Part shown: positions 1 through 64,000 of the stretch, one piece after another
How positions within the stretch are numbered: position 1 is the stretch's first letter
How the letters are laid out: every line of letters starts with the position of its first letter
Assembly: GCF_000745975.1 (NCBI RefSeq)
Contig: NZ_JQKJ01000001.1
Span: forward strand, 186,001 to 250,000
Length of the DNA: 64,000 bases
From: Desulfobacter vibrioformis DSM 8776
GTDB taxonomy: Bacteria > Desulfobacterota > Desulfobacteria > Desulfobacterales > Desulfobacteraceae
Reading direction: 5' to 3'
The notes under the pieces: model-generated
Told to the model about the DNA's origin: nothing
Databases searched by the model: none
What the model saw: the letters and a program-made list of their open reading frames with translations, nothing else
Program-made: the position numbers and the translations under genes

Positions 1-919
1 GCAGGGCGGAAAGGGTTTGGATAATTCCCTTCTCACCATATTCTGCCGGGCTGAAGTCGTCATGCCGCCTGATAATGATATCTGAATAGACGCTTGCATG
101 CAGATGACCGGTGTCACACGCCATATATATGGTCCCTGTCTGCTCCACCATGCCGTAATATTCATACACCCGGGCAATGCCGCAGACCCTGTTCAGCGCC
201 TGGTTGAATTTTTCAGCGGATACCGCCTTATCCGCCAGTTTCTTCCAGCCACCGCCATGAATCATCACCCCCTGTGACAGATCCGGGTGAAACTTATGTT
301 TTTTAAGCAGTTCATAAAAATGCTGCCAGATCATGAAGGTAAACCCGAACAGTAAAATGTTTTCATTGGCATGGGTTTCAAGAAATTTCTCAATGCCTTT
401 GATGTCCAGATTCATATCTTCATCAAGGGCATAGATTTTATCCCTGCCGAACATGGAAAAACCCAAGATTCCTGCCCCCCTGGCCGAAAACATCTTTCGG
501 TCTTTGAGCACCGCACTGGTATCAAGAATAATTAACGGCAGCCTGGCTTTCCCGATACTATACACAGCAATCCTGGCCAGCGCTTTTGTCTGATTGGCCG
601 ACGTCTTCCGGTCCAGAAAAATTTTTGACACCGCTGTCCCGGAGGTTCCGGATGATGTCATGGTTCTGATGATCTCATCTTTTTCTACACTGCGCAGGGC
701 ATGCGCCTTGAAAAGACGGACGGGAAGAAAGGGAACATCAACCATGGATTTGATCTTTTCAGGGGATTTTCCAAAAGCATCCAGAAGCTTGCGATATTCC
801 GGGCATTTGGCGTAATGGTGAGCGGTGAGATGCTGCATTATACCCAAAAGAAACCCCGCTTTTTTCTCTTTTACCAGAGAATAGGGTGTGACAGCCAATA
901 TCTGATCATAATCCAGCAT
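1..919 (-). CDS. LuxE-like acyl-protein synthetase, 3' end cut by the window edge
   Basis: Reading the minus strand from an ATG at 919 gives about 306 codons open to the left edge. It resembles the LuxE/acyl-protein synthetase family, which adenylates fatty acids and transfers the acyl group to a protein cysteine. The adenylate-forming phosphate-binding motif TSSGTSGTA lies near residues 87-95. Further on are MIHGGGWKKL and YGMVEQTGTIYM, typical of the family's core. LuxE is usually about 360 residues, so only the C-terminus is missing. A stop in frame at about 950-952 limits the start. A TTG at 934 has a better-spaced GAGGG upstream, so the start is not certain. The gene follows the 953-3082 gene closely and is probably co-transcribed. 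No luxC or luxD is visible, so a role in modifying surface lipids or polysaccharide is more likely than light production; that is inference. Confidence 0.75.
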   Translation of the reverse strand, partial: MLDYDQILAVTPYSLVKEKKAGFLLGIMQHLTAHHYAKCPEYRKLLDAFGKSPEKIKSMVDVPFLPVRLFKAHALRSVEKDEIIRTMTSSGTSGTAVSKIFLDRKTSANQTKALARIAVYSIGKARLPLIILDTSAVLKDRKMFSARGAGILGFSMFGRDKIYALDEDMNLDIKGIEKFLETHANENILLFGFTFMIWQHFYELLKKHKFHPDLSQGVMIHGGGWKKLADKAVSAEKFNQALNRVCGIARVYEYYGMVEQTGTIYMACDTGHLHASVYSDIIIRRHDDFSPAEYGEKGIIQTLSAL

Positions 920-952
920 TGCAGTATGTCCCAAAATTATTCCCTCGGATCA

Positions 953-3082
953 TCACTCAATTGAGGGCGGCTGAGACAGTTTATATACTTCAAACATATC
1001 ATTCTCAAACACCTTTGAATACTTTTTATCCTTCATCCAGTACCGGAGATAATCAAACTTTTTCAAATCCGGTATCCATACCTTGTCCCGTTTCCTGTAC
1101 GCTTCATCTTCCAGGGGCCACCCGGGATTCCTTGTCATGATTTTTGAAAAGGTTATATATACGGGAGAGCGGACTTTCGTTGCCTTTTCAAATTCCTCCT
1201 GGAAATCCTTGAAAGATATACACCCATGCCATGGATTGTTCATCAGGCAGTTGGTCTGGGTCAGGTAGTACATCATTGGTATCCAGCTTAAAAACAGGGC
1301 CGGGGTATTATCTCTTTCATATGTTTCATGGTTGAAAAATTCAAGGGCCTCATCCATGACTTTGACCCGCTGGGGAAAGGTATGAATGCCGAAAAGCTGG
1401 GGGGATTTAAACATATCTACAAGAACCGACCTGTCCCCAAGATCCCTGTGGGACCTGTTATATCCCCAGGGATTGACAATACCGAAAATGATAGCTGCAA
1501 CAAATATAATGACGTAATTGTTCATATTCAAAACCCGAAGGTTAACTGTCATTTTCTTATCAATCATAAATGCAAGAGGAAAGGCAAAAAATAATAGGCC
1601 CGCACCGGATCGGTAGATAACACTAAAGGACAGGTCGGAACCTGGAAAACTGAATAACGCCAAAATAAGAATCAATATCGTGGGAGTAATAAGTTTTTTA
1701 TCATATCCAAGGGAATAAATATAAAAAAAGTATCCCGGCAGAATGGATACTGTCATATATATAAAAAACGCCCCCTCAATTCGCAAATAGGTGACATAAT
1801 AGATGATAAATCCGGATAACACTAGAATGACGACCTGTTTTACCGAAAGAGATTCCCCCAGCATAAACAGCAAAATAAATATCAACACGGTTAAGACAGC
1901 GCCTTTTTGCAATACATACCAGGCGCTGGCGAAATAGCTGATAAACAGCCTCCTAAGACCATGAGAATCTCTTTCGGGAGTCGAATAAAGCGGGTCCATC
2001 CTTTCAGATGTGCTTCTTTGGTCTGAATCTAAAAAATAAAAAGGGTCGCTGGAAACAGTCGATGCAGAGCCTTCTGATAATATACTTTTCCCGGCCATCG
2101 AGGCAGAATCAATACCTTGTGCCGAACCATTTGCTTCATTATTAATAAAGTTCTCATTAAGGTAGTTGACATATGTATGCAGGTTCCCGCTACTGTACAG
2201 CAGAAGAAACCCGGATATCAGACAGATTAGATATCCACAATATAAATAAATACAAGGACGTATCCAGGGTTTATTAGTTTCGAATAGCGCCCAGGCATAA
2301 ATAAGCGGAAATGTAAAAATTAAAATGAAGTTAAATTTTACCCAGAATGTAAGGCATAAAAATACGCCGGCGAGTAAACAGGAAACAAAACTGGTATGTC
2401 TGCCGAGCAGCAGCCAGATGCCTATGAGTGCAAATAAGACCGGCAGGTTATCATAATTGATCGACAGATAATAATTGTAATGAATAAAAAAAACCGAAAG
2501 AATAACAAAAATAAGCCATGCAACTAACCGCTTGAAATAAAGAGAATAGATTTTGAAAGAGACAAATGCGATCCCTGTAACCACAAGTACATATCCGAAC
2601 CTTGCCCATAACACACTGGGAACACCTATCATGGAGAGCCATAACCCGTTAAAAAAACTTGTGCCCACGAGAAAGTCAATATTTTGAGAAACGCTGCCGT
2701 GGAATAATCCCCAGGCTTTGGTAAAATGGAACCCGGTATCCGTGACATCCAGGGTCTTAAACGTTCTGAACAGTGCATAAAAAAAATTAATAACCACTAA
2801 AATGGAAATTCGATATCTGGATAAATATGTTTTTAAATCCAACAACGAAAAAATGAAAATAAAGCCGGGAATGAAACATAAAATCCAGGCCACGAATTCA
2901 ATCCAGAAATAATATATTTCCACCGGGTTTTCAGCAAATCCGGCCTGGCGGAATTTATTAAGTAATGGAATGAAAACCAAAGGCGATTTCAGAATAAGCC
3001 ACAATAATCCGACAAGCAGCAAACCAAGCCGGAAATATTTATGAGAGATAATTGAGTTGCAGCATTGCTTGGCATTTTTCAT
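953..3082 (-). CDS. polytopic membrane protein, GT-C glycosyltransferase-like
   Basis: The 709-residue product has a short cytoplasmic N-terminus, then about a dozen hydrophobic segments spread over residues 15-530, and a soluble C-terminal domain of about 150 residues. This layout is that of GT-C enzymes such as ArnT/PMT-type glycosyltransferases, which use polyprenyl-phosphate sugars on the outer face of the inner membrane. An acidic pair, DVTD, sits after the second or third helix near residues 112-115, where GT-C enzymes carry their catalytic Asp, but I cannot identify the exact family. The gene is clearly AT-richer than the housekeeping genes further right, which fits horizontally acquired surface-polysaccharide genes. 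The downstream LuxE-like gene begins about 30 bp beyond its stop. Function is inferred from topology only. Confidence 0.6.
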   Translation of the reverse strand: MKNAKQCCNSIISHKYFRLGLLLVGLLWLILKSPLVFIPLLNKFRQAGFAENPVEIYYFWIEFVAWILCFIPGFIFIFSLLDLKTYLSRYRISILVVINFFYALFRTFKTLDVTDTGFHFTKAWGLFHGSVSQNIDFLVGTSFFNGLWLSMIGVPSVLWARFGYVLVVTGIAFVSFKIYSLYFKRLVAWLIFVILSVFFIHYNYYLSINYDNLPVLFALIGIWLLLGRHTSFVSCLLAGVFLCLTFWVKFNFILIFTFPLIYAWALFETNKPWIRPCIYLYCGYLICLISGFLLLYSSGNLHTYVNYLNENFINNEANGSAQGIDSASMAGKSILSEGSASTVSSDPFYFLDSDQRSTSERMDPLYSTPERDSHGLRRLFISYFASAWYVLQKGAVLTVLIFILLFMLGESLSVKQVVILVLSGFIIYYVTYLRIEGAFFIYMTVSILPGYFFYIYSLGYDKKLITPTILILILALFSFPGSDLSFSVIYRSGAGLLFFAFPLAFMIDKKMTVNLRVLNMNNYVIIFVAAIIFGIVNPWGYNRSHRDLGDRSVLVDMFKSPQLFGIHTFPQRVKVMDEALEFFNHETYERDNTPALFLSWIPMMYYLTQTNCLMNNPWHGCISFKDFQEEFEKATKVRSPVYITFSKIMTRNPGWPLEDEAYRKRDKVWIPDLKKFDYLRYWMKDKKYSKVFENDMFEVYKLSQPPSIE

Positions 3083-3516
3083 ATTTTAACTATCCAATAC
3101 TGAAACGATGCAATTATTACTATCGCGGAACCCAAAGGAATCATCTTCAATCGAAAAGCAGCCCTCGTTTCCAACGAAAGGATATGATATGTTTTCAGTT
3201 AACCCTGTGAATAGAGATAAAAGCAAGACCCTATAGGCTGGCAACAAATTTGATTTGGGAAAATATATTTCCAAGGGATTCTACAACTTGGCCTGTTTTT
3301 TTCAGGCACAGGAATAAAAACTAAATAAATTTATGGATAAGCCATATAACATCACCGCAAGATAAGCAATTCGGAAATATCTACAGCATCAAAAAATAAT
3401 ACGCAAACGATGCATGACTCATAAAATATAAAGCGAGGGGAGATATTCCCTCGCTTATACCCGCCGTTTAAGTGATGTTATAGCTCAGCCTTTTTTTATA
3501 AAATCCCATTAAACAA
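3083..3516. other. AT-rich intergenic region
   Basis: This stretch lies between the start of the membrane-protein gene and the end of the pilin gene. It holds the pilin terminator at about 3431-3457. A 62-codon minus-strand frame at 3086-3274 has no recognisable domain and no convincing ribosome-binding site. I see no promoter that I would defend. Confidence 0.5.
3431..3457 (-). terminator. Rho-independent terminator after the pilin gene
   Basis: Arms AAGCGAGGG and CCCTCGCTT pair perfectly around an 8-9 base loop. On the minus strand the stem is followed by TATATTTTAT. It lies about 60 bp past the pilin stop, so it ends the pilus operon. Confidence 0.75.
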
Positions 3517-3894
3517 TTAATACGCCGAATAAGTCTTTGAGTCTGAAGAGCTAGGGGGGTCTAAAGCAACTACTGAAACCGTAAACGTGCCATCAGCGGG
3601 AGTTGGTTCTCCGTAGGAAGCAGAATAATCGCCAAGGCTTTTCTCGGCATTAGCTACGGCGTGTGTAAGCGCAGCAGAGTCGTCTCCACCATTAGACAAT
3701 AGCGCTGATCCATACACCAAGGTGACATTGCTGACACCAGCACCCAAAGCCCCTTTAAGAGCTTTCTTCCTAGCTTCATCCATCATATCAACATATTTAG
3801 GTGCTGCTACCGCGGCCAGAATACCAAGGATAATCAATACAGCAATAATTTCGATTAAAGTAAAACCTTCTTCGTTTCTAAGAACCTTTTTCAT
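3517..3894 (-). CDS. type IV prepilin, MSHA-like major pilin
   Basis: This 125-residue protein starts with a short basic leader (MKKVLRNEEG) followed by the prepilin peptidase motif G|FTLIE at residues 10-15. The hydrophobic alpha-1 helix (about 15-33) comes next, with Glu at position +5 of the mature protein. The remainder is a small globular head with little similarity I can place. Its genomic position, last in an operon of MSHA-type assembly genes, supports the major pilin role. A strong Shine-Dalgarno (AGGAGG) precedes the ATG. The peptidase that would process it (PilD) is not in the window. The short length compared with MshA (about 170-180 residues) resembles the short pilins of Geobacter, but I see no other link to nanowire-type function. 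Confidence 0.88.
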   Translation of the reverse strand: MKKVLRNEEGFTLIEIIAVLIILGILAAVAAPKYVDMMDEARKKALKGALGAGVSNVTLVYGSALLSNGGDDSAALTHAVANAEKSLGDYSASYGEPTPADGTFTVSVVALDPPSSSDSKTYSAY

Positions 3895-3923
3895 GTTTTC
3901 CTCCTAAAATAATAATTAAAATA

Positions 3924-3935
3924 TCCCAATTGGGA
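3924..3935. promoter_or_regulatory. 12-bp perfect palindrome upstream of the pilin
   Basis: TCCCAATTGGGA is a perfect palindrome located 30 bp upstream of the pilin ATG, between mshG and the pilin. On the minus strand it is followed by a T-rich run. It could be an operator for a separate pilin promoter, or an RNA hairpin that stabilises a pilin-only transcript. The sequence does not decide between them. Confidence 0.4.
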
Positions 3936-3971
3936 CAAACCGTTGCACATCCTTTATTTCACTATCTTCAT

Positions 3972-5192
3972 CTATTTTACCATCTTCGTCAAATCCCACA
4001 TAGGCAGAAAAATGGCAAGGGCAAAAAAACCGACGACGGTAGCCAACCCGACAACCAGAATAGGGCCAATGGCTTCAGACATTGCCTTGGTGCTATATTC
4101 TACTTCTGCATCATAATGGTGGGATATTTCAGCCAGCATATCGTCCAGATTTCCTGTTTCCTCCCCGATCGCCACCATGTTGATCACCATGGGAGGAAAA
4201 TACTTCGATGATTTCAAGGGCTGGGAAATCCCCTTGCCTGCAGTAAGCATCTCCTTGATCTTTATAAATTCTTTTGTAATGGCGGCATTGTTAATGGTTT
4301 CAGCCAGCACATCAATTGATTCGAGAACCGTTATGCCTGAGGTCTGAAGAATAGCAAAAATGGAAGCAAATCTGGACATGGCAGCTTTGGACGCGACCGG
4401 TCCGACAATGGGCATTTTTAAAAGGGCCTGATCCCTGAGCAGTATTCCCAAAGGCATTTTAAAGAAAAAATAGTATCCAAGAAAAAAGGTTACACCAATA
4501 AGAATAATTCCAATAAGCCAGTAATCATGCATCGCCTTATGCATAATTATACAAACTTTTGTTGGTAAGGGCAGTTCAAGTTTTGCAGATTGAAAAATGA
4601 TTACAAATTTGGGAATGACAAAATTAAGAAGAATAAAAAAAGCAACGCCAAGGAACCCTATTACCATCATCGGGTACCGCATGGCTGATTTAATATCTGA
4701 TCTGAGCTTATCTTCATGATCAATGATATAAATGAGCCGTTCCAAAACATCAGGCAGCGCGCCTGAGGCTTCACCGGCGTTCAGCAGGTTGCAGTAAAGC
4801 TCTGAAAAAACATCTCTGTGTTTGGAAAAAGCGGTGAATAAATTTGCGCCTTCCCGGATATCGGCCCGAATCTGTGAAACAACCTTTTTCAATCGCTTAT
4901 TTTCCGTCTGGACCTCCATGGTTGTCAGGACTTCCATCATGGGAACGCCTGCCTGAATCAGGGTCTTGAACTGCTTGGTAAACAGCACCAGATCACGTGC
5001 CTTGACTGACGTAAATCGATCCTCAAAAGAGGATAAGAAGCTTGAGGCACTGCCTGATTTTTCCTTTACTTTTTCAGGTAGTAAGCCTCTTTGGGCAACC
5101 TTGTCAGCAGCGTCCTCCCGGGACGAGGCTTCAATCTCTCCCTTGACAATGGATCCGGTTTCATTAATGGCGGTATAGGCATACGTACCCAT
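3972..5192 (-). CDS. mshG: type IV pilus inner-membrane platform protein (GspF/PilC/MshG family)
   Basis: The 406-residue product has the usual length of MshG/PilC. Two GspF domains are visible: residues about 65-190 (beginning near VKARDLVLFTKQFKTLI, with the conserved LLNAGEASG) and about 270-395 (MSRFASIFAILQTSG and VAIGEETGNLDDML). Hydrophobic segments near 170-195, 220-245 and 375-400 anchor it in the inner membrane, where it couples the assembly ATPase to pilin insertion. The N-terminus (MGTYAYTAINETG) matches the family's typical opening. It begins 3 bp after the stop of the MshE reading frame, so the two are probably translationally coupled. Symbol chosen from operon context; PilC would be an equivalent name. 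Confidence 0.9.
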   Translation of the reverse strand: MGTYAYTAINETGSIVKGEIEASSREDAADKVAQRGLLPEKVKEKSGSASSFLSSFEDRFTSVKARDLVLFTKQFKTLIQAGVPMMEVLTTMEVQTENKRLKKVVSQIRADIREGANLFTAFSKHRDVFSELYCNLLNAGEASGALPDVLERLIYIIDHEDKLRSDIKSAMRYPMMVIGFLGVAFFILLNFVIPKFVIIFQSAKLELPLPTKVCIIMHKAMHDYWLIGIILIGVTFFLGYYFFFKMPLGILLRDQALLKMPIVGPVASKAAMSRFASIFAILQTSGITVLESIDVLAETINNAAITKEFIKIKEMLTAGKGISQPLKSSKYFPPMVINMVAIGEETGNLDDMLAEISHHYDAEVEYSTKAMSEAIGPILVVGLATVVGFFALAIFLPMWDLTKMVK

Positions 5193-5195
5193 GGA

Positions 5196-6904
5196 TTACA
5201 CCATTACAGCAGAAGCTGCCTCCTCAGGACTGGTAATGCCATTGGCCACCTTGAGGGCAGCATCCTGTTTCAAGGTTTTCAGATGACCGGATTCTGAGCA
5301 GATATACGTAATTTCCTGGGCTGATTTGCCGGCTATGATCATTTTTTGAACATCCTGGTTAACGTGGAGTACCTCGTAAAGGCCGGTACGCCCAAGGTAA
5401 CCGGTGTCCTTGCACTGCATGCATCCGCGGCCCCGGACAAAATCCACACCCTGGGCATTTTCAAGGCCCCAGAATCTTCGAACTTCAACAGGTGGGGAAT
5501 AAGACTCCCTGCAATGGGGGCAGACCCTTCGGATAAGGCGCTGGGCCTGGGTGATCAGCATAACCGAAGAGACCAGAAAAGGCTCAACACCCATGTCCAC
5601 AAAACGGGTGATGGCACCGGCAGCGTCGTTTGTATGAACCGTGCTGAGCACCATGTGCCCTGTTAAAGCAGCCTGGACCGCAACACTTGCGGTTTCACTG
5701 TCACGGATCTCGCCGATCATAATCACATCCGGGTCCTGGCGCAGAATCGCACGAAGGCCTGACGCAAAGGTCATACCGGCTTTCCTGTTGAGCTGGCCCT
5801 GGCGCACATGCTCCATCTGTATTCCACCGGATCTTCAAGGGTGATAATGTTGACATCCGGTTTATTAATAATTTTCAGCATGGAAAAAAGCGAGGTACTT
5901 TTTCCTGATCCGGTAGGGCCTGTGGCAAGCACGAGGCCATAGGGCATTTTAATCATTTTTTCAATGATGACAATATCCTTGGGAGCCATACCCAGTTTGT
6001 CCAGGGAATAAATGCCTGTGCTTGTATCCAAAAGTCGAAGAACCATATTTTCCCCATACACGGTGGGAATGGTAGAAACACGGATATTGATTTCCTTGTC
6101 CTGGACAAAAACTGTAAAACGGCCATCCTGGGGAATTCTGGATATGGAAATGTCAAGATTGGCCAAAATTTTCAACCGGGATACAATGGATGTGAACATG
6201 TTCCTGGGCGGTGCAGGGATATGGTGCAGTTTGCCGTCTACCCTGAACCGGATTTCAACATAATCTTTTTCAGGTCCCAGGTGAACGTCCGAGGCCTTTT
6301 CCTTAACGGCCTGGGTAAGGATGGAGTTGACAAGCCTGACAACCGGCGCTTCTTCAGCCATGTCCATGAGTGAGGAGAGGTTTTTCCGGTATTGATCTTC
6401 AACCTCGTCTTTGGCGTCCATCTCCTGCATTTCCTGGATATTTTCCATGACGCCGTCAGCACCGGCGTAAGTACCGTAAACCGAAGAAATCAGGGTGGAC
6501 AACTCCTGTTCCGTGCAGATTACGGCCTCTACTTCAGTATCCGTATAAACCTCTATGTGATCGTAGGCGTTGATGTCAAGGGGATCTGTCATGGCGATAA
6601 GCAGTATGCCGTCTTTTTTATGGATGGGCGCAGCCTGAAATTTCTGGGCCGTATTCACATCGAAAATATTGGCAAGATCTGTGGAAATGGCATATTCACT
6701 GGGATTATAGCGCTTGATATGCATCTGGGAGGAGATAAGCGCTACAATATCTTTTTCGCTGACAATTCCTTCCGCAATAAGATACTGACCAAGGCGTTTC
6801 CCACTATTTCTGGCGCCGGCCAGAGATTTTTCAAGCTGGTCCTTTTGGAGCATTCCAGCTTCCACCAGCATCTCCCCAAGGCGTTTGCGTTTAGATGCCA
6901 TCAT
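5196..6904 (-). pseudogene. mshE: pilus assembly ATPase MshE/PilB/GspE, split by a one-base frameshift
   Basis: Two overlapping minus-strand frames together make one family member of about 569 residues. The upstream frame (6904 to 5771) has the GspE N-terminal domain, Walker A GPTGSGKS at residues 329-336, and then EDPVEY. It leaves the family consensus after that point and stops at 5771. The downstream frame resumes at about 5816 with MEHVRQGQL and contains the Walker B region (MIGEIRD), the His box (STVHTND) and a four-cysteine zinc site (CPHC and CMQC). Losing one base near 5815-5822 explains the break: adding a C would restore [11 protein letters not shown]. The surrounding genes are intact. 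It may be a sequencing error, a real inactivating mutation, or two products; a weak GGTGGA lies upstream of the internal ATG at 5816. No slippery heptamer is seen. Confidence 0.88.
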
Positions 6905-6928
6905 TATCCTCTTTATTTGCGCTTAAAT

Positions 6929-8581
6929 TCATAAAATCGTTCTACCTTCTACTAAAGCAGAAATCTCGGTCTCCCGGAATTCACAGAAAGATTCAGATAG
7001 CTTTGCTGCAACGGCCTGTGCAGCCGGTTTATCTGCGAATACCTGGTTCAAAACCACATAAAACATAAATCCTTTTTCCGCACTCCAGGACGATAGAATC
7101 CGGATATTCAGTCCCTGTTTCCTGTATTCCCGTGCTTTTACATAGGCGTGACTCAAATCACCAGAACTATCTGATGTCAAACAAATCCGTCCGGAACGCC
7201 AGTGTGCGGACGCATCACTGACAACCCGGAAACAGATCAGCGCTCCGTTAAGGATCAGACTTGGGTCTTTTATGCTGCCATTGTCCTGCATAACCTGCCT
7301 GAGAAGTTTTTTTGAGTATGATCCATAAATAATTGATATCATAGCATACAAATTGTCTTCACCGGATATTTTTACAGATCCCAGAAAATTGGGTTCACAT
7401 TCGGCAGTTTTATCAAGAACCGGTTGTTGAATATCAGGATCAGGTTGAACCAATGCCCTGGTTTCCGGTTGAACAATTGTTGCCAAAGGCGGGTTATCCG
7501 GTTGAGCTGGTGCCGGAGATTTTTTAACAACTTCTAATGTAACCGGTGCAGGTGCAGGTCCGGCATCTGCGTGCTGAACGTTGGAAGAATCTGAAGACAC
7601 CCATTGAACAACCCTCTGTTGAACCGGTTCAGGCATGACCTGCACGATTGTATTGGCATGAAACGCAATAAAAAAAATTAAAACCATGGCAAATACGGAC
7701 AAAGCCGGTATCAGAAACCTTTTTATTTTTTTCTGGTAATCCGGAAAAATTTCCCCGGCACAGGCATGAACAAAAAAGGAGCCGACACACTGCCGGTCCT
7801 GAATAATCATGGTTAAAAGCACATGATGGCACAGGTTGATAATTTTTCTGGGATACCCTTTGGTGATCCGGTAAACTGCCCAGAATCCGGAAAAAGTAAA
7901 CCTGGGAAGCTGGTCGTCGTCAAAATAGTCCGGAGAAGCGGCCTGGTTGATTCGAAACCGGATCAGGTCTCGGGTTTCCGCAAAGCTCAAGGGTGAAAAC
8001 GTGAACCTGAAATTGATCCGGTCCACAAAATTTTCCATGCCCGCAATCATCCGGTCAAACTCTTTTTGGGCAAAAATGACGATCTGGAGCAGCTTTTTAT
8101 CGTTTGTCTCGTAGTTAAGCAGTTCCCTTAATGTTTCAAGGCAGTAAAGCGGCAGTTTCTGGCCTTCGTCAATCAGCAATACCGTGGTTACGTCGTCCTC
8201 AACCCCTGTTGAAAACAGGTTGGCTTTTATCTTTTCCTTGAGCGCAAGTTCATTGCCATGCTGATCTGCCGGTAGAGGTAGACCGGTGAAATGATAAAGT
8301 ATCCAGGCCAGAAATTCTGCCGGAGAAGTGAACCCCGGATCAAGGATCAAAAAACACCTGATCTTTTCATCATTATCAATTTTCCGGATCAGTTGCCGGC
8401 ATACCGTGGTTTTTCCGGTTCCCACATCCCCTGTGATCACGTTAAGCCCCCTGCGCAGCCTGATGGCGATCTCAAGCTTTTGCAGGGCAGTTAAATGCTG
8501 CCGGGCGTTAAAGAACAGCCCGGGATCAGGTGAGTTGGAAAAGGGTTCCTTTTCCAGATGTAACGTCCGGTAATAGGCCAT
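6929..8581 (-). CDS. mshM: ExeA/MshM-like AAA+ ATPase with a periplasmic C-terminal domain
   Basis: Residues 1-270 form an ExeA-type AAA+ ATPase: the opening YRTLHLEKEPFSNSPDP, Walker A GDVGTGKT at 51-58, and Walker B VLLIDE at about 134-139. A single transmembrane helix follows at about 288-309, then a Pro/Gln-rich periplasmic linker. The C-terminal half has a region resembling LysM-type tail motifs (around 395-450) and a final SPOR-like stretch (about 470-540). ExeA-type proteins bind peptidoglycan and help place secretins; in MSHA operons this is MshM. It lies directly after the secretin gene (6 bp gap), matching that role. It is larger than MshM of Vibrio (about 280 residues) because of the periplasmic part. 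Confidence 0.82.
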   Translation of the reverse strand: MAYYRTLHLEKEPFSNSPDPGLFFNARQHLTALQKLEIAIRLRRGLNVITGDVGTGKTTVCRQLIRKIDNDEKIRCFLILDPGFTSPAEFLAWILYHFTGLPLPADQHGNELALKEKIKANLFSTGVEDDVTTVLLIDEGQKLPLYCLETLRELLNYETNDKKLLQIVIFAQKEFDRMIAGMENFVDRINFRFTFSPLSFAETRDLIRFRINQAASPDYFDDDQLPRFTFSGFWAVYRITKGYPRKIINLCHHVLLTMIIQDRQCVGSFFVHACAGEIFPDYQKKIKRFLIPALSVFAMVLIFFIAFHANTIVQVMPEPVQQRVVQWVSSDSSNVQHADAGPAPAPVTLEVVKKSPAPAQPDNPPLATIVQPETRALVQPDPDIQQPVLDKTAECEPNFLGSVKISGEDNLYAMISIIYGSYSKKLLRQVMQDNGSIKDPSLILNGALICFRVVSDASAHWRSGRICLTSDSSGDLSHAYVKAREYRKQGLNIRILSSWSAEKGFMFYVVLNQVFADKPAAQAVAAKLSESFCEFRETEISALVEGRTIL

Positions 8582-8586
8582 GGATC

Positions 8587-10305
8587 TTACTTGGTTCCTC
8601 CGGATACTGCCGGAACCTGGGATGCCGCGGCAGCGTCTGCCACAGGTGGTGGCGTTATTTGTCCTTTAAGGATATGCGGTGTAATAAAAATAAGCAGCTC
8701 TTCCATGTCCGCTGAATTGGTTGTATTTCTGAACAGCCATCCAAGACCCGGCACATCCATCAATCCCGGAACCCCTGATTTGCCTTCTTCGATATTTTCC
8801 TTGTTCAGCCCCCCGATCACCGTGGTCTGTCCGTCAAACAAATTGACCATGGTCTCGGCATTTTTTGTAATAATGGTGGGATTGCCGTCTACGGTGTTGG
8901 AGAAATCCAGCTCATCCTTGTGGGTAATGATTTCCAGCCGGACAATATTGTCGTTGATCACGTGGGGCGTAACTTCCAGGCTGATGACAGCCTTGCGCCA
9001 TTCAATTGAAACCTCACTATCCTCTACGGTCTGGAAGGGAACTTCCTTGCCGGACTCAATGCTGGCTTTGTGGTGATCCAGGGTGGTAATGGAGGGCTTG
9101 GACAGGATATTGACCTTGCCCTCTTTCTGCAGGGCGCTCAGTTCCGTATAAAGCGCCCATTCCCCGGCTTTTTGTGTCAGCAGACCAAAAGACAAACCAC
9201 CCTCACTTGCCACCTTTGTTCCGTCCTGAATAACATTACTGATAAAATTCATGGTGTTATTACCGTCGTCATCTGTTTCTGAGCTAAAGGCAGATGTCCC
9301 CAGAATGCTCTGGGTGGACTTTGTACCGCCGTCATATGTTGTGGCACCAAGCCCGCCCCACTGGACACCAAGTTCCCTTGCGGTATCCGATGTCGCCTCC
9401 ACAATATGGGCTTCGATCAGAATCTGCAGACTGGGTTTATCCAATGCCTGGATGATGGGCAGAATTTTATTCAACTCCGTTTGAGTAGATTGAATTACCA
9501 GGGAATTCGTATTTGTATCTTTTAATATAGCCCCTCTGAAATTGGTTTTCTCCAGGGCTTTTTTCTTATCAATGGACTCTGTGACCGCTTTTTCCAGAGC
9601 GGCTTCCCTGGAGTTGGCCTGGAGATATTTTTCCAGGTTCTCACGCAGCTCATCCAGGTCTGCAAAATTGATTTTCACCACCCGGGTCATCAACGGTTCA
9701 TATGACTCCTGTTTTCTGGAGATCGCCTCCATGGTCAACGCATGTTCTTTTTTACTTTTCTGATAGTTCTGCTTGGCTTCCATGAGTGCAATTTCCTTGT
9801 TCAGGTCCTCCACGGTGATCACCCGCAAAATATCGCCGCTCCACTTATACGTCAGCCCATAGGAGTCCAGAAGACCGGTAAAGGCTTCATCCCAGGGTAC
9901 GTTGGAGATATTGATTTTAGCCTGGCCCGAAACCGTTTCATTAATCAGGATATTGACGTTGGCTGCCCTGGCAAGGGTCCGTAGAAGGACAGGTACCGGG
10001 ACATCATGCATCTTCATGGTCAGCCGCATTTTAGGCATTTTTTTTTGCGGTTCAAGCGGGTCTTCCGTTTTCTGCTCCCTGGCGTTATTCGCTTGTTCAA
10101 GCGCCTTGATTTTTTGCTGGACGTCTCTGTCTATCTCTTCAATATAAGGACGGGCGTCCGGCGTGACCTTGGGCGAATTTTCCGCCATTACCCGCCACTT
10201 TTCAAACCGGTCAGGCGGTTTTGCTTCCTTTTGAGTGGCCTGACACCCAAGACCAAGGCCCATGAGCATCAGTGCCAAAAAATATATTTGAACATATTTC
10301 CTCAT
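8587..10305 (-). CDS. mshL: MSHA-type secretin, outer-membrane lipoprotein
   Basis: This 572-residue protein starts with a lipoprotein signal peptide ending LGLG|C21. It continues with a secretin/TonB short N-terminal domain (about 105-165), an N-domain (about 205-285) and the C-terminal secretin channel domain (about 290-550). Family motifs include VPGLMDVPGLGWLF and LLIFITPHIL near the C-terminus. It forms the outer-membrane pore through which the pilus passes. The fit is to the MshL branch of secretins rather than PilQ, since no AMIN domains are visible. It sits between the PilP-like gene and the ExeA/MshM-like gene. The lipid anchor may let it reach the outer membrane without a separate pilotin; that is inference. 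Confidence 0.9.
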   Translation of the reverse strand: MRKYVQIYFLALMLMGLGLGCQATQKEAKPPDRFEKWRVMAENSPKVTPDARPYIEEIDRDVQQKIKALEQANNAREQKTEDPLEPQKKMPKMRLTMKMHDVPVPVLLRTLARAANVNILINETVSGQAKINISNVPWDEAFTGLLDSYGLTYKWSGDILRVITVEDLNKEIALMEAKQNYQKSKKEHALTMEAISRKQESYEPLMTRVVKINFADLDELRENLEKYLQANSREAALEKAVTESIDKKKALEKTNFRGAILKDTNTNSLVIQSTQTELNKILPIIQALDKPSLQILIEAHIVEATSDTARELGVQWGGLGATTYDGGTKSTQSILGTSAFSSETDDDGNNTMNFISNVIQDGTKVASEGGLSFGLLTQKAGEWALYTELSALQKEGKVNILSKPSITTLDHHKASIESGKEVPFQTVEDSEVSIEWRKAVISLEVTPHVINDNIVRLEIITHKDELDFSNTVDGNPTIITKNAETMVNLFDGQTTVIGGLNKENIEEGKSGVPGLMDVPGLGWLFRNTTNSADMEELLIFITPHILKGQITPPPVADAAAASQVPAVSGGTK

Positions 10306-10327
10306 TTTATTTCCATCACCGATTAAT

Positions 10328-10819
10328 TTAATCTTCTTGCAAATATAGCGTAACCTGCCTGTTGGACTGGGTCAGCAACGTTACCTTTGTCGGCGTAATT
10401 TCAAGCACCTTGTACCCAATGTCTATAACCAGGTCTCCGATACTATATTCCATACCGTTAATTATGCCGAGAAAATTCTCGCCTAGCTGAATAAATCCGG
10501 AATAGACCATATCCGGCAGCTTATCTGATGCCCCATCATCAAGTTTCCCTGAATTTTCACCATAATAGATAAAAGGATCCCTGGACCATATGTCTTCGGC
10601 TTTTGTTTTGAGATAGGCAAGATCCCTTCCGCCGTTTTTTTTTAGTGCGGCCATCGTTGTCTGTGCTGTTTTGCCGATGGCGTCAGCCGCTTTGATGGCC
10701 GCTTGAATTTTTTCTTCATCCGTACTGCCTTTCTTTTTATCCAGCACAAAATAATTCAATAGTCCGTATACAGCCAGCAAACCTGCAAGCCCAATGATTA
10801 TAACCTCTCTCTTGTTCAT
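10328..10819 (-). CDS. PilP/MshK-like pilus alignment protein
   Basis: The product is 163 residues with one N-terminal membrane helix (about 6-26), a linker, and a small beta-rich C-terminal domain (about 85-163). The tail reads as the family pattern of PilP and GspC homology regions: a hydrophobic strand, GMEYSIGDLV, then YKVLEITPTKVTLL. Such proteins link the inner-membrane PilM-PilN-PilO complex to the secretin. Its place between the PilO-like and secretin genes supports the assignment. It is anchored by a transmembrane helix rather than a lipid, as in MshK/GspC and unlike PilP. Confidence 0.65.
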   Translation of the reverse strand: MNKREVIIIGLAGLLAVYGLLNYFVLDKKKGSTDEEKIQAAIKAADAIGKTAQTTMAALKKNGGRDLAYLKTKAEDIWSRDPFIYYGENSGKLDDGASDKLPDMVYSGFIQLGENFLGIINGMEYSIGDLVIDIGYKVLEITPTKVTLLTQSNRQVTLYLQED

Positions 10820-10834
10820 TGTCCCGGTCTGCCC

Positions 10835-11395
10835 TTAATTTTTAGAAAAACCATTATGTTCTATGGCAATCCTGAACCGGATACTGCAATACCTGACATT
10901 ATTTCTATCGGTTCGGATTTCAACGGTTTCAAGTCGTTTGAAGCAGGGCAGTTTGATCAGTTCGATCAAAGCGGGCCTGAAATGCAGGAACTCTCCCTTG
11001 TAAGTCATGTTCACGGAAATCAGATCGGCACCGGTTTTAAAAGATTCCGTATCCATCCGGTTTTCCGACAGGATCAGACGCTGTCCTTCGGCAATCTGTT
11101 TAAATACCTGGGTCAGGCCTGAGACCTCATCCCTGGGAATCGCCTTGCGTTGCGGGAGAGGCAGGGCATTATCAAACTTTGTATCTGCCAGGCGACATGC
11201 CTGGGCATATACCGAATAAAACTGTTTCTGATCTTCCAGGCGAATGGCTTTGGCGAGCCAGTCCGCTTTGACCGCCTGAATATTTTTAAATTTTGGGTAA
11301 AGCAGGCCCAGGGCAAGGGCAAGAATCACCACAAAGCAGCCCACAATCAGACCAAGGGTTGTGGAGGAAATTTTTTCTGTTTCCTTTTTCGTCAT
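10835..11395 (-). CDS. PilO/MshJ-like pilus inner-membrane protein
   Basis: This 186-residue protein has a single transmembrane helix at about 13-32. A coiled-coil stretch follows (about 35-70), then an alpha/beta domain resembling the ferredoxin-like fold of PilO/GspM. It would form the periplasmic scaffold with the PilN part of the upstream fusion. Its ATG overlaps the stop of the PilM/PilN gene (ATGA type), which implies translational coupling. Sequence similarity in this family is low, so the call rests mostly on topology, size and operon position. Confidence 0.65.
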   Translation of the reverse strand: MTKKETEKISSTTLGLIVGCFVVILALALGLLYPKFKNIQAVKADWLAKAIRLEDQKQFYSVYAQACRLADTKFDNALPLPQRKAIPRDEVSGLTQVFKQIAEGQRLILSENRMDTESFKTGADLISVNMTYKGEFLHFRPALIELIKLPCFKRLETVEIRTDRNNVRYCSIRFRIAIEHNGFSKN

Positions 11396-13176
11396 CAGAA
11401 AATCTCCATATCCACAGTAAAATTGAGCGTATTAAGGTCTTTTTTTTGTTCTATTTTTTTGTTCTCAACATCAATATTACCGAAAAGGGGCGAGCCATCC
11501 AGGGCCATGACGTATCCTGTCAGCGTGGATTCAAGGGCGGTGAACTCCGCAGACACAAGCCCTTGCAGACGCATATGCCGTACACGGTCCTCAAGTTTTT
11601 TTTTATTTTTTGCTTTTGGGTCGTTATCCACGGATTCTGCAAGTTCGGCTTTCAGGGTAAGAATATCTATATTTTCAGGCGTCAGCGCGCATACTTCGCT
11701 GATAACGGACAAGGAGGCATAGTCATTGACATACTGACGGATCATCTCTATTTTTTTTCTAGCCTGGTCATTTTTTTTATTCATTACATCCTTGGTGATC
11801 TGGAAATCATATTTTGCAAGCTGGGTTTCTACGGATGTACGCTTGGCAACTTCCTGGTTTTCCATCCGGTCAAACCAGAACCAGACACCGGCACAGATCA
11901 GAAGCCCTGCAATTCCTGCAGCGATGATCCCCATATTGATTTTTTGGGCTTTTGCGTCAAGGGCCTTTTCCTTATAGGTATAAAGAAAATTTGGCGTCAT
12001 GGCTTTGTCGGACAGGGCAATGCCCAGGGCCGGAATAACGCCGTTCCTGTCTGCTGCGCTGGTGGGCATGGCCAGACCCATGGCACCCGGGTCATTTTGA
12101 AATGGAGAGAAAAGGGTAACCCGGCCAGGTATCATTTCTTCACTGAAGCTTATGAATGCCCGGCTGTCGTCTGTTTCTCCGAAAAAATAATATTTTGCAA
12201 CCGGTTCATTTTCCAGAAACATATTGGAGCAGTATTCACCGGTGCGCTGAATTTTACCTAAAAGCCGCCGGGCAGCTGCTTCCATCTCTTCAAATCCGGG
12301 GTCATCCAGCCGCCCCCTTGCGGCCAAAATCCAGGGAATATCCGTAATTTTCCCATCCACCATCCCGGATTCCATTGACGGTTCCACAAGGCTGTACGAC
12401 CCTGTTTTAATACTCCTTGCCACCAATATACCCTGCTCAGACATACAGAAGATTTCAGACCGGTGCCGCCGGATATTTACAATCACCACAGGCTGGCCCC
12501 CGGTGTCGGGCTGCCCGGCAAGAATGCAGTTCTGGATGGCAAACGGGGTGGCCGTAATGCCGGCCAGGGAATACCCGGCTGATTTGAACAGGGTTTTCAG
12601 TCCTTTTACAGCAGCCCTGTCACCGGAAAACGCCACCACAGTTTTCTTCTTCACACCACTGCCATGGACATCTGAAATAAACTCATAGTCAAAAATTTCA
12701 TTGACCAGGTCTATGTCAATTTCTTTTTTCAATGCCCACATGGCAGCATTGGCCAGCCTGGCATCCGGTATGTTGGGCAGGGTCAGCTGTCTTAGTTTAA
12801 CATCTTTTGTTTCAATGGCGGCCCAGATGGGGACGTTTTTACAGTCTGCTAGAAACGAGGCCAGTGCGGATCTGAGGAATGCAGGGAACCGCTCGCTTTT
12901 TATGTCCGTAGTTTCGGGATATGGAAAGACCTGCCACTTAACAACCTCTTTTGCGCCCCCGCGCTTTGTCTCGCCGGCCAGGACCAGGGACAGAGAATCG
13001 CCCCCCAGGTATGCCCCGGCACAGAGGTTATTCAGGGTATTGCCCTTAAGGGAACTGCACCCCTTGGATTCGGGCAGGGAAGAAACAGGTTCCCGGGAAA
13101 ATGCCTGGGGCGGGGTGCCCCCCCGAATGGAATCCAAAAGTTTCTCAGTTGAGCTTAAATCACTGGAATCTGTCAC
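11395..13176 (-). CDS. PilM-PilN fusion protein (MshI-like), first gene of the pilus operon
   Basis: The 593-residue product combines two normally separate pilus proteins. Residues about 50-400 resemble the actin-like ATPase PilM/MshI (CAGAYLGGDSLSLVLAG and later VVIVNIRRHRSEIF). A transmembrane helix lies at about 414-434. The rest (435-593) resembles PilN, with a coiled coil and a small periplasmic domain. Fusing the two would hold the cytoplasmic and membrane parts at 1:1. The start is GTG at 13176, with AGAGG upstream and a good promoter at 13208-13236. It is the first gene of the operon running to the pilin. Confidence 0.75.
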   Translation of the reverse strand: MTDSSDLSSTEKLLDSIRGGTPPQAFSREPVSSLPESKGCSSLKGNTLNNLCAGAYLGGDSLSLVLAGETKRGGAKEVVKWQVFPYPETTDIKSERFPAFLRSALASFLADCKNVPIWAAIETKDVKLRQLTLPNIPDARLANAAMWALKKEIDIDLVNEIFDYEFISDVHGSGVKKKTVVAFSGDRAAVKGLKTLFKSAGYSLAGITATPFAIQNCILAGQPDTGGQPVVIVNIRRHRSEIFCMSEQGILVARSIKTGSYSLVEPSMESGMVDGKITDIPWILAARGRLDDPGFEEMEAAARRLLGKIQRTGEYCSNMFLENEPVAKYYFFGETDDSRAFISFSEEMIPGRVTLFSPFQNDPGAMGLAMPTSAADRNGVIPALGIALSDKAMTPNFLYTYKEKALDAKAQKINMGIIAAGIAGLLICAGVWFWFDRMENQEVAKRTSVETQLAKYDFQITKDVMNKKNDQARKKIEMIRQYVNDYASLSVISEVCALTPENIDILTLKAELAESVDNDPKAKNKKKLEDRVRHMRLQGLVSAEFTALESTLTGYVMALDGSPLFGNIDVENKKIEQKKDLNTLNFTVDMEIF

Positions 13177-13207
13177 AGCAACCTCTTTTAATGGTTCTAA
13201 ATTTTGT

Positions 13208-13236
13208 TATATATTCTTAAGAAGACTAATTAACAA
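13208..13236 (-). promoter_or_regulatory. sigma-70 type promoter of the pilus operon
   Basis: On the minus strand, TTGTTA (13236-13231) and TATATA (13213-13208) are separated by exactly 17 bp. Transcription would begin near 13200, about 25 bases before the GTG start of the PilM/PilN gene. Confidence 0.6.
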
Positions 13237-13767
13237 AATACACCTGACAGAAAAACAATAGTACCGGTAAAATTTCACCGGTTTATTATTTTTGTTTAAG
13301 ATTAAGCTCCACTTTACACGCTTTATCTTAATGAACAATCCTGTGCTTTTTCTTTATTAAAAAACCTTCACTAATCACGCAATTTGTATCAAAGGACACT
13401 AGCTTAATCCGACTTTTCAGGCTTTGTCAATTATATTCTCACCATCAAGTCATCATAGACATTGGAATCATTAACTTTTATCCTAACACAACCATTATAA
13501 AAATATAATCAGTTGATATTAAAGCAAAATATATGAAATTATAACTTCTTGAAATTATAGATATTTAAAATTTATTTTCCGGATGCTTTTATGTATAGTG
13601 ATTATTCGCAAATGCTACAAAGGCAACATGAAATATGCCATAATTTGATGGTATAGGAATTGCCATTTCCTAAAACCTAAAACTGAAACCCAACCCGTCC
13701 GAAAGGCGGCAATTTAAACTTATTAGACATTTAATCGGCTTGCAAACACGCCTGTAATGACCTTAAC
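13237..13767. other. AT-rich divergent intergenic region
   Basis: About 530 bp separate the pilus promoter from the hybrid kinase. The DNA is AT-rich and has no open frame that looks coding. Small inverted repeats are present (AGGAA/TTCCT at about 13655-13671; a 5-bp stem CCGTC/GGCGG near 13700). The kinase promoter is probably here, but no clear hexamer pair stands out. I could not match the region to a known riboswitch. Confidence 0.45.
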
Positions 13768-16479
13768 ATGAAAACCTACACCAAAATTCTGATTCCAACG
13801 CTCCCGCTCGTTTTTTTCTTTCTGGCGGTAACCATTGCAATTACTTACCATTTTTCACGTACAGCCCTTCTTGATCTCGGGGACGCCTGGCTTTCCACGC
13901 AGCTGGCTATGGCCATGACAATTACCCGCGACCAGGAAAAAATGCTTCATGGCGACGGCCCGGAAATCATTCCGGCCAGCATTGCCAAGGCAAAACAGGA
14001 CGCAATTGCCCGTATCCGGAACATCACCATCGGAAATAAAGGGTTTATTTTTATAATGGATCGCAGCGGTGCTGTTATCTTCCATCCCAATACATGCCTT
14101 AGTGATACGGATCTGAGCCGTGAAAAATGGTTCTCTTCTCTGACAGATCAAGGGGGCAGAAAAATTATCGACCTTTCAGGGGAGCGTCTTCTTGTGCGAT
14201 TTGGGTATTTTGCGCCCTGGGAATGGTATGTTCTGGCGGTGGACCCCATGGATGAGGTGTACGGCGGCATCAACCGGATGCAGCCCTATCTGTATAGTTT
14301 GTTTATTTCAGCCGCCATTATCATTTCCCTGGTTTTAATGGGCTTAACCGCGCGCCTGACCCGTCCGTTCAAGGAGCTTCTTATCGGCACCCAGGCCTTT
14401 GGCAAGGGCAACCTTGACACCAGAATCAATATTCAATCCGACGATGAATTCGGTCTTCTGGCAAAGGAATTCAACCGGATGGCATTCAGGCTCCAGGACA
14501 GTCTGGCCGCATTAAAACAGAATGAAGAGCATTTCAGGGCTTTAATTGAAAATGCCAGTGATATGATCTGGATTCTTGACCGGGAAGGGGTGTTTCGTTA
14601 TGTAAGCCCGTCTACATTCCGGATTCTCGGGTATCAGCCTAAAGCACTTCTGGGCCGTTGTTTCCAGGAATTTATACATCCCCGGGAAAAAGAGGAACTG
14701 ACCGAAATATTTACCCCCAGGGTGACCTCTTTGGTCCAGACACATCAGACAGCCATTCGGTTCATACACAGGGCCAATTACTGGTGCATTCTTGAATGCA
14801 CGTCCAAAAATCTCATGGATCACCCCACCATCAAGGGAATGGTTGTTAATTTAAGGGATATCACCAAACGCAAACAAGCGGAACAGGCCCTGAAGCTGTC
14901 CCACCAGGAACTGGAAAACCGGGTAAAGGAGCGAACCAGGGATCTGCAGGCAGCCAACAAAGCCTTGAATAATGAAATCCAGATCCGCAAACAAAAGGAA
15001 CAGGAGCTGGAACGGGCGAACCAGGTAAAAAGTGAATTTTTAGCCAATGTCAGCCATGAAATTCGAACACCTTTGAATGCGATCCTTGGGTTCAGCGAAC
15101 TTCTGGCAACAATGATCAGTGAAAAACAGCAGGCCAGCTACCTTTCAGCCATAAACACAGCCGGGAAAAACCTCTTCGACCTGATCAACGACATCCTGGA
15201 CCTGTCCAAAATGGAGGCCGGCAAACTGGAACTGAACCGGGAACCTGTCCTGTTAAAGTCTTTGTTCAATGAAATATACCGGCTGTTCAGGGTAAAACTG
15301 AAAACAAAAAATCTGAACTTTTTCATTGAACTGCCTGAAAATGACACAGGCTCCCTGATTCTGGATGAGATGCGTTTACGCCAGGTGATTACCAATCTGG
15401 TGGGCAATGCCCTGAAATTCACTGAATTCGGCACGATCACGCTTAAAGCACAAATTTGTGCCAGCCAGGAAAATGAGGAAAAGTACGCTGACCTTATCAT
15501 CCAGGTGGCAGACACAGGCATTGGCATTTGCGAAACCCAGCAGGATAAAATATTTGAGGCGTTTGAACAGGCATCGGCCGGAACCAGCCGGAAATTCGGG
15601 GGCACCGGACTGGGGCTGGCCATCTGCAAACAACTGATCGAGATTATGGGCGGGAATCTTTCCGTATCAAGCAAACCGTATCAAGGCTGTGTCTTTACCA
15701 TCCTCCTGCCCGGTGTTGAAAAATATCACACTCACATTCCCGCGCCTGCGGCTGCAGGCAAATCAGCCTGGACCTGCAGGAAATTTGTCAAAGATCGGGT
15801 TCTTATTGTGGATGACCAGCAAGATATCCGGTTCATGCTCAGGGAAGTTCTGGAAAAAATCAATCTTGACGTTATTGAAGCGGCAAATGGCTGCCAGGCG
15901 CTTGAGCATGCCAGGGCCCAGAAGCCTGCCCTGATATTCATGGATCTGAAGATGCCGGGAATAGACGGCGTGGAAACCGCGGCCCGTTTGAAAGCAGACC
16001 AGGACATTGCCCATATTCCCATATGTCTGATGACCGCGGGCATGACGCTGTGGTCCGAAGAGGAACTTGAATCCCGGGGATTTGCCTGTACCATTGCCAA
16101 GCCCATTGCCATCGACAACCTGATGGCCGTTTTGACGCGATTCATCAGCCCGGCGCCTGATTCCACGCAGGGCGCTGCTGCGCTGAGCCGGCTGGACACC
16201 CTGGACCAGGATAGTCTGTCCGGAGAGTTTATGGACAGATTGCACAAGGATATTATCCCCCATATCCCGCAAACCCGGGAGGCAATGAAAATATCCGATG
16301 TCCAGCGGTTTGCCCTAAGGATCTCTGAAACCGGAAACGCTTTTAACATCGACGCATTCAACGCGTTTGGAGAAGCGCTTTTTCAGTTATGTAAAACCTT
16401 TGACATTGAAAAGATCCAGACCTTTCTTGAATACTTTATCCGGACCATCGACCGGATTACTCCCTATCGGGAGCGATAA
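13768..16479 (+). CDS. membrane-bound hybrid sensor histidine kinase (Cache-HAMP-PAS-HisKA-HATPase-REC)
   Basis: The 903-residue protein has a first transmembrane helix at about 7-30 and a single Cache-type periplasmic sensor up to about 165. A second helix (about 172-195) is followed by a HAMP domain and a PAS domain at about 250-375. The kinase core has phospho-acceptor His430 in NVSHEIRTP and an ATPase domain with the DTGIGI and GTGLGLAI boxes. A receiver domain follows with phospho-acceptor Asp726 (FMDLKMPG) and Lys in the AKPI motif. About 90 further residues do not make a full phosphotransfer domain. No response regulator is next to it, so its target is unknown. The ATG has only a weak ribosome-binding site. 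Confidence 0.9.
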   Translation: MKTYTKILIPTLPLVFFFLAVTIAITYHFSRTALLDLGDAWLSTQLAMAMTITRDQEKMLHGDGPEIIPASIAKAKQDAIARIRNITIGNKGFIFIMDRSGAVIFHPNTCLSDTDLSREKWFSSLTDQGGRKIIDLSGERLLVRFGYFAPWEWYVLAVDPMDEVYGGINRMQPYLYSLFISAAIIISLVLMGLTARLTRPFKELLIGTQAFGKGNLDTRINIQSDDEFGLLAKEFNRMAFRLQDSLAALKQNEEHFRALIENASDMIWILDREGVFRYVSPSTFRILGYQPKALLGRCFQEFIHPREKEELTEIFTPRVTSLVQTHQTAIRFIHRANYWCILECTSKNLMDHPTIKGMVVNLRDITKRKQAEQALKLSHQELENRVKERTRDLQAANKALNNEIQIRKQKEQELERANQVKSEFLANVSHEIRTPLNAILGFSELLATMISEKQQASYLSAINTAGKNLFDLINDILDLSKMEAGKLELNREPVLLKSLFNEIYRLFRVKLKTKNLNFFIELPENDTGSLILDEMRLRQVITNLVGNALKFTEFGTITLKAQICASQENEEKYADLIIQVADTGIGICETQQDKIFEAFEQASAGTSRKFGGTGLGLAICKQLIEIMGGNLSVSSKPYQGCVFTILLPGVEKYHTHIPAPAAAGKSAWTCRKFVKDRVLIVDDQQDIRFMLREVLEKINLDVIEAANGCQALEHARAQKPALIFMDLKMPGIDGVETAARLKADQDIAHIPICLMTAGMTLWSEEELESRGFACTIAKPIAIDNLMAVLTRFISPAPDSTQGAAALSRLDTLDQDSLSGEFMDRLHKDIIPHIPQTREAMKISDVQRFALRISETGNAFNIDAFNAFGEALFQLCKTFDIEKIQTFLEYFIRTIDRITPYRER

Positions 16480-17176
16480 GACTGCGAATCCACCCTAAAA
16501 ATGTATTTCCTTCCAGGCAGTCCTTTTCAGCCGTTTCCAGAACCTTTGTCATCTTTTCCGTATCGCTGTACCGGTCTTTGCGGGTGATGATTGCCCGGGC
16601 CGGATCAAGCGCCCGGATGACCCTGGCCGGGTTTCCGGCTGCCACAGTATTGGCAGGGATGTCGCAGGTGACAACGGCCCCGGCCCCGATAATGGTATTT
16701 TTGCCAATGGTTACGCCTTTGCACACAATGGCGGAATCACCGATCCACACATTTTCATCCAGAACCACCCTTGACCGGGTGGCAGGCGGCAACGATCTGT
16801 CGTAAATACCATGCCAGTCTGAATCCGTAATGTAGGCGTGGCTGGCCAGCATACAGGAGTCTGCAATACAGATGGAGTTGGCCGCTGAAATCCGCACGCC
16901 CGGGGAGATAAGCACATGGTCCCCGATATGGATACCATCAATATCTTTTTCCTGGGACCACACGGTCAGCCGGGTTCTTTTATCCGGGCATCCCAGCAGG
17001 GTCACATGACTGCCGATGGAGATGGGACCGCCGAACAATTCAATATACCAGGGTTTGATTATATAAGGATGGGGGCCCAGGGACGTGAGCTGGGGAACAA
17101 GATAACGGCGGACATAAAAATCCTGGAGCCGGTACCAGGCCTGTTTAATATAGTATGGGCGTTTATCCCGGATCAT
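16457..17176 (-). CDS. hexapeptide-repeat O-acyltransferase
   Basis: The 239-residue protein carries a left-handed beta-helix. Hexapeptide-type repeats run from about 55 to 195 (ISIGSHVTL, IGDHVLISPGVRI, VWIGDSAIVCKGVTIGKNTIIGAGAVVT), with the usual ending GNPARVIR. The family uses acetyl-CoA or acyl-CoA to acylate sugars or surface polymers (WcaF/NodL type). The likely active-site His lies in ASHAYITDSDWHG near 130-140. Its 3' end overlaps the convergent hybrid kinase by 23 bp. It starts 3 bp after the stop of the toroid-fold gene, so the two form an operon and may act on the same product. Confidence 0.8.
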   Translation of the reverse strand: MIRDKRPYYIKQAWYRLQDFYVRRYLVPQLTSLGPHPYIIKPWYIELFGGPISIGSHVTLLGCPDKRTRLTVWSQEKDIDGIHIGDHVLISPGVRISAANSICIADSCMLASHAYITDSDWHGIYDRSLPPATRSRVVLDENVWIGDSAIVCKGVTIGKNTIIGAGAVVTCDIPANTVAAGNPARVIRALDPARAIITRKDRYSDTEKMTKVLETAEKDCLEGNTFLGWIRSLIAPDRE

Positions 17177-17179
17177 CGT

Positions 17180-18220
17180 TTACATTTTAAACTTACAGCC
17201 GTTCCACGCATCATGGTCAAACAACCGGGCCCCGGGCGTCAGGCTGTACAGGGCATCAGCGGCCATCAACACCACGGCATTGGTCCAGGATATTTTCTCC
17301 CCGGGCCAGACCACCATATCCGGATACGTATACCCGCACCAGAAGGTCTGATCCTCAAACACCCGGTTATGAATCCATGAAAAAACAATACCAGCCTTTT
17401 GACGACGCCCCATGGCGTGGAGTGCAAGCACCAGTTCCGAGGTCTCGGCAATGGTAACCCAGGGCTGGTCGGACACGCAGCGGCATCCCTGTCCCTTGAT
17501 GACATATTTATGCCAGGATCTGTCAATACGTGTCTCTGCCCTGTTTCCCTGCAATGCCCCGGACAGTACTGGGTAAAACCAGTACATGGAAAATCTGGAC
17601 TTGGACACGTTATACGTAAAAATATTTTCCCTGATGGATCTGCCAAGGCGTTTAAACGCATTCTCCCATTCCGGACGGTCATGGCCAAGGATACCGGCAA
17701 TGGCCAGGGCACATTTCAGGCTCATGAATATGGAACAACTGCCTGACAGCAGGGACATGGGATCAACCGTTCCCCCGGGGCTTCTTGCCCAGTAAATCTC
17801 TCCTGTGGCCGCCTGGAGATCTAAGGCAAATCCAATACCTTTTGACATGGTTGACCAGAATTTTTCCAGATCAGCCGCCTCTCCTTTTATTAAATACTGG
17901 TGAAACAGCCCCACTGCCAGATAACAGGCCATGTGGCTTTCGGTGGTCCGGTCCGCGGGAACGGAATCCATATAGGATGAATACCAGGATCCGTTTTCAT
18001 TCTGAAGCGCGGCCAGCCAGTCCAGGGCAGCCATTGCCTGGTCATGAAAACCGCCGATATTCAGTCCCATCACAGACTCCACAAGATCCCAGGGATCGGT
18101 TTTTCCTCCGGCATGCCAGGGGATGTCCCCATTTCCCCTTTGAAGACCGGCAATCATACGCGCAACTGAGTCGGGGTTCAGAGGTGAGTCAGGGTGCAGC
18201 TTTGCATTTATAGGGTACAT
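17180..18220 (-). CDS. prenyltransferase/terpene-cyclase-like alpha-alpha toroid protein
   Basis: I place the start at the ATG at 18220 (MYPINAKLH, 346 residues), which has AAGAG upstream. The frame also reads back to a TTG at 18250. The protein consists of repeated helical hairpins with toroid-type repeats (DIPWHAGGKTDPWD, LAALQNENGSWYSS, LALHAMGRRQKAG). Conserved W and D/E residues are as seen in proteins annotated as prenyltransferase-domain or squalene-cyclase-like. It lacks a clear DxDD cyclase motif, so it may instead be a glycan-active (alpha/alpha)6 enzyme. The downstream acyltransferase gene is 3 bp away. Function is not known. Confidence 0.55.
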   Translation of the reverse strand: MYPINAKLHPDSPLNPDSVARMIAGLQRGNGDIPWHAGGKTDPWDLVESVMGLNIGGFHDQAMAALDWLAALQNENGSWYSSYMDSVPADRTTESHMACYLAVGLFHQYLIKGEAADLEKFWSTMSKGIGFALDLQAATGEIYWARSPGGTVDPMSLLSGSCSIFMSLKCALAIAGILGHDRPEWENAFKRLGRSIRENIFTYNVSKSRFSMYWFYPVLSGALQGNRAETRIDRSWHKYVIKGQGCRCVSDQPWVTIAETSELVLALHAMGRRQKAGIVFSWIHNRVFEDQTFWCGYTYPDMVVWPGEKISWTNAVVLMAADALYSLTPGARLFDHDAWNGCKFKM

Positions 18221-18303
18221 GGACGCTCTTAAAAAAAATAATATTCTCAATGAAAATAGGTCAAATTATCAGACACGTCTCTATTTTACAAGCTGATTCA
18301 TCA

Positions 18304-18332
18304 TTGACAATCCATTTCCATTTATGTAAATA
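18304..18332 (+). promoter_or_regulatory. possible promoter of the beta-oxidation operon
   Basis: A perfect TTGACA (18304-18309) is followed after 17 bp by TAAATA (18327-18332). This places a start about 55-60 bases before the fadN ATG. The -10 is only a moderate match. Confidence 0.4.
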
Positions 18333-18396
18333 AAACTGAATAGTCATTCAGGATAATTAATTCCGATTATTTATACCCCAACCTGAGGAGAAAATC

Positions 18397-20805
18397 ATGG
18401 TAAGAAAGATCAGAAAAGCGGCAGTCATCGGATCCGGAATCATGGGTGGCGGAATTGCCGCCCTTCTTGCCGGTGCCGGTGTTGACGTGCTGCTGCTGGA
18501 CATTGTCCCTTTTGATTTAACAGATAAAGAAAAAAAAGACCCTGGGGCAAGAAACCGCATTGTTCAGGCCGGCATGGAAGCGGCACTGGCGTCCAATCCC
18601 TCTTTATTTTACAGCAAAAAAGACGCCTCGCGCATCAGCACGGGAAACCTGGATGATGACATTGAAAAACTGTCAGAATGCGACTGGATTGTTGAAGTGG
18701 TCGTGGAAAATCTGAAAATCAAAAGAGCGTTGTTCGAAAAGGTTGCCAAGGTCAGAAAAGAAGGCACCATTGTTACCAGCAACACATCCGGGATTCCCCT
18801 CAAGGATATGAGTGAAGGCTTTTCCCAGGAGTTCAAAGAGCACTTCATGGGCACCCATTTCTTCAACCCGGTCCGCTACATGCATCTGCTCGAACTTATC
18901 CCGGGCGCTGAGACCAAACCCGAAGTCATGGATTTCATTGCCCGGTTTGGTGAAAAAAACCTGGGCAAAGGCATTGTCTGGGCCAAGGACACCCCGAACT
19001 TTGTGGGCAACAGAATCGGTGTTCAGGGTATTGGTGCCTGCATCAAGTTCATGCTTGAAGATAAAATGACCATCCCCGAAGTGGATGCCCTGTTCGGACC
19101 GGCCCTGGGCCGCCCCAAAACCGCCATCTTCAAGACCACGGACCTGGTTGGCATTGACACCATGCTCCATGTGGCCCAGAACTCCTATGACCTGTGCGAA
19201 GACGACGAACAGCGCGACACACTTGTCCTGCCTGAATTTATCTCCACAATGGTAGACAAGAATATGCTGGGCAACAAAACCCGTGGGGGGTTTTACAAAA
19301 CAGAACTGACCCCGGAATGGAAAAAACTGCGCAAGGTTCTCAATGTTGACACCCTGGAATATGAAGACTTTGAAAGAGCCTCGTTCCCCTGTCTGGCCGA
19401 AGCCAGGAAAAAAGCCACACTGAAAGAGAAACTTGCCTGCGTACTCAAAGGTGATGACAAGGGCGCCCAATTTGCCTGGAAATGCCAGGCCAACGCGTTC
19501 CAGTATGCGGCCAACCGGGTACCTGAAATTGCCGATACCATCGTCGAAATCGATAACGCCATGAAATGGGGTTACAACTTTGAGATGGGTCCCTTTGAAA
19601 CCTGGGATGCCTATGGGGTTGAACAAGCCGTTGAAAGGATGAAAAGCCAAGGCCTTGATGTACCGGCCAATGTGACGGACATGCTGGCCAAGGGCGTAAC
19701 ATCGTTTTACAAACTTGAAAACGGTATCCGTTACTACTATGATTTCCCGGCAGGCGAATACAAGGCGGTTCCGGTTTCCAAAAATATGGTTTCCATTGCT
19801 GCTGCCAAAGGCAATAATAAAACAGTTTTTCAAAATGCCTCTGCAGCGCTGGTGGACATCGGAGATGATGTTTTCTGCATTGAATTCCACACCAAGATGA
19901 ATGCCATCAACGGCGAGATCGTTGATTCCATCGGCAAAGCCCTTGACTATGTCGAAGAAAACGGTGCCGGCCTTGTTATCGGCAATGAAGCCGGCGGCAT
20001 GCCCGGTGCTTTTTCTGCCGGTGCGGATCTCTCCTTTGTATCCAAACTGTGCCACGATAAAAAATACACTGAAATCGATGCCTTCCTGGCAAAAGCCCAG
20101 GCCGGCATCCAGAGAGCCAAATACGCACCCTTCCCTGTTGTTGCCGCACCTTACGGCATGGTCCTGGGTGGTGGCTGCGAAACCTGCCTGGGCGCTGACC
20201 GCATCGTTGCCCATACCGAGCTTTTCATGGGCCTGGTTGAAATCGGCGTGGGCCTGCTGCCTGCCGGCGGCGGCTGCATGAACCTGTGGAAAAAATATGT
20301 AAATGCCCTGCCCGGCAAAACTGTAAAAGAGGTGGATCTGGCCAAATTCTTTGTCCAGGCATTCATGAAAATCGCCATGGCCGCCGTATCCATGTCAGCA
20401 GCCCAGGCCCGGGACAACGGGTTTCTTGGCCTTGCCGACCGGATTGTCATGAACCGTGACAACCTTGTGGGCGAAGCCAAGAAAGAAGTGCTGAAAATGG
20501 TGGATGACGGATATGTTCCCCCGCTGAAAAAAAAGCTCAAAGTGATTGGCAATGCCGGTCAGGGCATGGTCAATGCGGAGCTGTTTAACCTGCTCAACGG
20601 TAATTTCATGAGCGAATATGATGCCTTTTTGGCCAAACGCATTGCCTATGTCGTAAGCGGCGGAGATGCCAATGAGGGCAGCGAAATCAGTGAAGAAGCC
20701 ATTCTCAAACTGGAACGGGAAGCGTTTGTGGACTTGTGCAGGGAAGAAAAAACCATTGCCAGAATTGACCATATGCTGAAAACCGGGAAGCCGCTTAGAA
20801 ACTAG
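18397..20805 (+). CDS. fadN: 3-hydroxyacyl-CoA dehydrogenase / enoyl-CoA hydratase fusion (FadN type)
   Basis: The 802-residue protein begins with a Rossmann domain (IGSGIMGGG, about 9-17) and the 3-hydroxyacyl-CoA dehydrogenase substrate domains to about 460, including FMGTHFFNPVRYMHLLE. A crotonase domain follows at about 475-680 (oxyanion-hole segment FSAGADLSFV, and VLGGGCETCLG). This order, dehydrogenase before hydratase, is that of Bacillus FadN and the reverse of E. coli FadB. It would carry out the hydration and NAD-linked oxidation steps of beta-oxidation in the cytoplasm, or work in reverse. A good GAGGAG precedes the ATG. The thiolase gene follows after 12 bp. Confidence 0.92.
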   Translation: MVRKIRKAAVIGSGIMGGGIAALLAGAGVDVLLLDIVPFDLTDKEKKDPGARNRIVQAGMEAALASNPSLFYSKKDASRISTGNLDDDIEKLSECDWIVEVVVENLKIKRALFEKVAKVRKEGTIVTSNTSGIPLKDMSEGFSQEFKEHFMGTHFFNPVRYMHLLELIPGAETKPEVMDFIARFGEKNLGKGIVWAKDTPNFVGNRIGVQGIGACIKFMLEDKMTIPEVDALFGPALGRPKTAIFKTTDLVGIDTMLHVAQNSYDLCEDDEQRDTLVLPEFISTMVDKNMLGNKTRGGFYKTELTPEWKKLRKVLNVDTLEYEDFERASFPCLAEARKKATLKEKLACVLKGDDKGAQFAWKCQANAFQYAANRVPEIADTIVEIDNAMKWGYNFEMGPFETWDAYGVEQAVERMKSQGLDVPANVTDMLAKGVTSFYKLENGIRYYYDFPAGEYKAVPVSKNMVSIAAAKGNNKTVFQNASAALVDIGDDVFCIEFHTKMNAINGEIVDSIGKALDYVEENGAGLVIGNEAGGMPGAFSAGADLSFVSKLCHDKKYTEIDAFLAKAQAGIQRAKYAPFPVVAAPYGMVLGGGCETCLGADRIVAHTELFMGLVEIGVGLLPAGGGCMNLWKKYVNALPGKTVKEVDLAKFFVQAFMKIAMAAVSMSAAQARDNGFLGLADRIVMNRDNLVGEAKKEVLKMVDDGYVPPLKKKLKVIGNAGQGMVNAELFNLLNGNFMSEYDAFLAKRIAYVVSGGDANEGSEISEEAILKLEREAFVDLCREEKTIARIDHMLKTGKPLRN

Positions 20806-20817
20806 GAGAACAAAATA

Positions 20818-21996
20818 ATGAGAGACGCATATATAGTACAATCCGTACGGACCCCGGGCTGCAAGCAAAAGAAAGGGTTGTTCAACCAGACCCGGCCCGA
20901 AGAGCTGATTTCTTTTATCATGAAGGAAGCGGTTGAAAGAACCGTTAACCTGAAACCCGAAGACATTGACGATGTCATGCTGGGCTGCGCCTTCCCCGAA
21001 GCGGAACAGGGCCTGAACCTGGGCCGGATCGCGGCTAAAATGGCAGGCTTCCCGGACGAGGTATCCGGTGCCACGGTGAACCGGTTCTGCGCATCCGGCC
21101 TTGAGGCCATTGCCCTGGCCTCTGTACGGGTATCTGCGGGCTGGTCGGACATCTGCGTTGGTGCAGGCTGCGAGTCCATGACATTTGTACCCATGGGCGG
21201 CAATGTTCCCCGGCCCCATCCGGAATATTCAAAAACCTACCCGGAAATGTACGTATCCATGGGGATCACTGCTGAAAACGTGGCCAGCCGCTACAAGGTG
21301 TCCAGGGAAGATCAGGATATCTTTGCCGCAGCATCCCAGGCCAAAGCAACTGCAGCCAGAGACAACGGAAAATTTACTGAAATCATTCCCACCCCGGCCT
21401 ACAAATATGTTGTACAGCCTGACGGTACCTACAAAAAAGAGACCTTTATTGTTGAGCATGACGACGGTATCCGGCTCTCCACACCGGAAGGGCTGGCCAA
21501 ACTGGGAGCGGTATTCAAAGTAAACGGTTCCGTTACTGCCGGCAACTCTTCCCAGACCACGGACGGCGCGGCTGCCTCCATCATCGCTTCCAAAGAAAAA
21601 TGCAAGGAACTGGGTCTGACCCCCATTGCACGGCTGGTCGGTTACACCACCGTGGGCTGCAAGGCAGATGAAATGGGCGTTGGCCCCAAATACGCCATCC
21701 CCAAAGTGCTTAAACAGGTGGGAATGACCATTGACGACATCGACATTTATGAAATCAATGAAGCCTTTGCCTCCCAGGCCCTGCATTGCATCCGGGAACT
21801 TGGCATTGAAAAATACATGGATAAAATCAACATCCATGGTGGCGCCATCGCCCTGGGCCATCCGTTGGGATGCACCGGTGCCAAACTGACAGCCACATGC
21901 ATTGCCAACCTCAGGGAAGTAGGCGGCAAATATGGTGTTGTTTCCATGTGCATCGGCGGCGGCATGGGTGCTGCTGCGGTATTTGAAAAACTCTGA
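20818..21996 (+). CDS. acetyl-CoA acyltransferase (thiolase)
   Basis: The 392-residue enzyme shows all three thiolase signatures: nucleophile Cys91 in VNRFCASG, His348 in ALGHPLGC and Cys378 in MCIGGGMG. It cleaves 3-oxoacyl-CoA to acetyl-CoA plus shortened acyl-CoA. It is cotranscribed with fadN, giving the FadN/FadA pair known from Bacillus. The last step of the operon is followed by a clear terminator. No acyl-CoA dehydrogenase or CoA ligase is in the window. Chain-length preference cannot be read from the sequence. Confidence 0.92.
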   Translation: MRDAYIVQSVRTPGCKQKKGLFNQTRPEELISFIMKEAVERTVNLKPEDIDDVMLGCAFPEAEQGLNLGRIAAKMAGFPDEVSGATVNRFCASGLEAIALASVRVSAGWSDICVGAGCESMTFVPMGGNVPRPHPEYSKTYPEMYVSMGITAENVASRYKVSREDQDIFAAASQAKATAARDNGKFTEIIPTPAYKYVVQPDGTYKKETFIVEHDDGIRLSTPEGLAKLGAVFKVNGSVTAGNSSQTTDGAAASIIASKEKCKELGLTPIARLVGYTTVGCKADEMGVGPKYAIPKVLKQVGMTIDDIDIYEINEAFASQALHCIRELGIEKYMDKINIHGGAIALGHPLGCTGAKLTATCIANLREVGGKYGVVSMCIGGGMGAAAVFEKL

Positions 21997-22021
21997 TAGT
22001 ACGTAAAATCAATTCGTTTAA

Positions 22022-22056
22022 AAAAACCGGTTTGCCTTTTGGGTAAAACCGGTTTT
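22022..22056 (+). terminator. Rho-independent terminator after the thiolase gene
   Basis: AAAAACCGGTTT and AAACCGGTTTTT form a stem of about 12 bp around a short loop and end in a T run. It ends the fadN-thiolase operon and separates it from the antitoxin gene. Confidence 0.85.
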
Positions 22057-22100
22057 TAACATGAAGCGTCTTTTATTTTTCCCAAGGCCCTGACTTCGGA

Positions 22101-22138
22101 TTGACAAGACCATAAAAATATGTACAACAAAATGTACA
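22101..22138 (+). promoter_or_regulatory. promoter and YefM-type operator
   Basis: A perfect TTGACA lies at 22101-22106. Two TGTACA motifs follow at 22121-22126 and 22133-22138, with centres exactly 12 bp apart. In E. coli the YefM antitoxin binds paired palindromes with TGTACA cores at this same spacing. Here they cover the expected -10 region, so the antitoxin would repress its own gene. Confidence 0.7.
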
Positions 22139-22150
22139 GGAGGGATTGAT

Positions 22151-22378
22151 ATGGAAGCGATATCCTACACATTTGCAAGGCAGAACCTGGCCAAAACAAT
22201 GGAAAAAGTATGCAATGACCGCTCGCCGGTAATTGTAACGCGAAAATCTTCAAATGCCGTGGTCATTATGTCTCTTGAAGATTATGAAGCCCTTGAAGAA
22301 ACAGCCTATCTTTTACGGTCACCCCAAAACGCAAAACGGTTGCTGGAGTCAATAGCCCAGCTTCGTTACCACTACTGA
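22151..22378 (+). CDS. yefM: YefM/Phd-family antitoxin, orphan
   Basis: The 75-residue protein matches YefM: N-terminal DNA-binding part (MEAISYTFARQNLAKTMEKV), the SPVIVTRK strand, VVIMSLEDYEALEET, and the start of the C-terminal toxin-binding tail (LLRSPQNAKRLLESI). The tail ends early at QLRYHY, whereas YefM proteins usually run to about 83-92 residues. A good ribosome-binding site (AGGAGG) precedes the ATG. No YoeB toxin follows: the next gene is convergent and begins its 3' end 25 bp away. It is thus either a remnant of a lost pair or a stand-alone regulator. Confidence 0.85.
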   Translation: MEAISYTFARQNLAKTMEKVCNDRSPVIVTRKSSNAVVIMSLEDYEALEETAYLLRSPQNAKRLLESIAQLRYHY

Positions 22379-22403
22379 TACCGGCCATACCCCCCGAACA
22401 TTT

Positions 22404-24977
22404 TCATTCTTTTGGGCTGAAAAACCGGTCAGCCCCTTCAATGGACCGGATGTGAATATCCCGCTGGGGAAAGCTGATCTCTATGTTGTTTTCCCTGAAC
22501 TGTTTATCGATCCTGAACCTGATCTCCGTATCCACCGCCAGCATATGGTCTATATCGGTCCAGAGCCGCACCACAAAAGTCAGGGCACTGTCGCCAAAAT
22601 CCGTAAAAAGCACGTCCGGCGTCGGGTAGCCAAGGACATTGGGGACATCCCCGGCAATCTGCAGTAAAATCGTCCTCACCAGTTCCACATCAGATCCGTA
22701 TGCCACGCCCACGCTGATTTTGCGCCGGATCCGTTTGTCCTTGAAACTCCAGTTGGTCACCTGGTTGCTGATGAGGTCGGCATTGGGAATAATCAGGGAA
22801 GCATTGTCATAGGTCTGCACGATAGTGGATCGGACATTTATTTTTCTTACATTGGCCCAGACGCCGTTGACCTCCACGTCATCCCCCACCTGGATGGGCC
22901 GCTCAAACAACAGGATAATGCCGGATATAAAATTGTTGAAAATGTTCTGCAGGCCAAATCCGATACCAATGCCCAGGGCACCAAAGGCGACGGCCAGGGA
23001 CGCCGTGTTCAGCCCAAAGGCATGCAGGGCAATGAGAAGACCCAATGCCCAGATCATATAAACCGAGATGGTTGTGATGGATTCCTGCAGGCCCTGGTCC
23101 ATGCCTGAACGGCTTAAAAATTTTTTCTGGAACAGCCATTTCCATATCCGCACCAGGGCATAGGTGAAAATAAGCACAAGCCCTGAACTAACCGCCCCCA
23201 AAAAGCTGAACTGCATGTTGCCGATGCTTAAGGGGAGGGCCAGAACCTGGTACAGATGACCCAGCACGGTCTTTGGATCACCCCAGGTCAGCAGCAGGAC
23301 AATTAAAAGGGTAACCATCCAGCACAACTGGCCTGCCCGGATGGCCAGCCACTGGACAGGATAATCGTCATAAACAAAGGTTTCCTTTCTGGTATGGCTT
23401 TGCTCCCTGTAATAGTGATCCCATTCCTGGAACAGATGAAAAAGAATCGCCCACCAGAAAAAAACCACAAGGCTCTGAATCCAGGAAAGTATCCAGTGGG
23501 CGGCAAGCAGTTCATAACCGGTCATGTCCAGCATGAGAGAAACACCGGAAATCAGAAGCATCGCATATTTGGTGGTCAGAAGCCGGATCAGCTGATTTCT
23601 GTCCTGATGATTTTTCCCCCGGGACTGAAGTGTATTGAAATTGATATCCCGCCAGGTTTTAAGGGTCCAGACAAGCATGATAAATGTACCTGTCATGCGC
23701 AGCAGGATCAGCAAACCCGAACTTTGTTCCAAAACGGCGTGTACCAGCCCATGGACAAGAATAAAAACAGCAGCAGAACGGGTGAAACGGATCAGATTCA
23801 GGGCATTGGCTTCCCCGCCCACGACATCAGTAAAAACTGTTTTCAACGCCCGGCAGATCCATTTACACCCAAGCAGAATCATTATCACCAGGGCAGCCTT
23901 CCCAAAAAGTCCGGACACCAGAAGCATCCGGTCCAGACGACTGTACAGAAAAATAGTCAGGGCAGTCCCGGCCGGGATGATGGTCATGACCAGTAAATCC
24001 GAGGCCATCTGATGCCAGACGCCAAGCGTTTGCACAACAGGCAGATTCGTTAACCCCGAAGCCTCTTTTCTGAGCCGCCTCAGAATAACAAGCACAGCGG
24101 CCAGGACAAAGAAAAATGATACCGCCAGAAGTTCCGCGTTCTGCCACAGCTTTTGAATCCCCACGACCCAGAACTGGGGATCAAAAACCAGGCCGATTCG
24201 TTCAATCAGGGTCTTGGAATCCTGCCGAAGCGTATTAAGCGCAACAAATCGCGCTTCCTTTTTTGTGCGCTCAAATAACCCTTTTGCTTTTTTCTGTTCA
24301 ATGGTTTTTTCAAATTGTGCATCCAGGGTTGTATACGCTTCCTTTATTTCCGCCAGCTTGTCCAGACGTTCCGTGTATATCTGATCCAGCCGGAACACCA
24401 GCTCCTTTTTTTCCTTGAGTACCCGGGCCAGACGGGTTGCCGTCTTTTTAATGGTCAGGGACTTGCCACCGGAAACGGTGTTCTCTTTAACACTGGCAAG
24501 TTCCGCCTGTTGTTTGTCAACAAGAAGCTTTTGATTATCCAGATGTTCAAGCTCCTGTTTCAGGGCCTCTTCTCCCGGAATCAGCTCCTGAAACAGCTTC
24601 TGGGCGTCAATCATGGCGGTTTTCAGTTCTGCCCTGCTTTTCTGGAGCTGGGCAACATCAACATCCTCGGCCAGCAGCACATTCCGGAAAGAGGACAACT
24701 GGACTCGGTACCCGTTATATGCCGCTGTCAGGGACACCTGGTCCTGCTCTTCGTTTGTTATACGGTTTTTATATTTTTCAAGGTCACTGAGTTCGGCATT
24801 CAGGGATTTCTCAAGGATCGTACCCAGTTCATCAATCAACTGGGATGCCGAGTCCTGGCCAGGTTCGGCAAAAGCAGCAGAAAATCCGCTGAAAACAGTC
24901 ACTCCGGCAAACAGAATCACAAAAAATCTAAAAATAAATAGAATAGTTAAATTTGCTACAGTTTTATGTAATGCCAT
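22404..24977 (-). CDS. large mechanosensitive channel of the MscS family (MscK/MscM-like)
   Basis: The 857-residue protein has a signal peptide (about 1-37, ending SAAFA) and a long periplasmic coiled-coil domain (about 40-270). About ten transmembrane helices follow. The C-terminal MscS module (about 610-850) has the pore-lining helix (GALGIGIGFGLQNIFNNF), ERPIQVGDDVEV and the beta domain. It would release solutes on hypo-osmotic shock. Its size lies between MscS and MscK (about 1100). CorA is encoded 6 bp upstream in the same direction, so the two are likely cotranscribed. Confidence 0.88.
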   Translation of the reverse strand: MALHKTVANLTILFIFRFFVILFAGVTVFSGFSAAFAEPGQDSASQLIDELGTILEKSLNAELSDLEKYKNRITNEEQDQVSLTAAYNGYRVQLSSFRNVLLAEDVDVAQLQKSRAELKTAMIDAQKLFQELIPGEEALKQELEHLDNQKLLVDKQQAELASVKENTVSGGKSLTIKKTATRLARVLKEKKELVFRLDQIYTERLDKLAEIKEAYTTLDAQFEKTIEQKKAKGLFERTKKEARFVALNTLRQDSKTLIERIGLVFDPQFWVVGIQKLWQNAELLAVSFFFVLAAVLVILRRLRKEASGLTNLPVVQTLGVWHQMASDLLVMTIIPAGTALTIFLYSRLDRMLLVSGLFGKAALVIMILLGCKWICRALKTVFTDVVGGEANALNLIRFTRSAAVFILVHGLVHAVLEQSSGLLILLRMTGTFIMLVWTLKTWRDINFNTLQSRGKNHQDRNQLIRLLTTKYAMLLISGVSLMLDMTGYELLAAHWILSWIQSLVVFFWWAILFHLFQEWDHYYREQSHTRKETFVYDDYPVQWLAIRAGQLCWMVTLLIVLLLTWGDPKTVLGHLYQVLALPLSIGNMQFSFLGAVSSGLVLIFTYALVRIWKWLFQKKFLSRSGMDQGLQESITTISVYMIWALGLLIALHAFGLNTASLAVAFGALGIGIGFGLQNIFNNFISGIILLFERPIQVGDDVEVNGVWANVRKINVRSTIVQTYDNASLIIPNADLISNQVTNWSFKDKRIRRKISVGVAYGSDVELVRTILLQIAGDVPNVLGYPTPDVLFTDFGDSALTFVVRLWTDIDHMLAVDTEIRFRIDKQFRENNIEISFPQRDIHIRSIEGADRFFSPKE

Positions 24978-24983
24978 ATTTTT

Positions 24984-26048
24984 CTAGAACCACCCTTTCT
25001 TTTTAAAATATACAACCATTGCACCGCCTATCGCTGCCATGCCCCCCAATAAAGCGAAATATCCCCACTGCCACTCAAGTTCAGGCATGAATTTAAAATT
25101 CATCCCGTAAATTCCTGCCAGAAAGCTTAAGGGGATGAAAATGGTGGAGATAATGGTCAGGGTGGCCATGACCTCATTCATACGGTTGCCCTGGGCTGAC
25201 ATATAAAAATCAAGCATACTGGACAAAATCTCTTGAAGGGAACTGACCGCATCCAGAATATGATTGACATGATCCAGAATGTCCGCATAAAAACGGATGG
25301 TGGCATCGGGAACAAGCGGGGATTCGGATTTTATCAAACTGAGCAATGCCCCGCGTACCGGCCGGAGCTGCTTATTGAAAAAGATCACCTCACGCTTCAG
25401 CCGGTGTATCTGCTCAAGGTGATCGGGATTTAAATTTTCGAGCATATCACGTTCAACAGATTCCACGGTCTCCACAATCTGTCCTACCACATCGAAAGAC
25501 TGGTCAACAACAGCATCAATCAGGGCATAAGCCAGGTAACCGGGACCGGCCGTGCGTATGTTTCCCCTTCCAGCCTCAAGTCTTTTCTCCACTGCTCTAA
25601 GACAGGGGGACGGTTTGTCCTGGACAAAAATCACCAGGTTATCCATGACAGCCAGGCTGACCTGATTCTCTGATATCTCATGATTCCTGGGGTCAAAGGC
25701 CAGTTGTTTCAGTGTGACATAATAATAGTTGTCAAAATCTTCAAATTTGGGAGGGTGGGCCGGGTTAACCATATCCTCCAGAGTCAGGGTATGGATATTG
25801 AATAACTCACCCATCCTTGAAAAGGCAAAATGATCATGTATGCCGGTCACCTGAATCCATGTGGTTTTTTCTTTTTGAATCAAAGGCAGGGCTGCGTCAA
25901 TGTCCGGGGGGTAGTATGTTTCAAGCGAATCTTTAGAATAGCTTAAAACACAGATATCAGACCCTGTGCCCAAAGCAGCCCGAGTCTCAATCTGCAGGCC
26001 TGGCGGAGATCCGGCTTTTTTTTCTGATTTCCTAAAAAACCTGGGCAT
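24984..26048 (-). CDS. corA: CorA-family magnesium/cobalt transporter
   Basis: I choose the ATG at 26048 (MPRFFRKSEK, 354 residues), preceded by GGAAGG. A TTG 18 bases upstream also lies in frame. Two C-terminal transmembrane helices are visible, and the signature YGMN sits at the end of the first (GMN at about residues 315-317). The acidic loop MPELEWQWG follows. The N-terminal cytoplasmic domain (about 20-260) has the family's alpha/beta fold and long helices. It forms a pentameric Mg2+/Co2+ channel in the inner membrane. It is probably cotranscribed with the MscK-like gene downstream. Confidence 0.92.
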   Translation of the reverse strand: MPRFFRKSEKKAGSPPGLQIETRAALGTGSDICVLSYSKDSLETYYPPDIDAALPLIQKEKTTWIQVTGIHDHFAFSRMGELFNIHTLTLEDMVNPAHPPKFEDFDNYYYVTLKQLAFDPRNHEISENQVSLAVMDNLVIFVQDKPSPCLRAVEKRLEAGRGNIRTAGPGYLAYALIDAVVDQSFDVVGQIVETVESVERDMLENLNPDHLEQIHRLKREVIFFNKQLRPVRGALLSLIKSESPLVPDATIRFYADILDHVNHILDAVSSLQEILSSMLDFYMSAQGNRMNEVMATLTIISTIFIPLSFLAGIYGMNFKFMPELEWQWGYFALLGGMAAIGGAMVVYFKKKGWF

Positions 26049-26130
26049 GGTAGACCTTCCATTCAATTCACTATTGATTCTAAATTTGATGCACCGCCGT
26101 CACTATTGAAAATAACCGGTTTCATCCGGT

Positions 26131-27462
26131 TCATTTCCGGGTTGAAATCAAATGCCCAACAGGATTGCCTTCCTGTAAATATGCCCCGAATTGATCAGAA
26201 ATTTTACTATCCATTGAAACTCTTTCCCAAAATTCATAGGCAGCCTCTATTACCATCCCGCGCTGATCTTCAGGTAAACCGATACTATCCAGATCTGGAG
26301 GGTCAAAAATAAAAGGAGACACTTCTCCACTGCTCTTAGGGGCAAAGCCCATTGAGCACATATCATAAATGGGCAATAACCTGAACCTATCGTTATGTAT
26401 CGATAAACTCAAATTTCCTAAATGCATGTCAGAATTATTTATAAGTCGTCCAAACCACCATAAAGATTCTGCATAAAAAAGATCCTCACGGATTGCTAAG
26501 TTTTTTTCCAGCAAGCCTTTCATAACCCTTGGCCAGTTGCTCCCAAGACCGGTAAATTCTAAGTCAATCGTTTGAAGGGATATCATGGAGCTGCGTCCAA
26601 GTGTGCCGATTCTATCAAACCGTTGAGATTCCAAAAACAGACGACCATTTATATCAATCAGGCCTGGTACCGCAGCTGAAAAGATCCGTTCATTAAGCAC
26701 CACAGCAGCGTGATATTCAGTGATTAGGAGATCGCGCCACCGCTCAGCAATTTCATTATTGTCTTTGGGTGAAAATTTTACAATTACATGGCATTGGGAA
26801 TTCTTATTGAATGCTGTGAACTTAGATTGTTCACCGCCGGCAGATGATCCTGCAATCTCCCCTTGTATCGCTTTCTGGGCAAGATCAGGATAATCCTCTT
26901 CTGTGGCAAGTAAAAATTGTGGTCCGGCCCCAATCAAACCACGATCACCGAATATAAAGTTACCCGGGAGATCATCACCATTTGAAATAAGATATCGACC
27001 AATGTGATTGCTATTCCAGTTTCTTGGATCTGATGGAAAATCATCACATCGGGATGCAATCCGTTTAGCAACCTGCCGCCCCAAAAAACCTTGTGGCCGC
27101 AGATCATAAAGAAAATAAGGCAGATCATCATACAAACCTATTCGACTCTCACCAAGCAATAAAGATGGGATATTTTTAATAGGTTCAACAAAGTATCCGC
27201 CATGAATCAATGGGCGGATATGGGCAATTAAGTGTGGTTTGCCAACTTCATCAACAATACTCAATGGTATATTATTTCCATTGTTAAATGCGTTACACGT
27301 TGCCGCATATCTGACTGTGCGCCCTTCAGGGATAGCGATGACCTGATCTTCCATTTTTCTAATCTTTCGTGCAATGGTAGTCTGACTTAGGCCTGTCGCT
27401 GCCTGGATCTCTTTCGAAGTTGAAGGGCCTCGTTCCAAATATTCTATAATTGATAGTGGCAT
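26131..27462 (-). CDS. yjjJ: HipA-family kinase of YjjJ type with its own HTH domain
   Basis: The 443-residue protein, the same length as E. coli YjjJ, begins with a winged-helix domain (residues 1-50, SKEIQAATGLSQTTIARKI). A HipA-like Ser/Thr kinase fold follows, with VIVKFSPKDN (ATP-binding Lys region), the catalytic-loop segment NNSDMHLGNLSL near 343-352, and YDMCSMGF (metal-binding Asp). HipA toxins phosphorylate aminoacyl-tRNA synthetases. In YjjJ the HTH part may replace the separate HipB antitoxin. No hipB gene is adjacent. The gene is AT-richer than its neighbours, which suggests transfer. The start has no strong ribosome-binding site. Confidence 0.85.
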   Translation of the reverse strand: MPLSIIEYLERGPSTSKEIQAATGLSQTTIARKIRKMEDQVIAIPEGRTVRYAATCNAFNNGNNIPLSIVDEVGKPHLIAHIRPLIHGGYFVEPIKNIPSLLLGESRIGLYDDLPYFLYDLRPQGFLGRQVAKRIASRCDDFPSDPRNWNSNHIGRYLISNGDDLPGNFIFGDRGLIGAGPQFLLATEEDYPDLAQKAIQGEIAGSSAGGEQSKFTAFNKNSQCHVIVKFSPKDNNEIAERWRDLLITEYHAAVVLNERIFSAAVPGLIDINGRLFLESQRFDRIGTLGRSSMISLQTIDLEFTGLGSNWPRVMKGLLEKNLAIREDLFYAESLWWFGRLINNSDMHLGNLSLSIHNDRFRLLPIYDMCSMGFAPKSSGEVSPFIFDPPDLDSIGLPEDQRGMVIEAAYEFWERVSMDSKISDQFGAYLQEGNPVGHLISTRK

Positions 27463-27473
27463 AACTGAAATAG

Positions 27474-27488
27474 TGACTAATATAGTCA
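27474..27488. promoter_or_regulatory. inverted repeat upstream of the HipA-like gene
   Basis: TGACT and AGTCA are arranged around AATAT, 12 bp before the start codon. It is a candidate autoregulatory operator for the gene's own HTH domain. Confidence 0.4.
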
Positions 27489-27578
27489 GATCTTTCTTTT
27501 TGAAACTATTTTGCCAAAAAATATCTATAAAAAAATTGACAACAAAAAACCCTTAAACGCGACATGAGCCCTAATTTT

Positions 27579-28166
27579 TTAATGACTTGGGTTTTGGTAA
27601 TAGTAGTAACCTTCGCACCACGGGTGGTTTTGACAACGAACATAATGTGATGGGGCAATTCTTGCTTCGTATATTGCTGCAGGGTAAGGTGTGATGCTTG
27701 TACTTAGTCCAGATGGCCACCATATTAACTCATTGTTGTAGGCAAAAAATACTCTGACCTGCATGTCTACGTGGCAAACGCCATACTCATCAACCGTTGT
27801 TTCCAAAATCTCAACGCCTTTTAGATAGGATCGGGCATGCGAGGATATTGTATCCATAGTGACATCAACACCCGTTCTTTTGGAGTATGTGTCTATCAAA
27901 GCGCCTCTCAGTTTTTCTAAAAGCAATCTGTATCCATCTAACACTGCTGCCCTTTCTCCTAAAATCATTGCTTCACCGCGCCGTACAGCAGTCTCTGGAG
28001 CCATGCCTTTTCCAGTAACTTTAAACACTACAACACGGTCATTATCCAACGGCTTGCTTTCTTCAATTACGCTACGGCCAGCTGTATTGGGGGCATAGGC
28101 CCTATAATAACAGGAACATATAAAAAGCAATTGCAACACAGCAACAAGGCAAATCATTTTTTTCAT
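27579..28166 (-). CDS. LPP20-like lipoprotein
   Basis: The start is taken at ATG 28166 (MKKMICLVAV), which has AAGGAG at good spacing; the frame extends 11 codons further upstream. The 195-residue product has a lipoprotein signal peptide with a possible lipobox ICS|C near residues 16-19. An LPP20-type domain follows (about 45-140: VTGKGMAPETAVRRGEAM, AAVLDGYRLLLEKL, YLKGVEILETTVDEYG). The C-terminus is rich in Tyr, Trp and His. Such proteins are outer-membrane or periplasmic and of unclear role; flagellar FlgP is a relative. A second LPP20-like protein lies at 45642-46532. Confidence 0.65.
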   Translation of the reverse strand: MKKMICLVAVLQLLFICSCYYRAYAPNTAGRSVIEESKPLDNDRVVVFKVTGKGMAPETAVRRGEAMILGERAAVLDGYRLLLEKLRGALIDTYSKRTGVDVTMDTISSHARSYLKGVEILETTVDEYGVCHVDMQVRVFFAYNNELIWWPSGLSTSITPYPAAIYEARIAPSHYVRCQNHPWCEGYYYYQNPSH

Positions 28167-28440
28167 GACATTCTCCTTTAACATACAGTTTAAATACACT
28201 CTTTTTGATTTATTTTAGAGCTATGCAACTAGTATACCCAAAACAACCTTAATCTATTGTATTTAGTTGTGACATCGGATAGCTGGGGATATTCTTGAAT
28301 TAATCTTTCAAATTTTAAACTGGACTGTCATAAAATTGACGATTTTGAAAACAAATGCTTATGGTCAAAAAGGTCAGGTATCTTAATTTTTCAACGGGGA
28401 TAATCTGTTCCTAATTTTTAGGATTATATTCAAGCATTGA

Positions 28441-29820
28441 TCAAAAATCAATGGAACCCGGGGTTCTCGGGAAAGCAATCACATCCCGGATATTTGAAAT
28501 CCCGGTAATCATCATCAAAAACCGCTCAAACCCCATGCCAAAGCCGGCGTGGGGCACGGTGCCGAACCTGCGGGAATCCAGGTACCACCAGTAGGCATCC
28601 TTATCAAGGCCCATCTCATCCATCCGGGCTTCCAGCGGGCCTAAGCGCTCCTCCCTCTGGCTGCCCCCGATGAGCTCGCCGATGCCCGGCACCAGCAGAT
28701 CCATGGCGGCCACGGTTGTGCCGTCATCGTTCATGCGCATGTAAAAGGGTTTGATCTGTTTTGGATAATCCGTGAGAAACACCGGGGTCTTAAAATGTTC
28801 TTCAGCCAGAAACCGCTCGTGTTCAGACTGCAGATCAATGCCGTACGCAACCGGATATTCAAATGTTTTGCCGCATTTTTTTAAAATTTTCACGGCTTGG
28901 GTATAAGGCAGACGGGCAAAGGGTTTACTGACCAGGGTTTCCAGCTGCGGCCCCAGGGTTTTGTCCACAAAATGCATGAACAGGTCCAGATCTTCCCGGC
29001 AATGATCCATGGCATGCCCAACCAGGTATTTAACCAGCTCCTCGGCATGGTCCATATCGCCGTCAAGATCACAAAAGGCCATTTCCGGTTCCAGCATCCA
29101 GAACTCTGCGGCATGGCGCCGGGTGTTTGAATTTTCCGCCCGGAAGGCCGGGCTGAAGGTATAGACATCGCCCAGGGAAAGGGCAAACATTTCGGCAGAG
29201 AGCTGGCCGGATACGGTGAGATTGGCTTCCCGCCCGAAAAAATCCCTGGAAAAATCCATTTTCCCCTGTTTTTGAACATCAGCCGGATCAAGACCTGTAA
29301 CCCGGAACATCTCTCCTGCGCCCTCGCAATCAGAGCCTGTGATCAAAGGGGAGTGAAGATAATAAAATCCCTTGTCCAGATAAAAGGTATGGATGGCCTG
29401 GGCCATCCGGGATCTGATCCTGAAAGCAGCCCCGTATTTATTTGTCCGGGGCCGAAGATGGGCAATGCTGCGCAAAAATTCGTCTGTATGCCGTTTTTTC
29501 TGTAACGGATAATTTTCCGGCGCAATGCTGATAACATCCACGGCAGTGGCCCGGATTTCCCATTTCTGGCCCTTGCCGGGAGATTCCACCAGCTGTCCGG
29601 TTACGCCGGCTGCAGAACCGGTGGTCAGTTTTTCCACCTGGTTGTATTCAGAAAGATCGTTTCCGGCAATGACTTGGATATTGGCCAGACAGGAACCGTC
29701 ATTAAGCTCAATAAAACTAAAATCCTTGGCATCCCTTTTGGTCCGGACCCATCCCTGTACAAAAACCTCACCCGGTGGGTTGGCCATCTCCAGCACTGCC
29801 TTTATCTTGGTTCTTTTCAT
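28441..29820 (-). CDS. asnS: asparaginyl-tRNA synthetase
   Basis: The 459-residue class II enzyme has an N-terminal OB-fold anticodon-binding domain (about 15-115: [24 protein letters not shown]) and the catalytic core. Motif 2 lies around [21 protein letters not shown] and motif 3 is [12 protein letters not shown] near the C-terminus. The RRHAAEF form and overall length fit AsnS rather than AspS. It charges tRNA-Asn with asparagine. It is divergent from the radical SAM gene, with 82 bp between the two starts, so promoters for both must lie in 29821-29902. Confidence 0.93.
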
Positions 29821-29902
29821 TGCAATTTCCGTTTTAAAAATATATATTTACTGATTTTCAAACAAGTAATGTAAAGATTAGAATATAAAGAAATTCAGTA
29901 TC

Positions 29903-32416
29903 ATGCACGAACAAAATTATCAATACATCCTTAACCGGGTCCAGACCCCGACCCGGTATTCCGGCAATGAAATCAACACAGTGAAAAAAGACCGGTCCCG
30001 GGTTGATCTGACCGTTGCCCTGGCCTTTCCGGACCTGTATGAAATCGGCACCTCCCACTTTGGGCTTCAAATCCTTTATTCCATTCTGAACAACCGGGAA
30101 GATGTTGCAGCAGAACGGTTCTTTGCCCCGGCCCCGGACATGGAAGCCCTGATGCGGGAAAAAAAGGTGCCCTGTCTCTCCATGGAAACCCGGACCCCCC
30201 TGGATCGTTTTGATATCATCGGCGTCAGCCTTTTGTATGAACTTAATTTTACCAATATTCTGACCCTGTTTGATCTGTCCGGCATCCCCTTTTACGCAGA
30301 CCAGCGGGATGACAGCTTTCCGTTGATCATTGCCGGCGGTCCCTGCGCCTTTAATCCCGAGCCTTTAGCTGATTTTTTCGATGCCTTTGTCATCGGCGAC
30401 GGAGAACAAGTCATCATCCAGGTGGCAGATACCGTTATTGCCTTTAAAAAGGAGGGCGACGGTAAAAAAAAGACCTTGCTCAGAATGCTTTCCCGGATTG
30501 AGGGCGTGTATGTGCCCTCCTTTTTTACCGTATCCCGGGATGATGCCGGCCACCAGATCCTGACCCCGCATTACGAGGACCATTCCCGTATCAAACGGGC
30601 CATTCTTCCGGAACTGACCTTTGCCGATTTTCCCATTGCACCCATCGTGCCCTTTGGAAAACCGGTTCATGACCGTCTGCGCCTGGAAATCGCCCGGGGG
30701 TGCTCCAGGGGATGCCGGTTCTGCCAGGCCGGAATGATTTACAGGCCAGTGCGGGAACGAAGCCTGGAAGACCTTCTTAAGATCGCAAAAGCCTCCCTGG
30801 CTGCCACGGGCTACTCGGATATCTCCCTTTTGTCTTTGAGCACCGGCGATTATTCTCAACTTCCCGCATTAATGGAAGAACTTCTGATGCTGAGCCAGGG
30901 CCAGTGCAATGCCATCAGCCTGCCGTCCATCCGGGCGGAAAAACTGACCCCCCAGCTCATGGCGCTGATCAAAAGTGTCCGTAAAACCGGTTTTACCATT
31001 GCACCCGAAGCCGGAACCCAGCGCCTGCGGGATATCATTAACAAAAACCTTACCGAAGAGAGCATTGAAAAGACTGTTGAGAACGCCCTGTCCCTGGGCT
31101 GGAAAAACATCAAGCTCTACTTTATGACAGGCCTTCCCTTTGAACAGATGGGTGATATAAAGGGCATTGCCGATCTTTCCCGGCGCCTGGCCGCCACCTA
31201 CACCAAAGGGAAACAGGTGATCAATGTATCGGTCACCTGCTTTATTCCCAAAGCCCACACCCCGTTCCAGGGCCATGCCCAGATGACCCTGGACCAGACC
31301 CGTGAAAAACTGCAGTACCTCAAGGATAATCTGCGGCACCCCAAGGTCAATCTGAAATGGCAGGACCCTCAAATGAGCCTTCTGGAAGGGGTCTGGGCCA
31401 GGGGCGACCGGGCTCTGGCACCGTTACTGGTCAAGGCATTTGAACTGGGATGCCGCCTGGACGGATGGAGTGATCTTTTCAATTTCAGGCTGTGGGAACA
31501 GGCTTTTGAGGCCACAGGTATTGACCCTGCCTTTTATACCTCCCGCCAGAGAGCGCCTGACGAGCCTTTTCCCTGGGACCACATTGATTCCGGGATTAAA
31601 AAAGCGTTTCTGGAAAGCGAATGTAAAAAAGCGGAAAACATGGCCCTGACACCGGACTGCCGGGAAAATGCCTGCACCGGATGCGGCATTTGCAACTTTA
31701 AAACCATTGCGCCTGTGGTTCAAAAAAATGATGGGGTTCAGGACGCGCCTTTGGATAAACCCAGAAATGAACCGTCAAACATCCTTTTGGATGACGCGTT
31801 TATCAAATATGAATTGGAATTTTCCAAACTGGAAGACGCCAGATTTTTCGGCCACCTGGAAATGGCCACCATTTTCGAGCGGGCCGTCAAACGCACCGGC
31901 TTTGCCGTAAAATACTCCAGGGGGTTTAACCCGTCCATGCGTATGTCCTTTGCCACGGCCCTGCCTTTAGGGATGGAAAGCGAAGCGGAACGGCTTTACA
32001 TCTATTTTGAAAAAGGATTGAAACCCGGCAGAATCATCTCCGCCCTGAATGCCCAGCTTCCCCGGGGAATCCAGATTACAGAGTGCACGCTTTTCCGTAA
32101 AACACCCCAAAACCCCACACCCCGGGCGACCTATCAGATTTCATTTGCACGCCCTTGTATCCACCAGCCCGAACTGGACCGGTTTTTGGATCTGCCTGAA
32201 TTTATGGTTGAAGATCTCAGCAAAAAAGGTAAAATTCGAAAAACAGATTTGCGAAGAGCGCTTTCATCCGTCCGGCTGATCTCCCCTATCTGTCTTGAAA
32301 TGACGCTGACATCCTATAACGAACGTATCGTCAGGCCTTCAGAAGTTCTGGCCAGGGGATTTGGTGTTGATGATACCGTTGTCAAGGATGCAAGAATAAA
32401 AAAACTTAAAGGGTAA
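29903..32416 (+). CDS. two-part radical SAM protein (TIGR03960-like plus TIGR03936-like)
   Basis: The 837-residue protein joins two modules. The N-terminal one has a B12-binding-like domain (about 20-200) and a radical SAM domain whose iron-sulfur ligands are Cys267, Cys271 and Cys274 (CSRGCRFC). It extends to about 560. A cysteine cluster (CRENACTGCGIC) sits near 586-600 and could hold a second iron-sulfur centre. The C-terminal module (about 630-837, KYELEFSKLEDARFFGHLEM, YSRGFNPSMRMSFA) is the radical-SAM-associated DUF2344 domain. In many bacteria these occur as one protein next to rng and ribosomal protein genes, as here. The substrate is unknown; a role in rRNA or tRNA modification is inference. 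Confidence 0.85.
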   Translation: MHEQNYQYILNRVQTPTRYSGNEINTVKKDRSRVDLTVALAFPDLYEIGTSHFGLQILYSILNNREDVAAERFFAPAPDMEALMREKKVPCLSMETRTPLDRFDIIGVSLLYELNFTNILTLFDLSGIPFYADQRDDSFPLIIAGGPCAFNPEPLADFFDAFVIGDGEQVIIQVADTVIAFKKEGDGKKKTLLRMLSRIEGVYVPSFFTVSRDDAGHQILTPHYEDHSRIKRAILPELTFADFPIAPIVPFGKPVHDRLRLEIARGCSRGCRFCQAGMIYRPVRERSLEDLLKIAKASLAATGYSDISLLSLSTGDYSQLPALMEELLMLSQGQCNAISLPSIRAEKLTPQLMALIKSVRKTGFTIAPEAGTQRLRDIINKNLTEESIEKTVENALSLGWKNIKLYFMTGLPFEQMGDIKGIADLSRRLAATYTKGKQVINVSVTCFIPKAHTPFQGHAQMTLDQTREKLQYLKDNLRHPKVNLKWQDPQMSLLEGVWARGDRALAPLLVKAFELGCRLDGWSDLFNFRLWEQAFEATGIDPAFYTSRQRAPDEPFPWDHIDSGIKKAFLESECKKAENMALTPDCRENACTGCGICNFKTIAPVVQKNDGVQDAPLDKPRNEPSNILLDDAFIKYELEFSKLEDARFFGHLEMATIFERAVKRTGFAVKYSRGFNPSMRMSFATALPLGMESEAERLYIYFEKGLKPGRIISALNAQLPRGIQITECTLFRKTPQNPTPRATYQISFARPCIHQPELDRFLDLPEFMVEDLSKKGKIRKTDLRRALSSVRLISPICLEMTLTSYNERIVRPSEVLARGFGVDDTVVKDARIKKLKG

Positions 32417-32440
32417 TTTAATATATCATAAGGATTTGTT

Positions 32441-34027
32441 ATGCTCAAAGAGCTTGTTGTCAATTGTGCGCCCCATGAAACCCGGGTCGCCCTGCTGGAA
32501 AATGGGACCATTGTCGAAGTGTTTAATGAACGCAGGGATGACACAAGTATTTCAGGCAACATCTATAAAGGCAGGGTCCAGCGGGTGCTGCCGGGTATGC
32601 AGGCGGCGTTCGTGGATATCGGATTCGACCAGGCTGCATTCCTCTATGTGGATGATGTTCTGGATTCCGCCAGTCTCAAGTTTTGCAGACAGCTGGAACA
32701 GGATGCAGATGTAGAAGAACGGGATGATGACGGACTGGCGGTTGATGAGATGGATGAAGAATCCGAATCATGGAAAGCCCCCGCACCTGAATGCGCCATA
32801 GAAGGCCTTCTTGTGGAAGGCCAGGAAATCCTGGTCCAGGTGGCAAAATCATCCATAGGATCCAAAGGCCCCCGGGTCACCACCCATATTTCCCTGGCCG
32901 GCAGGTACATGGTGCTTATGCCCACGGTGGATCACATCGGCATTTCCAGGCGGATCACGGACGAAACGGAACGGACCCGGCTGCGGGATATGCTCAAAGG
33001 GCTGCGCAAAAATAATTTCGGTTATATTTTCAGAACCCAGGCCAAGGATATTGATGAACATACGTTGTCAAAAGAGATCGAATTTTTAAACAATACCTGG
33101 CAGGATATCCAGGAAAGAAACCGGACCATTTCGGCCACAGCCCTGGTTTACAAAGATCTGAATGCCACCTTCCGGGCGGTCAGGGACCTGCTGGCCAATG
33201 AAGCGGACAAACTGATCATTGATTCAAAAAATGAATATGAACGGGTTCAAACTTTTTTGAAAAAACTGATGCCCGATGTTAATCTTTCCGTTGAGTTGTA
33301 CCAGGGCGAAGAGTCCATTTTTGACGCGTACAATATTGAAGGCGACATCACCCGGGCCTTGAAAAAGAAAATCTGGCTCAAATCAGGCGGGTATATTGTT
33401 ATTGAGCAAACCGAAGCCTTAGTGGCCATTGACGTAAACACAGGACGTTACGTCGGCAAACGCAACTTTGATGAAACCATTCTGAAAACCAACCTGGAAG
33501 CCATCAAGGAGATCGCCTACCAGATCCGGCTGCGCAATATCGGCGGCATCATTATCATTGACTTCATTGACATGCGTAAAACCGCCCACAAGGACAAGGT
33601 CATGGCCCAGATGCACGAAGCCATGAAAAAGGATAAAAGCCAGACAAATATTCTTCCCCTCACGGAACTTGGCCTGGTTCAGATGACGCGCAAGCGCACC
33701 CGCCGCAATCTGACCCGGACCCTTTGTGAGCCCTGTTTTTACTGCAATGGAAACGGCTATCTGCTGTCGGGCAAATCCATCTGCTACAAAATTTACAGGG
33801 ACCTGGCCGCCGAAGCCAGGGACATGATGGGCAACCGGTTTACGGTAAAAGTACATCCGGAAATTGCCCAGCTTTTCCACGGCAGTGAAAACCATCTGCT
33901 GGTTTCCCTGGAATCAAAATTTTCAAAACCCATTTCCATTTACCCGGAAGCCCATTACCACATAGAGGAATACCACATATTTGAATCCCTTATCCCGAAA
34001 CCGGCAAAGGGAGAAAATCTGCCCTAG
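32441..34027 (+). CDS. rng: ribonuclease G/E family endoribonuclease
   Basis: The 528-residue protein has the RNase G layout: an S1 RNA-binding domain (about 35-130), here with an acidic insert of about 40 residues; an RNase H-like catalytic core with the metal-binding Asp in VAIDVNTG and a second one in IIIDFIDM; and a cysteine motif CEPCFYCNGNG for zinc-linked dimerisation. It lacks the long C-terminal scaffold of RNase E. It cleaves single-stranded RNA and matures 16S and 5S rRNA. It starts 24 bp after the radical SAM gene. Confidence 0.92.
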   Translation: MLKELVVNCAPHETRVALLENGTIVEVFNERRDDTSISGNIYKGRVQRVLPGMQAAFVDIGFDQAAFLYVDDVLDSASLKFCRQLEQDADVEERDDDGLAVDEMDEESESWKAPAPECAIEGLLVEGQEILVQVAKSSIGSKGPRVTTHISLAGRYMVLMPTVDHIGISRRITDETERTRLRDMLKGLRKNNFGYIFRTQAKDIDEHTLSKEIEFLNNTWQDIQERNRTISATALVYKDLNATFRAVRDLLANEADKLIIDSKNEYERVQTFLKKLMPDVNLSVELYQGEESIFDAYNIEGDITRALKKKIWLKSGGYIVIEQTEALVAIDVNTGRYVGKRNFDETILKTNLEAIKEIAYQIRLRNIGGIIIIDFIDMRKTAHKDKVMAQMHEAMKKDKSQTNILPLTELGLVQMTRKRTRRNLTRTLCEPCFYCNGNGYLLSGKSICYKIYRDLAAEARDMMGNRFTVKVHPEIAQLFHGSENHLLVSLESKFSKPISIYPEAHYHIEEYHIFESLIPKPAKGENLP

Positions 34028-34091
34028 GGACCGTTCAATAGCGCCAATTTCTATTATTCTGGTTGATTTTTAAAAACCATCTTCAGTTTGA

Positions 34092-34120
34092 TTGACATTA
34101 ATAAACATATGGATTAGTAT
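34092..34120 (+). promoter_or_regulatory. promoter of the rpmH operon
   Basis: TTGACA (34092-34097) and TAGTAT (34115-34120) are 17 bp apart. This places the start about 70 bases before the rpmH ATG. Confidence 0.6.
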
Positions 34121-34194
34121 TCCATGTTTATGGCAGGTTATGAAATTGATATATTGATAAATAATAACAAGACAGGACAAGGAAATAGGACTTT

Positions 34195-34332
34195 ATGAAA
34201 CGCACTTATCAGCCAAGCAACCGGAAAAGAACCAGAAAACACGGATTCCTGAAAAGAATGTCCACCCCGGGCGGCAAACGCATTATTAATGCCAGACGGG
34301 CCAAGGGAAGAAAAAGACTAACCACGGTTTAA
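34195..34332 (+). CDS. rpmH: ribosomal protein L34
   Basis: The 45-residue, highly basic protein reads [18 protein letters not shown] and continues through [21 protein letters not shown], a near-perfect match to L34. It is a structural protein of the 50S subunit. AAGGAAAT precedes the ATG. It is followed 16 bp later by rnpA, the usual order. Confidence 0.96.
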
Positions 34333-34348
34333 ATCTTTCAGGGGTTTA

Positions 34349-34696
34349 TTGAGTAACTTTTCTTTACCCAAAGATGTTCGGCTCCGGAAACGGGTCGAAT
34401 TTGTAACGCTTTCACAACATGGCAGAAAGATACGAAACAGTCATTTCATAGCTGCTGTTTCCAAGGGAACAGAAAAAAACAATCGAATTGGAATTACCGT
34501 ATCTAAAAAAGTGGGGAATGCGGTCGCGCGCAACAGAATAAAAAGGCTTGTAAGAGAGTTTTTCAGACACAGGAAAGATTTTATATCCGGAACAAACGAC
34601 ATCAGCATAATTGGAAGAAAAGGTCTGACAACACTGTCCAATAAACAGATTAATGAAAAGCTTAATAACCTATTTGAAAAAATAGCATCAACATAA
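34349..34696 (+). CDS. rnpA: ribonuclease P protein component
   Basis: The 115-residue protein starts with TTG at 34349; no ATG occurs near the N-terminus, and AGGGG lies just upstream. It has the conserved opening LPKDVRLRKRVEF and the RNR signature NRIKRLVREFFR at about 65-76. It binds the RNase P RNA in tRNA 5' processing. The yidD ATG follows its stop with no gap. Confidence 0.94.
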   Translation: MSNFSLPKDVRLRKRVEFVTLSQHGRKIRNSHFIAAVSKGTEKNNRIGITVSKKVGNAVARNRIKRLVREFFRHRKDFISGTNDISIIGRKGLTTLSNKQINEKLNNLFEKIAST

Positions 34697-34909
34697 ATGA
34701 GCAAACAGCTGTTATCCATATTGATCAGGTTTTATCAGATTTTTATATCGCCGCTCCTTGGTGCCCATTGCAGGTATGTGCCATCGTGTTCGCACTATGC
34801 GCTGGAAGCGATTCAAAAATATGGCAGTACAAAAGGCAGCATGTTGGCAATAAAAAGATTATTGCGCTGCCACCCGTTCCGGCCTGGAGGTTATGATCCG
34901 GTCCCTTAA
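34697..34909 (+). CDS. yidD: membrane protein insertion efficiency factor YidD
   Basis: The 70-residue protein has the family hallmarks: a first amphipathic segment ([15 protein letters not shown]), [15 protein letters not shown] with its cysteine pair, and the C-terminal [13 protein letters not shown]. It helps the YidC pathway insert proteins in the inner membrane. It sits between rnpA and yidC, the classic place. Confidence 0.94.
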
Positions 34910-35000
34910 ACCAGCCTTAAAAACAGCCTGTTAAGCGTCGCCTGCCTTCCTCTTCTTATTCTTACAGTTTTAAGACAACCCCCTTGTTTTAGGAGAGAAG

Positions 35001-36674
35001 ATGGATGAGCAAAAACGATTATTTTTAGCTGTGGTGCTGTCAATTGCAGTCCTTTTGGGCTATCAGTTTTTTTTCGCCGCCGCACCGCAGCCTGATAATC
35101 AAAACCCTGGGACCCCGTCAAATACGATGGATTCGTCTGAATCCGATTCCGCCAAGGTTTCTGATTTTACCCCCCGGACAGAACCGGAACCTGCGCCGGC
35201 AGCCCGGCCGGAATTGCGGGATTTTCGAACCATTACGCTGTCCACCCCATACTACACCATTGCCGTCAATGAGCATAAAGCTGCGGTGACAAGCCTGACC
35301 CTGAAGGATTACAGGGAAACCAATGATGAAGGCTCTCCCGCAAAACAGCTGGTACCCCGGGAACTGGCCGATATTACCGGCGGGATCTTTTCCGTTTATA
35401 CGGCCCAGGGAAGCATCAGGGGATTGGCCGATGCTGTTTTCTCGGCCGATGCCGAAAGCACGGATATTTCCCTGAATGAAGGGAAAAAAAACATTGCATT
35501 TTCCTGGACAAACCCGGACGGCATTACCGTAAAAAAAGTGCTGACCTTCGAAGCGGACTCCTATCTGATCCATTGCAACATTCTTGTTCAGAACGGCTCG
35601 AACATGCCGATCAGCGACTCCATGGTCATTTGCATTCCCGGTCATTTCAATGACGAGGTCAAGCATCGCTCCCGGTTCGCATATGAAGGTCCGGTGGCCT
35701 ATATTGACAACAAATTCACCACCATAAAACCCAAGGATATTGAAGACAAGGACACCTATTCGGGAACCGTGGCCTGGGCCGGTTACACCTCCCGTTATTT
35801 CTTGACGGCGGTTATGCCCGACACACCTGAAGCAGCCTCCTTGAAACTGTCTTTTGCCCATGAGGTTGTAACCAACCGGCTGGTTTCCCAGATGCCCAGG
35901 ATAGATCCGGCAAAACAAAACCAGCAGTCTTTTACCCTTTATATGGGCCCAAAAAGCCATAAAATTTTAAGTCAATATGACAATCTTTTGAAAAAATCCG
36001 TTAATTTCGGTTTTTTTGATATCCTGGCCAAGCCGCTGCTTATTGCCATGAACTTCATCCATGATATTATCCCCAATTACGGGGTGGCCATCATTGTTCT
36101 GACCATCTTCATCAAACTGATATTCTGGCCCCTGGGCACCAAAAGCTACAAGTCCATGAATGAGATGAAAAAAGTGCAGCCTTTGATGACGCAGATCCGG
36201 GAAAAGTACAAGAATGACAAGCAGCGCATGAACCAGGAGATCATGGCATTGTACAAAACCTACAAGGTCAACCCGGCTTCCGGGTGCCTGCCGCTGCTGG
36301 TGCAGATGCCCATTTTCTTTGCCCTGTACCGCATGCTCTACATGGCCATTGAACTGCGCCACGCGCCATTTGTGGGATGGATCAGGGACCTGTCCGGTCC
36401 GGACCGCCTGTTTCACTTTAATTTTGCCATCCCTTTCATGGACGCCCCTTACGGTATCCCGGTGCTGACACTTCTGATGGGCGCATCATTCCTGCTCCAG
36501 CAGAAAATGACACCCACGGCCGGGGACCCTATGCAGGCAAAAATGATGATGCTCATGCCCATATTCATGACGGTTCTGTTTATTAACTTTCCGGCAGGCC
36601 TGGTCCTGTACATGTTTGTCAACAACATCATCTCAATGGGCCAGCAGTATTACACACAAAAGATTTCAGCCTAA
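35001..36674 (+). CDS. yidC: membrane protein insertase YidC
   Basis: The 557-residue protein is of the Gram-negative type: an N-terminal transmembrane helix (about 5-23), a large periplasmic domain (about 65-350) and the insertase core (about 355-555) with five helices. The core includes the hydrophilic-groove region and the SGCLPLLVQMPIFFALY segment. It inserts and folds inner-membrane proteins with or without Sec. AGGAG precedes the ATG. It is followed after 9 bp by jag. Confidence 0.95.
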   Translation: MDEQKRLFLAVVLSIAVLLGYQFFFAAAPQPDNQNPGTPSNTMDSSESDSAKVSDFTPRTEPEPAPAARPELRDFRTITLSTPYYTIAVNEHKAAVTSLTLKDYRETNDEGSPAKQLVPRELADITGGIFSVYTAQGSIRGLADAVFSADAESTDISLNEGKKNIAFSWTNPDGITVKKVLTFEADSYLIHCNILVQNGSNMPISDSMVICIPGHFNDEVKHRSRFAYEGPVAYIDNKFTTIKPKDIEDKDTYSGTVAWAGYTSRYFLTAVMPDTPEAASLKLSFAHEVVTNRLVSQMPRIDPAKQNQQSFTLYMGPKSHKILSQYDNLLKKSVNFGFFDILAKPLLIAMNFIHDIIPNYGVAIIVLTIFIKLIFWPLGTKSYKSMNEMKKVQPLMTQIREKYKNDKQRMNQEIMALYKTYKVNPASGCLPLLVQMPIFFALYRMLYMAIELRHAPFVGWIRDLSGPDRLFHFNFAIPFMDAPYGIPVLTLLMGASFLLQQKMTPTAGDPMQAKMMMLMPIFMTVLFINFPAGLVLYMFVNNIISMGQQYYTQKISA

Positions 36675-36683
36675 GGAGGACGC

Positions 36684-37652
36684 ATGAATCAACCTCTTGA
36701 ATTTACAGGAAAGAATGTTGCTTCAGCAGTTGAGGCGGCCTGCAAGCAGCTTGGCATCCCCAAAAAAGAATTAAAATATAATGTGGTCTCAACGGGAACA
36801 ACCGGTATTTTCGGTATTGTCGGCCGCAAGGACGCCCGTATCCGGGTGACGGTTCCTGCCAACGCGACAGCGCAATCTAAGGAAGACAAGGAAGGCATTC
36901 TTTCCATTGTGGATGAGGCCTTTGGCCAGAGCAAACCCCAAACCACAGCTCCTGCCCCCAAAAAGCCGACACCGGCACCCAAACCGCCAAAAGAAAAAGA
37001 ACCGGAAGAGGCACCTGACAGCCTGGATAAAGAATTTCAGAATCCCGAAATCAAAACCGAAACCAAACCGGAATTTGATGATGAAGATACCGGCCGATGG
37101 GATTCCCACCCGGCACCCAGATCTGAAAAGCCTGCCAAAGAGGAACTGCCGCCGGTGCCTGTATCCCAGACCTCCATTGACCTGGGCGTTGAAGCGGTAC
37201 AAAAAATGGCAGATCTGATCACCGAAGACGCCCATGTTGAAGCCATAACGCAAGATGACAGACTGACCCTTCAAATCAATGGCGGAAACACCGGCATTCT
37301 GATCGGCCGCAAAGGTCAGACCCTGGACGCCATGCAGTTTCTTGTGGATAAAATCATCAACCGCCAGAGCGAGGCCCGGGTCAGGGTCAAAGTTGACATT
37401 GAAGGCTATATGGAGACCCGGAAGGCCAACCTGAAGCACCTGGCTCTGAAAATGGCGGAAAAAGCAAAAAAAACCGGACGGCCTGCCACCATTAACCAGA
37501 TGAGTGCCCAGGACCGCCGTATTGTTCATCTTGCCCTGAAGGAAGATGCCCAGGTTCGCACCCAGAGCATGGGAGATGGATATTACAGACGTCTGGTTAT
37601 TTTCCCCAAAAAGCGCAATGGGTACCGGGGAAAAAAACGGTTTAAAAAGTAA
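36684..37652 (+). CDS. jag: Jag/KhpB RNA-binding protein
   Basis: The 322-residue protein has an N-terminal Jag-N domain (1-50, EFTGKNVASAVEAACKQLG) and a long Pro/Lys/Glu-rich linker (about 85-160). A KH domain follows (about 170-245, GILIGRKGQTLDAMQF), then an R3H domain (about 250-310, MSAQDRRIVHLAL). Jag/KhpB binds RNA and, in Gram-positives, affects cell elongation. Its place between yidC and mnmE is standard. The linker is longer than in many relatives. Confidence 0.92.
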   Translation: MNQPLEFTGKNVASAVEAACKQLGIPKKELKYNVVSTGTTGIFGIVGRKDARIRVTVPANATAQSKEDKEGILSIVDEAFGQSKPQTTAPAPKKPTPAPKPPKEKEPEEAPDSLDKEFQNPEIKTETKPEFDDEDTGRWDSHPAPRSEKPAKEELPPVPVSQTSIDLGVEAVQKMADLITEDAHVEAITQDDRLTLQINGGNTGILIGRKGQTLDAMQFLVDKIINRQSEARVRVKVDIEGYMETRKANLKHLALKMAEKAKKTGRPATINQMSAQDRRIVHLALKEDAQVRTQSMGDGYYRRLVIFPKKRNGYRGKKRFKK

Positions 37653-39029
37653 ATGACAGATACAATTGCCGCAATAGCCACCCCTTTTGGAAGCGGCGGC
37701 ATCGGTGTCATACGGATTTCAGGACCCGCGTCCTTTGATCTGGCTGCTAAAATTTTTTCAAAGACGCCGGCCGATGGGGAAAAAAAGGCACCGCAGTTTA
37801 TTTCCCACAGGGTAAGCCACGGCTTTATTTGTGACGGGGATACCACGGTTGACGAAGTGCTTGTCATCCCCATGAAAGCCCCGCGGTCTTATACAGCCGA
37901 GGACGTTGTGGAGATCCAGGCCCATTCCGGCACCATTGTGCTTCGACGCATTTTAGACCTGCTGTTCAGCCTTGGGGCGCGCCCGGCAGAACCCGGGGAA
38001 TTTACCCGGCGGGCCTTTTTAAACGGCCGCATAGACCTGACCCAGGCCGAAGCTGTGGCAGACATCATCAATGCACGGTCAGACTCCTCCCTTAAATTTG
38101 CCGCCTCCCAGAATCTTGGCGTGCTGCGCCAAAGTATCCGGGACATGATATCTGTCCTGACCCAGTTTCTTGCCCGGCTTGAGGCTGCCATTGATTTTCC
38201 CGATGATGCCGGTGCCTTTTCCTACACCAGCCAGGATAAACCCAAGCTTCAATCTGTTGCAGACAGAATAGGGGAGCTTATCCAGCAACACAAGGATGCC
38301 TGTTTTTTGAAAACCGGCATACGCCTGGCCATCTGCGGAGAGCCCAATGTTGGAAAATCCAGCATCATGAACCGGATTCTGGAAAAGGAAAAATCCATTA
38401 TCACGCCCATTCCCGGCACCACCCGGGACCCCATTGAAGACAGCCTGACCATTGAGGGTATCCCCTTTGTCATTGTTGATACGGCCGGTATCCACCAGAC
38501 CGATGATCTTGTGGAGATCATCGGCATTGAAAAAGCCAGGGACGAGATAGACGTTGCGGATATTGTTCTGTATGTGCTTGAACCGGGAAAACCCTTTCCC
38601 TGGAAAACCGTATCAAAGATCTTTACAGAAGATAAGCCGGTCATTTTTGCCATCAATAAAATGGACCTGGCTGATGAACTTGATCCGCCCCATTTGCCTG
38701 AGAAATATGCTGATCCTGGCCCCCTGGAAATCTCTGCACTCACAGGGCAAGGCATCAATCGCCTTAGAACAAGGCTTCTGGAAACCTGTATCGGCAACCT
38801 TGAGATTGGAGGTGATGCAGTCATTCCCAATCTGCGGCATAAAAACGCCCTGGTCCAGGCACTTGGGCATATGACAACGCTGATGGAAGGGCTTGAAAAC
38901 GGCCAGGAAGAAGAAACCCTGGCACTGGATGTTAAAAATTGTATTGACCATCTCGGGACAATTACCGGGGACACTGCGCCTCCGGATATCCTTGACGCTG
39001 TTTTTAATAATTTCTGCATTGGGAAATAA
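37653..39029 (+). CDS. mnmE: tRNA modification GTPase MnmE
   Basis: The 458-residue protein has the N-terminal tetrahydrofolate-binding domain (opening DTIAAIATPFGSGGIGVIRISG) and a helical domain. An inserted GTPase domain has P-loop GEPNVGKSS at about 228-236, DTAG in the switch region and NKMD. It ends with the conserved CIGK tail. With MnmG it makes the aminomethyl-type modification at tRNA wobble U34. Its ATG follows the jag stop with no gap. MnmG is not next to it here. Confidence 0.95.
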   Translation: MTDTIAAIATPFGSGGIGVIRISGPASFDLAAKIFSKTPADGEKKAPQFISHRVSHGFICDGDTTVDEVLVIPMKAPRSYTAEDVVEIQAHSGTIVLRRILDLLFSLGARPAEPGEFTRRAFLNGRIDLTQAEAVADIINARSDSSLKFAASQNLGVLRQSIRDMISVLTQFLARLEAAIDFPDDAGAFSYTSQDKPKLQSVADRIGELIQQHKDACFLKTGIRLAICGEPNVGKSSIMNRILEKEKSIITPIPGTTRDPIEDSLTIEGIPFVIVDTAGIHQTDDLVEIIGIEKARDEIDVADIVLYVLEPGKPFPWKTVSKIFTEDKPVIFAINKMDLADELDPPHLPEKYADPGPLEISALTGQGINRLRTRLLETCIGNLEIGGDAVIPNLRHKNALVQALGHMTTLMEGLENGQEEETLALDVKNCIDHLGTITGDTAPPDILDAVFNNFCIGK

Positions 39030-39083
39030 CAGCCATGGGATGGTCAGGTCTATAAACACCCGGGCTGAAGCCCGCAACAAACA

Positions 39084-39174
39084 ATGAAACAAAAGATATT
39101 AAAAAATACAGGATAACATTGGGCGGCCAAGGCGCTTCGCCATTTTGATTCTTGTATCTTGTTTTTAGTTTCAT
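39084..39174 (-). repeat. dispersed element of about 90 bp, copy 1 (inverted)
   Basis: The minus strand of this segment aligns with the elements at 54727-54815 and 60078-60166. It begins ATGAAACTAAAAACAAG, has GGCGAAGCGCC in the middle, and ends in a near-mirror of the start (GTTTCAT). The similarity continues about 20 bp past the inner end into a GGGCT/AGCCC hairpin at 39061-39074. It lies between mnmE and the YkgJ-like gene and ends 17 bp before the latter's start codon. Confidence 0.75.
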
Positions 39175-39190
39175 GAAAAAAGGTATACCC

Positions 39191-39841
39191 ATGGACTTGG
39201 ATAAACATTTTGTAAAATATGAAGCGGTCGTCGGTATGGTGGACCAGGTCTTTGACCGGGTTAAAAAGGAGTTCTCCAAAGAGGTGTTCTGCAGGGAAAA
39301 ATGTTCTGACTGCTGCTATGCCATTTTTGATCTGACCCTGATAGAGGCCCTGTACCTGAACCACAAGTTTAATGAAAAATTTTCAGGCAATGAAAAAGCT
39401 GATCTGATCGCCATTGCCGATAAAACAGACCGGGCTTTGGCCAAAATGAAACGGGACGCCTACAAAAAAGTCAAGGACGGGGCTGACCAGCTTGAAATTG
39501 TGGCAAAAATGTCCCAGGAACGGGTCCGCTGCCCCCTTCTGGGTGAAAACAATCTGTGCCTGATGTACGAGTACCGCCCCATTACCTGCAGGGTATACGG
39601 GATACCCACCTCCACGGCCGGAGCCTCCCACATCTGCGGTCGGACCAATTTTGTTCAAGGCAAGGCCTATCCCACCCTGAACATGGACAAAATTTACACC
39701 CAGCTTCAGCTTTTGTCTGCGGAACTGGTCAAGGAGATCAACTCGTCCAACATTCGGATGCATGAACTGCTTATCCCTGTATCCATGGCCATGGTCACCC
39801 TGTTTAACGATGAATTTCTTGGAGTGAAAAAAGATGAGTGA
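39191..39841 (+). CDS. YkgJ-family cysteine-cluster protein
   Basis: I take the ATG at 39191 (MDLDKHFVKY, 216 residues) because AAAGGT lies 6 bases upstream; an upstream ATG at 39173 falls inside the repeat's end. Conserved cysteines lie in CREKCSDCCY (about 40-50) and in RCPLLGENNLCLMYEYRPITCRVYG (about 115-140), with a later ICG. This is the CxxxCxxCC plus C-C pattern of the YkgJ family, thought to bind zinc or an iron-sulfur cluster. The function is unknown. It overlaps the next gene by 8 bp. Confidence 0.8.
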   Translation: MDLDKHFVKYEAVVGMVDQVFDRVKKEFSKEVFCREKCSDCCYAIFDLTLIEALYLNHKFNEKFSGNEKADLIAIADKTDRALAKMKRDAYKKVKDGADQLEIVAKMSQERVRCPLLGENNLCLMYEYRPITCRVYGIPTSTAGASHICGRTNFVQGKAYPTLNMDKIYTQLQLLSAELVKEINSSNIRMHELLIPVSMAMVTLFNDEFLGVKKDE

Positions 39842-40193
39842 GACCTACTTCTCCCCGGAGGAAATTGAAGAAAGAAAAAAGGCCATTTTCGATGCCATGG
39901 GAAAACGGGGCCAGCGGCAGATCATGAAAACAGGGTATGACAACTGGGATCCGTTCCAGGAACCCAAGGATCCCATTGACATCCGCAAGGATAAAACCAA
40001 ACGGACTTCCCAGGAGCTGATCCGGGAGTTTCTCACAGCCATTGATGCGGATGACTATTCCAACAGCTATGCCCAGGGCGCCCTTGAAATGTGTCTTGGC
40101 ATCATCAATGACGAGGAAAAAATCAGGGGCATGTTTGATTTTGCCCACTGGTATACAAGACTGCTTGAAAAAGAGGGACATGATCCCCTTTGA
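39834..40193 (+). CDS. conserved hypothetical protein, 119 residues
   Basis: A small, charged, soluble protein (SEETYFSPEEIEE-like opening, then GKRGQRQIMKTGYDNWDPFQEPKDP) with no membrane segment or known motif. The GYDNWDPFQEPKDPIDIR stretch is likely its conserved part. It overlaps the YkgJ-like gene by 8 bp and the methyltransferase gene by 14 bp, so all three are translationally coupled. That suggests a common role, but I do not recognise it. Confidence 0.75.
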   Translation: MSETYFSPEEIEERKKAIFDAMGKRGQRQIMKTGYDNWDPFQEPKDPIDIRKDKTKRTSQELIREFLTAIDADDYSNSYAQGALEMCLGIINDEEKIRGMFDFAHWYTRLLEKEGHDPL

Positions 40194-40992
40194 CCGGGAC
40201 CGCGCCCTGGAGATTCTGAATAATGCCACGGCACGCCTGACGGCAAGGGCTTATATCCGTGAAATCAGCCGGGAATTTGACCTGACACCATTCCAGGCAA
40301 AAAAAGTGCTTACATCCCTTGTGGCGCGCCAGGATGTGGCTTACCAGGATCTGTATGGATCCACCTATGTCATGGAAAGCTTTTCAAAACCGGTCCGGAT
40401 CACGGACCGGTTTTTTATTCTGCCCCCTGGTATTGAAAGCATTGCCGGTCCCAATGATATCGATATCCGGATAAGCGCGGGGATCTCCTTTGGCACCGGC
40501 CACCACCCCACCACCCGGCTTTGCCTGGCTGCCCTGGACAGGCTTTTTTTCTCAACAGGCCTTCCAGGCCACCTCCAGGGCGGCAAAGCAGGGGATATCG
40601 GCACGGGGTCAGGGGTGCTTGCCATGGCGGCCTGCCTTGCCGGCATGTCCCAATGCATGGCCTGGGAAACAGACCCCAATGCCGTCTGCGAGGCCTGCAG
40701 GAATGTGGCAGCCAACGGTCTTGAAAACAGGGTAAATGTCATTCACGGCATCATGTCAACCCAGGATTTAAAGCTTTCTCTTGTTATGGCCAATTTAAGG
40801 TTTCCCACCCTTAAGCAACTTGCATCTGACATTTGTTCCATCCTGGTACCCAACGGACATCTGATTCTTTCAGGGGTCAGGGCCTGGGAAATGGATAATC
40901 TGAAAACCCATTACAGGGCCATGGGATTTTCCATAGACTGGGAACGGGAAGCAAAACAGTGGGGGGCCCTGGCCCTGACAAAAAAGCCATAA
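40180..40992 (+). CDS. PrmA-like class I SAM-dependent methyltransferase
   Basis: I take the ATG at 40180 (MIPFDRDRALEI, 270 residues), with GAGGG just upstream. The frame itself runs further 5', inside the previous gene. The N-terminal 70 residues form a small helical domain. The methyltransferase core shows the PrmA signature ISAGISFGTGHHPTTRLCL, the SAM-binding motif GDIGTGSGVLAMAA, and VMANLRFPTLKQL, where PrmA has ANIL. PrmA trimethylates ribosomal protein L11. This protein's N-terminal domain differs from canonical PrmA, so the substrate may differ. Confidence 0.8.
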   Translation: MIPFDRDRALEILNNATARLTARAYIREISREFDLTPFQAKKVLTSLVARQDVAYQDLYGSTYVMESFSKPVRITDRFFILPPGIESIAGPNDIDIRISAGISFGTGHHPTTRLCLAALDRLFFSTGLPGHLQGGKAGDIGTGSGVLAMAACLAGMSQCMAWETDPNAVCEACRNVAANGLENRVNVIHGIMSTQDLKLSLVMANLRFPTLKQLASDICSILVPNGHLILSGVRAWEMDNLKTHYRAMGFSIDWEREAKQWGALALTKKP

Positions 40993-41001
40993 GGGGAAAG
41001 C

Positions 41002-41628
41002 ATGCATCCTGCCATTCAAATTCTTGTACCCGTGCTTCTGGTTTTGGGCGTGTCCCAGGCCAGATGTGATGTGTACAGCTGGACAGACGAAAACGGGATC
41101 AGACACTTTTCCAATGTCAGTTCTCCCCAGGGAAAAAAGGCAACACAAATACGAGAATCTGTCAGTTCCGGCCCAAAGAAAGCAGACACATCCAATTTTC
41201 TGGTCACAAAGGTTTTTGACGGGGATACGGTGCAGGTTCAAGGGCAGGATCTTGAATTTATAATTCGCATGGTGGCCATTGACGCCCCGGAAACCGGCGG
41301 ATCAAAAAACAAGGGCCAGCCCTATTCCCAGGAAGCGAAAAACGTTTTAAAGCAACTCATTCAAGGTAAAAAAGTCCGGCTGAAACAATACGGTACCGGC
41401 GGGTACAACCGGATTCTGGCAGAAATTTTTTCCCAGGGCATCAACATTAATCTGGCCATGGTCCGCCAGGGGCTTGCCGAAGTTTACCGAGGCAGACTCC
41501 CTGAACATCTTGATCCCGGCCCCTACAAGAAGGCTGAGGCTGATGCCAGGCGCAGAAATGCAGGCATGTGGTCCCAGGGGAAGACTTATAAGAGTCCCAA
41601 AACATGGCGGAAAGAAAATCCCAGATAA
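41002..41628 (+). CDS. secreted thermonuclease with DUF4124 domain
   Basis: The 208-residue protein has a signal peptide (about 1-22) and a DUF4124 motif (VYSWTDENGIRHFSN). A staphylococcal-nuclease domain (about 65-195) follows, with DGDTVQV, RMVAIDAPETG and the catalytic-type Arg in the YNRILAEIF segment. Periplasmic DNA/RNA cleavage is expected. It follows the methyltransferase by 9 bp and is probably the last gene of that operon. Confidence 0.85.
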   Translation: MHPAIQILVPVLLVLGVSQARCDVYSWTDENGIRHFSNVSSPQGKKATQIRESVSSGPKKADTSNFLVTKVFDGDTVQVQGQDLEFIIRMVAIDAPETGGSKNKGQPYSQEAKNVLKQLIQGKKVRLKQYGTGGYNRILAEIFSQGININLAMVRQGLAEVYRGRLPEHLDPGPYKKAEADARRRNAGMWSQGKTYKSPKTWRKENPR

Positions 41629-41641
41629 AATGCTTTTGAAT

Positions 41642-42745
41642 TTAACCCTGTAACGTCGTACAGAAAAGTGATTTTTTTGCCTGGGTCAATGATTGTGCGT
41701 CCTCATTCCTGTGCAGCTTTATCAATCCAGGCATAACCGTATTCCGTCCGTTGAGTTTTGCCTTGTAAAGCATGGAATCAGCATCCTCAACCAGTTTTAC
41801 AATATCGACACCGGCCCCCAACTGAGCCACGCCAAAGCTGGCAGTAACCCGTATGTTTAAATGATTAAAGGGGATGTTTAATGCAAATATTTTTTGTCTG
41901 AGTCTGTCTGCAAGTTCAATGGCATAGGTTTTATCGGTTTTCGGCAGGATGGCGATAAATTCTTCACCACCGTACCGGGCAAAGACATCTTCTGTGCGTA
42001 TATTCTGGCGGACCAGTCGGCTGACTTCCTTTAATACCTCATCGCCGCCTAAATGGCCGTAAGTGTCGTTTACAGATTTAAAATGATCCAGATCAAACAT
42101 AAAAACAGATAATGGATTTTTGTGCCGGTCGGCACCGGCTGCATGCCCTTTAAGCTGAACCTCAAAAGCCCTGCGGTTATAACAGCCGGTCAACGGATCA
42201 ATGGCTGCGGCATTCTGAAGCTGCTGGATCTTAATCTGTCTTGAGAGGGCCGCAGAACAGCCCCTAAGCACAATATTGACCACATCATCATGAAATAAAG
42301 TGATGGGTCTGCTGGGCATCATGTAAATTCGTGAATAACAATTTTCTTCTTTATGGTCGTAATGGACCAGGGAATCCAGACTGAATTTTTCCAGGCACGC
42401 ATCCTGATCTTCATGGGCATTCAGATAAACCAGATCCTTGGCATCCATAATCTGGAAATCTTTTATGATAATATCTTCTATGGAGGTTTTATACATTCTG
42501 GGGTCCAGCCATACATCCACCCCGGCATTTTTTTTGTTCACAAAGGCAAAGAGCCTGTATCCAAGGATATCTTTCAGGCAGTCCGCCACTTCATTTATAA
42601 TTTCTGCCGGGGATGTTTTTTCATTCAAAGCCACAATGTGACGGGCCAGTTTGTTCTGTGCCTGGGACCTGTGCAGTGAAGATCCGAATACCAGGCCGAA
42701 GACGTCTGATAATCTGTGGCTGAATCTATCAAGGGTTTTATTCAT
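41642..42745 (-). CDS. GGDEF diguanylate cyclase
   Basis: The 367-residue protein has an N-terminal sensory part (about 1-180) that looks GAF-like and has no membrane segment. The GGDEF domain follows (about 185-350). The active-site motif is GGEEF near 258-264, an active form, and an inhibitory I-site RTED lies exactly 5 residues before it. It would make cyclic di-GMP in the cytoplasm under product feedback. It is convergent with the nuclease gene and divergent from the hybrid kinase. Confidence 0.92.
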   Translation of the reverse strand: MNKTLDRFSHRLSDVFGLVFGSSLHRSQAQNKLARHIVALNEKTSPAEIINEVADCLKDILGYRLFAFVNKKNAGVDVWLDPRMYKTSIEDIIIKDFQIMDAKDLVYLNAHEDQDACLEKFSLDSLVHYDHKEENCYSRIYMMPSRPITLFHDDVVNIVLRGCSAALSRQIKIQQLQNAAAIDPLTGCYNRRAFEVQLKGHAAGADRHKNPLSVFMFDLDHFKSVNDTYGHLGGDEVLKEVSRLVRQNIRTEDVFARYGGEEFIAILPKTDKTYAIELADRLRQKIFALNIPFNHLNIRVTASFGVAQLGAGVDIVKLVEDADSMLYKAKLNGRNTVMPGLIKLHRNEDAQSLTQAKKSLFCTTLQG

Positions 42746-43058
42746 GGCACTTCCTATTATTTAAAATTAATTTTTGAAATATTAAAGCAAAAAGTGCGCC
42801 AACTCTTTTGATATAAAGTTATATCCTTAGATTTCAGGCTATTATCCCAATTCCACACTTGACGCGAATCTAACAAGCAGGAAAATTTTGCAGGGTTGTG
42901 CGTCAGGGGCCTGCCGGACCTCCGCCAAAGGCCTGACATCTAATTTTTTCTGTCATGATATTTCCTTGTCATTTGTTGCTTTTTCAAGTTATCTATTAGG
43001 GTGCAACTTCGATAACCTTAGCTATTGACAAGTCAATGAATGAAACAGGCCCGGTTTA
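42746..43058. other. divergent intergenic region with an inverted repeat
   Basis: This region separates the cyclase and the hybrid kinase. At 43024-43037, ATTGAC and GTCAAT are arranged around AA, 22 bp before the kinase ATG; this is a candidate operator. No clear promoter pair and no coding frame are visible. The kinase ATG lacks a strong ribosome-binding site. Confidence 0.45.
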
Positions 43059-44810
43059 ATGCCGTTTTTTGAAAAGAATAACACGACTCTGATTTTCCCC
43101 AGATACAGGAAATTATCACATAAAATCACCGGAGTCCTGCAGATCTCGGCTGTTCTGTTTATCTTGTTCGTTCTGTTGATTCTTTTTTTGCCTGCCCTGA
43201 CAGGCAAGCCCCTTTGTCTGATTTTCTTCATGCTCAACGGCGTATTGATTATCCTGTTGCTTTCATGGGTTAAGCGCATGAACACATTTATGAAAGAGAC
43301 CGGATTGATATTGTCTAATTCAAGGGATTTGATGTGGGCCGTGGATTCCCGGCTGAACGTTACAGCCATTTGCGGAGATCCCGGACATATATCCGGTCAC
43401 ACCGCCATGGCGCTTCTAAATAAACCGTTGGCGTCCATTTTACCCGGGGATGCAAGGGATTGCTTTAATACCCGTATCCGTGAAAACCAGCCCTTCTCCA
43501 TGGAGTGCCGTATTTCCAACGGTGAAAATTCGACACTTCCGGTACAGATCCTGGCCTCGCCCATTCATGGATCCGGGCAGGATATATTTCACGGCGTCAT
43601 ACGGGATATATCCGATCAAAAAAAACTGCAGGCCCTTGAAAAAGAACTGAACAGCTCAAAAAAATTAAAAAACCTGGGCCTTCTTGCCGGCAGTGTTGCC
43701 CATGATCTGAACAACATTCTGGCAGGCATTGCCACCTATCCTGAAATACTTCTTCTCGAAGGTAACCTGGAACCCAAGGTCCGGGAAAGCCTTGGCATTA
43801 TCAAAAAATCCGGCCAGAACGCCTCTGCTGTGGTCAATGACCTTTTAACCATTTCCAGCGATATCAGGGAGGAGTGTCAGATCCTGAACATCAATACGAT
43901 TATTGCGCGATTTATGGCTGGACCCGAGTTTAAAAAAATAAAAGCTGCATACGGGAAGGTGGAGATTGACATGCACCTTGAACCGGAACTTTTAACCATA
44001 TCCGGCTCATATATACATATTGAAAAAAGCATTATGAATCTTGTGGTCCATGCACTTGGGTCGATTGCGGCAACGGCAGGCCCGGGCAACGGCACAATCG
44101 TGCTTTCAACGGCCAACTATTATGTGGACAGTGAGAAAAACGGGCACACGGAACACCATCTGTCCCCTGGCGAATATGTGATGCTTGAAGTGCTGGACCC
44201 CGGCAAAGAGATACCCCAAGATTGCCTGAATAAAATTTTTGAGCCCTTTTTCATCCAGAAGGAGATGGGCCGATCCGGCACCGGGCTTGGCCTGACCCTG
44301 GTAAAAAATACGGTTCTCGACCATCGGGGAAAAATCTTTGTGGCGTCTGATGAAACCGGTACAAAGTTCACACTGCTGTTTCCGGCCCTGCGCTCGGAGC
44401 TGCCCATGGCAAATCACCCCGCCGCCATCGAGGAGATCAGGGGAAAAGGGGAAACCCTTCTGGTTGTGGATGACCTGGAAAGCCAGCGTAAAATTGCAGA
44501 AACCATCCTTAAAGAATTGGGATACAAGGTTTTCAGCGTTGCCAACGGGGTCAGTGCCATTTCTTTCATCATGCAGACCCCTGTGGATCTAATACTTTTA
44601 GACATGGTCATGACCACATCCATTTCCGGGCTTGAAACTTACCGGCTGATCAAAAAAATACGACCGGACCAAAAAGCCATTATTGCAAATGGACATTCGG
44701 AATCAGAAGATGTATTAAAAGCCCAGTCTCTGGGTGCAGGTGCCTTTATTAAAAAGCCCTACACCATATTGGATATGGGCATTGCCGTAAAAGAGGAGCT
44801 TGACAGATAA
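43059..44810 (+). CDS. hybrid sensor histidine kinase (PAS-HisKA-HATPase-REC)
   Basis: The 583-residue protein has two close transmembrane helices (about 22-43 and 49-70) with hardly any periplasmic part. A PAS domain (about 85-195) and a kinase core follow, with His215 in SVAHDLNNILAG. This VAHDLNN type of H-box is common in deltaproteobacterial kinases. The ATPase domain has RSGTGLGLTLV. The C-terminal receiver has acidic residues VVDD and phospho-acceptor Asp515 (LLDMVM), and Lys in FIKKPY. The stop overlaps the panC start by one base (TAATG). Confidence 0.88.
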   Translation: MPFFEKNNTTLIFPRYRKLSHKITGVLQISAVLFILFVLLILFLPALTGKPLCLIFFMLNGVLIILLLSWVKRMNTFMKETGLILSNSRDLMWAVDSRLNVTAICGDPGHISGHTAMALLNKPLASILPGDARDCFNTRIRENQPFSMECRISNGENSTLPVQILASPIHGSGQDIFHGVIRDISDQKKLQALEKELNSSKKLKNLGLLAGSVAHDLNNILAGIATYPEILLLEGNLEPKVRESLGIIKKSGQNASAVVNDLLTISSDIREECQILNINTIIARFMAGPEFKKIKAAYGKVEIDMHLEPELLTISGSYIHIEKSIMNLVVHALGSIAATAGPGNGTIVLSTANYYVDSEKNGHTEHHLSPGEYVMLEVLDPGKEIPQDCLNKIFEPFFIQKEMGRSGTGLGLTLVKNTVLDHRGKIFVASDETGTKFTLLFPALRSELPMANHPAAIEEIRGKGETLLVVDDLESQRKIAETILKELGYKVFSVANGVSAISFIMQTPVDLILLDMVMTTSISGLETYRLIKKIRPDQKAIIANGHSESEDVLKAQSLGAGAFIKKPYTILDMGIAVKEELDR

Positions 44811-45658
44811 TGGATATTTTAAAAACAAAGGCAGATATGCAGGCCTGGTCTGCTGACAAAAAAAGACAGGGAAAGACCATCAGTTTCGTTCCCACCATGG
44901 GATACCTCCACAAAGGACATGTTTCGCTGCTTGACATAGGCAGGCCTTTAAGTGATGAACTGGTCCTGAGTATTTTTGTCAATCCCACCCAGTTTAGTCC
45001 CGATGAAGACCTGGACGCCTATCCCAGCAATACCGCGAATGATCTCGATCTGGCGCAGAAGGCAGGGGTGACAGCGGTTTTCCTTCCGGATAAAAGCCAG
45101 ATGTACGGGCCTGACTACCAGACCCATGTCTTTTTGGACCATCTTCCCCAATACCTGTGCGGCAGGTCCCGCCCGGTCCATTTCGGGGGAGTGGCCACGG
45201 TGGTGACCAAACTGTTCAACATTGTCATGCCCGATGTGGCGATTTTCGGAAAAAAAGATTTCCAGCAGCTTGCCATTATCAGGCAGATGGTGAAGGATCT
45301 GGATTTCAATATCCGGATCATCGGCGGAGAGATTATCAGGGAGGAAGACGGATTGGCCATGAGTTCCAGAAATGCCTATCTTACGACGGCGCAGCGCGCT
45401 TCAGCCGTCTGTCTTTCCCGGGCCATCAGCCTTTTAAAACAAAGGGTTGCCCAGGGCGTCCGGTCTGTGCCGGATCTTGTCAGGGAGATGGAAACTTTTA
45501 TTCTCTCATTTGACCACACCCGGGTTGATTACATTGAAGTGTGCCATCCCCGGACCCTTGAGCCGGTGGAAATCATCCAGGCAGAAACGCTTGTGGCCCT
45601 GGCCGTGCAGGTGGGAAAATCAAGGCTGATTGACAATGCCCTTATTGGGCCGTCCTGA
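44810..45658 (+). CDS. panC: pantothenate synthetase
   Basis: The 282-residue protein has the PanC signature FVPTMGYLHKGHVSLL (HIGH-like motif) and FGKKDFQQLAIIRQMVKDL, plus EEDGLAMSSRN (KMSKS-like). It joins pantoate and beta-alanine with ATP in the CoA pathway. The one-base overlap with the upstream kinase gene implies coupled translation, an odd pairing for a biosynthetic gene. No panB or panD is near. Its 3' end overlaps the convergent LPP20-like gene by 17 bp. Confidence 0.95.
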   Translation: MDILKTKADMQAWSADKKRQGKTISFVPTMGYLHKGHVSLLDIGRPLSDELVLSIFVNPTQFSPDEDLDAYPSNTANDLDLAQKAGVTAVFLPDKSQMYGPDYQTHVFLDHLPQYLCGRSRPVHFGGVATVVTKLFNIVMPDVAIFGKKDFQQLAIIRQMVKDLDFNIRIIGGEIIREEDGLAMSSRNAYLTTAQRASAVCLSRAISLLKQRVAQGVRSVPDLVREMETFILSFDHTRVDYIEVCHPRTLEPVEIIQAETLVALAVQVGKSRLIDNALIGPS

Positions 45659-46532
45659 CCTCTTTTTGAACCGGCGGCTTCACGAGGACAATCACCCGGC
45701 ACTCCTTTAAAAAGATGTGGCGTTCGGTTGCCCTGTCCAGGGTTTTGGCGTCTGCCATGCTCATCACAATGGCATCGGTTCTGTCTCCGGTTTTTCTTAA
45801 CGCCTTGACCACCAGGGGATTTAGTCCGACCCTGTCAGACGCAAGGGCCTGGTCCATGTCGCATAAATAGGCGCAAACCCCGTTCTGCACGGCAAATTCC
45901 CGGCTTACAAAAACAGATGAATAGATTTCCCGGCCCTGTTCACTGACAATGGTAGGATAAAGGACAAGCTCAAGATTCAACGTCCTTGCATCCACAATCA
46001 GTCCGGTATATGGTCTGGTGCCGGCAACTGCTGAAGGTGTGTTTTTAACCGGTTCAGCCGTACCCTGGTTCAATTCTCTGCGGATCTTGGAGATCTGCCG
46101 GATATGGTCCGGGAGTACCAGTTGAAGAAACCCGCCATAGAATGGGGCCTCCACCCGGACTTCCACATCCAGGGCAGAGGTATACAGTTGACGGCGAATC
46201 CGGGCATCCTGGGCTATCTTCTCAATCCCGGCAAGAATGGCATCATGGGTAGATGCGTATTCCCCAACCGTCAGATCATTTGAAATTTTCATCTGCTTGA
46301 GAACGGCGATCAGATTCCGGATGGCGCAGGCCCTGGCAGATCCCGGCATGGCCATCGCCTTTCCTTCGGCATTGATCTCAGGGGCGGCATGGCCTGTGGC
46401 GGTGACAAGGCCGGTTGTCCAGTTTATGTATCCGTTTTCAAGGGGTTGAATACATTGGGGTAAGGCTTGTGCCGGAAATATTGCCACACTCAAAACCACG
46501 GCCCCTAAAATCAGCAGTTGATGGGTTTTCAT
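45642..46532 (-). CDS. secreted LPP20-like protein
   Basis: The 296-residue protein has a signal peptide (about 1-23, cut after AQA) and an LPP20/FlgT-like domain (about 35-135: GLVTATGHAAPE, GKAMAMPGSARACAIRNLIAVL, SALDVEVRVEAPFYGGF). The C-terminal region (about 160-290) has strand-rich repeats (YTGLIVDARTLNLELVLYPTI), as in periplasmic proteins next to this domain. It is likely periplasmic. The role is not known. It shares the N-terminal fold with the lipoprotein at 27579-28166. Confidence 0.65.
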   Translation of the reverse strand: MKTHQLLILGAVVLSVAIFPAQALPQCIQPLENGYINWTTGLVTATGHAAPEINAEGKAMAMPGSARACAIRNLIAVLKQMKISNDLTVGEYASTHDAILAGIEKIAQDARIRRQLYTSALDVEVRVEAPFYGGFLQLVLPDHIRQISKIRRELNQGTAEPVKNTPSAVAGTRPYTGLIVDARTLNLELVLYPTIVSEQGREIYSSVFVSREFAVQNGVCAYLCDMDQALASDRVGLNPLVVKALRKTGDRTDAIVMSMADAKTLDRATERHIFLKECRVIVLVKPPVQKEVRTAQ

Positions 46533-46707
46533 AGAATCTCCCAGGCCTTAAATGAAGCAGGAATTTGGATTGGCTGACAAATAAAACGCCCCCAGGGCTT
46601 TTCGCTGTTATCTACACAGGTTTAAATTTTTTTGTTCTTGTACCATGAATTAAATCCGGCTAAGGTATAAAATGTACCTGTAAGAAAGTCAAGAAAAGGA
46701 GGATATT

Positions 46708-46908
46708 ATGGATTTATCTTATAGTTGCGTTAATCATAATTGTTCGTTCCCTGGGGCAAATTCCTTTGAAATGACATTCAAATCAGAATCCATCATGGAT
46801 GAGAATAATGTCGCCAGCCTGTTCTGCCCTTTTTGCGGAAATGAATTAATTCTGGTACGGGTTCCGGATGTATTCCCGGAAAATTTATCAAAGGACAGGA
46901 CAATATAG
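46708..46908 (+). CDS. small zinc-ribbon-like protein
   Basis: The 66-residue protein has cysteines at 7 and 12 (SCVNHNCSF) and a CPFCGNEL knuckle at about 40-47, so it could bind one zinc ion. The ribosome-binding site (AAGGAGG) is nearly perfect, which makes it a probable real gene in spite of its size. It stands alone and points toward the bidirectional terminator at 47003-47045. The function is unknown. Confidence 0.7.
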   Translation: MDLSYSCVNHNCSFPGANSFEMTFKSESIMDENNVASLFCPFCGNELILVRVPDVFPENLSKDRTI

Positions 46909-47002
46909 CCTATCTGAATCAAAGGTAATTTGTTTCGGGTCAGCCTGAAAAAATTGGTGAAACCCACCCTTTTGCACATTTTCATGTCGCATACCCTGGC
47001 AT

Positions 47003-47045
47003 AAAAAAGGCCGATCTCACACATGACGTCGTGGATCGGCCTTTT
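47003..47045. terminator. bidirectional terminator of korDABC and the zinc-ribbon gene
   Basis: AAAAAGGCCGATC and GATCGGCCTTTT pair over 11-12 bp. On the minus strand the stem ends in six T after the kor operon. On the plus strand it ends in TTTTCTTT after the small gene. Confidence 0.88.
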
Positions 47046-47091
47046 CTTTGTTCGAGTTGACTAACTTAAAGTTCAATCTGTCGATTGGGTT

Positions 47092-47631
47092 TTAAGCTGC
47101 CTCTTTCCCCAGGGTGATGCCAATTTCCAGCGCTTTCTTGTTCATATCAAAGAAAGCTGCGGGCATGGCGTCCTGAATAACGCTTATAGCTGATTCGGGT
47201 TTACAGATGCCTGTCGCACCGATCAGAGCCCCAAGTACACAGACACTGTAAACAATCGGTTTTCCGATTTCTTTAACAACTGTGTCATACATGGGCAATG
47301 CTAGGATCTTGGCATTAATATTGCCAGGTTTAACATACCTTGGGTCAATGATCATGAGGCCACCCGGTTTAATCAGGGAAGCATATTTATTATAGCCTTC
47401 CTGCATCAGGGCGACAAAAACGTCAGCCTCTTCAACCTTGGGGTAATAAATATTGCCTGCTGAAATTAAAATGTCGGCACGGGTAGCACCGCCCCGGGCA
47501 GCAGCACCGTAGCTCTGGGACTGAATAGCGTTTTTGCCCTCAAAGATGGTAGCAGATCTGGCAAGGATAATGGCTGTAGTGATGACCCCTTGTCCGCCAG
47601 AAGCTGTAAAAACAATTCCTGTTGATTCCAT
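47092..47631 (-). CDS. korC: 2-oxoacid:ferredoxin oxidoreductase, gamma subunit
   Basis: The 179-residue protein is the gamma domain of 2-oxoacid oxidoreductases, opening with FTASGGQGVITTAIILA and then SQSYGAAARGGATRAD. It interacts with the alpha/beta core and helps in CoA binding. It is the last gene of the order D-A-B-C, 5 bp after the beta subunit. In Desulfobacter-type organisms this complex oxidises 2-oxoglutarate in the citric acid cycle; substrate specificity here is inferred from the subunit organisation. Confidence 0.88.
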   Translation of the reverse strand: MESTGIVFTASGGQGVITTAIILARSATIFEGKNAIQSQSYGAAARGGATRADILISAGNIYYPKVEEADVFVALMQEGYNKYASLIKPGGLMIIDPRYVKPGNINAKILALPMYDTVVKEIGKPIVYSVCVLGALIGATGICKPESAISVIQDAMPAAFFDMNKKALEIGITLGKEAA

Positions 47632-47636
47632 TATGC

Positions 47637-48458
47637 CTATCCTTTCTTCATTACCTTGTCAATGACGTTTTCTTGGTAAGTTTCGCAATATTCGGGTGCT
47701 ACTTCATCAACAAAAACGCCGCGTTGAATAAGATCCGGATTATCTGCCAGTTTTTTGGAACCCATGGGTACGGTATTGTCCTTGTACCATTCCATCATCT
47801 GGGGTGCCTCACCGGCCTTATTTTTTCTGCCGAACTGGGTTGGGCACATGGATAGAATTTCAACCACTGAAAAACCTTTGTGTTCAATGGCTTTTTTGAT
47901 TGTATTCTGGGCTTCTTTGGCATGGTAAACGGTAGTTCTCGCCACAAAAGTTGCACCAGCGCCTTTGGCCAGCTCCATCAGATCAAAGGAACGATCGGGA
48001 ACGCCATAGGGGGCTGTACTTGCTTTTACACCACAGCCGGACATGGGTGAGTACTGTCCGCCGGTCATGCCGTAAATGCGGTTGTTCATAACGATGGCCG
48101 TTATATCGATATTTCTTCTGCAGGCATGGATAAAGTGGTTGCCGCCGATGGCCGTGGAGTCACCGTCGCCAAAGGGGACAATAACTTTCAGGTTGGGGTT
48201 GGCAAGCTTAACGCCTGTGGCAGTGGGAAGAGCTCTTCCGTGCATGGTATGCGCCGTATTGAAATCCAGATACCCGGAGATTCTTGAAGAACAACCGATG
48301 CCGGAGATTACGGAGACGTCATTGTTGTCTAATCCCAGATCATGAATGGCCCGAAGCAGGGCACCCATGACAGTTCCGTGTCCACATCCGGGACACCACA
48401 TCTGGGGGAAAAATTGAGCCCGGATATATTTTTTTACATCAAATTCTGTATCGCTCAT
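47637..48458 (-). CDS. korB: 2-oxoacid:ferredoxin oxidoreductase, beta subunit (TPP-binding)
   Basis: The 273-residue protein has the thiamine-diphosphate fold: MWCPGCGHGTVMGALLRA with iron-sulfur-type cysteines, SGIGCSSR, and the TPP motif GDGDSTAIGGNHF through IVMNNRIYGMTGGQYSP. It carries the active site for decarboxylation. The one-base spacing with korA and close spacing to korC indicate a single transcript. Confidence 0.92.
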   Translation of the reverse strand: MSDTEFDVKKYIRAQFFPQMWCPGCGHGTVMGALLRAIHDLGLDNNDVSVISGIGCSSRISGYLDFNTAHTMHGRALPTATGVKLANPNLKVIVPFGDGDSTAIGGNHFIHACRRNIDITAIVMNNRIYGMTGGQYSPMSGCGVKASTAPYGVPDRSFDLMELAKGAGATFVARTTVYHAKEAQNTIKKAIEHKGFSVVEILSMCPTQFGRKNKAGEAPQMMEWYKDNTVPMGSKKLADNPDLIQRGVFVDEVAPEYCETYQENVIDKVMKKG

Positions 48459-48459
48459 G

Positions 48460-49611
48460 CTATACCCCCTTTCCTGTGATCATTCTCAAAGCAGCTTTAA
48501 TGTCAGATGGCTTGATGATTTGGTTGTCAACCCGGTTAGAGAAGAAAACCTTTTCTGGCTGAGCCACAACACGTTTTACCTCATTAACAATTTGACCCAT
48601 ATTCATTTCAGCTACAATCACGGCCTTGGCATTGGCACATTTTTCTCTGACAATGTCACCTGCAAAGGGCCATACGGTCTGAAGTTCTAACACGCCGACC
48701 TTGATGCCCAACTGATTCCGATAGTCTTCGGCAGCCTGGATGGCGGATCTGGTTGTCGTGCCATAGGCAACGATGACATAGTCAGCATCATCCATGTAGT
48801 ACTCTTTGTACCTGGCAAGCTCGTTGGCTTTATTTTCGATTTTATCGACCAGGTGGTGGATCAGGGCGTCAACATTTGCGGGACTGACGTCGGGAAATCC
48901 CATGATGTTATGATGAAGGCCGGTCACGTGGAAACGATGGCCTGCACCGAAATCGGACATGGGACGCTGGCCGTTTGCATCGGTAAGATAGGGATAGTAT
49001 TGTTCACCTACGGGAATCTTGGTTCTGATTCTATCGATAACTTCGATCTCGCCGGGTTCGGGAATGACCACTTTCTCTCTCAAATGCTGGGTGGCCTCGT
49101 CAAACATAAGAATAACGGGCGTCCGGTATTGTTCAGCGAGATTAAATGCTTCAACCGTGATTTTAAATACATCCTGAAGGTTGGAAGCGGTCATGGCAAT
49201 AATGCTGTGATCTCCATGGGAGCCCCATCTGGCCTGCATCGTGTCGCCCTGGGCTACATGGGTGGGGTTACCTGTGGATGGCCCGCCTCTCTGGATATTG
49301 GCGATAACACAGGGGGTTTCAGTCATACAGGCGTATCCGATACCTTCCTGCTTTAAGGAAAATCCCGGGCCGGAGGTTGCGGTCATGACCTTTTTCCCGG
49401 CAAGGGCTGCACCGATAATGCAGGCCATGGAGGCGATTTCGTCTTCCATCTGGATGAATTTGCCACCTCTTTTGGGAAGCGCCGCAGCTAAACCCTCTGC
49501 AACTTCTGAAGACGGAGTGATGGGATAACCTGCAAAAAAGTCACACCCGGCATAAAGGGCGCCTTCAATACAGGCATCGCTTCCTGGAATAAATTGGATA
49601 TTTTGAGTCAT
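48460..49611 (-). CDS. korA: 2-oxoacid:ferredoxin oxidoreductase, alpha subunit
   Basis: The 383-residue protein shows GALYAGCDFFAGYPITPSSEV at the N-terminus, MEDEIASMACIIGAALAGKK and ATSGPGFSLKQEGIGY, the usual alpha-subunit segments. It lacks a fused gamma domain, as expected with a separate korC. It pairs with KorB to make the catalytic dimer. It starts 3 bp after the ferredoxin subunit's stop. Confidence 0.92.
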   Translation of the reverse strand: MTQNIQFIPGSDACIEGALYAGCDFFAGYPITPSSEVAEGLAAALPKRGGKFIQMEDEIASMACIIGAALAGKKVMTATSGPGFSLKQEGIGYACMTETPCVIANIQRGGPSTGNPTHVAQGDTMQARWGSHGDHSIIAMTASNLQDVFKITVEAFNLAEQYRTPVILMFDEATQHLREKVVIPEPGEIEVIDRIRTKIPVGEQYYPYLTDANGQRPMSDFGAGHRFHVTGLHHNIMGFPDVSPANVDALIHHLVDKIENKANELARYKEYYMDDADYVIVAYGTTTRSAIQAAEDYRNQLGIKVGVLELQTVWPFAGDIVREKCANAKAVIVAEMNMGQIVNEVKRVVAQPEKVFFSNRVDNQIIKPSDIKAALRMITGKGV

Positions 49612-49614
49612 TAT

Positions 49615-49827
49615 TTATTCCCCTTCCTTTACTATAATTTGAATTGCCAGATCAGGGCACCGAAGTTCGCAAAGCTTGCATCCAATGCAGTCTTCAGGGC
49701 GGGCTGCCACAGCTTTTTCATCGCTGTTCAGTTCCAGAACCTGTTTGGGGCAGAAGTGAACGCAAATGCCGCACCCCTTGCACCAGCTCTTGTCAATAAT
49801 GTGTTCGATGGATTTTCCTTTTGCCAT
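49615..49827 (-). CDS. korD: 2-oxoacid:ferredoxin oxidoreductase, 2x[4Fe-4S] ferredoxin subunit
   Basis: The 70-residue protein carries two [4Fe-4S] motifs, CKGCGICVHFCP (about 16-27) and CIGCKLCELRCP (about 45-56). It passes electrons from the TPP site to ferredoxin. It is the first gene of the operon, with AAGGAAA before the ATG. Confidence 0.9.
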   Translation of the reverse strand: MAKGKSIEHIIDKSWCKGCGICVHFCPKQVLELNSDEKAVAARPEDCIGCKLCELRCPDLAIQIIVKEGE

Positions 49828-50171
49828 AATTTCCTTATCCTCGGTTTAAAACCGGATTAAATTGGGGCATGTGGTTAAGAGATCTAAACGTGCTTGTCAA
49901 TGTTTTCCAAACATAGTCGCTATGGACGGAGTTGGTGTTGAAACCCAAATGGATGTCCATATCGAATATGGAAAGCTTGCTCTTAAGGTTTAAGGGTAAA
50001 TCTAATTGCCGCATTAAATTTTTTCACCCATGGTTTGTTAAAAATTCACCATCCTCCTCTATCAAAAAAAAAAGCTGTTTACAACTTTTTTCTCGTTTTT
50101 TTTAATCAGGTCCTAATAAAACTTCAGACCTTGATCATTGTTTCGGTCCTGACATAAAATAGAAAAAAATA
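49828..50171. other. intergenic region upstream of korDABC
   Basis: This stretch precedes the kor operon. A minus-strand TTGACA at 49900-49895 is followed by a weak -10 (TAACCA, 17 bp), so the kor promoter is probably there; that is a low-confidence call. A near-palindrome ATGGATGTCCAT lies near 49949-49960. No coding frame is seen. Confidence 0.4.
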
Positions 50172-50205
50172 AAGGCGTACCGCCAAGCCGTTGCCGGTAC
50201 GCCTT
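50172..50205 (-). terminator. Rho-independent terminator after the porin gene
   Basis: AAGGCGTACCG and CGGTACGCCTT pair over 11 bp. On the minus strand the stem is followed by TATTTTTTTCT. It lies about 80 bp past the porin stop. Confidence 0.88.
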
Positions 50206-50287
50206 GCAGGCGCGTCAATCGGGAAGTCCACGGGGTGATCAGGTGGGATAAAAAACCGAAACGACGCGTCGTGGTGCTATATGACGT

Positions 50288-51325
50288 TTAGAAGTTAATC
50301 TGCCATTTGGCACCAAAGTAGGTGATTTGATCCTGGGTGTCTTCATAGTAGTCAATCAAACCGATTTCCGGTGTAATGGTGACGCCCGGTGCCAGGGTAA
50401 TGGGCGCTTGCAGATAGTAGGCAAAGAGGCCGTCGCCGCTAGAGGCGCTATCATATTCGTTTTGCATAGAACCAAAGCCGGCTTCAATGGCGAACATCTC
50501 ATCGAAGGTGTATCCGACCACGATTTCTGCGCCAAAGTTTTCCACGTCATCAACCTGGCCTGTTCCGGTATTGATTGCGGCATAGCCTTTGCCATAATCC
50601 GTTCCTGAGGTGTTGCAGGCAATCATGTTACCGGCGTTCTGGCCGTAGAAAACAACCGTCCCCAGCTTAAAACCGGCAATCTGCGCGGTGCTCCTGATCA
50701 TGATGACATAGGAATCAACATCTTCGTTATCATTGTATTCAAACGTGGTGTAACCTGCAGCAATATCAATGCCTGCATTGCCTCCCATATTGATGCCGTA
50801 GGAAACTTCGATTCTGGGGATCACCACCTGGGTGTTGGCACTTGAAGTACCGCCGCCTACAGTATAATATGTTGTATTTGTAGAGATCGCAGCAATCTGG
50901 AATTCGTCAAACTTCAGTTTGATCTGAGGATGACGTCCGGGGTAGGGGTCGCCATAGCCATGCAGTCCATTGTCGTCGTTCCATACCTGACAGGACACGG
51001 GAAGGTACATGGGGGTGTAATCCTGACCGACAGTTAATGTGCCAGCACCAAAGTCCCAGGCACCGTAAAGCAGGCGGATGTTGGCGTTTCCACCAGAAGT
51101 GCCATATTCAAAACGGCCGGTCAGTTCATCGCTGACCTTTACCTTGGCCCCGATCCTCGCATTGCTTTGCAAACCCTCGCTAAAGTCGACCTGGTCTTTC
51201 AGATCGCTGTCTTCCCAGAACGTTGATACCCGGGCAGATCCGTAAAAATTCCAGTCCGAAGCAATGGCTGTTCCTGCACACAAAAACACCATGGCGGATA
51301 ACAGGCCCACGATTTGTTTTTTCAT
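50288..51325 (-). CDS. outer-membrane porin
   Basis: The 345-residue protein has a signal peptide (about 1-22, cut after AIA) and alternating beta strands throughout. It begins with SDWNFYGSARVSTFWED and ends with TYFGAKWQINF, whose final Phe is the outer-membrane beta-barrel signal. It resembles Gram-negative trimeric porins that admit small solutes. Two sigma-54 activators lie just upstream in the same direction, and a sigma-54 promoter match is found at 51421-51437. A regulated uptake porin is therefore likely; the solute is unknown. Confidence 0.82.
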   Translation of the reverse strand: MKKQIVGLLSAMVFLCAGTAIASDWNFYGSARVSTFWEDSDLKDQVDFSEGLQSNARIGAKVKVSDELTGRFEYGTSGGNANIRLLYGAWDFGAGTLTVGQDYTPMYLPVSCQVWNDDNGLHGYGDPYPGRHPQIKLKFDEFQIAAISTNTTYYTVGGGTSSANTQVVIPRIEVSYGINMGGNAGIDIAAGYTTFEYNDNEDVDSYVIMIRSTAQIAGFKLGTVVFYGQNAGNMIACNTSGTDYGKGYAAINTGTGQVDDVENFGAEIVVGYTFDEMFAIEAGFGSMQNEYDSASSGDGLFAYYLQAPITLAPGVTITPEIGLIDYYEDTQDQITYFGAKWQINF

Positions 51326-51420
51326 TTTTTTCTCCTTTTAAAAAAAAATAAAATATTAGTGTCTGCCCCGTCATCCTCCCCATGGAGTGCATAGCGGCCA
51401 GACACGCCCGTATAATTGCA

Positions 51421-51437
51421 AGCCATAAACATGCCAA
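51421..51437 (-). promoter_or_regulatory. sigma-54 promoter of the porin gene
   Basis: On the minus strand, TTGGCATGTTTATGGCT matches the consensus YTGGCACG-N4-TTGCW with two mismatches; the invariant GG and GC are exactly spaced. The transcript would begin near 51410, about 85 bases before the porin ATG. Confidence 0.65.
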
Positions 51438-51484
51438 ACAATAACACATTGATATTAAAAAGTTTTATTTTGCACCCAAATCAA

Positions 51485-51527
51485 CCCCGCGAGATTTCGA
51501 GGGGTAAAAATGCCAAATACGGTATTT
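51485..51527. promoter_or_regulatory. inverted repeats upstream of the porin promoter
   Basis: Two inverted repeats lie 65-100 bp upstream of the sigma-54 promoter: CCCCGCGA/TCGAGGGG around GATT (51485-51504, one mismatch) and AAATAC-G-GTATTT (51515-51527). The second is placed where activator (enhancer) sites of sigma-54 regulators are expected. The first could instead be a terminator hairpin for the upstream activator gene. Confidence 0.45.
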
Positions 51528-51548
51528 TGGACAGGCGAGTTGTTTATT

Positions 51549-53078
51549 TCAGTTTTGAAATGACGGTATTCCCAGCTTTTTCATCCGGCTTCTCAGTGTG
51601 CTGGGATGGAGTGCAAGAATGGCCGCCGCCCCTTTGGGGCCTTCAATCCGGCCCTGGGTATGGCAAAGAACATTGCGGATATGACTGGCCATCACATGAT
51701 CAAGGGATTTGAGCCCGTGGTTTTTACAAACTTGCGCGATCCGATCCTGTGAAAAAGGTGCCGCAGTTAAGGGAAGGGCATCAAAATCAAGCATTGTTTT
51801 CCTGTCCAACTCCCTGCCACGCCGGATAAGTGTCCTTTCCACAATGTTTTTCAGCTCTCGCACATTGCCCGGCCACGGCTGCTCCTGGAGCCGGGCCAGT
51901 CCTTTAGGGCTGATTTCCGGGATATGGCCAAGATTCATTTCCACAGCCATTTTACGCACAAAATACCTGACCAGGCTCTCAATGTCCTGGGGCCTATGTC
52001 TTAAAGGCGGAATATGGATGAGAAAAACAGCCAGCCGGAACCAGAGATCATCCCGGAATGCCCCTTGGGCCACCATCTGTCTGAGATCTCGGTGGGTGGC
52101 GCAGATAATACGGATATCAACGTTCACGGGGTGCTCTGAACCCACCCGGCAGATCTCGCCGGTTTGAATGGCCCTGAGCAGCCGCACCTGGACCGGCAAC
52201 GGAAGCTCTCCTACTTCATCAAGGAACAGGGTGCCGGTATCGGCCTGTTCAAATTTCCCTTTTCTCCGGCAGATGGCACCGGTAAACGACCCTTTTTCAT
52301 GCCCGAACAGTTCACTGTCCACAAGATCTTCGGGGATGGCGCCGCAGTTTACTTTAACAAAAGGGGAACCGGCCCGGGGCGACCCGTAATGGATGGCATT
52401 GGCAATGACCTCCTTTCCGGATCCTGTTTCGCCGAGCAGCAGCACAGGGCTGTTAAATCCGGCCACCTGCCGGACCCGCACCATGACAGGCTTTAGTCCG
52501 GTATTTTTGCCGATAATATCCAGATCGGAAAAAAAATTTTTTTCTTCCGGAACCGATGTGCAGTCAAAGACAGGTCCTGTGCCGGATCCTGGATTGGTGA
52601 AATCAAGCAGCCGGCTGCACAAAGAAAATATTTCAGCATCCTGCAAGGTATAACGGTACCCGGCTTGGGAAAATACAAAGACAATGCCGGTTTTATCGTT
52701 GTCCGCCTTAATCTTCATGACCATACCCGAGCATCCTGGTAGAGGTGCGGCCTGCAGGAACAATTCGTTTACAGGATCATTTCTATCCGGCCCGGACCTG
52801 ATAATCGCCGGAGAGGCATCGTCAAGGGTGGAAACGGTGTTTATACTCTTTTTGCCCAGACAGACGCCACGTGTCAGCGGGGCCTGATCCGGCGCAATGA
52901 TATCATTCATTTGAAGAATTGTTTCATTTTTAAGGCTTATAAAACCCAGGGAAATGCCATCCACCGGCATATGTTGCCGTAAAAACCGCCGGCATCCTGA
53001 AACAAGGACTGTTTTTTCCAGATGACCACAAATCATTTTTGTCGCATCAAGCAACACATCAAATTCTTTTTGATCCAT
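51549..53078 (-). CDS. sigma-54 dependent transcriptional activator, GAF type (second of a pair)
   Basis: The 509-residue protein has an N-terminal GAF-like sensor domain (about 1-185) with no receiver. The AAA+ domain (about 195-430) has Walker A GETGSGKE and Walker B LFLDEVGE. The sigma-54 contact loop reads GSFTGA, a variant of the usual GAFTGA. The C-terminal HTH of Fis type (GPKGAAAILALHPSTLRSRM) recognises DNA. It is a paralogue of the protein encoded 20 bp upstream. The close location next to the porin's sigma-54 promoter suggests that this is its target. Confidence 0.9.
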   Translation of the reverse strand: MDQKEFDVLLDATKMICGHLEKTVLVSGCRRFLRQHMPVDGISLGFISLKNETILQMNDIIAPDQAPLTRGVCLGKKSINTVSTLDDASPAIIRSGPDRNDPVNELFLQAAPLPGCSGMVMKIKADNDKTGIVFVFSQAGYRYTLQDAEIFSLCSRLLDFTNPGSGTGPVFDCTSVPEEKNFFSDLDIIGKNTGLKPVMVRVRQVAGFNSPVLLLGETGSGKEVIANAIHYGSPRAGSPFVKVNCGAIPEDLVDSELFGHEKGSFTGAICRRKGKFEQADTGTLFLDEVGELPLPVQVRLLRAIQTGEICRVGSEHPVNVDIRIICATHRDLRQMVAQGAFRDDLWFRLAVFLIHIPPLRHRPQDIESLVRYFVRKMAVEMNLGHIPEISPKGLARLQEQPWPGNVRELKNIVERTLIRRGRELDRKTMLDFDALPLTAAPFSQDRIAQVCKNHGLKSLDHVMASHIRNVLCHTQGRIEGPKGAAAILALHPSTLRSRMKKLGIPSFQN

Positions 53079-53097
53079 AATAAGAACTCCCGGCTGG

Positions 53098-54639
53098 TCA
53101 GTTCGTGTTTTTTCTTCCGTATGGTATGCCCAGTTTTTTCATTTTGTTCCGCAAGGTGCTCGGATGGATTTCCATCAGCGCCGCTGCCCCGTCACTGCCC
53201 TGGATTTTACCGTGGGTTAACTCAAGGACATGCCGGATATGGGCCTCAACAACCTGATTCAGGGCCAGGCTGTCCGGCCGGGACAAAACAGGCAGTGCAT
53301 CACCGGGATCAATTAAAAGAGAGAGTGATAATTTCAGGGGCTGGCCCGGTGACCGGGTTGTATTTTCAATAATAGCCCGTTCAACCAAATTTTCAAGTTC
53401 CCGGACATTGCCGGGCCACGCATAGGATTTCAGGTTTTCGATATCACCGGGCTCCGGTACCGGTATGTACCGGGTTTTCATCTCCCGTGCTTTTCTTTGG
53501 ATGAAGTGGGACACCAGGGCGGGCAAATCATCCGGGCGTTGTCTGAGCGGCGGGATGGTAATGGGAAACACATTTAACCTGAACCATAGATCTTCCCGAA
53601 ACTGCCCTAGGCAGACCATCTCTTCCAGATCCCGATTTGTGGCGGCAATGATACGGATATCCAGAGGAATGGGGGCACTGCCCCCCACCCGCTCAATCTC
53701 TTTTGTCTGCAGCACCCTCAGCAGCCGAACCTGGGCAGCCAGTGGCAGTTCCCCGATTTCATCCAGAAACAGGGTCCCTTTATCGGCACGTTCAAACCGC
53801 CCCCGCTTCAGGGCTGAAGCTCCGGTAAATGCGCCCTTTTCATGGCCGAAAAGCTCACTATCCACAAGGTTTTTCGGGATGGCTCCGCAATTGACTTTAA
53901 TCAATGGACCGCTGGCCCTGGGCGATGAAAAGTGGATGGCATTGGCAATAACTTCCTTACCCACACCGGTTTCCCCAAGAAGCAGAACCTGACTGTTCAG
54001 CGGTGCGACCTGGCCGACCATTTCCATGACCTGCTTTAGCCCGGATTCAGCACCGACAATCTCATCCCCTGAAATTTTATGCAGCTGCTGGCTAAGATAC
54101 TGATTATCATCGGAAAGCAGATTTTTAAGATGCATCACCTCCTGGTGGCGAAGGGCATTGCCTAGGGCAACGGCAAAGGGATCGTGGAGCAGGGCCAGCA
54201 GGCGTTCGTGTTCCCGGGTATACCGCTCAAATCCTTTAACCATCACGCTGACGGCACCGATCCATGTTTTGTCAATTTTGAGACTGAGCACCATTTCGGA
54301 CATATCTTTTTCACCCATGCCCTCCCAAACATAACGGGCCATAATATGTTCCCCGGGATGATGATACCGCGTTACCACTTTTTGCCTTCCCAGTTCAATG
54401 AATTGGGCCGCCTCCATGGAAAGGGGAATGATTGACGGCCTATGGATGAAATGGGGGGAATAGCGGGCAGCGACCATTGACAGCTTCCGGGTGCCGGGAT
54501 TACAGGTCTGCACGGAAATAGCGTCGCAGGGGATATGTGTCTGCAAAAAGTCATAGGTCATTTTCAAGACCGTATCAATATCCAGGCTGCTGCAGATCCG
54601 CATGGTTGCCTGGTGAAAAAAATCCAGATTTTTTTTCAC
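53098..54639 (-). CDS. sigma-54 dependent transcriptional activator, GAF type (first of a pair)
   Basis: The 513-residue protein has the same plan as its downstream paralogue: a GAF-like sensor (about 1-190), an AAA+ domain with GETGVGKE, GAFTGA and LFLDEIGE, and a Fis-type HTH at the C-terminus (GSDGAAALMEIHPSTLRNKM). Here the sigma-54 contact motif is canonical. Two tandem activators may form hetero-oligomers or sense different ligands. The ligand is not known. A copy of the dispersed 90-bp element lies about 90 bp upstream. Confidence 0.9.
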   Translation of the reverse strand: MKKNLDFFHQATMRICSSLDIDTVLKMTYDFLQTHIPCDAISVQTCNPGTRKLSMVAARYSPHFIHRPSIIPLSMEAAQFIELGRQKVVTRYHHPGEHIMARYVWEGMGEKDMSEMVLSLKIDKTWIGAVSVMVKGFERYTREHERLLALLHDPFAVALGNALRHQEVMHLKNLLSDDNQYLSQQLHKISGDEIVGAESGLKQVMEMVGQVAPLNSQVLLLGETGVGKEVIANAIHFSSPRASGPLIKVNCGAIPKNLVDSELFGHEKGAFTGASALKRGRFERADKGTLFLDEIGELPLAAQVRLLRVLQTKEIERVGGSAPIPLDIRIIAATNRDLEEMVCLGQFREDLWFRLNVFPITIPPLRQRPDDLPALVSHFIQRKAREMKTRYIPVPEPGDIENLKSYAWPGNVRELENLVERAIIENTTRSPGQPLKLSLSLLIDPGDALPVLSRPDSLALNQVVEAHIRHVLELTHGKIQGSDGAAALMEIHPSTLRNKMKKLGIPYGRKNTN

Positions 54640-54726
54640 GCGTTATCGTCCCTTTGCTCATGACATCTTACACTATTTCCTTGCATATTTTTTCAGTGGA
54701 ACATCTCCTGTTCGATAAGATTTTAT

Positions 54727-54815
54727 ATGAAACTAGAAACAAGATACAGGAAACAAGAGAGCGAAGCGCCTGGGACGCCCATTTTAGCCCGCATTGTCGG
54801 CGTTTTTAGTTTCAT
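54727..54815 (+). repeat. dispersed element of about 90 bp, copy 2
   Basis: The 89-bp element begins ATGAAACTAGAAACAAG and ends TTTTTAGTTTCAT, so its ends are inverted repeats of at least 9-10 bp. The centre has GCGAAGCGCCTGGG. It is about four-fifths identical to the copy at 60078-60166 and matches the inverted copy at 39084-39174. A further 20 bp (TTCGTTGTGGGCCGAAG) also resembles the flank of copy 1. It lies in the gap between the activator gene and nhaD. Confidence 0.8.
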
Positions 54816-54900
54816 TGTTCGTTGTGGGCCGAAGCATGGCAGGTGATATGTCAGGTCGGCCCATGGTCGTTATACCACGGTATGTTGTAAGTTTTAATGA

Positions 54901-56181
54901 TCAGCCGTGGCGCAGCTTAAACTGAACCAGAAAGACCAGGATACCGGCAATATAGCCAAGCACCGCCAATCCGCTGATTTTTTTCACATACCAGAAAAAA
55001 TTAATTTTCTCCAGACCCATGGCAGCCACCCCGGCAGCCGAACCAATGATCAGCAAAGAGCCGCCGGTTCCTGCACAGAAGGCCAGGAAGGTCCACAAGA
55101 AATTGTCTGTGGTAAACTGATGGACATCATACATCCCCATTGACGCTGCCACCAGGGGCACATTGTCGATAATCGAACTCATAACACCGATCACCGCAAC
55201 AATAATACTCTGCTCACCAATGTTTTGATTCAGCCAGATCGCCAGGGCGGACAGGATGTGAGAATCTTCCAGGGTTGCCACCGCCAACAGGATACCGATG
55301 AAAAAGAGAATAGACGCCATATCGATTTTGGCCAGGGCATGCACCATGGTCAGGGGCTGTTTTTCCTCGTCAGACTTATACCTGTGGATAAGCTCGCCAA
55401 TCAGCCAGAGTACCCCAAGACCGCAAAGAATCCCCATAAAGGGCGGTAAATGGGTTGTCTCCTTGAATACCGGCACCATGACCAATGATCCTAATCCGAC
55501 AGTGAACATCAGGTTACGTTCGAAGTTTGTGGTTGTTCTGGACCCGGCCGGTTCTGCCTTTTTTCCCACCTGCTTGCCCCGCAGCATAAAACTGACAACA
55601 ATCAACGGGATAACAAGATTGGCAACAGAGGCCAGGAAGACCGATTTAACGACCCCGAGCGAAGAGATCTGGCCGCCGATCCAGAGCATGGTTGTGGTCA
55701 CATCACCAATGGGCGACCAGGCCCCGCCGGCATTGGCGGCAATCACAATGACCCCTGCAAAAATCAGCCGGTCATCATGATTGTCCAAAAGTTTTTTGGT
55801 CAATGACACCATGACAATGGTGGTGGTCAGGTTATCCAGCATGGCGCTGAGAAAGAACGTGACAAGACCGATGAGCACGATCAGAACACTTTGGCTGGTG
55901 GTGGTAATCCGGGATGTGATCACCTCAAATCCGTCATGGGCATCCACCAGTTCAACAATGGTCATGGCCCCGAGCAGAAAAAAAATAATCTGGGCAGTGG
56001 ACGCAAGGTTTTCATTGAGCTGTTGGGTTACCAGATGGTGGTCGCCTGTGGAAACCGCGTAAATGGTCCACATGATGCCGGCACCCAGCAGGGCGGAAGC
56101 CGACTTGTTTACCCGGAGCGGGTGTTCAAAAGCAATGGCCGAATAAGCCAGAACAAAAACAACAATTAATAGCGTATGCAT
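54901..56181 (-). CDS. nhaD: NhaD-type sodium/proton antiporter
   Basis: The 426-residue membrane protein has about 12 helices and the NhaD signatures: AFEHPLRVNKSASALLGAGIMW, FLSAMLDNLTTTIVM with its membrane-embedded acidic residue, and ANAGGAWSPIGDVTTTMLW. It exports Na+ or Li+ using the proton gradient and is common in marine and alkaliphilic bacteria, which suggests a saline habitat. AAGGAGG precedes the ATG. Confidence 0.92.
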   Translation of the reverse strand: MHTLLIVVFVLAYSAIAFEHPLRVNKSASALLGAGIMWTIYAVSTGDHHLVTQQLNENLASTAQIIFFLLGAMTIVELVDAHDGFEVITSRITTTSQSVLIVLIGLVTFFLSAMLDNLTTTIVMVSLTKKLLDNHDDRLIFAGVIVIAANAGGAWSPIGDVTTTMLWIGGQISSLGVVKSVFLASVANLVIPLIVVSFMLRGKQVGKKAEPAGSRTTTNFERNLMFTVGLGSLVMVPVFKETTHLPPFMGILCGLGVLWLIGELIHRYKSDEEKQPLTMVHALAKIDMASILFFIGILLAVATLEDSHILSALAIWLNQNIGEQSIIVAVIGVMSSIIDNVPLVAASMGMYDVHQFTTDNFLWTFLAFCAGTGGSLLIIGSAAGVAAMGLEKINFFWYVKKISGLAVLGYIAGILVFLVQFKLRHG

Positions 56182-56384
56182 AACGCCTCCTTAAATTAAA
56201 AAGACAACCGGCAAATATAACACCACAATTTTTTATTACAATAGGGTTACAATAAAACCACAAGGCCGTGATGGTGAAGCCTGAAACGCTCCTTGCTTTT
56301 GGTTCAATAAATGTGTTTAAAAAGCAGGCATTTTACTCTACAATGCGCAGCCATCCGAATAAAGTGAATAAAAGGAGACCCTCT

Positions 56385-56816
56385 ATGTTTGACTACCCCT
56401 TATACCTGAAACAGCTGACAGCAGGAGAACCGGTCAACAACCCTTTTCTGGATTTTTTACAGATAAAGGTTGAGGCGGTTGAAAAAGGATATGCCCGGTT
56501 CAGCATGGAAATCCGGCCTGAATTTCTCCAGGGCGCCGGGATCATGCAAGGCGGTTTAGGCATTGCCCTGTCCAGTGAAGCAGCCGCCCATGCGGTGATG
56601 AGCACCCTGGCACCAGGTGAAAACCTGACAACCATTGAACTGAAAAACAACTTTCTGTCCATGGCGTCCAAGGGCCGTCTGATCGCCGAAGCCACGGTGT
56701 TCAAACGGGGCCGGACCCTTGTCATTGTAGACTGCCGGGTCACAGATGAGACGGGAAAAGATATTTCCAGAAGCAGTGCCACTTTGATGGTGATCCCGCC
56801 CAAGGCCGATGAATGA
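56385..56816 (+). CDS. PaaI-type hotdog thioesterase
   Basis: I take the ATG at 56385 (MFDYPLYLKQ, 143 residues) because AAAGGAGA is well spaced before it; the frame runs further 5' without a ribosome-binding site. The hotdog fold has the motif MEIRPEFLQGAGIMQGGLGIALSSEAAAHAV and the later TIELKNNFLSMASKGRL. The substrate would be an aromatic or medium-chain acyl-CoA. It overlaps the untrimmed frame of the flavoprotein gene by 8 bp; with my start choice the genes are 10 bp apart. Likely an operon. Confidence 0.85.
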   Translation: MFDYPLYLKQLTAGEPVNNPFLDFLQIKVEAVEKGYARFSMEIRPEFLQGAGIMQGGLGIALSSEAAAHAVMSTLAPGENLTTIELKNNFLSMASKGRLIAEATVFKRGRTLVIVDCRVTDETGKDISRSSATLMVIPPKADE

Positions 56817-56826
56817 GGAGTTGCTT

Positions 56827-58248
56827 ATGACCAGGGAATACGATGTGGCCATTATCGGGGCAGGCACAGCCGGACTGACGGCCCAGGAAGAGGTGGTAAA
56901 ACACACAGACAACTACGTGCTTATAGATGACGGACCCTTGGGAACCACTTGTGCAAGGGTGGGGTGCATGCCCTCCAAAGCATTGATTGCCGTGGCCGAT
57001 GACTTTCACAAGTGCAGTTTTTTTGATGAATATGGTATTCGCGGCGCCCGGGGTCTGGTTCTGGATTATAAACGGATCATGGCACGGGTCCGGTCCATGC
57101 GGGATGAATTTTCAGGGGGCGTGATCCGGGAGATGTCCGGGTTCATGGATAAGGTGATTCGGAAACGGGCCAGATTTCTGGACCCCAATACCCTGGATTT
57201 AGGGGACCAGACCATCCGGGCCAAACGCATCATCATTGCCACCGGCTCAAAGCCCTTTATACCTGATCCATGGCTGCCGTTTAAAGCATTTATCATTGAC
57301 ACGGACCAGTTTTTTGAACTTGAAACCCTGCCCCAAACCATGGCTGTGTTTGGTTTGGGTGCCATCGGTATTGAGCTGGGACAGGCCCTGCACCGGCTAG
57401 GGGTCCAGGTGACCGCCGTCAGCCGCCGTAAAACCGCAGGCGGCCTGACCGACCCCAAACTTGCCGAATATGCCTTTGACCATTTTTCCAAGGAGATGCA
57501 CATAGAACTTGGCACCGCTGAAATCCTGGGCAGGACCGAAACCGGACTGGACGTGGGATGCGGCAGCAAACGCTGGTCCGTGGACCGGGTGCTGATAGCC
57601 ACGGGCAGACGGCCCGTGTTTCACGATTTAAACCTTGAAAACCTAAAGGTTGACCTGGATGCCAAAGGGATGCCGGTCTTTGACCCTGAAACCCTTCAGG
57701 TGGGGAACCTGCCCGTATTTCTGGCCGGGGATGTGAACGGGCTCAGGCCCATTCTCCATGAAGCTGCCGATGACGGCACCATCGCAGGCTACAACGCCTG
57801 TGCCGGGGCCATGGCCCGATTTAAAAAACGCACGCCGCTGCAGATCACCTTTTCTTCGCCGGATATCGCTATTGCAGGCCTGTCCCACAAGGCCCTGACG
57901 GAAAAAGGCATTGATTTTGTGGTGGGCGAAGCGTCCTGGGAAGAACTTGGACGGGCCAGAATGATACTTGGAAAAGCCGCCGGAAGGGCCAGAATTTATG
58001 CCGACCCCCAAAAGGGCCGGTTGCTGGGTGCAGAAATTATGGCCCCGGCCGGCGAGCACATGGCCCATCTTCTGGCCTGGGCCATGGGGGCGAATCTGAC
58101 AATCAAAGAGATTCTGGGTATGCCCTTTTACCACCCCGTACCTGAAGAGGCGCTTCTGGATGCTTTTCTCCAGATCGCCGCACAGGTCAATGTGCCTGTG
58201 CCCATGCCAATCCTGGAAAAAATTGTGGGCAGGCCCCATGGAGAATAA
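56827..58248 (+). CDS. dihydrolipoamide dehydrogenase-like flavoprotein disulfide reductase
   Basis: I take the ATG at 56827 (MTREYDVAIIG, 473 residues), which has GAGGAG before it. The N-terminal FAD motif GAGTAG (about 11-16), redox-active Cys42 and Cys47 (TTCARVGCMPSK), the NAD motif FGLGAIGIELGQAL, and the C-terminal FYHPVPEEALLDAF with His and Glu are all present, so it should be active. It is annotated as lipoamide dehydrogenase-like, but no 2-oxoacid dehydrogenase complex or glycine-cleavage genes are nearby. It could instead be a soluble transhydrogenase-like or mercuric-reductase-like enzyme. Confidence 0.85.
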   Translation: MTREYDVAIIGAGTAGLTAQEEVVKHTDNYVLIDDGPLGTTCARVGCMPSKALIAVADDFHKCSFFDEYGIRGARGLVLDYKRIMARVRSMRDEFSGGVIREMSGFMDKVIRKRARFLDPNTLDLGDQTIRAKRIIIATGSKPFIPDPWLPFKAFIIDTDQFFELETLPQTMAVFGLGAIGIELGQALHRLGVQVTAVSRRKTAGGLTDPKLAEYAFDHFSKEMHIELGTAEILGRTETGLDVGCGSKRWSVDRVLIATGRRPVFHDLNLENLKVDLDAKGMPVFDPETLQVGNLPVFLAGDVNGLRPILHEAADDGTIAGYNACAGAMARFKKRTPLQITFSSPDIAIAGLSHKALTEKGIDFVVGEASWEELGRARMILGKAAGRARIYADPQKGRLLGAEIMAPAGEHMAHLLAWAMGANLTIKEILGMPFYHPVPEEALLDAFLQIAAQVNVPVPMPILEKIVGRPHGE

Positions 58249-59371
58249 TAAAACAGATCCGGTGAACCGGTTTTTGGCTGATGCCAAGTCCAGGGCTCAA
58301 ACCCACGATATTGACATGCTGGTTTTCGGCAACGAGGCGGCAGACCTGGATTCCGTGGTATCGGCCATTGGTCTTGCCTGGGTGCTGGGAAACGGCAGAA
58401 AGTCCTGTTCAGCCCTGCCTTTGATTCCCATTAAAAGAGACGATTTCCGCCTGAAAACTGAAAGCCGGTGGGTGCTCTCGCAAACTGGCATTGATGCTGA
58501 AAATCTTTTTTTTCAGGACGATGTCCTGCCATTGAATACACTCATGTCCCGTGCCAGGGCGCTGGCCCTGGTGGACCATAACCGGCTGGCAAACGGGTTT
58601 TCAAAACACGAAAAAAAAGTCAGGCTCATCATGGATCACCATGAAGACTTGAACCTGTACCCCAAGGCCCTGCGCCGGATTGAACCTGTGGGTTCCTGTG
58701 CCACCCTGGTGGGCCAAGACCTGATCAATGGCAGCGGGGGAGGTAGCGGGGGAGGCACTGCAAGGGGAATTCCCGGAAATCTGGCCGCCCTTTTGCTCGG
58801 GGCCATTCTGATCGACACGGTCAATCTTGACCCCAAGGCCGGGCGGGCAACCCCCAGGGACCATGCCGTGGCAAAGCATCTGCAGCCCATCGCCGGCCTG
58901 GACACCGACGGTTTTTACCAGGGCATCCGTGCCGCTAAATCAGACATCCGGGATATGGACACAAGGGACCTGCTCAGACGGGACTGCAAGACATTCCAAT
59001 TCAACAAGGTAACCTGCACCGTTGCATCGGTGCCTTTGGCTCTTGAACAATGGATGGAAAGGGACATGGGCCTTGCCAGCGGCATTGAAACCTATGCAAG
59101 GGAAATGCAGGCAGATATTCTGATGACCATGAACACCCAGCGCATCCCTGAATTTTCACGGGGGATTGCAGTATTCTGCAAATCCCCCGTTCTTTTCACA
59201 ACCATATCCGCCATGCTGGCATCCAACCTTGACCTGGAAATAATCCCCCCGCCCCAAGGCTTTAACTGCGGCGGCGTTCACTTTTTCCGCCAGGGTAATC
59301 TGAGCCTGTCCCGAAAAAAACTTGAGCCGATGCTGTCCCGGTATTTTTCAAAATGTGAACACCTCCATTAG
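58238..59371 (+). CDS. DHH-family exopolyphosphatase (PPX1-like)
   Basis: I take the ATG at 58238 (MENNKTDPVNR, 377 residues), inside the end of the previous gene (11-bp overlap). The DHH-family metal sites are visible: GNEAADLDS (Asp36, Asp38), DHNR at 113-116 and DHH at 133-135, with the DHHA2 domain behind (about 210-370). It resembles yeast PPX1, which releases phosphate from the ends of polyphosphate, more than bacterial PPX/GppA. A Gly/Ser run (SGGGSGGGT, about 165-173) is inserted between the two domains, probably as a flexible hinge. Confidence 0.8.
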   Translation: MENNKTDPVNRFLADAKSRAQTHDIDMLVFGNEAADLDSVVSAIGLAWVLGNGRKSCSALPLIPIKRDDFRLKTESRWVLSQTGIDAENLFFQDDVLPLNTLMSRARALALVDHNRLANGFSKHEKKVRLIMDHHEDLNLYPKALRRIEPVGSCATLVGQDLINGSGGGSGGGTARGIPGNLAALLLGAILIDTVNLDPKAGRATPRDHAVAKHLQPIAGLDTDGFYQGIRAAKSDIRDMDTRDLLRRDCKTFQFNKVTCTVASVPLALEQWMERDMGLASGIETYAREMQADILMTMNTQRIPEFSRGIAVFCKSPVLFTTISAMLASNLDLEIIPPPQGFNCGGVHFFRQGNLSLSRKKLEPMLSRYFSKCEHLH

Positions 59372-59401
59372 CCTGCCCGGCAAAACCTGGTGTTGAAAGG
59401 A

Positions 59402-59968
59402 TCAGGCCCTGGATATATATTTTCTGGTTTCGGTGTTGACCTTGACCATCTCTCCGTTTTCAAGATATTCAGGCACCTGGATTTCAATCCCGTTGGAAAG
59501 GGTGGCAGGTTTTGTCCGGGCCGTAGCGCTGGCCCCTTTGACGCCCGGAGCGGTTTGTGTGATTTCAAAAACAAGGGACGCGGGAATTTCAATGGCCACC
59601 AGATCGCCGTCAATGAACATGCCCACAATATCTTCCATGCCGTCGGTGAGCCAGACCAGCTCGTCTTCAATGCTGTCTTGGGCAATCATATACTGGGCAT
59701 ATTCCACACTGTCCATGAACACATGCAGGTCCCCGTCCGGATAGATGTACTGGACAGATTTTCGTTGAAGGTCCACATCATTGAGCATATCATTGCCTTT
59801 GTATGAGGCTTCATATTTCTGCCGGGTCTTGATACTGCTGAACCTGACCTTGTAAAGGGTGACAGCGCCCCTTGCCGACGGGGTTCTTACATCAATATGT
59901 TTAACCAGATACGGTTCACCGCTGATGTCTACCACCTGGCCTTTTTTTAAATCACATGCTTTGGGCAT
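59402..59968 (-). CDS. yeiP: elongation factor P-like protein EfpL (YeiP)
   Basis: The 188-residue protein has the three-barrel EF-P fold. The tip loop of domain I reads TPSARGAVTLYK, with Arg33 where EF-P has a modified Lys in PGKG; this is the hallmark of the EfpL/YeiP subfamily. It binds ribosomes stalled on difficult motifs. Domain III near the C-terminus keeps the YLENGEMVKVNTETRKYI pattern. GGAGA precedes the ATG. It stands alone, convergent with the exopolyphosphatase. A full EF-P is probably encoded elsewhere. Confidence 0.92.
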   Translation of the reverse strand: MPKACDLKKGQVVDISGEPYLVKHIDVRTPSARGAVTLYKVRFSSIKTRQKYEASYKGNDMLNDVDLQRKSVQYIYPDGDLHVFMDSVEYAQYMIAQDSIEDELVWLTDGMEDIVGMFIDGDLVAIEIPASLVFEITQTAPGVKGASATARTKPATLSNGIEIQVPEYLENGEMVKVNTETRKYISRA

Positions 59969-60077
59969 ACCTGTCTCTCCTATAATAAAACCTTCATTGC
60001 TTTGATAAAATTTACACTCAGGCCACAGACTTTTTTTGCCTGTTTACCAGCACAAAGGGTTTAAAGCAAGTTTTTAT

Positions 60078-60166
60078 ATGAAACCGGAGACAAGGGACAA
60101 AAAACAAGAGGGCGAGGCGCCTGGGCCCCCATTTTAGCCCCGTATTGTCGGTGTCTTTAGTTTCAT
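60078..60166 (+). repeat. dispersed element of about 90 bp, copy 3
   Basis: The 89-bp copy has the same length as the one at 54727-54815. It starts ATGAAACCGGAGACAAG, carries GGCGAGGCGCCTGGG in the middle and ends CTTTAGTTTCAT. It lies in the intergenic region between efpL and the thioredoxin-like gene. Confidence 0.8.
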
Positions 60167-60214
60167 TGCAGTGGCCAACGACTGGCCTTTGCCGTTGATG
60201 AAAGACCGCCATAT

Positions 60215-61171
60215 TCAAAATCTGTCCTTAATGGATTGAATCGCTTCATCTGCCGCATCCTTGAGATCTGTGTGGGACAGGGTCTCCTTCTGGGCAGCAA
60301 TCCAGTCCCGGGTATCCGGGGTGCCGATTTCACCTAGTGTATACAGAATATCTCCCTGAACAGGCATATCTTGGGTGCTGAATGCATCAATTAAAATTTT
60401 TTCCAGGTCAGCGCACAGGGCGGGTGCTTTTTCGGCAAGGGCTTCCACCACCACCATGGCGCCTAAACGCACGGACCAGGTTTCGTGGAGAAGAAGTCCG
60501 GAAAATCCTTTGAACAACCGGTTGGACCCGAGCATCCGCTCGGTGATCCACGCTGCCCGGCCATCCTCCAGTATGGTTTTCAGGGCCATGGTATCCAGGT
60601 CCATGCTCTCCTTGTTGACGATCATGTCCACAATTTCTTCTTCTGCCACTGCCCCGGTCCATCGGGTATCATCATCCAGAATCAGGCAGGGGGCGGACAT
60701 TACCTTGTCTTTCCGGGCTTTTTCAGGGAACAGGGATCCGTCAATGATGTGAAGATGGATTTTTTCACAGGCACCTGCCAGGGGGATGAGCCGCTCAACC
60801 ATCCCCGGGCAATGGGGGCATTGCAGGGCAATATACAGGGTCAGCCGGCAGGGCACGTCGATATGGTTCAAGATTTTCTGGATACCATCATCCGGACCAG
60901 GTTTGTCAAGGGCGTCCAGGCTTTTTAAAAAAGGTGGCAGTTCACGTTCCAGGGGCAGGGCTGAATATAGAATATTGTTTTTCAGGAAAAAACCGGGCAG
61001 GTCCGCAGGTTGACTGCTGTCTGTCCAGGATATGGAAGCCGATATCTCCTGCCATTGCCGGGCAAACGCCTCGAACCTTTTTTGCTCGGGATGTTCTGTG
61101 GCTGCAATGCTTAAGGCCGGGCGCCCCAAAGGCGTCCAGGCCCTGATCCGTTCTTTGGTTATATTGTCCAT
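60215..61171 (-). CDS. thioredoxin-fold protein with HEAT-like C-terminus
   Basis: The 318-residue protein has a first degenerate thioredoxin-like half (about 20-95). A second half contains CPHC at 118-121 and the cis-proline region SAPCLILDDDTRWTG (about 163-176). This tandem arrangement recalls the N-terminal domain of AhpF. The last 120 residues are helical repeats (HETWSVRLGAMVVVEALAE, GDILYTLGEIGTPDTRDWI) of HEAT type. It would be a cytoplasmic thiol-redox protein with a protein-binding tail. No reductase gene is adjacent. GGAG precedes the ATG. Confidence 0.7.
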   Translation of the reverse strand: MDNITKERIRAWTPLGRPALSIAATEHPEQKRFEAFARQWQEISASISWTDSSQPADLPGFFLKNNILYSALPLERELPPFLKSLDALDKPGPDDGIQKILNHIDVPCRLTLYIALQCPHCPGMVERLIPLAGACEKIHLHIIDGSLFPEKARKDKVMSAPCLILDDDTRWTGAVAEEEIVDMIVNKESMDLDTMALKTILEDGRAAWITERMLGSNRLFKGFSGLLLHETWSVRLGAMVVVEALAEKAPALCADLEKILIDAFSTQDMPVQGDILYTLGEIGTPDTRDWIAAQKETLSHTDLKDAADEAIQSIKDRF

Positions 61172-61254
61172 TATTACGCTCCATTTGAATTGGGTTGCCT
61201 GTATCCGGTATTATCAGAATTTGGGTTTTAAATTATTGCTCTTCGGACGGGTTG

Positions 61255-61291
61255 TTAGGTTTTAGGTGTTAAGTTTTAGGTTTTAGGTGTT
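61255..61291. repeat. short tandem repeat
   Basis: TTAGGTTTTAGGTGTT occurs at 61255-61270 and again at 61276-61291 in the gap before the EndoQ-UvrD gene. It may be a remnant of a larger low-complexity repeat. No function is apparent. Confidence 0.6.
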
Positions 61292-61381
61292 CGGAAATAG
61301 AAATTCCTATACTTTTAAATTAAGGGCAAATCATGTACATAATAGCCTGACACTCAATTAATTTTCCACGGACAAGGTTCA

Positions 61382-64000
61382 ATGAAATATATAGCAGATC
61401 TGCATATCCATTCAAAATATTCCCGGGCCACGGCCAAAAATCTGGACCTGGAGCATATTTACCTCAACGCCCAGGTTAAAGGCATTACCCTGGTGGGCAC
61501 AGGGGATTTTACCCATCCTGCCTGGATCCAGGAGATCGAGACAAAGCTTGTGCCTGCCGAACCCGGGCTGTTTGCATTAAAAAATGAGATTGCAAGGCAG
61601 ATTGACGCCGATGTGCCGGCCCCGTGCAAAGGACCTGTGCGTTTTATCCTCCAGGCTGAGATCTCCAATATATATAAGAAGGACGAAAAAGTCCGCAAAA
61701 ACCATAACCTGGTCTATATGCCGGATCTGGACACGGCAAAGAAGTTCAATGCCCGCCTGGATGCCATCGGCAATATCAAATCCGATGGCCGCCCCATTCT
61801 CGGGCTGGATGCAAGAAATCTGCTGGAGATCATGCTGGAAACATCTGACCAGGGCTTTTTTGTCCCGGCCCATATCTGGACACCCTGGTTTTCCATGTTC
61901 GGGTCCAAGTCCGGATTTGATACCATTGAGGAATGCTTTGGTGATTTAAGTTCCCATATCTTTGCCTGTGAGACTGGCTTGTCATCGGATCCGCCCATGA
62001 ACTGGCGGGTGAAAAATCTGGACAGGGTCCGGCTGATATCCAACTCAGACGCCCATTCCCCTGGATTTCTGGGCCGCAACGCTTCGGTGTTTGATACGGA
62101 TCTGGCCTTTGGCGCGGTGCGGCGTGCCCTTGAAACCCATGATCTTACAGCCTACAAAGGCACCCTGGATATGTATCCCCACCAGGGAAAATACCACTAT
62201 GACGGCCACCGCAAATGCGGGGTGTGTCTCAATCCCGATGAAACTGCGGCTTTGGGCGGAATTTGTCCCCAATGCGGGAAACCGTTGACCCTGGGCGTGC
62301 TTTACCGGGTCCGGGAACTGGCTGACAGGCCGGACGGGTTTAAACCTGAAAACCGGCATCCCCATTCCTATGTGGTGCCCCTGGCAGATATTTTATCCCA
62401 GATTTTTGGGGTGGGTCCCAATACCAAAAAGGTGAAAACCCAATATGATAAGGCGATTAATGCCCTGGGGCCGGAACTTGCCATACTCACACAGCTTTCA
62501 CCGGAAATCATTGAAGGTGCCGGTGTGCCATTACTTGCCCGGGCCATACAAAAGATGAGAGACGGGGATATTCACATTGACCCCGGGTTTGACGGTGAGT
62601 ATGGAAAGGTCAATATTTTTACCCCGGAGGAAAAAGCGCATATCCAGGGTGAAAAAAGCCTGTTCACCGGCCCTTTGCCCCGTAAAAAAGCAAAAACAAC
62701 GGTCAATGCACCGCTTTGCCGTCAAACGCCCCAAAGCAAAGATGCGGCATTGCCGTCACCTGAAAAAAAAGAGACCGCGGCATCCGTTGCCCCCGGACAT
62801 ATCCTGGACGGGCTGAACCCGGAGCAGGAGAGGGCGGTTAAATCCGAATCCCGGGCCGTGGTGATCCAGGCCGGGCCGGGCACGGGGAAAACCCGTACCC
62901 TTACGGCCAGAATTGCCTGGCTGCTCCGGGAAAACCGGTCCGCCCCTGAAAACATCCTGGCCTTGACCTTTACAAATAAGGCGGCAGGCGAACTTGCCGG
63001 CCGGATTGAATCCTTTATTCCCCAGGGCGGGCAATTTGTGACAGCAGCCACCTTTCACGGATTCTGTCTTAAACTGCTTAAGCAGTATTCAGATTTCAAG
63101 CGAGGGCTGATGGAGGATGACCTGCGCTTTGAGATGCTGGGACTGGCCTTCAAAGCCGTGACGGGCGAAAAAAAGGTACCCCAAAAAACAGTGTCAAAAC
63201 TGGATGCCTGGATCAGCCGGCAAAAGCAGCAATTCAAGGAACCTTACGATGACACCTTGGGTGACGCCGCAAGCAGCAGTAAAGACGGCTTTGATCCGGT
63301 CTGGCCCGGGGTGTACCAAACCTATGACCAGATGCTTCAGGAACGCGGTCTGGCAGATTTTGAAGATTTGATTTTCATCTGTTTCAGGCTTTTTTCCAGG
63401 GATGCGGCCCTGCTTGAACAGGTGCGTCACCGGTATAAATTTATTTTTGTGGATGAGTACCAGGACCTGAACCTGGGCCAGTACAGGCTGGTGCGGCTTC
63501 TTGCACAAAACAGTCACATTTTCGTGATTGGTGACCCTGATCAGTCCATCTACGGATTCAGGGGATCGGACAGCCGGTTTTTCAGGCGGTTTGAACAGGA
63601 TTTCCCCGGGTGCGAACAGATCCGCCTGCGCCGGAATTACCGGTCCACCCAGACCATTCTGGACGCCTCTTTCCAGGTGATTTGCACCAGCGGAGACCCC
63701 GGAAATGAGGCACGTAAAATTTATGCAAGCCTTGACAGCACACAAAAGATTTCGATCAATGAAACGGCCAGCGAAAGTGCCGAGGCAGTTACCGTGGGAA
63801 AGATCATTGAAAAAGGCGTCGGGGGGCTCTCTTTTCTGTCCATGGACAAGGGCACGGGCCCGGACCTCGAAACAGACAGGGAATATGCCTTTTCCGACTT
63901 TGCCGTTCTCTACCGCACCCGGCAGCAGGCCCAGGCATTTGCCCGGGCCTTTGAGAAGGCCGGTATCCCTTTTCAGACGGCGGACCGGGAACACTGGGTG
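61382..64000 (+). CDS. EndoQ-like PHP nuclease fused to a UvrD/Rep helicase, 3' end cut by the window edge
   Basis: From the ATG at 61382 the frame is open to the edge (873 codons). Residues 1 to about 400 resemble endonuclease Q (TIGR00375): PHP metal motif DLHIHS (His8, His10), VGTGDFTHP (Asp42, His45), SNSDAHS (Asp223, His225), and a zinc site with Cys279, Cys282, Cys295 and Cys298. EndoQ nicks DNA 5' of deaminated bases. A Lys/Pro-rich linker (about 425-470) leads into a superfamily 1 helicase: Q-motif LNPEQERAV, Walker A GPGTGKT (498-504), FVDEYQDL (Asp691, Glu692), VIGDPDQSIYGFRGSD and RRNYRST. The window ends within the second helicase half. The tail of about 200-300 residues is missing. 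Confidence 0.9.
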   Translation, partial: MKYIADLHIHSKYSRATAKNLDLEHIYLNAQVKGITLVGTGDFTHPAWIQEIETKLVPAEPGLFALKNEIARQIDADVPAPCKGPVRFILQAEISNIYKKDEKVRKNHNLVYMPDLDTAKKFNARLDAIGNIKSDGRPILGLDARNLLEIMLETSDQGFFVPAHIWTPWFSMFGSKSGFDTIEECFGDLSSHIFACETGLSSDPPMNWRVKNLDRVRLISNSDAHSPGFLGRNASVFDTDLAFGAVRRALETHDLTAYKGTLDMYPHQGKYHYDGHRKCGVCLNPDETAALGGICPQCGKPLTLGVLYRVRELADRPDGFKPENRHPHSYVVPLADILSQIFGVGPNTKKVKTQYDKAINALGPELAILTQLSPEIIEGAGVPLLARAIQKMRDGDIHIDPGFDGEYGKVNIFTPEEKAHIQGEKSLFTGPLPRKKAKTTVNAPLCRQTPQSKDAALPSPEKKETAASVAPGHILDGLNPEQERAVKSESRAVVIQAGPGTGKTRTLTARIAWLLRENRSAPENILALTFTNKAAGELAGRIESFIPQGGQFVTAATFHGFCLKLLKQYSDFKRGLMEDDLRFEMLGLAFKAVTGEKKVPQKTVSKLDAWISRQKQQFKEPYDDTLGDAASSSKDGFDPVWPGVYQTYDQMLQERGLADFEDLIFICFRLFSRDAALLEQVRHRYKFIFVDEYQDLNLGQYRLVRLLAQNSHIFVIGDPDQSIYGFRGSDSRFFRRFEQDFPGCEQIRLRRNYRSTQTILDASFQVICTSGDPGNEARKIYASLDSTQKISINETASESAEAVTVGKIIEKGVGGLSFLSMDKGTGPDLETDREYAFSDFAVLYRTRQQAQAFARAFEKAGIPFQTADREHWV

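Follow-up and report, generated by a model that had tools for sequence, protein, structure and literature searches.

Three overlapping genes of Desulfobacter vibrioformis, encoding a YkgJ-like protein, p119 and a PrmA-like methyltransferase, with a probable link to the Dsr system

Why do genes for a cysteine-cluster protein, a short protein of no named family and a PrmA-like methyltransferase overlap one another in the genome of Desulfobacter vibrioformis DSM 8776, and what do their products share? The genes lie on the forward strand of the window, the whole 64,000-nucleotide stretch of DNA analyzed here. The ykgJ-like gene (39191-39841, 216 aa, PF03692) overlaps by 8 bp the gene of p119 (39834-40193, 119 aa), the ATG of which is placed within the 3' end of ykgJ. 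The gene of the SAM-dependent methyltransferase, here called PrmL (40180-40992, 270 aa, PF06325), overlaps that of p119 by 14 bp when read from the adopted ATG at 40180; the list of open reading frames offers TTG 40042 as an alternative start. A gene for an SNase-type nuclease with a DUF4124 domain (41002-41628, forward strand; SNase 87.4 bits in Pfam) follows PrmL at a spacing of 9 bp. The three genes, both overlaps and the nuclease at 9 bp had been listed in a preliminary description of this DNA, and all were found again. The genes yidC, jag and mnmE are located 5' of the trio, and mnmE (37653-39029, forward strand) is its usual upstream neighbor in the order to which the organism belongs.

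The arrangement of the trio is not due to chance. We compared 80 named loci retrieved with p119 as the query, so that p119 is present in each by construction; some of the loci are clipped at contig ends. The neighbors of p119 include ykgJ in 78 loci, mnmE in 69, PrmL in 41 and an SNase gene in 31. Among pairs on the same strand and within 1 kb, 41 of 77 ykgJ-p119 pairs repeat the 8-bp overlap and 28 of 40 p119-PrmL pairs the one of 14 bp, with equal overlaps favored by a script that picked starts near the homologous position. These recurring overlaps are consistent with joint translation, as had been proposed from the tight overlap in the window. The nearest named relatives are Desulfobacter, whose p119 shares 97% (a MAG under the name D. 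postgatei) or 90% (D. latus) of its residues with that of the window. Loss of the gene order in close relatives would have spoken against the preliminary description; the order is conserved there, and the description therefore stands on this point. The nuclease, which had been described as following the run at 9 bp, is excluded from the conserved set both by its limited distribution over the 80 loci and by its distance from PrmL, which varies from -16 to 1272 bp (29 pairs).

The common thread of the three genes is their link to dsrAB. DsrAB, the dissimilatory sulfite reductase of sulfate-breathing bacteria, has the key part in microbial sulfide formation. Members of family f25, which belongs to the same order, carry on a single strand ykgJ-p119-PrmL-TPR and, after a gap of 1.4-1.5 kb, dsrA-dsrB-dsrD-dsrN (L204, L205, L207). 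The gap of L204 contains a 404-aa open reading frame that belongs to no family, and those of L205 and L207 contain no trusted frame. In genome G062 (family f28, L265), PrmL ends the run dsrA-dsrB-dsrD-dsrN-PrmL. The succession dsrA-dsrB-dsrD-TPR-ykgJ is found in L218-L223, L229 and L230, and ykgJ is close to dsr genes in further families. The loci L182, L184 and L210 contain p119-TPR-dsrA together with dsrB and dsrN; of L182 and L184, dsrD was called only in the latter. In L195 and L196, p119 stands with TPR, FKBP, dsrD and dsrN genes, joined in L195 by dsrC. The order ykgJ-p119-TPR occurs in L185, L188 and L197, followed in the last by a HEAT-repeat gene, and a YcaO-TPR gene lies directly upstream of ykgJ-p119 in L186 and L200. 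Contiguity with dsrAB, present in these other lineages, is absent in the window's own genome, where the trio precedes TPR-dsrA-dsrB-dsrD-dsrN by about 30 kb on the same contig and strand (L208). The identities of these genes were checked on examples: curated models exceeded their cut-offs for DsrA, DsrB, CobB-type DsrN, DsrC and, in L194, AhbA and AhbB, and Pfam was used for YcaO, TPR, HEAT, FKBP and DUF6955. The DsrD protein that was scanned met no dsrD model, and the dsrD genes are named by sequence likeness and position.

Co-occurrence was counted in a phylum sample of 297 genomes, all searched for dsrA and with the YkgJ profile. A dsrA match exceeded the cut-off in 143 of them, and the addition of G481, which has two dsrA pieces at contig ends, gave 144. 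All 47 genomes of this sample that encode p119 contain dsrA (Fisher p 1.6e-17), as do 67 of the 68 with a YkgJ match of at least 120 bits (Fisher p 1.2e-24), both values being uncorrected for shared ancestry. The sole ykgJ exception, G295, is 67% complete and has a weak dsrA match only. Where the genes share a contig, p119 is less than 10 kb from dsrA in 16 of 24 cases, all on the same strand and from seven families, and ykgJ in 25 of 36, with 22 on the same strand and ten families represented. The control gene mnmE was followed among the matches listed, which comprise 149 rows, 92 of them in dsrA genomes (0 of 92 within 10 kb) and 15 on the dsrA contig (0 of 15 within 10 kb, the nearest at 12.0 kb). 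Twenty-seven genomes carry both p119 and ykgJ, but p119 also occurs in 20 genomes that have no strong ykgJ match and ykgJ in 41 that have no p119; the two are therefore not a fixed pair.

Inside the class sample, where 216 of 241 genomes contain p119, mostly as a single match (two in G230 and G252), the link between dsrA and p119 is weaker than in the phylum sample. With dsrA counted where it exceeds its cut-off, both genes are found in 192 genomes, dsrA only in 16, p119 only in 24 and neither in 9 (Fisher p 0.0025), with five of the p119-negative genomes inferred by absence from the p119-positive list. The genomes with p119 only are possibly drafts that have lost dsrA. Thirteen p119-negative genomes are at least 90% complete; eight of these have a strong dsrA match, and G040 and G176 have weaker ones. 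The p119-negative genomes G047, G050 and G198 have no dsrA match or one near 1e-10. Taken with the gene neighborhoods, these counts make it very probable that ykgJ, p119 and PrmL are linked to the Dsr system. The whole reading that we favor, at somewhat less than even confidence, is that the trio are Dsr accessory genes, with PrmL docking on DsrAB or a partner and methylating it, and YkgJ and p119 assisting.

The YkgJ-like protein passes the Pfam gathering cut-off (PF03692, 28.8 bits against 23), and eight of its cysteines (residues 34, 38, 41, 42, 114, 123, 133 and 149) are invariant in 76 sequences. We assign it to a dsr-linked subfamily of PF03692. The flagellin lysine-N-methylase FliB (NF038110) has the same kind of N-terminal cysteine cluster, also with eight conserved cysteines, and requires a [4Fe-4S] cluster for lysine methylation (PMC8598068). 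Since YkgJ likewise has eight invariant cysteines, we count these features of FliB in favor of our reading. The NCBIfam FliB equivalog is not reached (16.1 bits, cut-off 85), so the resemblance is confined to the working parts; the NF038110 model spans 373 positions compared with about 216 residues in YkgJ, and no link to flagellin was seen. A weak Pfam match of YkgJ to a protamine-like family (E 0.087) was taken as chance.

p119 is a helical protein of no named family: no Pfam model passes its cut-off, and NCBIfam gives no match; a weak Pfam M1 match (E 0.14) was likewise attributed to chance. It is conserved in a stretch around GYxxWDPFxxPKDPID. The AlphaFold models of p119 (mean pLDDT 84.6, pTM 0.55) and of YkgJ (mean pLDDT 89.0, pTM 0.87) have no match in the PDB at E under 5, and no function was therefore derived from their folds.

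A different use of the same proteins is the strongest alternative, which we consider rather unlikely. YkgJ, p119 and the TPR protein would handle siroheme or Fe-S clusters for DsrAB, or the division of siroheme with heme synthesis, and PrmL would modify or control one of these steps instead of acting on DsrAB. A gene for a fused AhbA-AhbB siroheme decarboxylase immediately precedes p119 in L189-L194, L198 and L199, in stretches that contain dsr genes in L189, L191, L192, L193 and L199 and none in L190, L194 and L198. The same clusters include dsrN, a candidate for siroheme amidation (PMC6018796), the cysteines of YkgJ appear compatible with Fe-S binding, and the evidence for a Dsr link is common to both readings. 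However, neither model resembled a siroheme or Fe-S chaperone in the PDB search, and a role in cofactor supply leaves a dedicated methyltransferase unexplained.

A docking role for PrmL is suggested by its N-terminus (40180-40401, forward strand), a predicted winged helix that occupies the place of the PrmA N-terminal domain and resembles DsrD. DsrD, itself a winged helix that acts on a protein, is described as an allosteric activator of DsrAB (PMC11406059). The two are similar in length and have in common a pattern around AKK-LV-Y-G-T; they differ in that the winged helix of PrmL is fused to a methyltransferase and has kept few of the DsrD invariants, with residues such as WSSGSTT mostly lost. 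The window's PrmL N-terminus scores 18.3 bits against Pfam DsrD (PF08679, cut-off 24.2), and because the cut-off is missed we do not claim it as a member of the DsrD family. Of ten PrmL relatives scanned singly, four match DsrD with E values of 0.1 or less. All ten stay below the cut-off (best 23.4), and the two f25 proteins among them have no DsrD match. With E allowed up to 1, Pfam DsrD matches 16 of 39 whole PrmL sequences and 14 of 33 N-termini, the best at 4.6e-6; the winged-helix family in second place matches 4 of the N-termini. Comparison of the PrmL N-terminus with DsrD in hhalign gave 95.4% and 87.4%; in the controls, the AhbAB HTH reached 18.6% and column-shuffled DsrD at most 1.1% (30 trials).

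Whole-genome searches with the PrmL N-terminus, in which DsrD was recognized by its distance to dsrA or, for G411, by the call in L193, returned the gene at the DsrD position as the best match other than PrmL in four of eight genomes. It is the top match in G521 and G411, which have no PrmL, and second to PrmL in G045 and, with E 0.7, in G004. It is not the best other match in G000, G058, G059 and G070; in G059 the other match is an 86-aa DsrD-like protein encoded elsewhere in the genome. On these comparisons, we lean towards homology of the PrmL N-terminus and DsrD, and regard the winged-helix resemblance as suggestive, not proven.

The same winged helix could serve a regulatory function, in which it would bind DNA or RNA while a redox-sensitive YkgJ reports the state of the cell to dsr expression. 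A profile search of the PDB with the PrmL N-terminus returned DNA-binding winged helices, with AraR first (E 0.00024) and DsrD third (0.011), and genes near dsr may frequently be regulatory. We nevertheless judge this improbable, as the intact SAM motif of the methyltransferase joined to the helix points to a modifying enzyme, and the winged helix of DsrD acts on protein.

PrmL belongs to PF06325 (143 bits, cut-off 22) and has the same catalytic domain as PrmA, the methyltransferase of ribosomal protein L11, with the SAM motif DxGTGSG kept and D139, G141-G143 and G145 invariant. It falls under every PrmA equivalog cut-off of NCBIfam (TIGR00406 122.1 bits against 183.15), and its match starts at position 102 of the 296 of the PrmA profile, so that the PrmA N-terminal domain is missing. 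This N-terminal part of PrmA recognizes L11. In a tree of 94 PrmA-family proteins, all 50 PrmL sequences, the dsr-linked ones included, lie on one side of a branch with support of 100/99, in a clade separate from true PrmA and from another PrmA-like family. The window's genome encodes a true PrmA elsewhere (L009), which falls outside the PrmL clade. Score and tree together exclude PrmL from being an ordinary PrmA.

The PrmA kinship and the place of the trio behind mnmE in most of the 80 loci would suit a translation unit with yidC, jag and mnmE, in which PrmL methylates a ribosomal protein or a tRNA-modifying enzyme. We rate this as very improbable because outside the order the ykgJ-p119 pair leaves mnmE behind and follows dsrA; p119 and ykgJ have other neighbors there, and mnmE is not one of them. 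The absence of mnmE from the vicinity of dsrA, the presence of a true PrmA in the genome and the missing PrmA N-terminal domain in PrmL also argue against it. As far as is known, mnmE is not a functional part of the set.

A search with PF06325 found PrmL in 15 of 28 genomes (G000, G004, G013, G026, G038, G045, G058, G059, G061, G062, G063, G064, G065, G070 and G166) and did not find it in the other 13 (G019, G031, G034, G060, G287, G292, G300, G328, G343, G411, G458, G514 and G521). PrmL therefore cannot be a general requirement for DsrAB. Four of the genomes without it (G019, G031, G034 and G060) belong to the same order and keep p119 and ykgJ, so PrmL is dispensable for the presence of p119. 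The preliminary description suggested that PrmL might act on one of its operon partners, YkgJ or p119. This fits the recurring 14-bp overlap but is very improbable, since many genomes and loci retain YkgJ and p119 although they lack PrmL, and PrmL is located away from both in G062, G065, G038, G045, G061 and G063.

Returning to the reading of the trio as Dsr accessory genes, we hypothesize that the DsrD-like winged helix, which would stand in for the PrmA N-terminal domain, docks PrmL either directly on DsrAB or on a DsrAB-bound partner, DsrC or DsrD. Docked PrmL would then methylate a residue of DsrAB or of the bound partner, a step that we regard as possible and put forward with some reserve. 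The cysteines of YkgJ may hold an oxygen-sensitive Fe-S cluster, and YkgJ would act on the same target as PrmL, either by donating this cluster or, in the manner of FliB, as a second modifying enzyme. The p119 protein may be an adaptor that joins PrmL and YkgJ to the TPR protein encoded beside dsrA. In the window's lineage, the trio, set apart from the dsr operon and behind mnmE, has retained its order and overlapping starts. The statement of the preliminary description that the YkgJ-like and 119-residue proteins have no known role holds for the families as named, and the dsr neighborhood now offers a role to test.

A broader version of this proposal, which we think improbable, is that DsrAB is post-translationally modified by an enzyme set of its own, composed of PrmL as a methyltransferase with a DsrD-like head, YkgJ as a FliB-like Fe-S methylase and, in some lineages, YcaO-TPR, with p119 and TPR proteins as the scaffold. 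Methyl-coenzyme M reductase is a post-translationally modified enzyme that offers a comparison for DsrAB. Loss of the YcaO-TPR protein DVU2210 of D. vulgaris, named once in PMC8319347, confers resistance to molybdate when sat is deleted with it, and the mutants still respire sulfite (PMC7774982). Its relation to the YcaO genes of L186 and L200 is an analogy of domain make-up only.

The named dsr accessory genes dsrC, dsrD, dsrN, dsrT, dsrV and dsrW are likewise carried with dsrAB in reductive-type organisms. In the excerpts of PMC10504309, PMC6018796, PMC10591310, PMC11406059 and PMC13047784 used here, these names are not applied to ykgJ, p119 or PrmL, and the searched portion of the literature gave no account of the three together with dsrAB. 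The main text of the D. vulgaris fitness paper (PMC10102598), so far as it was available, does not mention YcaO, TPR or DsrC, and the available part of PMC8528874 contains nothing on these genes. Four unnamed syntenic genes are drawn in dsr clusters of Acidobacteria (PMC6018796), and part of the finding may therefore already be published under no name. The trio would be accessory genes of the known dsr system, one of them with an unusual combination of domains.

Proteins that are tied to dsrAB, that occur, like p119, in the majority of genomes from a single sulfate-reducing order and that have no role in the literature searched open DsrAB maturation and its control to direct tests. If PrmL does mark DsrAB, the enzyme of these organisms would carry a modification that has not been asked about so far, and DsrAB produced in a foreign host would be without the mark.

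Most of the compared loci with dsr genes or ykgJ (L216-L231, L234 and L235) have a HEAT-repeat gene, usually on the opposite strand, beside the cysteine-cluster (PF03692) gene ykgJ and the gene of the TPR protein. In locus L197, the TPR gene is followed by a HEAT-repeat gene. A YcaO-TPR gene immediately precedes ykgJ in loci L186 (positions 1292-3079) and L200 (7210-8946). A close YcaO relative in the window's genome is unlinked, and adjoins a mutY-like gene (L211, 7254-8981). The same YcaO-TPR domain make-up is described for D. vulgaris DVU2210 (PMC7774982).

The gene of the 119-residue protein, p119, is immediately preceded by a fused AhbA-AhbB siroheme decarboxylase gene in loci L189-L194, L198 and L199. 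The lineages with this arrangement lack a strong ykgJ (profile match of at least 120 bits). In the dsr runs of L182 and L184, the gene immediately upstream of p119 belongs to one protein cluster (L182, 6343-6666; L184, 6012-6335), of which the L184 member is a DUF6955 (PF22271) protein.

The TPR-dsrABDN run of the window's genome (L208) is flanked on either side by a PF03692-type gene. These two additional genes, at L208 3394-4224 and 11009-11515, were placed at C1:252983 and C1:260682 of the genome. The first contains a CFTDCC motif, and genes resembling it are also close to dsr genes in L195 and L196. In L204, an open frame of 404 residues separates the TPR gene from dsrA (5103-6314, minus strand), and yielded zero matches in Pfam and NCBIfam scans up to an E-value of 0.01.

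In loci L243 and L244 (genomes G019 and G026), true prmA is adjoined by a gene of a different PrmA-like family, which groups neither with PrmA nor with PrmL, the PrmA-like methyltransferase of the window, in the tree. Genome G059 encodes, apart from its dsr cluster, an 86-residue DsrD-like winged-helix protein (L293, 3566-3826, minus strand), which the profile of the PrmL N-terminus hits at 9.8e-7.

Follow-up and report, generated by a model that had tools for sequence, protein, structure and literature searches.

An EndoQ-type nuclease joined in one reading frame to a UvrD-type helicase in Desulfobacter vibrioformis and other bacteria

The EndoQ proteins studied so far, such as PfuEndoQ, TkoEndoQ, MacEndoQ and the Bacillus pumilus EndoQ, act on uracil, hypoxanthine, xanthine and abasic sites; they bend the DNA, flip the lesion out of it and cut the strand on the 5' side, leaving 3'-OH and 5'-phosphate ends. 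To our knowledge, the steps that come after the EndoQ nick have so far been ill-defined. Nucleases that work together with UvrD-like or other SF1 helicases are found elsewhere. AddA/RecB and Dna2 combine a nuclease with an SF1 helicase in one chain, and their nucleases are of the PD-(D/E)XK type and act on ends or flaps, whereas the protein described here has a predicted lesion-type nickase of the PHP fold, located at the N terminus. In the Gabija system the UvrD-like helicase GajB stands beside GajA, a nuclease of a family other than EndoQ; in our case an EndoQ-type nuclease is linked covalently to the helicase, in a gene that is found almost throughout its order. In the text, figures apart, of the literature searched, no description of an EndoQ–helicase fusion was found; drawings of bacterial EndoQ domains are in Figure 9A of PMC4357722, a source available to us in part, and Desulfovibrio is named in its text.

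In this study, we analysed a window of 64,000 nucleotides from Desulfobacter vibrioformis DSM 8776 (contig NZ_JQKJ01000001.1, positions 186,001 to 250,000). A preliminary description had proposed that an EndoQ-like nuclease and a UvrD-type helicase are encoded by one frame, and this is indeed the case. A real ORF begins at position 61382 of the forward strand, runs past the window end at 64000, which cuts the helicase half at residue 873, and continues on the contig to position 250648, i.e. 648 bases beyond the window, to give a full-length product of 1,088 aa. The matches to both halves far exceed chance: PfuEndoQ (5zb8) is the best PDB match of the N-terminal half (phmmer, E 2.7e-52), residues 5-422 aligning to Pfu residues 5-392, and PcrA (1pjr) is that of the helicase half (E 6.9e-81). 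A frame error or chimeric assembly was ruled out, as relatives are also fused and 65 distinct complete fused frames of more than 880 aa were collected, two of which (L068 and L130) are apparently broken close to the end.

The AlphaFold model of the EndoQ half has a pLDDT of 92.7, and in Foldseek it matches PfuEndoQ 5zb8 with TM scores of 0.84/0.89 at 32% identity, against just 0.32/0.42 for the PolIII-alpha chimera 4gx9. A PHP domain of the PolIIIA or histidinol-phosphatase type was ruled out on these values, and the original assignment to EndoQ stands, as do the HxH, TGDFTHP and SDAHS hallmarks on which it had drawn (Table 1). The likeness to PfuEndoQ covers sequence and fold over the whole length, and includes the metal ligands, the base pocket and the zinc domain; the fusion differs in being joined to a helicase, in a 17-residue insert before E93 and one of about seven residues after it, and in having His rather than the Cys of Pfu as the predicted first zinc ligand. 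Residue conservation was followed in 106 fused, 16 pair and 43 solo alignment rows, which correspond to 105, 15 and 43 genes (L265 duplicates L182 and L267 duplicates L154); close relatives of the window genome were thinned and cut rows omitted, classes were assigned by hand for L159 (pair) and for L010 and L109 (broken fused frames), and L077 was counted as fused though its frame ends at 477 aa. E93 and H108 are kept in all rows of the three classes (106/106, 16/16 and 43/43), and among the fused rows H8 is kept in 104/106 and H10 in 105/106. In the part of PMC8307549 available to us, E76, H84 and H139 of Pfu are given as catalytic metal ligands and G169 and S171 as pocket residues that exclude normal bases. 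D193 of Pfu was counted as a metal ligand by position.

The preliminary description had read a four-cysteine zinc site, but the predicted ligands that align with the four Cys of Pfu are H276, C279, C295 and C298, hence His-Cys-Cys-Cys. The first ligand is His in 104 of the 106 fused rows, and this Cys-to-His swap at the predicted site is seen in almost every bacterial row, in the solo class as well. An extra, non-conserved cysteine, C282, gives the site its four-Cys look.

Over residues 1-470, no Pfam model exceeds its cut-off, and the hypothetical equivalog TIGR00375 of NCBIfam reaches 169.5 bits where its curated cut-off is 326.6, although it matches all 42 aligned fusions at E<=0.001; it is above cut-off in two of the three matching control genomes. 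Annotation pipelines would therefore probably label the protein as a helicase alone, as had been anticipated, and EndoQ is probably concealed in this way under the name 'UvrD helicase'.

In the helicase half, PF00580 (226.6 bits, cut-off 23) and PF13361 (150.5 bits, cut-off 25.6) are matched. Like UvrD, PcrA and Rep, the protein carries all SF1 motifs; the full set had been claimed for this locus, which holds for the gene but not for the window. The window covers Q, I, Ia, Ib, II, III, IV, IVa and IVb; motif V (residues 983-992), motif VI (residues 1019-1032) and the C-terminal tail are encoded downstream of position 64000. In motif I, A, G, P, G, G, K and T are invariant across 42 fusions. 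The protein differs from these housekeeping helicases in scoring far under the equivalog cut-offs (PcrA 394.6/911.2, UvrD 321/1144.45, Rep 313.8/951.45 bits), in its position in the tree and in its QLxLF tail. Many EndoQ-linked helicases furthermore contain an insertion, whose strict pattern was found in 18/40 fused and 6/11 pair helicases and in 0/18 usable controls, and whose loose pattern was found in 25/40 and 5/11, respectively; a broader pattern also matches motif Ib of ordinary UvrDs. Many linked helicases also have a short 2B region, to judge by the 27/40 fused, 8/11 pair and 11/19 control rows in which a regular expression gave its length, and in the members concerned unwinding could be altered or lost.

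The two halves are connected by a stretch that appears to be flexible. In the model of the close homologue L092, pLDDT is below 50 at residues 426-467, linker and tail are predicted to be disordered with two folded halves between and around them, and the pTM of 0.58 leaves the relative placement of the halves undefined. The last residues of the window protein, 1084-1088, read QLELF, a clamp-type motif of the QL[SD]LF kind expected of a beta-clamp client, in a tail that is disordered in the L092 model. Among the 65 distinct complete fusions, Q[LMI]xL[FL] occurs within the last 15 residues in 53 (shuffle expectation 0.14) and a looser motif in 61 (shuffle expectation 2.1), and the Q is invariant in 42/42 aligned fusions. 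None of the 18 control UvrDs, two of which (L255 and L270) are cut before the C terminus, shows a clamp-type tail; the pair helicases L185, L187 and L188 are likewise cut. Many stand-alone bacterial EndoQs also end in a clamp-type motif, whereas in the fusion the tail is at the helicase end. A loose form of the motif is present at the junction in 31/65 complete fusions. The window protein has no Q there, and its GEKSLF at this site is likely to be a remnant of the tail of a stand-alone EndoQ. Beta-clamp motifs in bacterial EndoQ were already remarked upon in 2016, in the portion of PMC4858679 available to us.

Table 1. Features of the EndoQ–helicase gene, in window positions
Feature	Positions	Strand	Basis
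EndoQ-type half (PHP catalytic, zinc and helical domains), residues 1-426	61382..62659	+	Sequence and fold match to 5zb8
Metal motif H8-I-H10 (Pfu H8/H10)	61403..61411	+	Alignment
TGDFTHP, residues 40-46	61499..61519	+	Motif read in translation
Metal ligands E93 and H108 (Pfu E76, H84)	61652..61711	+	Alignment
H164, metal and pocket (Pfu H139)	61865..61885	+	Kept in 165/165 rows
Base-pocket G199 and S201 (Pfu G169, S171)	61970..61990	+	G in 165/165 rows, S in 164/165
SNSDAHS, residues 220-226, with D223 and H225 (Pfu D193, H195)	62039..62059	+	Kept in 165/165 rows
Predicted zinc site H276-x2-C279 ... C295-x2-C298	62207..62275	+	Alignment with Pfu C249/C252/C268/C271
GEKSLF at junction	62648..62665	+	Junction sequences; relatives often GQxSLF
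Linker	62660..62803	+	Predicted disordered in close homologue L092
UvrD/PcrA-type SF1A helicase, residues ~475-478 onward	62804..64000 (window end; gene goes on)	+	Pfam, PDB match
Motif I (Walker A) AGPGTGKT	62870..62893	+	Motif scan of translation
Motif II VDEYQD	63449..63466	+	Motif scan
Motif III GDPDQSIYGFRG	63530..63565	+	Motif scan
Insertion VGGLSFLSMDKG, consensus GGxSFFSxDSGR in many EndoQ-linked helicases	63818..63853	+	Pattern

In a tree of 40 fused and 11 paired helicases with 18 UvrD/PcrA controls, several of them from the same genomes as the linked helicases and the mis-framed L243 left out, the EndoQ-linked helicases split from the controls with a branch support of 99. A later tree, to which unlinked helicases were added, omitted control L270, which in an intermediate tree had adjoined the linked helicases with a support of 33; in the later tree 17 controls and 10 other UvrD-type rows form a branch, again with a support of 99, that contains no linked helicase, and the EndoQ-linked helicases lie outside it as a grade rather than a proven clade. 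Distances of the EndoQ half and the helicase half correlate (r 0.78 with n 51, against at most 0.19 in 1000 permutations), though much of this correlation is expected from shared descent because most rows are fusions.

Starting from the observed domain content and its conservation, the separation of the helicase from housekeeping UvrD/PcrA, the tail, and the fused and side-by-side forms, we consider it probable that this is a clamp-tethered repair protein which cuts on the 5' side of deaminated bases and then strips away the damaged strand. The EndoQ half would bend the DNA, flip out a deaminated base (uracil, hypoxanthine or xanthine) or an abasic site, and cut directly 5' of the lesion to leave a 3'-OH and a 5'-phosphate, a specificity that we infer from the conserved fold, metal ligands and pocket. 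The SF1A helicase, carried on the flexible linker, would load onto the intact template at the nick and, to judge by its family, move 3' to 5'; on the template this polarity is the direction of the polymerase, so that it would lift the lesion-bearing strand as a flap, starting at the 5' end. QLELF at the C terminus would tether the protein to the beta sliding clamp, and this clamp also recruits the DNA polymerase and ligase needed to fill and seal. A helicase that is fused or adjacent to EndoQ in many unrelated bacteria is a candidate for the next enzyme after the nick, and two further predictions come from the conserved tail of clamp type and from the shrinkage of the 2B region. Both the unwinding and the order of events are conjectural here, and the helicase might instead act before the cut, opening or scanning the duplex or following the fork and feeding single-stranded DNA to EndoQ. 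This order is rather unlikely, as cutting template single strands at a fork would presumably give breaks; it is in keeping with a flexible linker that imposes no order, with a clamp-type tail that would suit a fork-linked scanner, and with cleavage by EndoQ of U and Hx in single-stranded DNA, as stated in the available portion of PMC11354406.

Outside the window, the survey across Desulfobacterota that the preliminary description had suggested found the fusion widely in the window's order, but its range proved far wider than the phylum. Frames of fused length (at least 989 aa) are present in 35 of the 40 genomes sampled from the order, 38 of which bear EndoQ, the three EndoQ-bearing exceptions being two broken frames (G006 and G014) and one contig end (G021). 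EndoQ was found in 178/192 genomes of the class, and among the matches listed, the records with fusions carry the labels of about 15 bacterial phyla; in some lineages, EndoQ and helicase genes lie side by side on the same strand. The best 80 matches comprise 70 fused (L109 and L130 are broken frames and several are cut by contig ends), five pairs (L114, L140, L159, L160 and L161), two solo (L108 and L166) and three that are unclassed as they have no downstream sequence (L127, L156 and L162), which is no figure of prevalence because these matches are the capped top of a list ordered by similarity to a fused query. That the same nuclease–helicase pairing recurs in very different bacteria points to a shared DNA-repair machine, as far as can be judged from the sequences, and EndoQ, seen until now as a speciality of archaea with a few cases in bacteria, would come closer to being a bacterial repair factor of wide distribution. 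In the phylum sample, no helicase adjoins 29 of the 32 solo-ORF EndoQ loci (at one, L206, there is room of 258 bases only). Many bacterial EndoQs thus do without an adjoining helicase, which is therefore not essential to EndoQ chemistry.

The phylum sample contains EndoQ in 193/297 and uracil-DNA glycosylase (UDG) in 265/297 genomes. Given how common UDG is in the phylum, the principal substrate need not be uracil, and a role of EndoQ as a general UDG substitute is not supported. This coexistence might favour an EndoQ relative with drifted specificity, e.g. a general abasic-site or flap nuclease serving replication or recombination intermediates, as might the identity of no more than 32% to PfuEndoQ, the position of the linked helicases apart from UvrD/PcrA and, at certain Desulfobacterales loci, neighbouring RdgC-like (10 loci) and dnaN (8 loci) genes. 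However, the metal and pocket residues checked, including the counterparts of G169 and S171, are kept in 106/106 fused rows, H8 and H10 apart, and Bacillus pumilus and Methanosarcina EndoQs retain their specificity according to the part of PMC6202378 available to us, so that such drift seems quite improbable.

No match was found by tblastn at E<=1e-5 in 72,556 plasmid and 50,697 phage records, and a plasmid- or phage-borne gene was thereby ruled out; those flanking genes that were identified are housekeeping genes, at some loci an RdgC-like gene, dnaN and gyrB. An anti-phage or anti-plasmid defence in which the nuclease and a GajB-like UvrD helicase act on uracil-containing or foreign DNA is very hard to reconcile with this context and with the frequency of EndoQ in the class, even though PADLOC GajB models match the window protein (best 292.8 bits), over the helicase alone as expected of any UvrD relative, and a review, in the part available to us, considers that bacterial EndoQ may join antiviral defence (PMC8307549).

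Returning to the clamp-tethered repair protein, we tentatively propose, as a possibility that we would not yet favour, that it represents an old, pan-bacterial and glycosylase-free excision-repair route, in which a clamp-tethered EndoQ works with its own helicase and which would be the main defence against cytosine deamination where UDG is absent. The EndoQ and UvrD-type helicase of such a route would come fused, as a two-gene operon or sometimes unlinked. In family f97, all ten EndoQ-positive genomes carry frames of fused length (1087-1298 aa), and the 265 UDG matches include none of the ten, a statement that covers the EndoQ-positive members, as f97 members without EndoQ may exist (84 of the 104 EndoQ-negative genomes are unlisted). 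The genome of the window itself has a weak UDG match (E 3.6e-11).

Unlinked helicases were searched for in 35 genomes, namely 32 solo-EndoQ genomes and three fused controls. This helicase group is at most a candidate for a partner dedicated to EndoQ, as unlinked members exist and the sampling covered EndoQ-bearing genomes only. Three of the solo-EndoQ genomes (G267, G483 and G812) gave no helicase match at E<=1e-30, the helicase of G760 forms a long uncertain branch, and in the others the matches that were placed group with UvrD/PcrA (some second-rank matches were unplaced), except in eight of the 32, where a helicase falls on the same side of a tree as the EndoQ-linked helicases. Two of these eight (G231 and G268) are long branches and six are not (G337, G309, G216, G480, G398 and G441); the unlinked helicases of G480 and G398 end in QKGLF.

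The preliminary description held that an EndoQ-like domain and a UvrD-type helicase lie in a single frame, and searches of PDB sequences bear this out for both halves. Residues 5-422 of the window protein align with residues 5-392 of PfuEndoQ (5zb8, E 2.7e-52), with 7k30-7k33 as the next matches, and in the helicase half similarity runs to PcrA (1pjr, E 6.9e-81) as well as to UvrD and Rep, the Pfam UvrD N- and C-terminal domains both scoring well above cut-off. The identity of the two parts is nearly certain. As had been guessed, automatic pipelines would probably name the helicase alone: no Pfam family scored above cut-off in residues 1-470, and TIGR00375, the sole NCBIfam match in the first 470 residues, reached 169.5 bits, below its cut-off of 326.6. 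A confident AlphaFold model of residues 1-426 (pLDDT 92.7, pTM 0.91) is closest among solved structures to PfuEndoQ (TM 0.84/0.89, 2.6 A) and to the EndoQ-DNA complex 7k30 (0.82/0.88). A PHP domain of the PolIIIA type, one of the alternatives that were to be weighed against EndoQ, appears to be excluded by this predicted fold, from which the PolIII-alpha chimera 4gx9 is far more distant (TM 0.32/0.42).

Positions of the window gene, its neighbours and a split EndoQ match
Feature	Position	Remark
EndoQ-helicase gene, start	61382 (+)	open frame reaches the window end (window sequence)
EndoQ-helicase gene, end	contig position 250648	runs on past the window (G000:C1:186001-250000); 1,088 codons and stop (contig sequence)
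DHH-family protein		upstream neighbour
EF-P-like factor		upstream neighbour
Thioredoxin-like protein		upstream neighbour
Transglycosylase-like gene		downstream neighbour, assigned from its cluster
Presumably galU-like gene		downstream neighbour
EndoQ half in genome G019	G019:C15:48888-50240	two in-frame pieces near residue 255, as though a short insertion splits the match

Passages of PMC8307549 report Pfu E76, H84, H139, G169 and S171 as catalytic or pocket-forming, and D193 and H195 were included in our comparison by position. By alignment these correspond to E93, H108, H164, G199, S201, D223 and H225 of the window protein, and all seven are conserved in 106/106 fused, 16/16 paired (S171 in 15) and 43/43 solo rows, two of the rows being duplicates. 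The four-cysteine zinc site proposed earlier has to be revised: the aligned ligands are H276, C279, C295 and C298, whereas C282, which gives the window protein its four-Cys look, falls outside the conserved pattern in alignment and consensus. A histidine is the first ligand in 104 of the 106 fused rows and in 42 of the 43 solo ones.

The two proteins are also encoded by adjacent genes: Omnitrophota, Elusimicrobiota and some Desulfobacterota have the helicase gene directly after the EndoQ gene on the same strand, with 18 to 313 bases from the EndoQ stop to the first aligned helicase residue, except that the two overlap slightly in L159. In one locus set nine distinct genes are paired in this way, to which L140, L159, L160 and L161 from the best-80 set described below are added; L114 and L072 were scored as pairs and may instead be frame breaks. 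Switching between a fused and an adjacent arrangement typically marks a functional pair. That solo forms are so numerous indicates that the link is not obligatory: 3 of the 32 solo-ORF loci of the phylum sample turned out to be pairs, and no helicase was found downstream of the other 29 within the 258 to 4049 bases examined.

Distances between EndoQ halves and between helicase halves are correlated (r 0.78, n 51). In helicase trees, which sampled EndoQ-bearing genomes only, 40 fused and 11 paired helicases separated from 18 UvrD/PcrA controls with a branch support of 99. Adding 28 helicases from 27 genomes, mostly solo-EndoQ, gave one branch with the 51 linked and five unlinked proteins (support 95), and with 15 more the UvrD side held 17 controls, 10 new rows and no linked helicase (support 99). 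The unlinked helicases of G480, G398 and G441 (L301, L302 and L304) fall on the EndoQ-linked side, which then becomes a grade; L301 and L302 end in QKGLF. Taken together, the trees show that the partners of EndoQ are not the housekeeping UvrD/PcrA. The EndoQ tree (166 rows, FastTree) was rooted on PfuEndoQ, whose long branch leaves the root unsure, and separates 20 solo genes (support 87) from the other 145 rows, namely 106 fused, 16 pairs and 23 solos (support 93), with 19 architecture changes against 52.7 in shuffles. The EndoQ of L141 (G497), from a 12.4 Mb genome labelled Rhodococcus rhodnii NRRL B-16535, lies beside that of Kibdelosporangium (L152) with full support, possibly reflecting a mislabelled strain.

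Most fusions end in a clamp-type motif, which in the window protein reads QLELF. The strict form Q[LMI]xL[FL] lies within the last 15 residues of 53 of 65 distinct complete fusions (shuffle expectation 0.14) and a looser form in 61 (2.1), the exceptions being L165 (QLRLM), L132 (QLSLL, farther inward) and two broken frames; the glutamine is invariant across 42 aligned fusions. None of 18 control UvrDs, two of which stop short of their C-terminus, has such a tail. All eight complete pair helicases carry at least the loose motif, which is also terminal in six of their EndoQ partners (L160 has ELALF and L114 lacks it), and solo EndoQs carry it in strict form in 9/42 and in loose form in 22/42 cases. 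At the junction, where a stand-alone EndoQ would end, the window protein has GEKSLF, and the loose motif occupies this place in 31 of 65 fusions. Since terminal beta-clamp motifs in bacterial EndoQs were noted in a 2016 paper (PMC4858679), clamp binding by these proteins is not a new idea; what the sequences appear to add is a clamp-type motif at the helicase end of the fusion.

Many linked helicases differ from controls in two further respects. An insertion, GGxSFFSxDSGR, precedes motif IVa in strict form in 24 of 51 linked helicases; no usable control has it. Between IVb and V lies a stretch, mostly 2B subdomain, whose median length is 172 residues in the 11 controls measured and 99 in the 27 fusions measured; in the window protein it is 118 residues long. 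It is only 34-35 residues long in four Omnitrophota pair helicases (L161, L185, L187, L188), where 2B is almost gone, and full-length in some Desulfobacterota fusions and several pairs. The 2B subdomain restrains Rep and UvrD, and losing it would be in keeping with a helicase under its partner's control. In a model of L092, a close homologue, both halves are well folded, with a disordered linker (426-467) and tail (1105-1124); the model does not predict how the two halves sit relative to each other (pTM 0.58).

The EndoQ half was found in 38 of 40 genomes comprising the window genome and its relatives up to the order, 35 with a frame long enough for fusion, and EndoQ matches in 178/192 genomes of the class and 193/297 of the phylum. 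Among the 149 phylum matches listed, with frame lengths taken as they stand at contig ends, 75 frames are at least 880 aa, 73 below 600 and one in between. Of the best 80 loci in the named genome collection, 70 are fused, 5 are adjacent pairs and 2 are solo, with no architecture assigned to the other 3; the fused records, many of them MAGs and some perhaps wrongly labelled, are assigned to Desulfobacterota/Thermodesulfobacteriota, Chloroflexota, Gemmatimonadota, KSB1, Planctomycetota, Fibrobacterota, Binatota, Myxococcota, Verrucomicrobiota, Melainabacteria, Aerophobetes, Latescibacterota, Alphaproteobacteria and Actinomycetota (e.g. Saccharothrix, Saccharopolyspora, Nocardiopsis, Actinopolyspora). 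Occurrence in Actinomycetota is sporadic (4/198 genomes, three with frames >1,000 aa). In Omnitrophota, to which Candidatus Aceula belongs, EndoQ is present in 68 of 117 genomes, five of them with fused-length frames. No match turned up in plasmid or phage records. The frames of L038 (G014), L010 (G006), L109, L130 and L077 are interrupted by stops or frame changes, through assembly errors or gene decay, and three further genomes of the genus of G019 also have two EndoQ matches each.

The components (EndoQ, a UvrD helicase, a clamp tail) are each already known, and no description of the fusion was found in the full-text literature, where coverage is thin for subscription papers and figures lay outside the search; the fusion thus counts as a variation on known components. 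Desulfovibrio homologues are mentioned in the 2015 EndoQ paper (PMC4357722), and a domain drawing there might depict the fusion. We propose that the EndoQ half would nick 5' of a deaminated base, whereupon the 3'->5' helicase would load at the nick on the intact template strand, travel in the polymerase's direction and lift the damaged strand, beginning at its 5' end; a polymerase would then fill in from the 3'-OH and ligase would seal. Through its clamp-type tail the protein would be stationed at clamps, which are binding sites for polymerase and ligase too. We lean towards this scheme of nicking, unwinding and fill-in as a whole. That cutting precedes unwinding is what we infer, and scanning followed by the cut is possible. 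Because UDG is common in the phylum sample (265/297 genomes), the cut-and-unwind machine probably acts alongside glycosylase repair, on hypoxanthine, xanthine and abasic sites. Genomes that lack UDG are the likely exception: in family f97, ten EndoQ-positive genomes (G246, G281, G313, G341, G367, G391, G413, G434, G454, G474), all with fused-length frames, have no match to the uracil-DNA glycosylase family PF03167.

At some Desulfobacterales loci the opposite-strand neighbours are an RdgC-like gene in 10 loci (its representative only just reaches the Pfam threshold), an unnamed gene, dnaN in 8 loci and gyrB in 5, probably marking the origin region; synteny in this single lineage is weak evidence for function. 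EndoQ lies near dnaN in L100, L104, L106, L107, L110, L111, L115 and L127, most with the RdgC-like gene and five with gyrB, and is fused wherever the gene end is present (L127 is cut).
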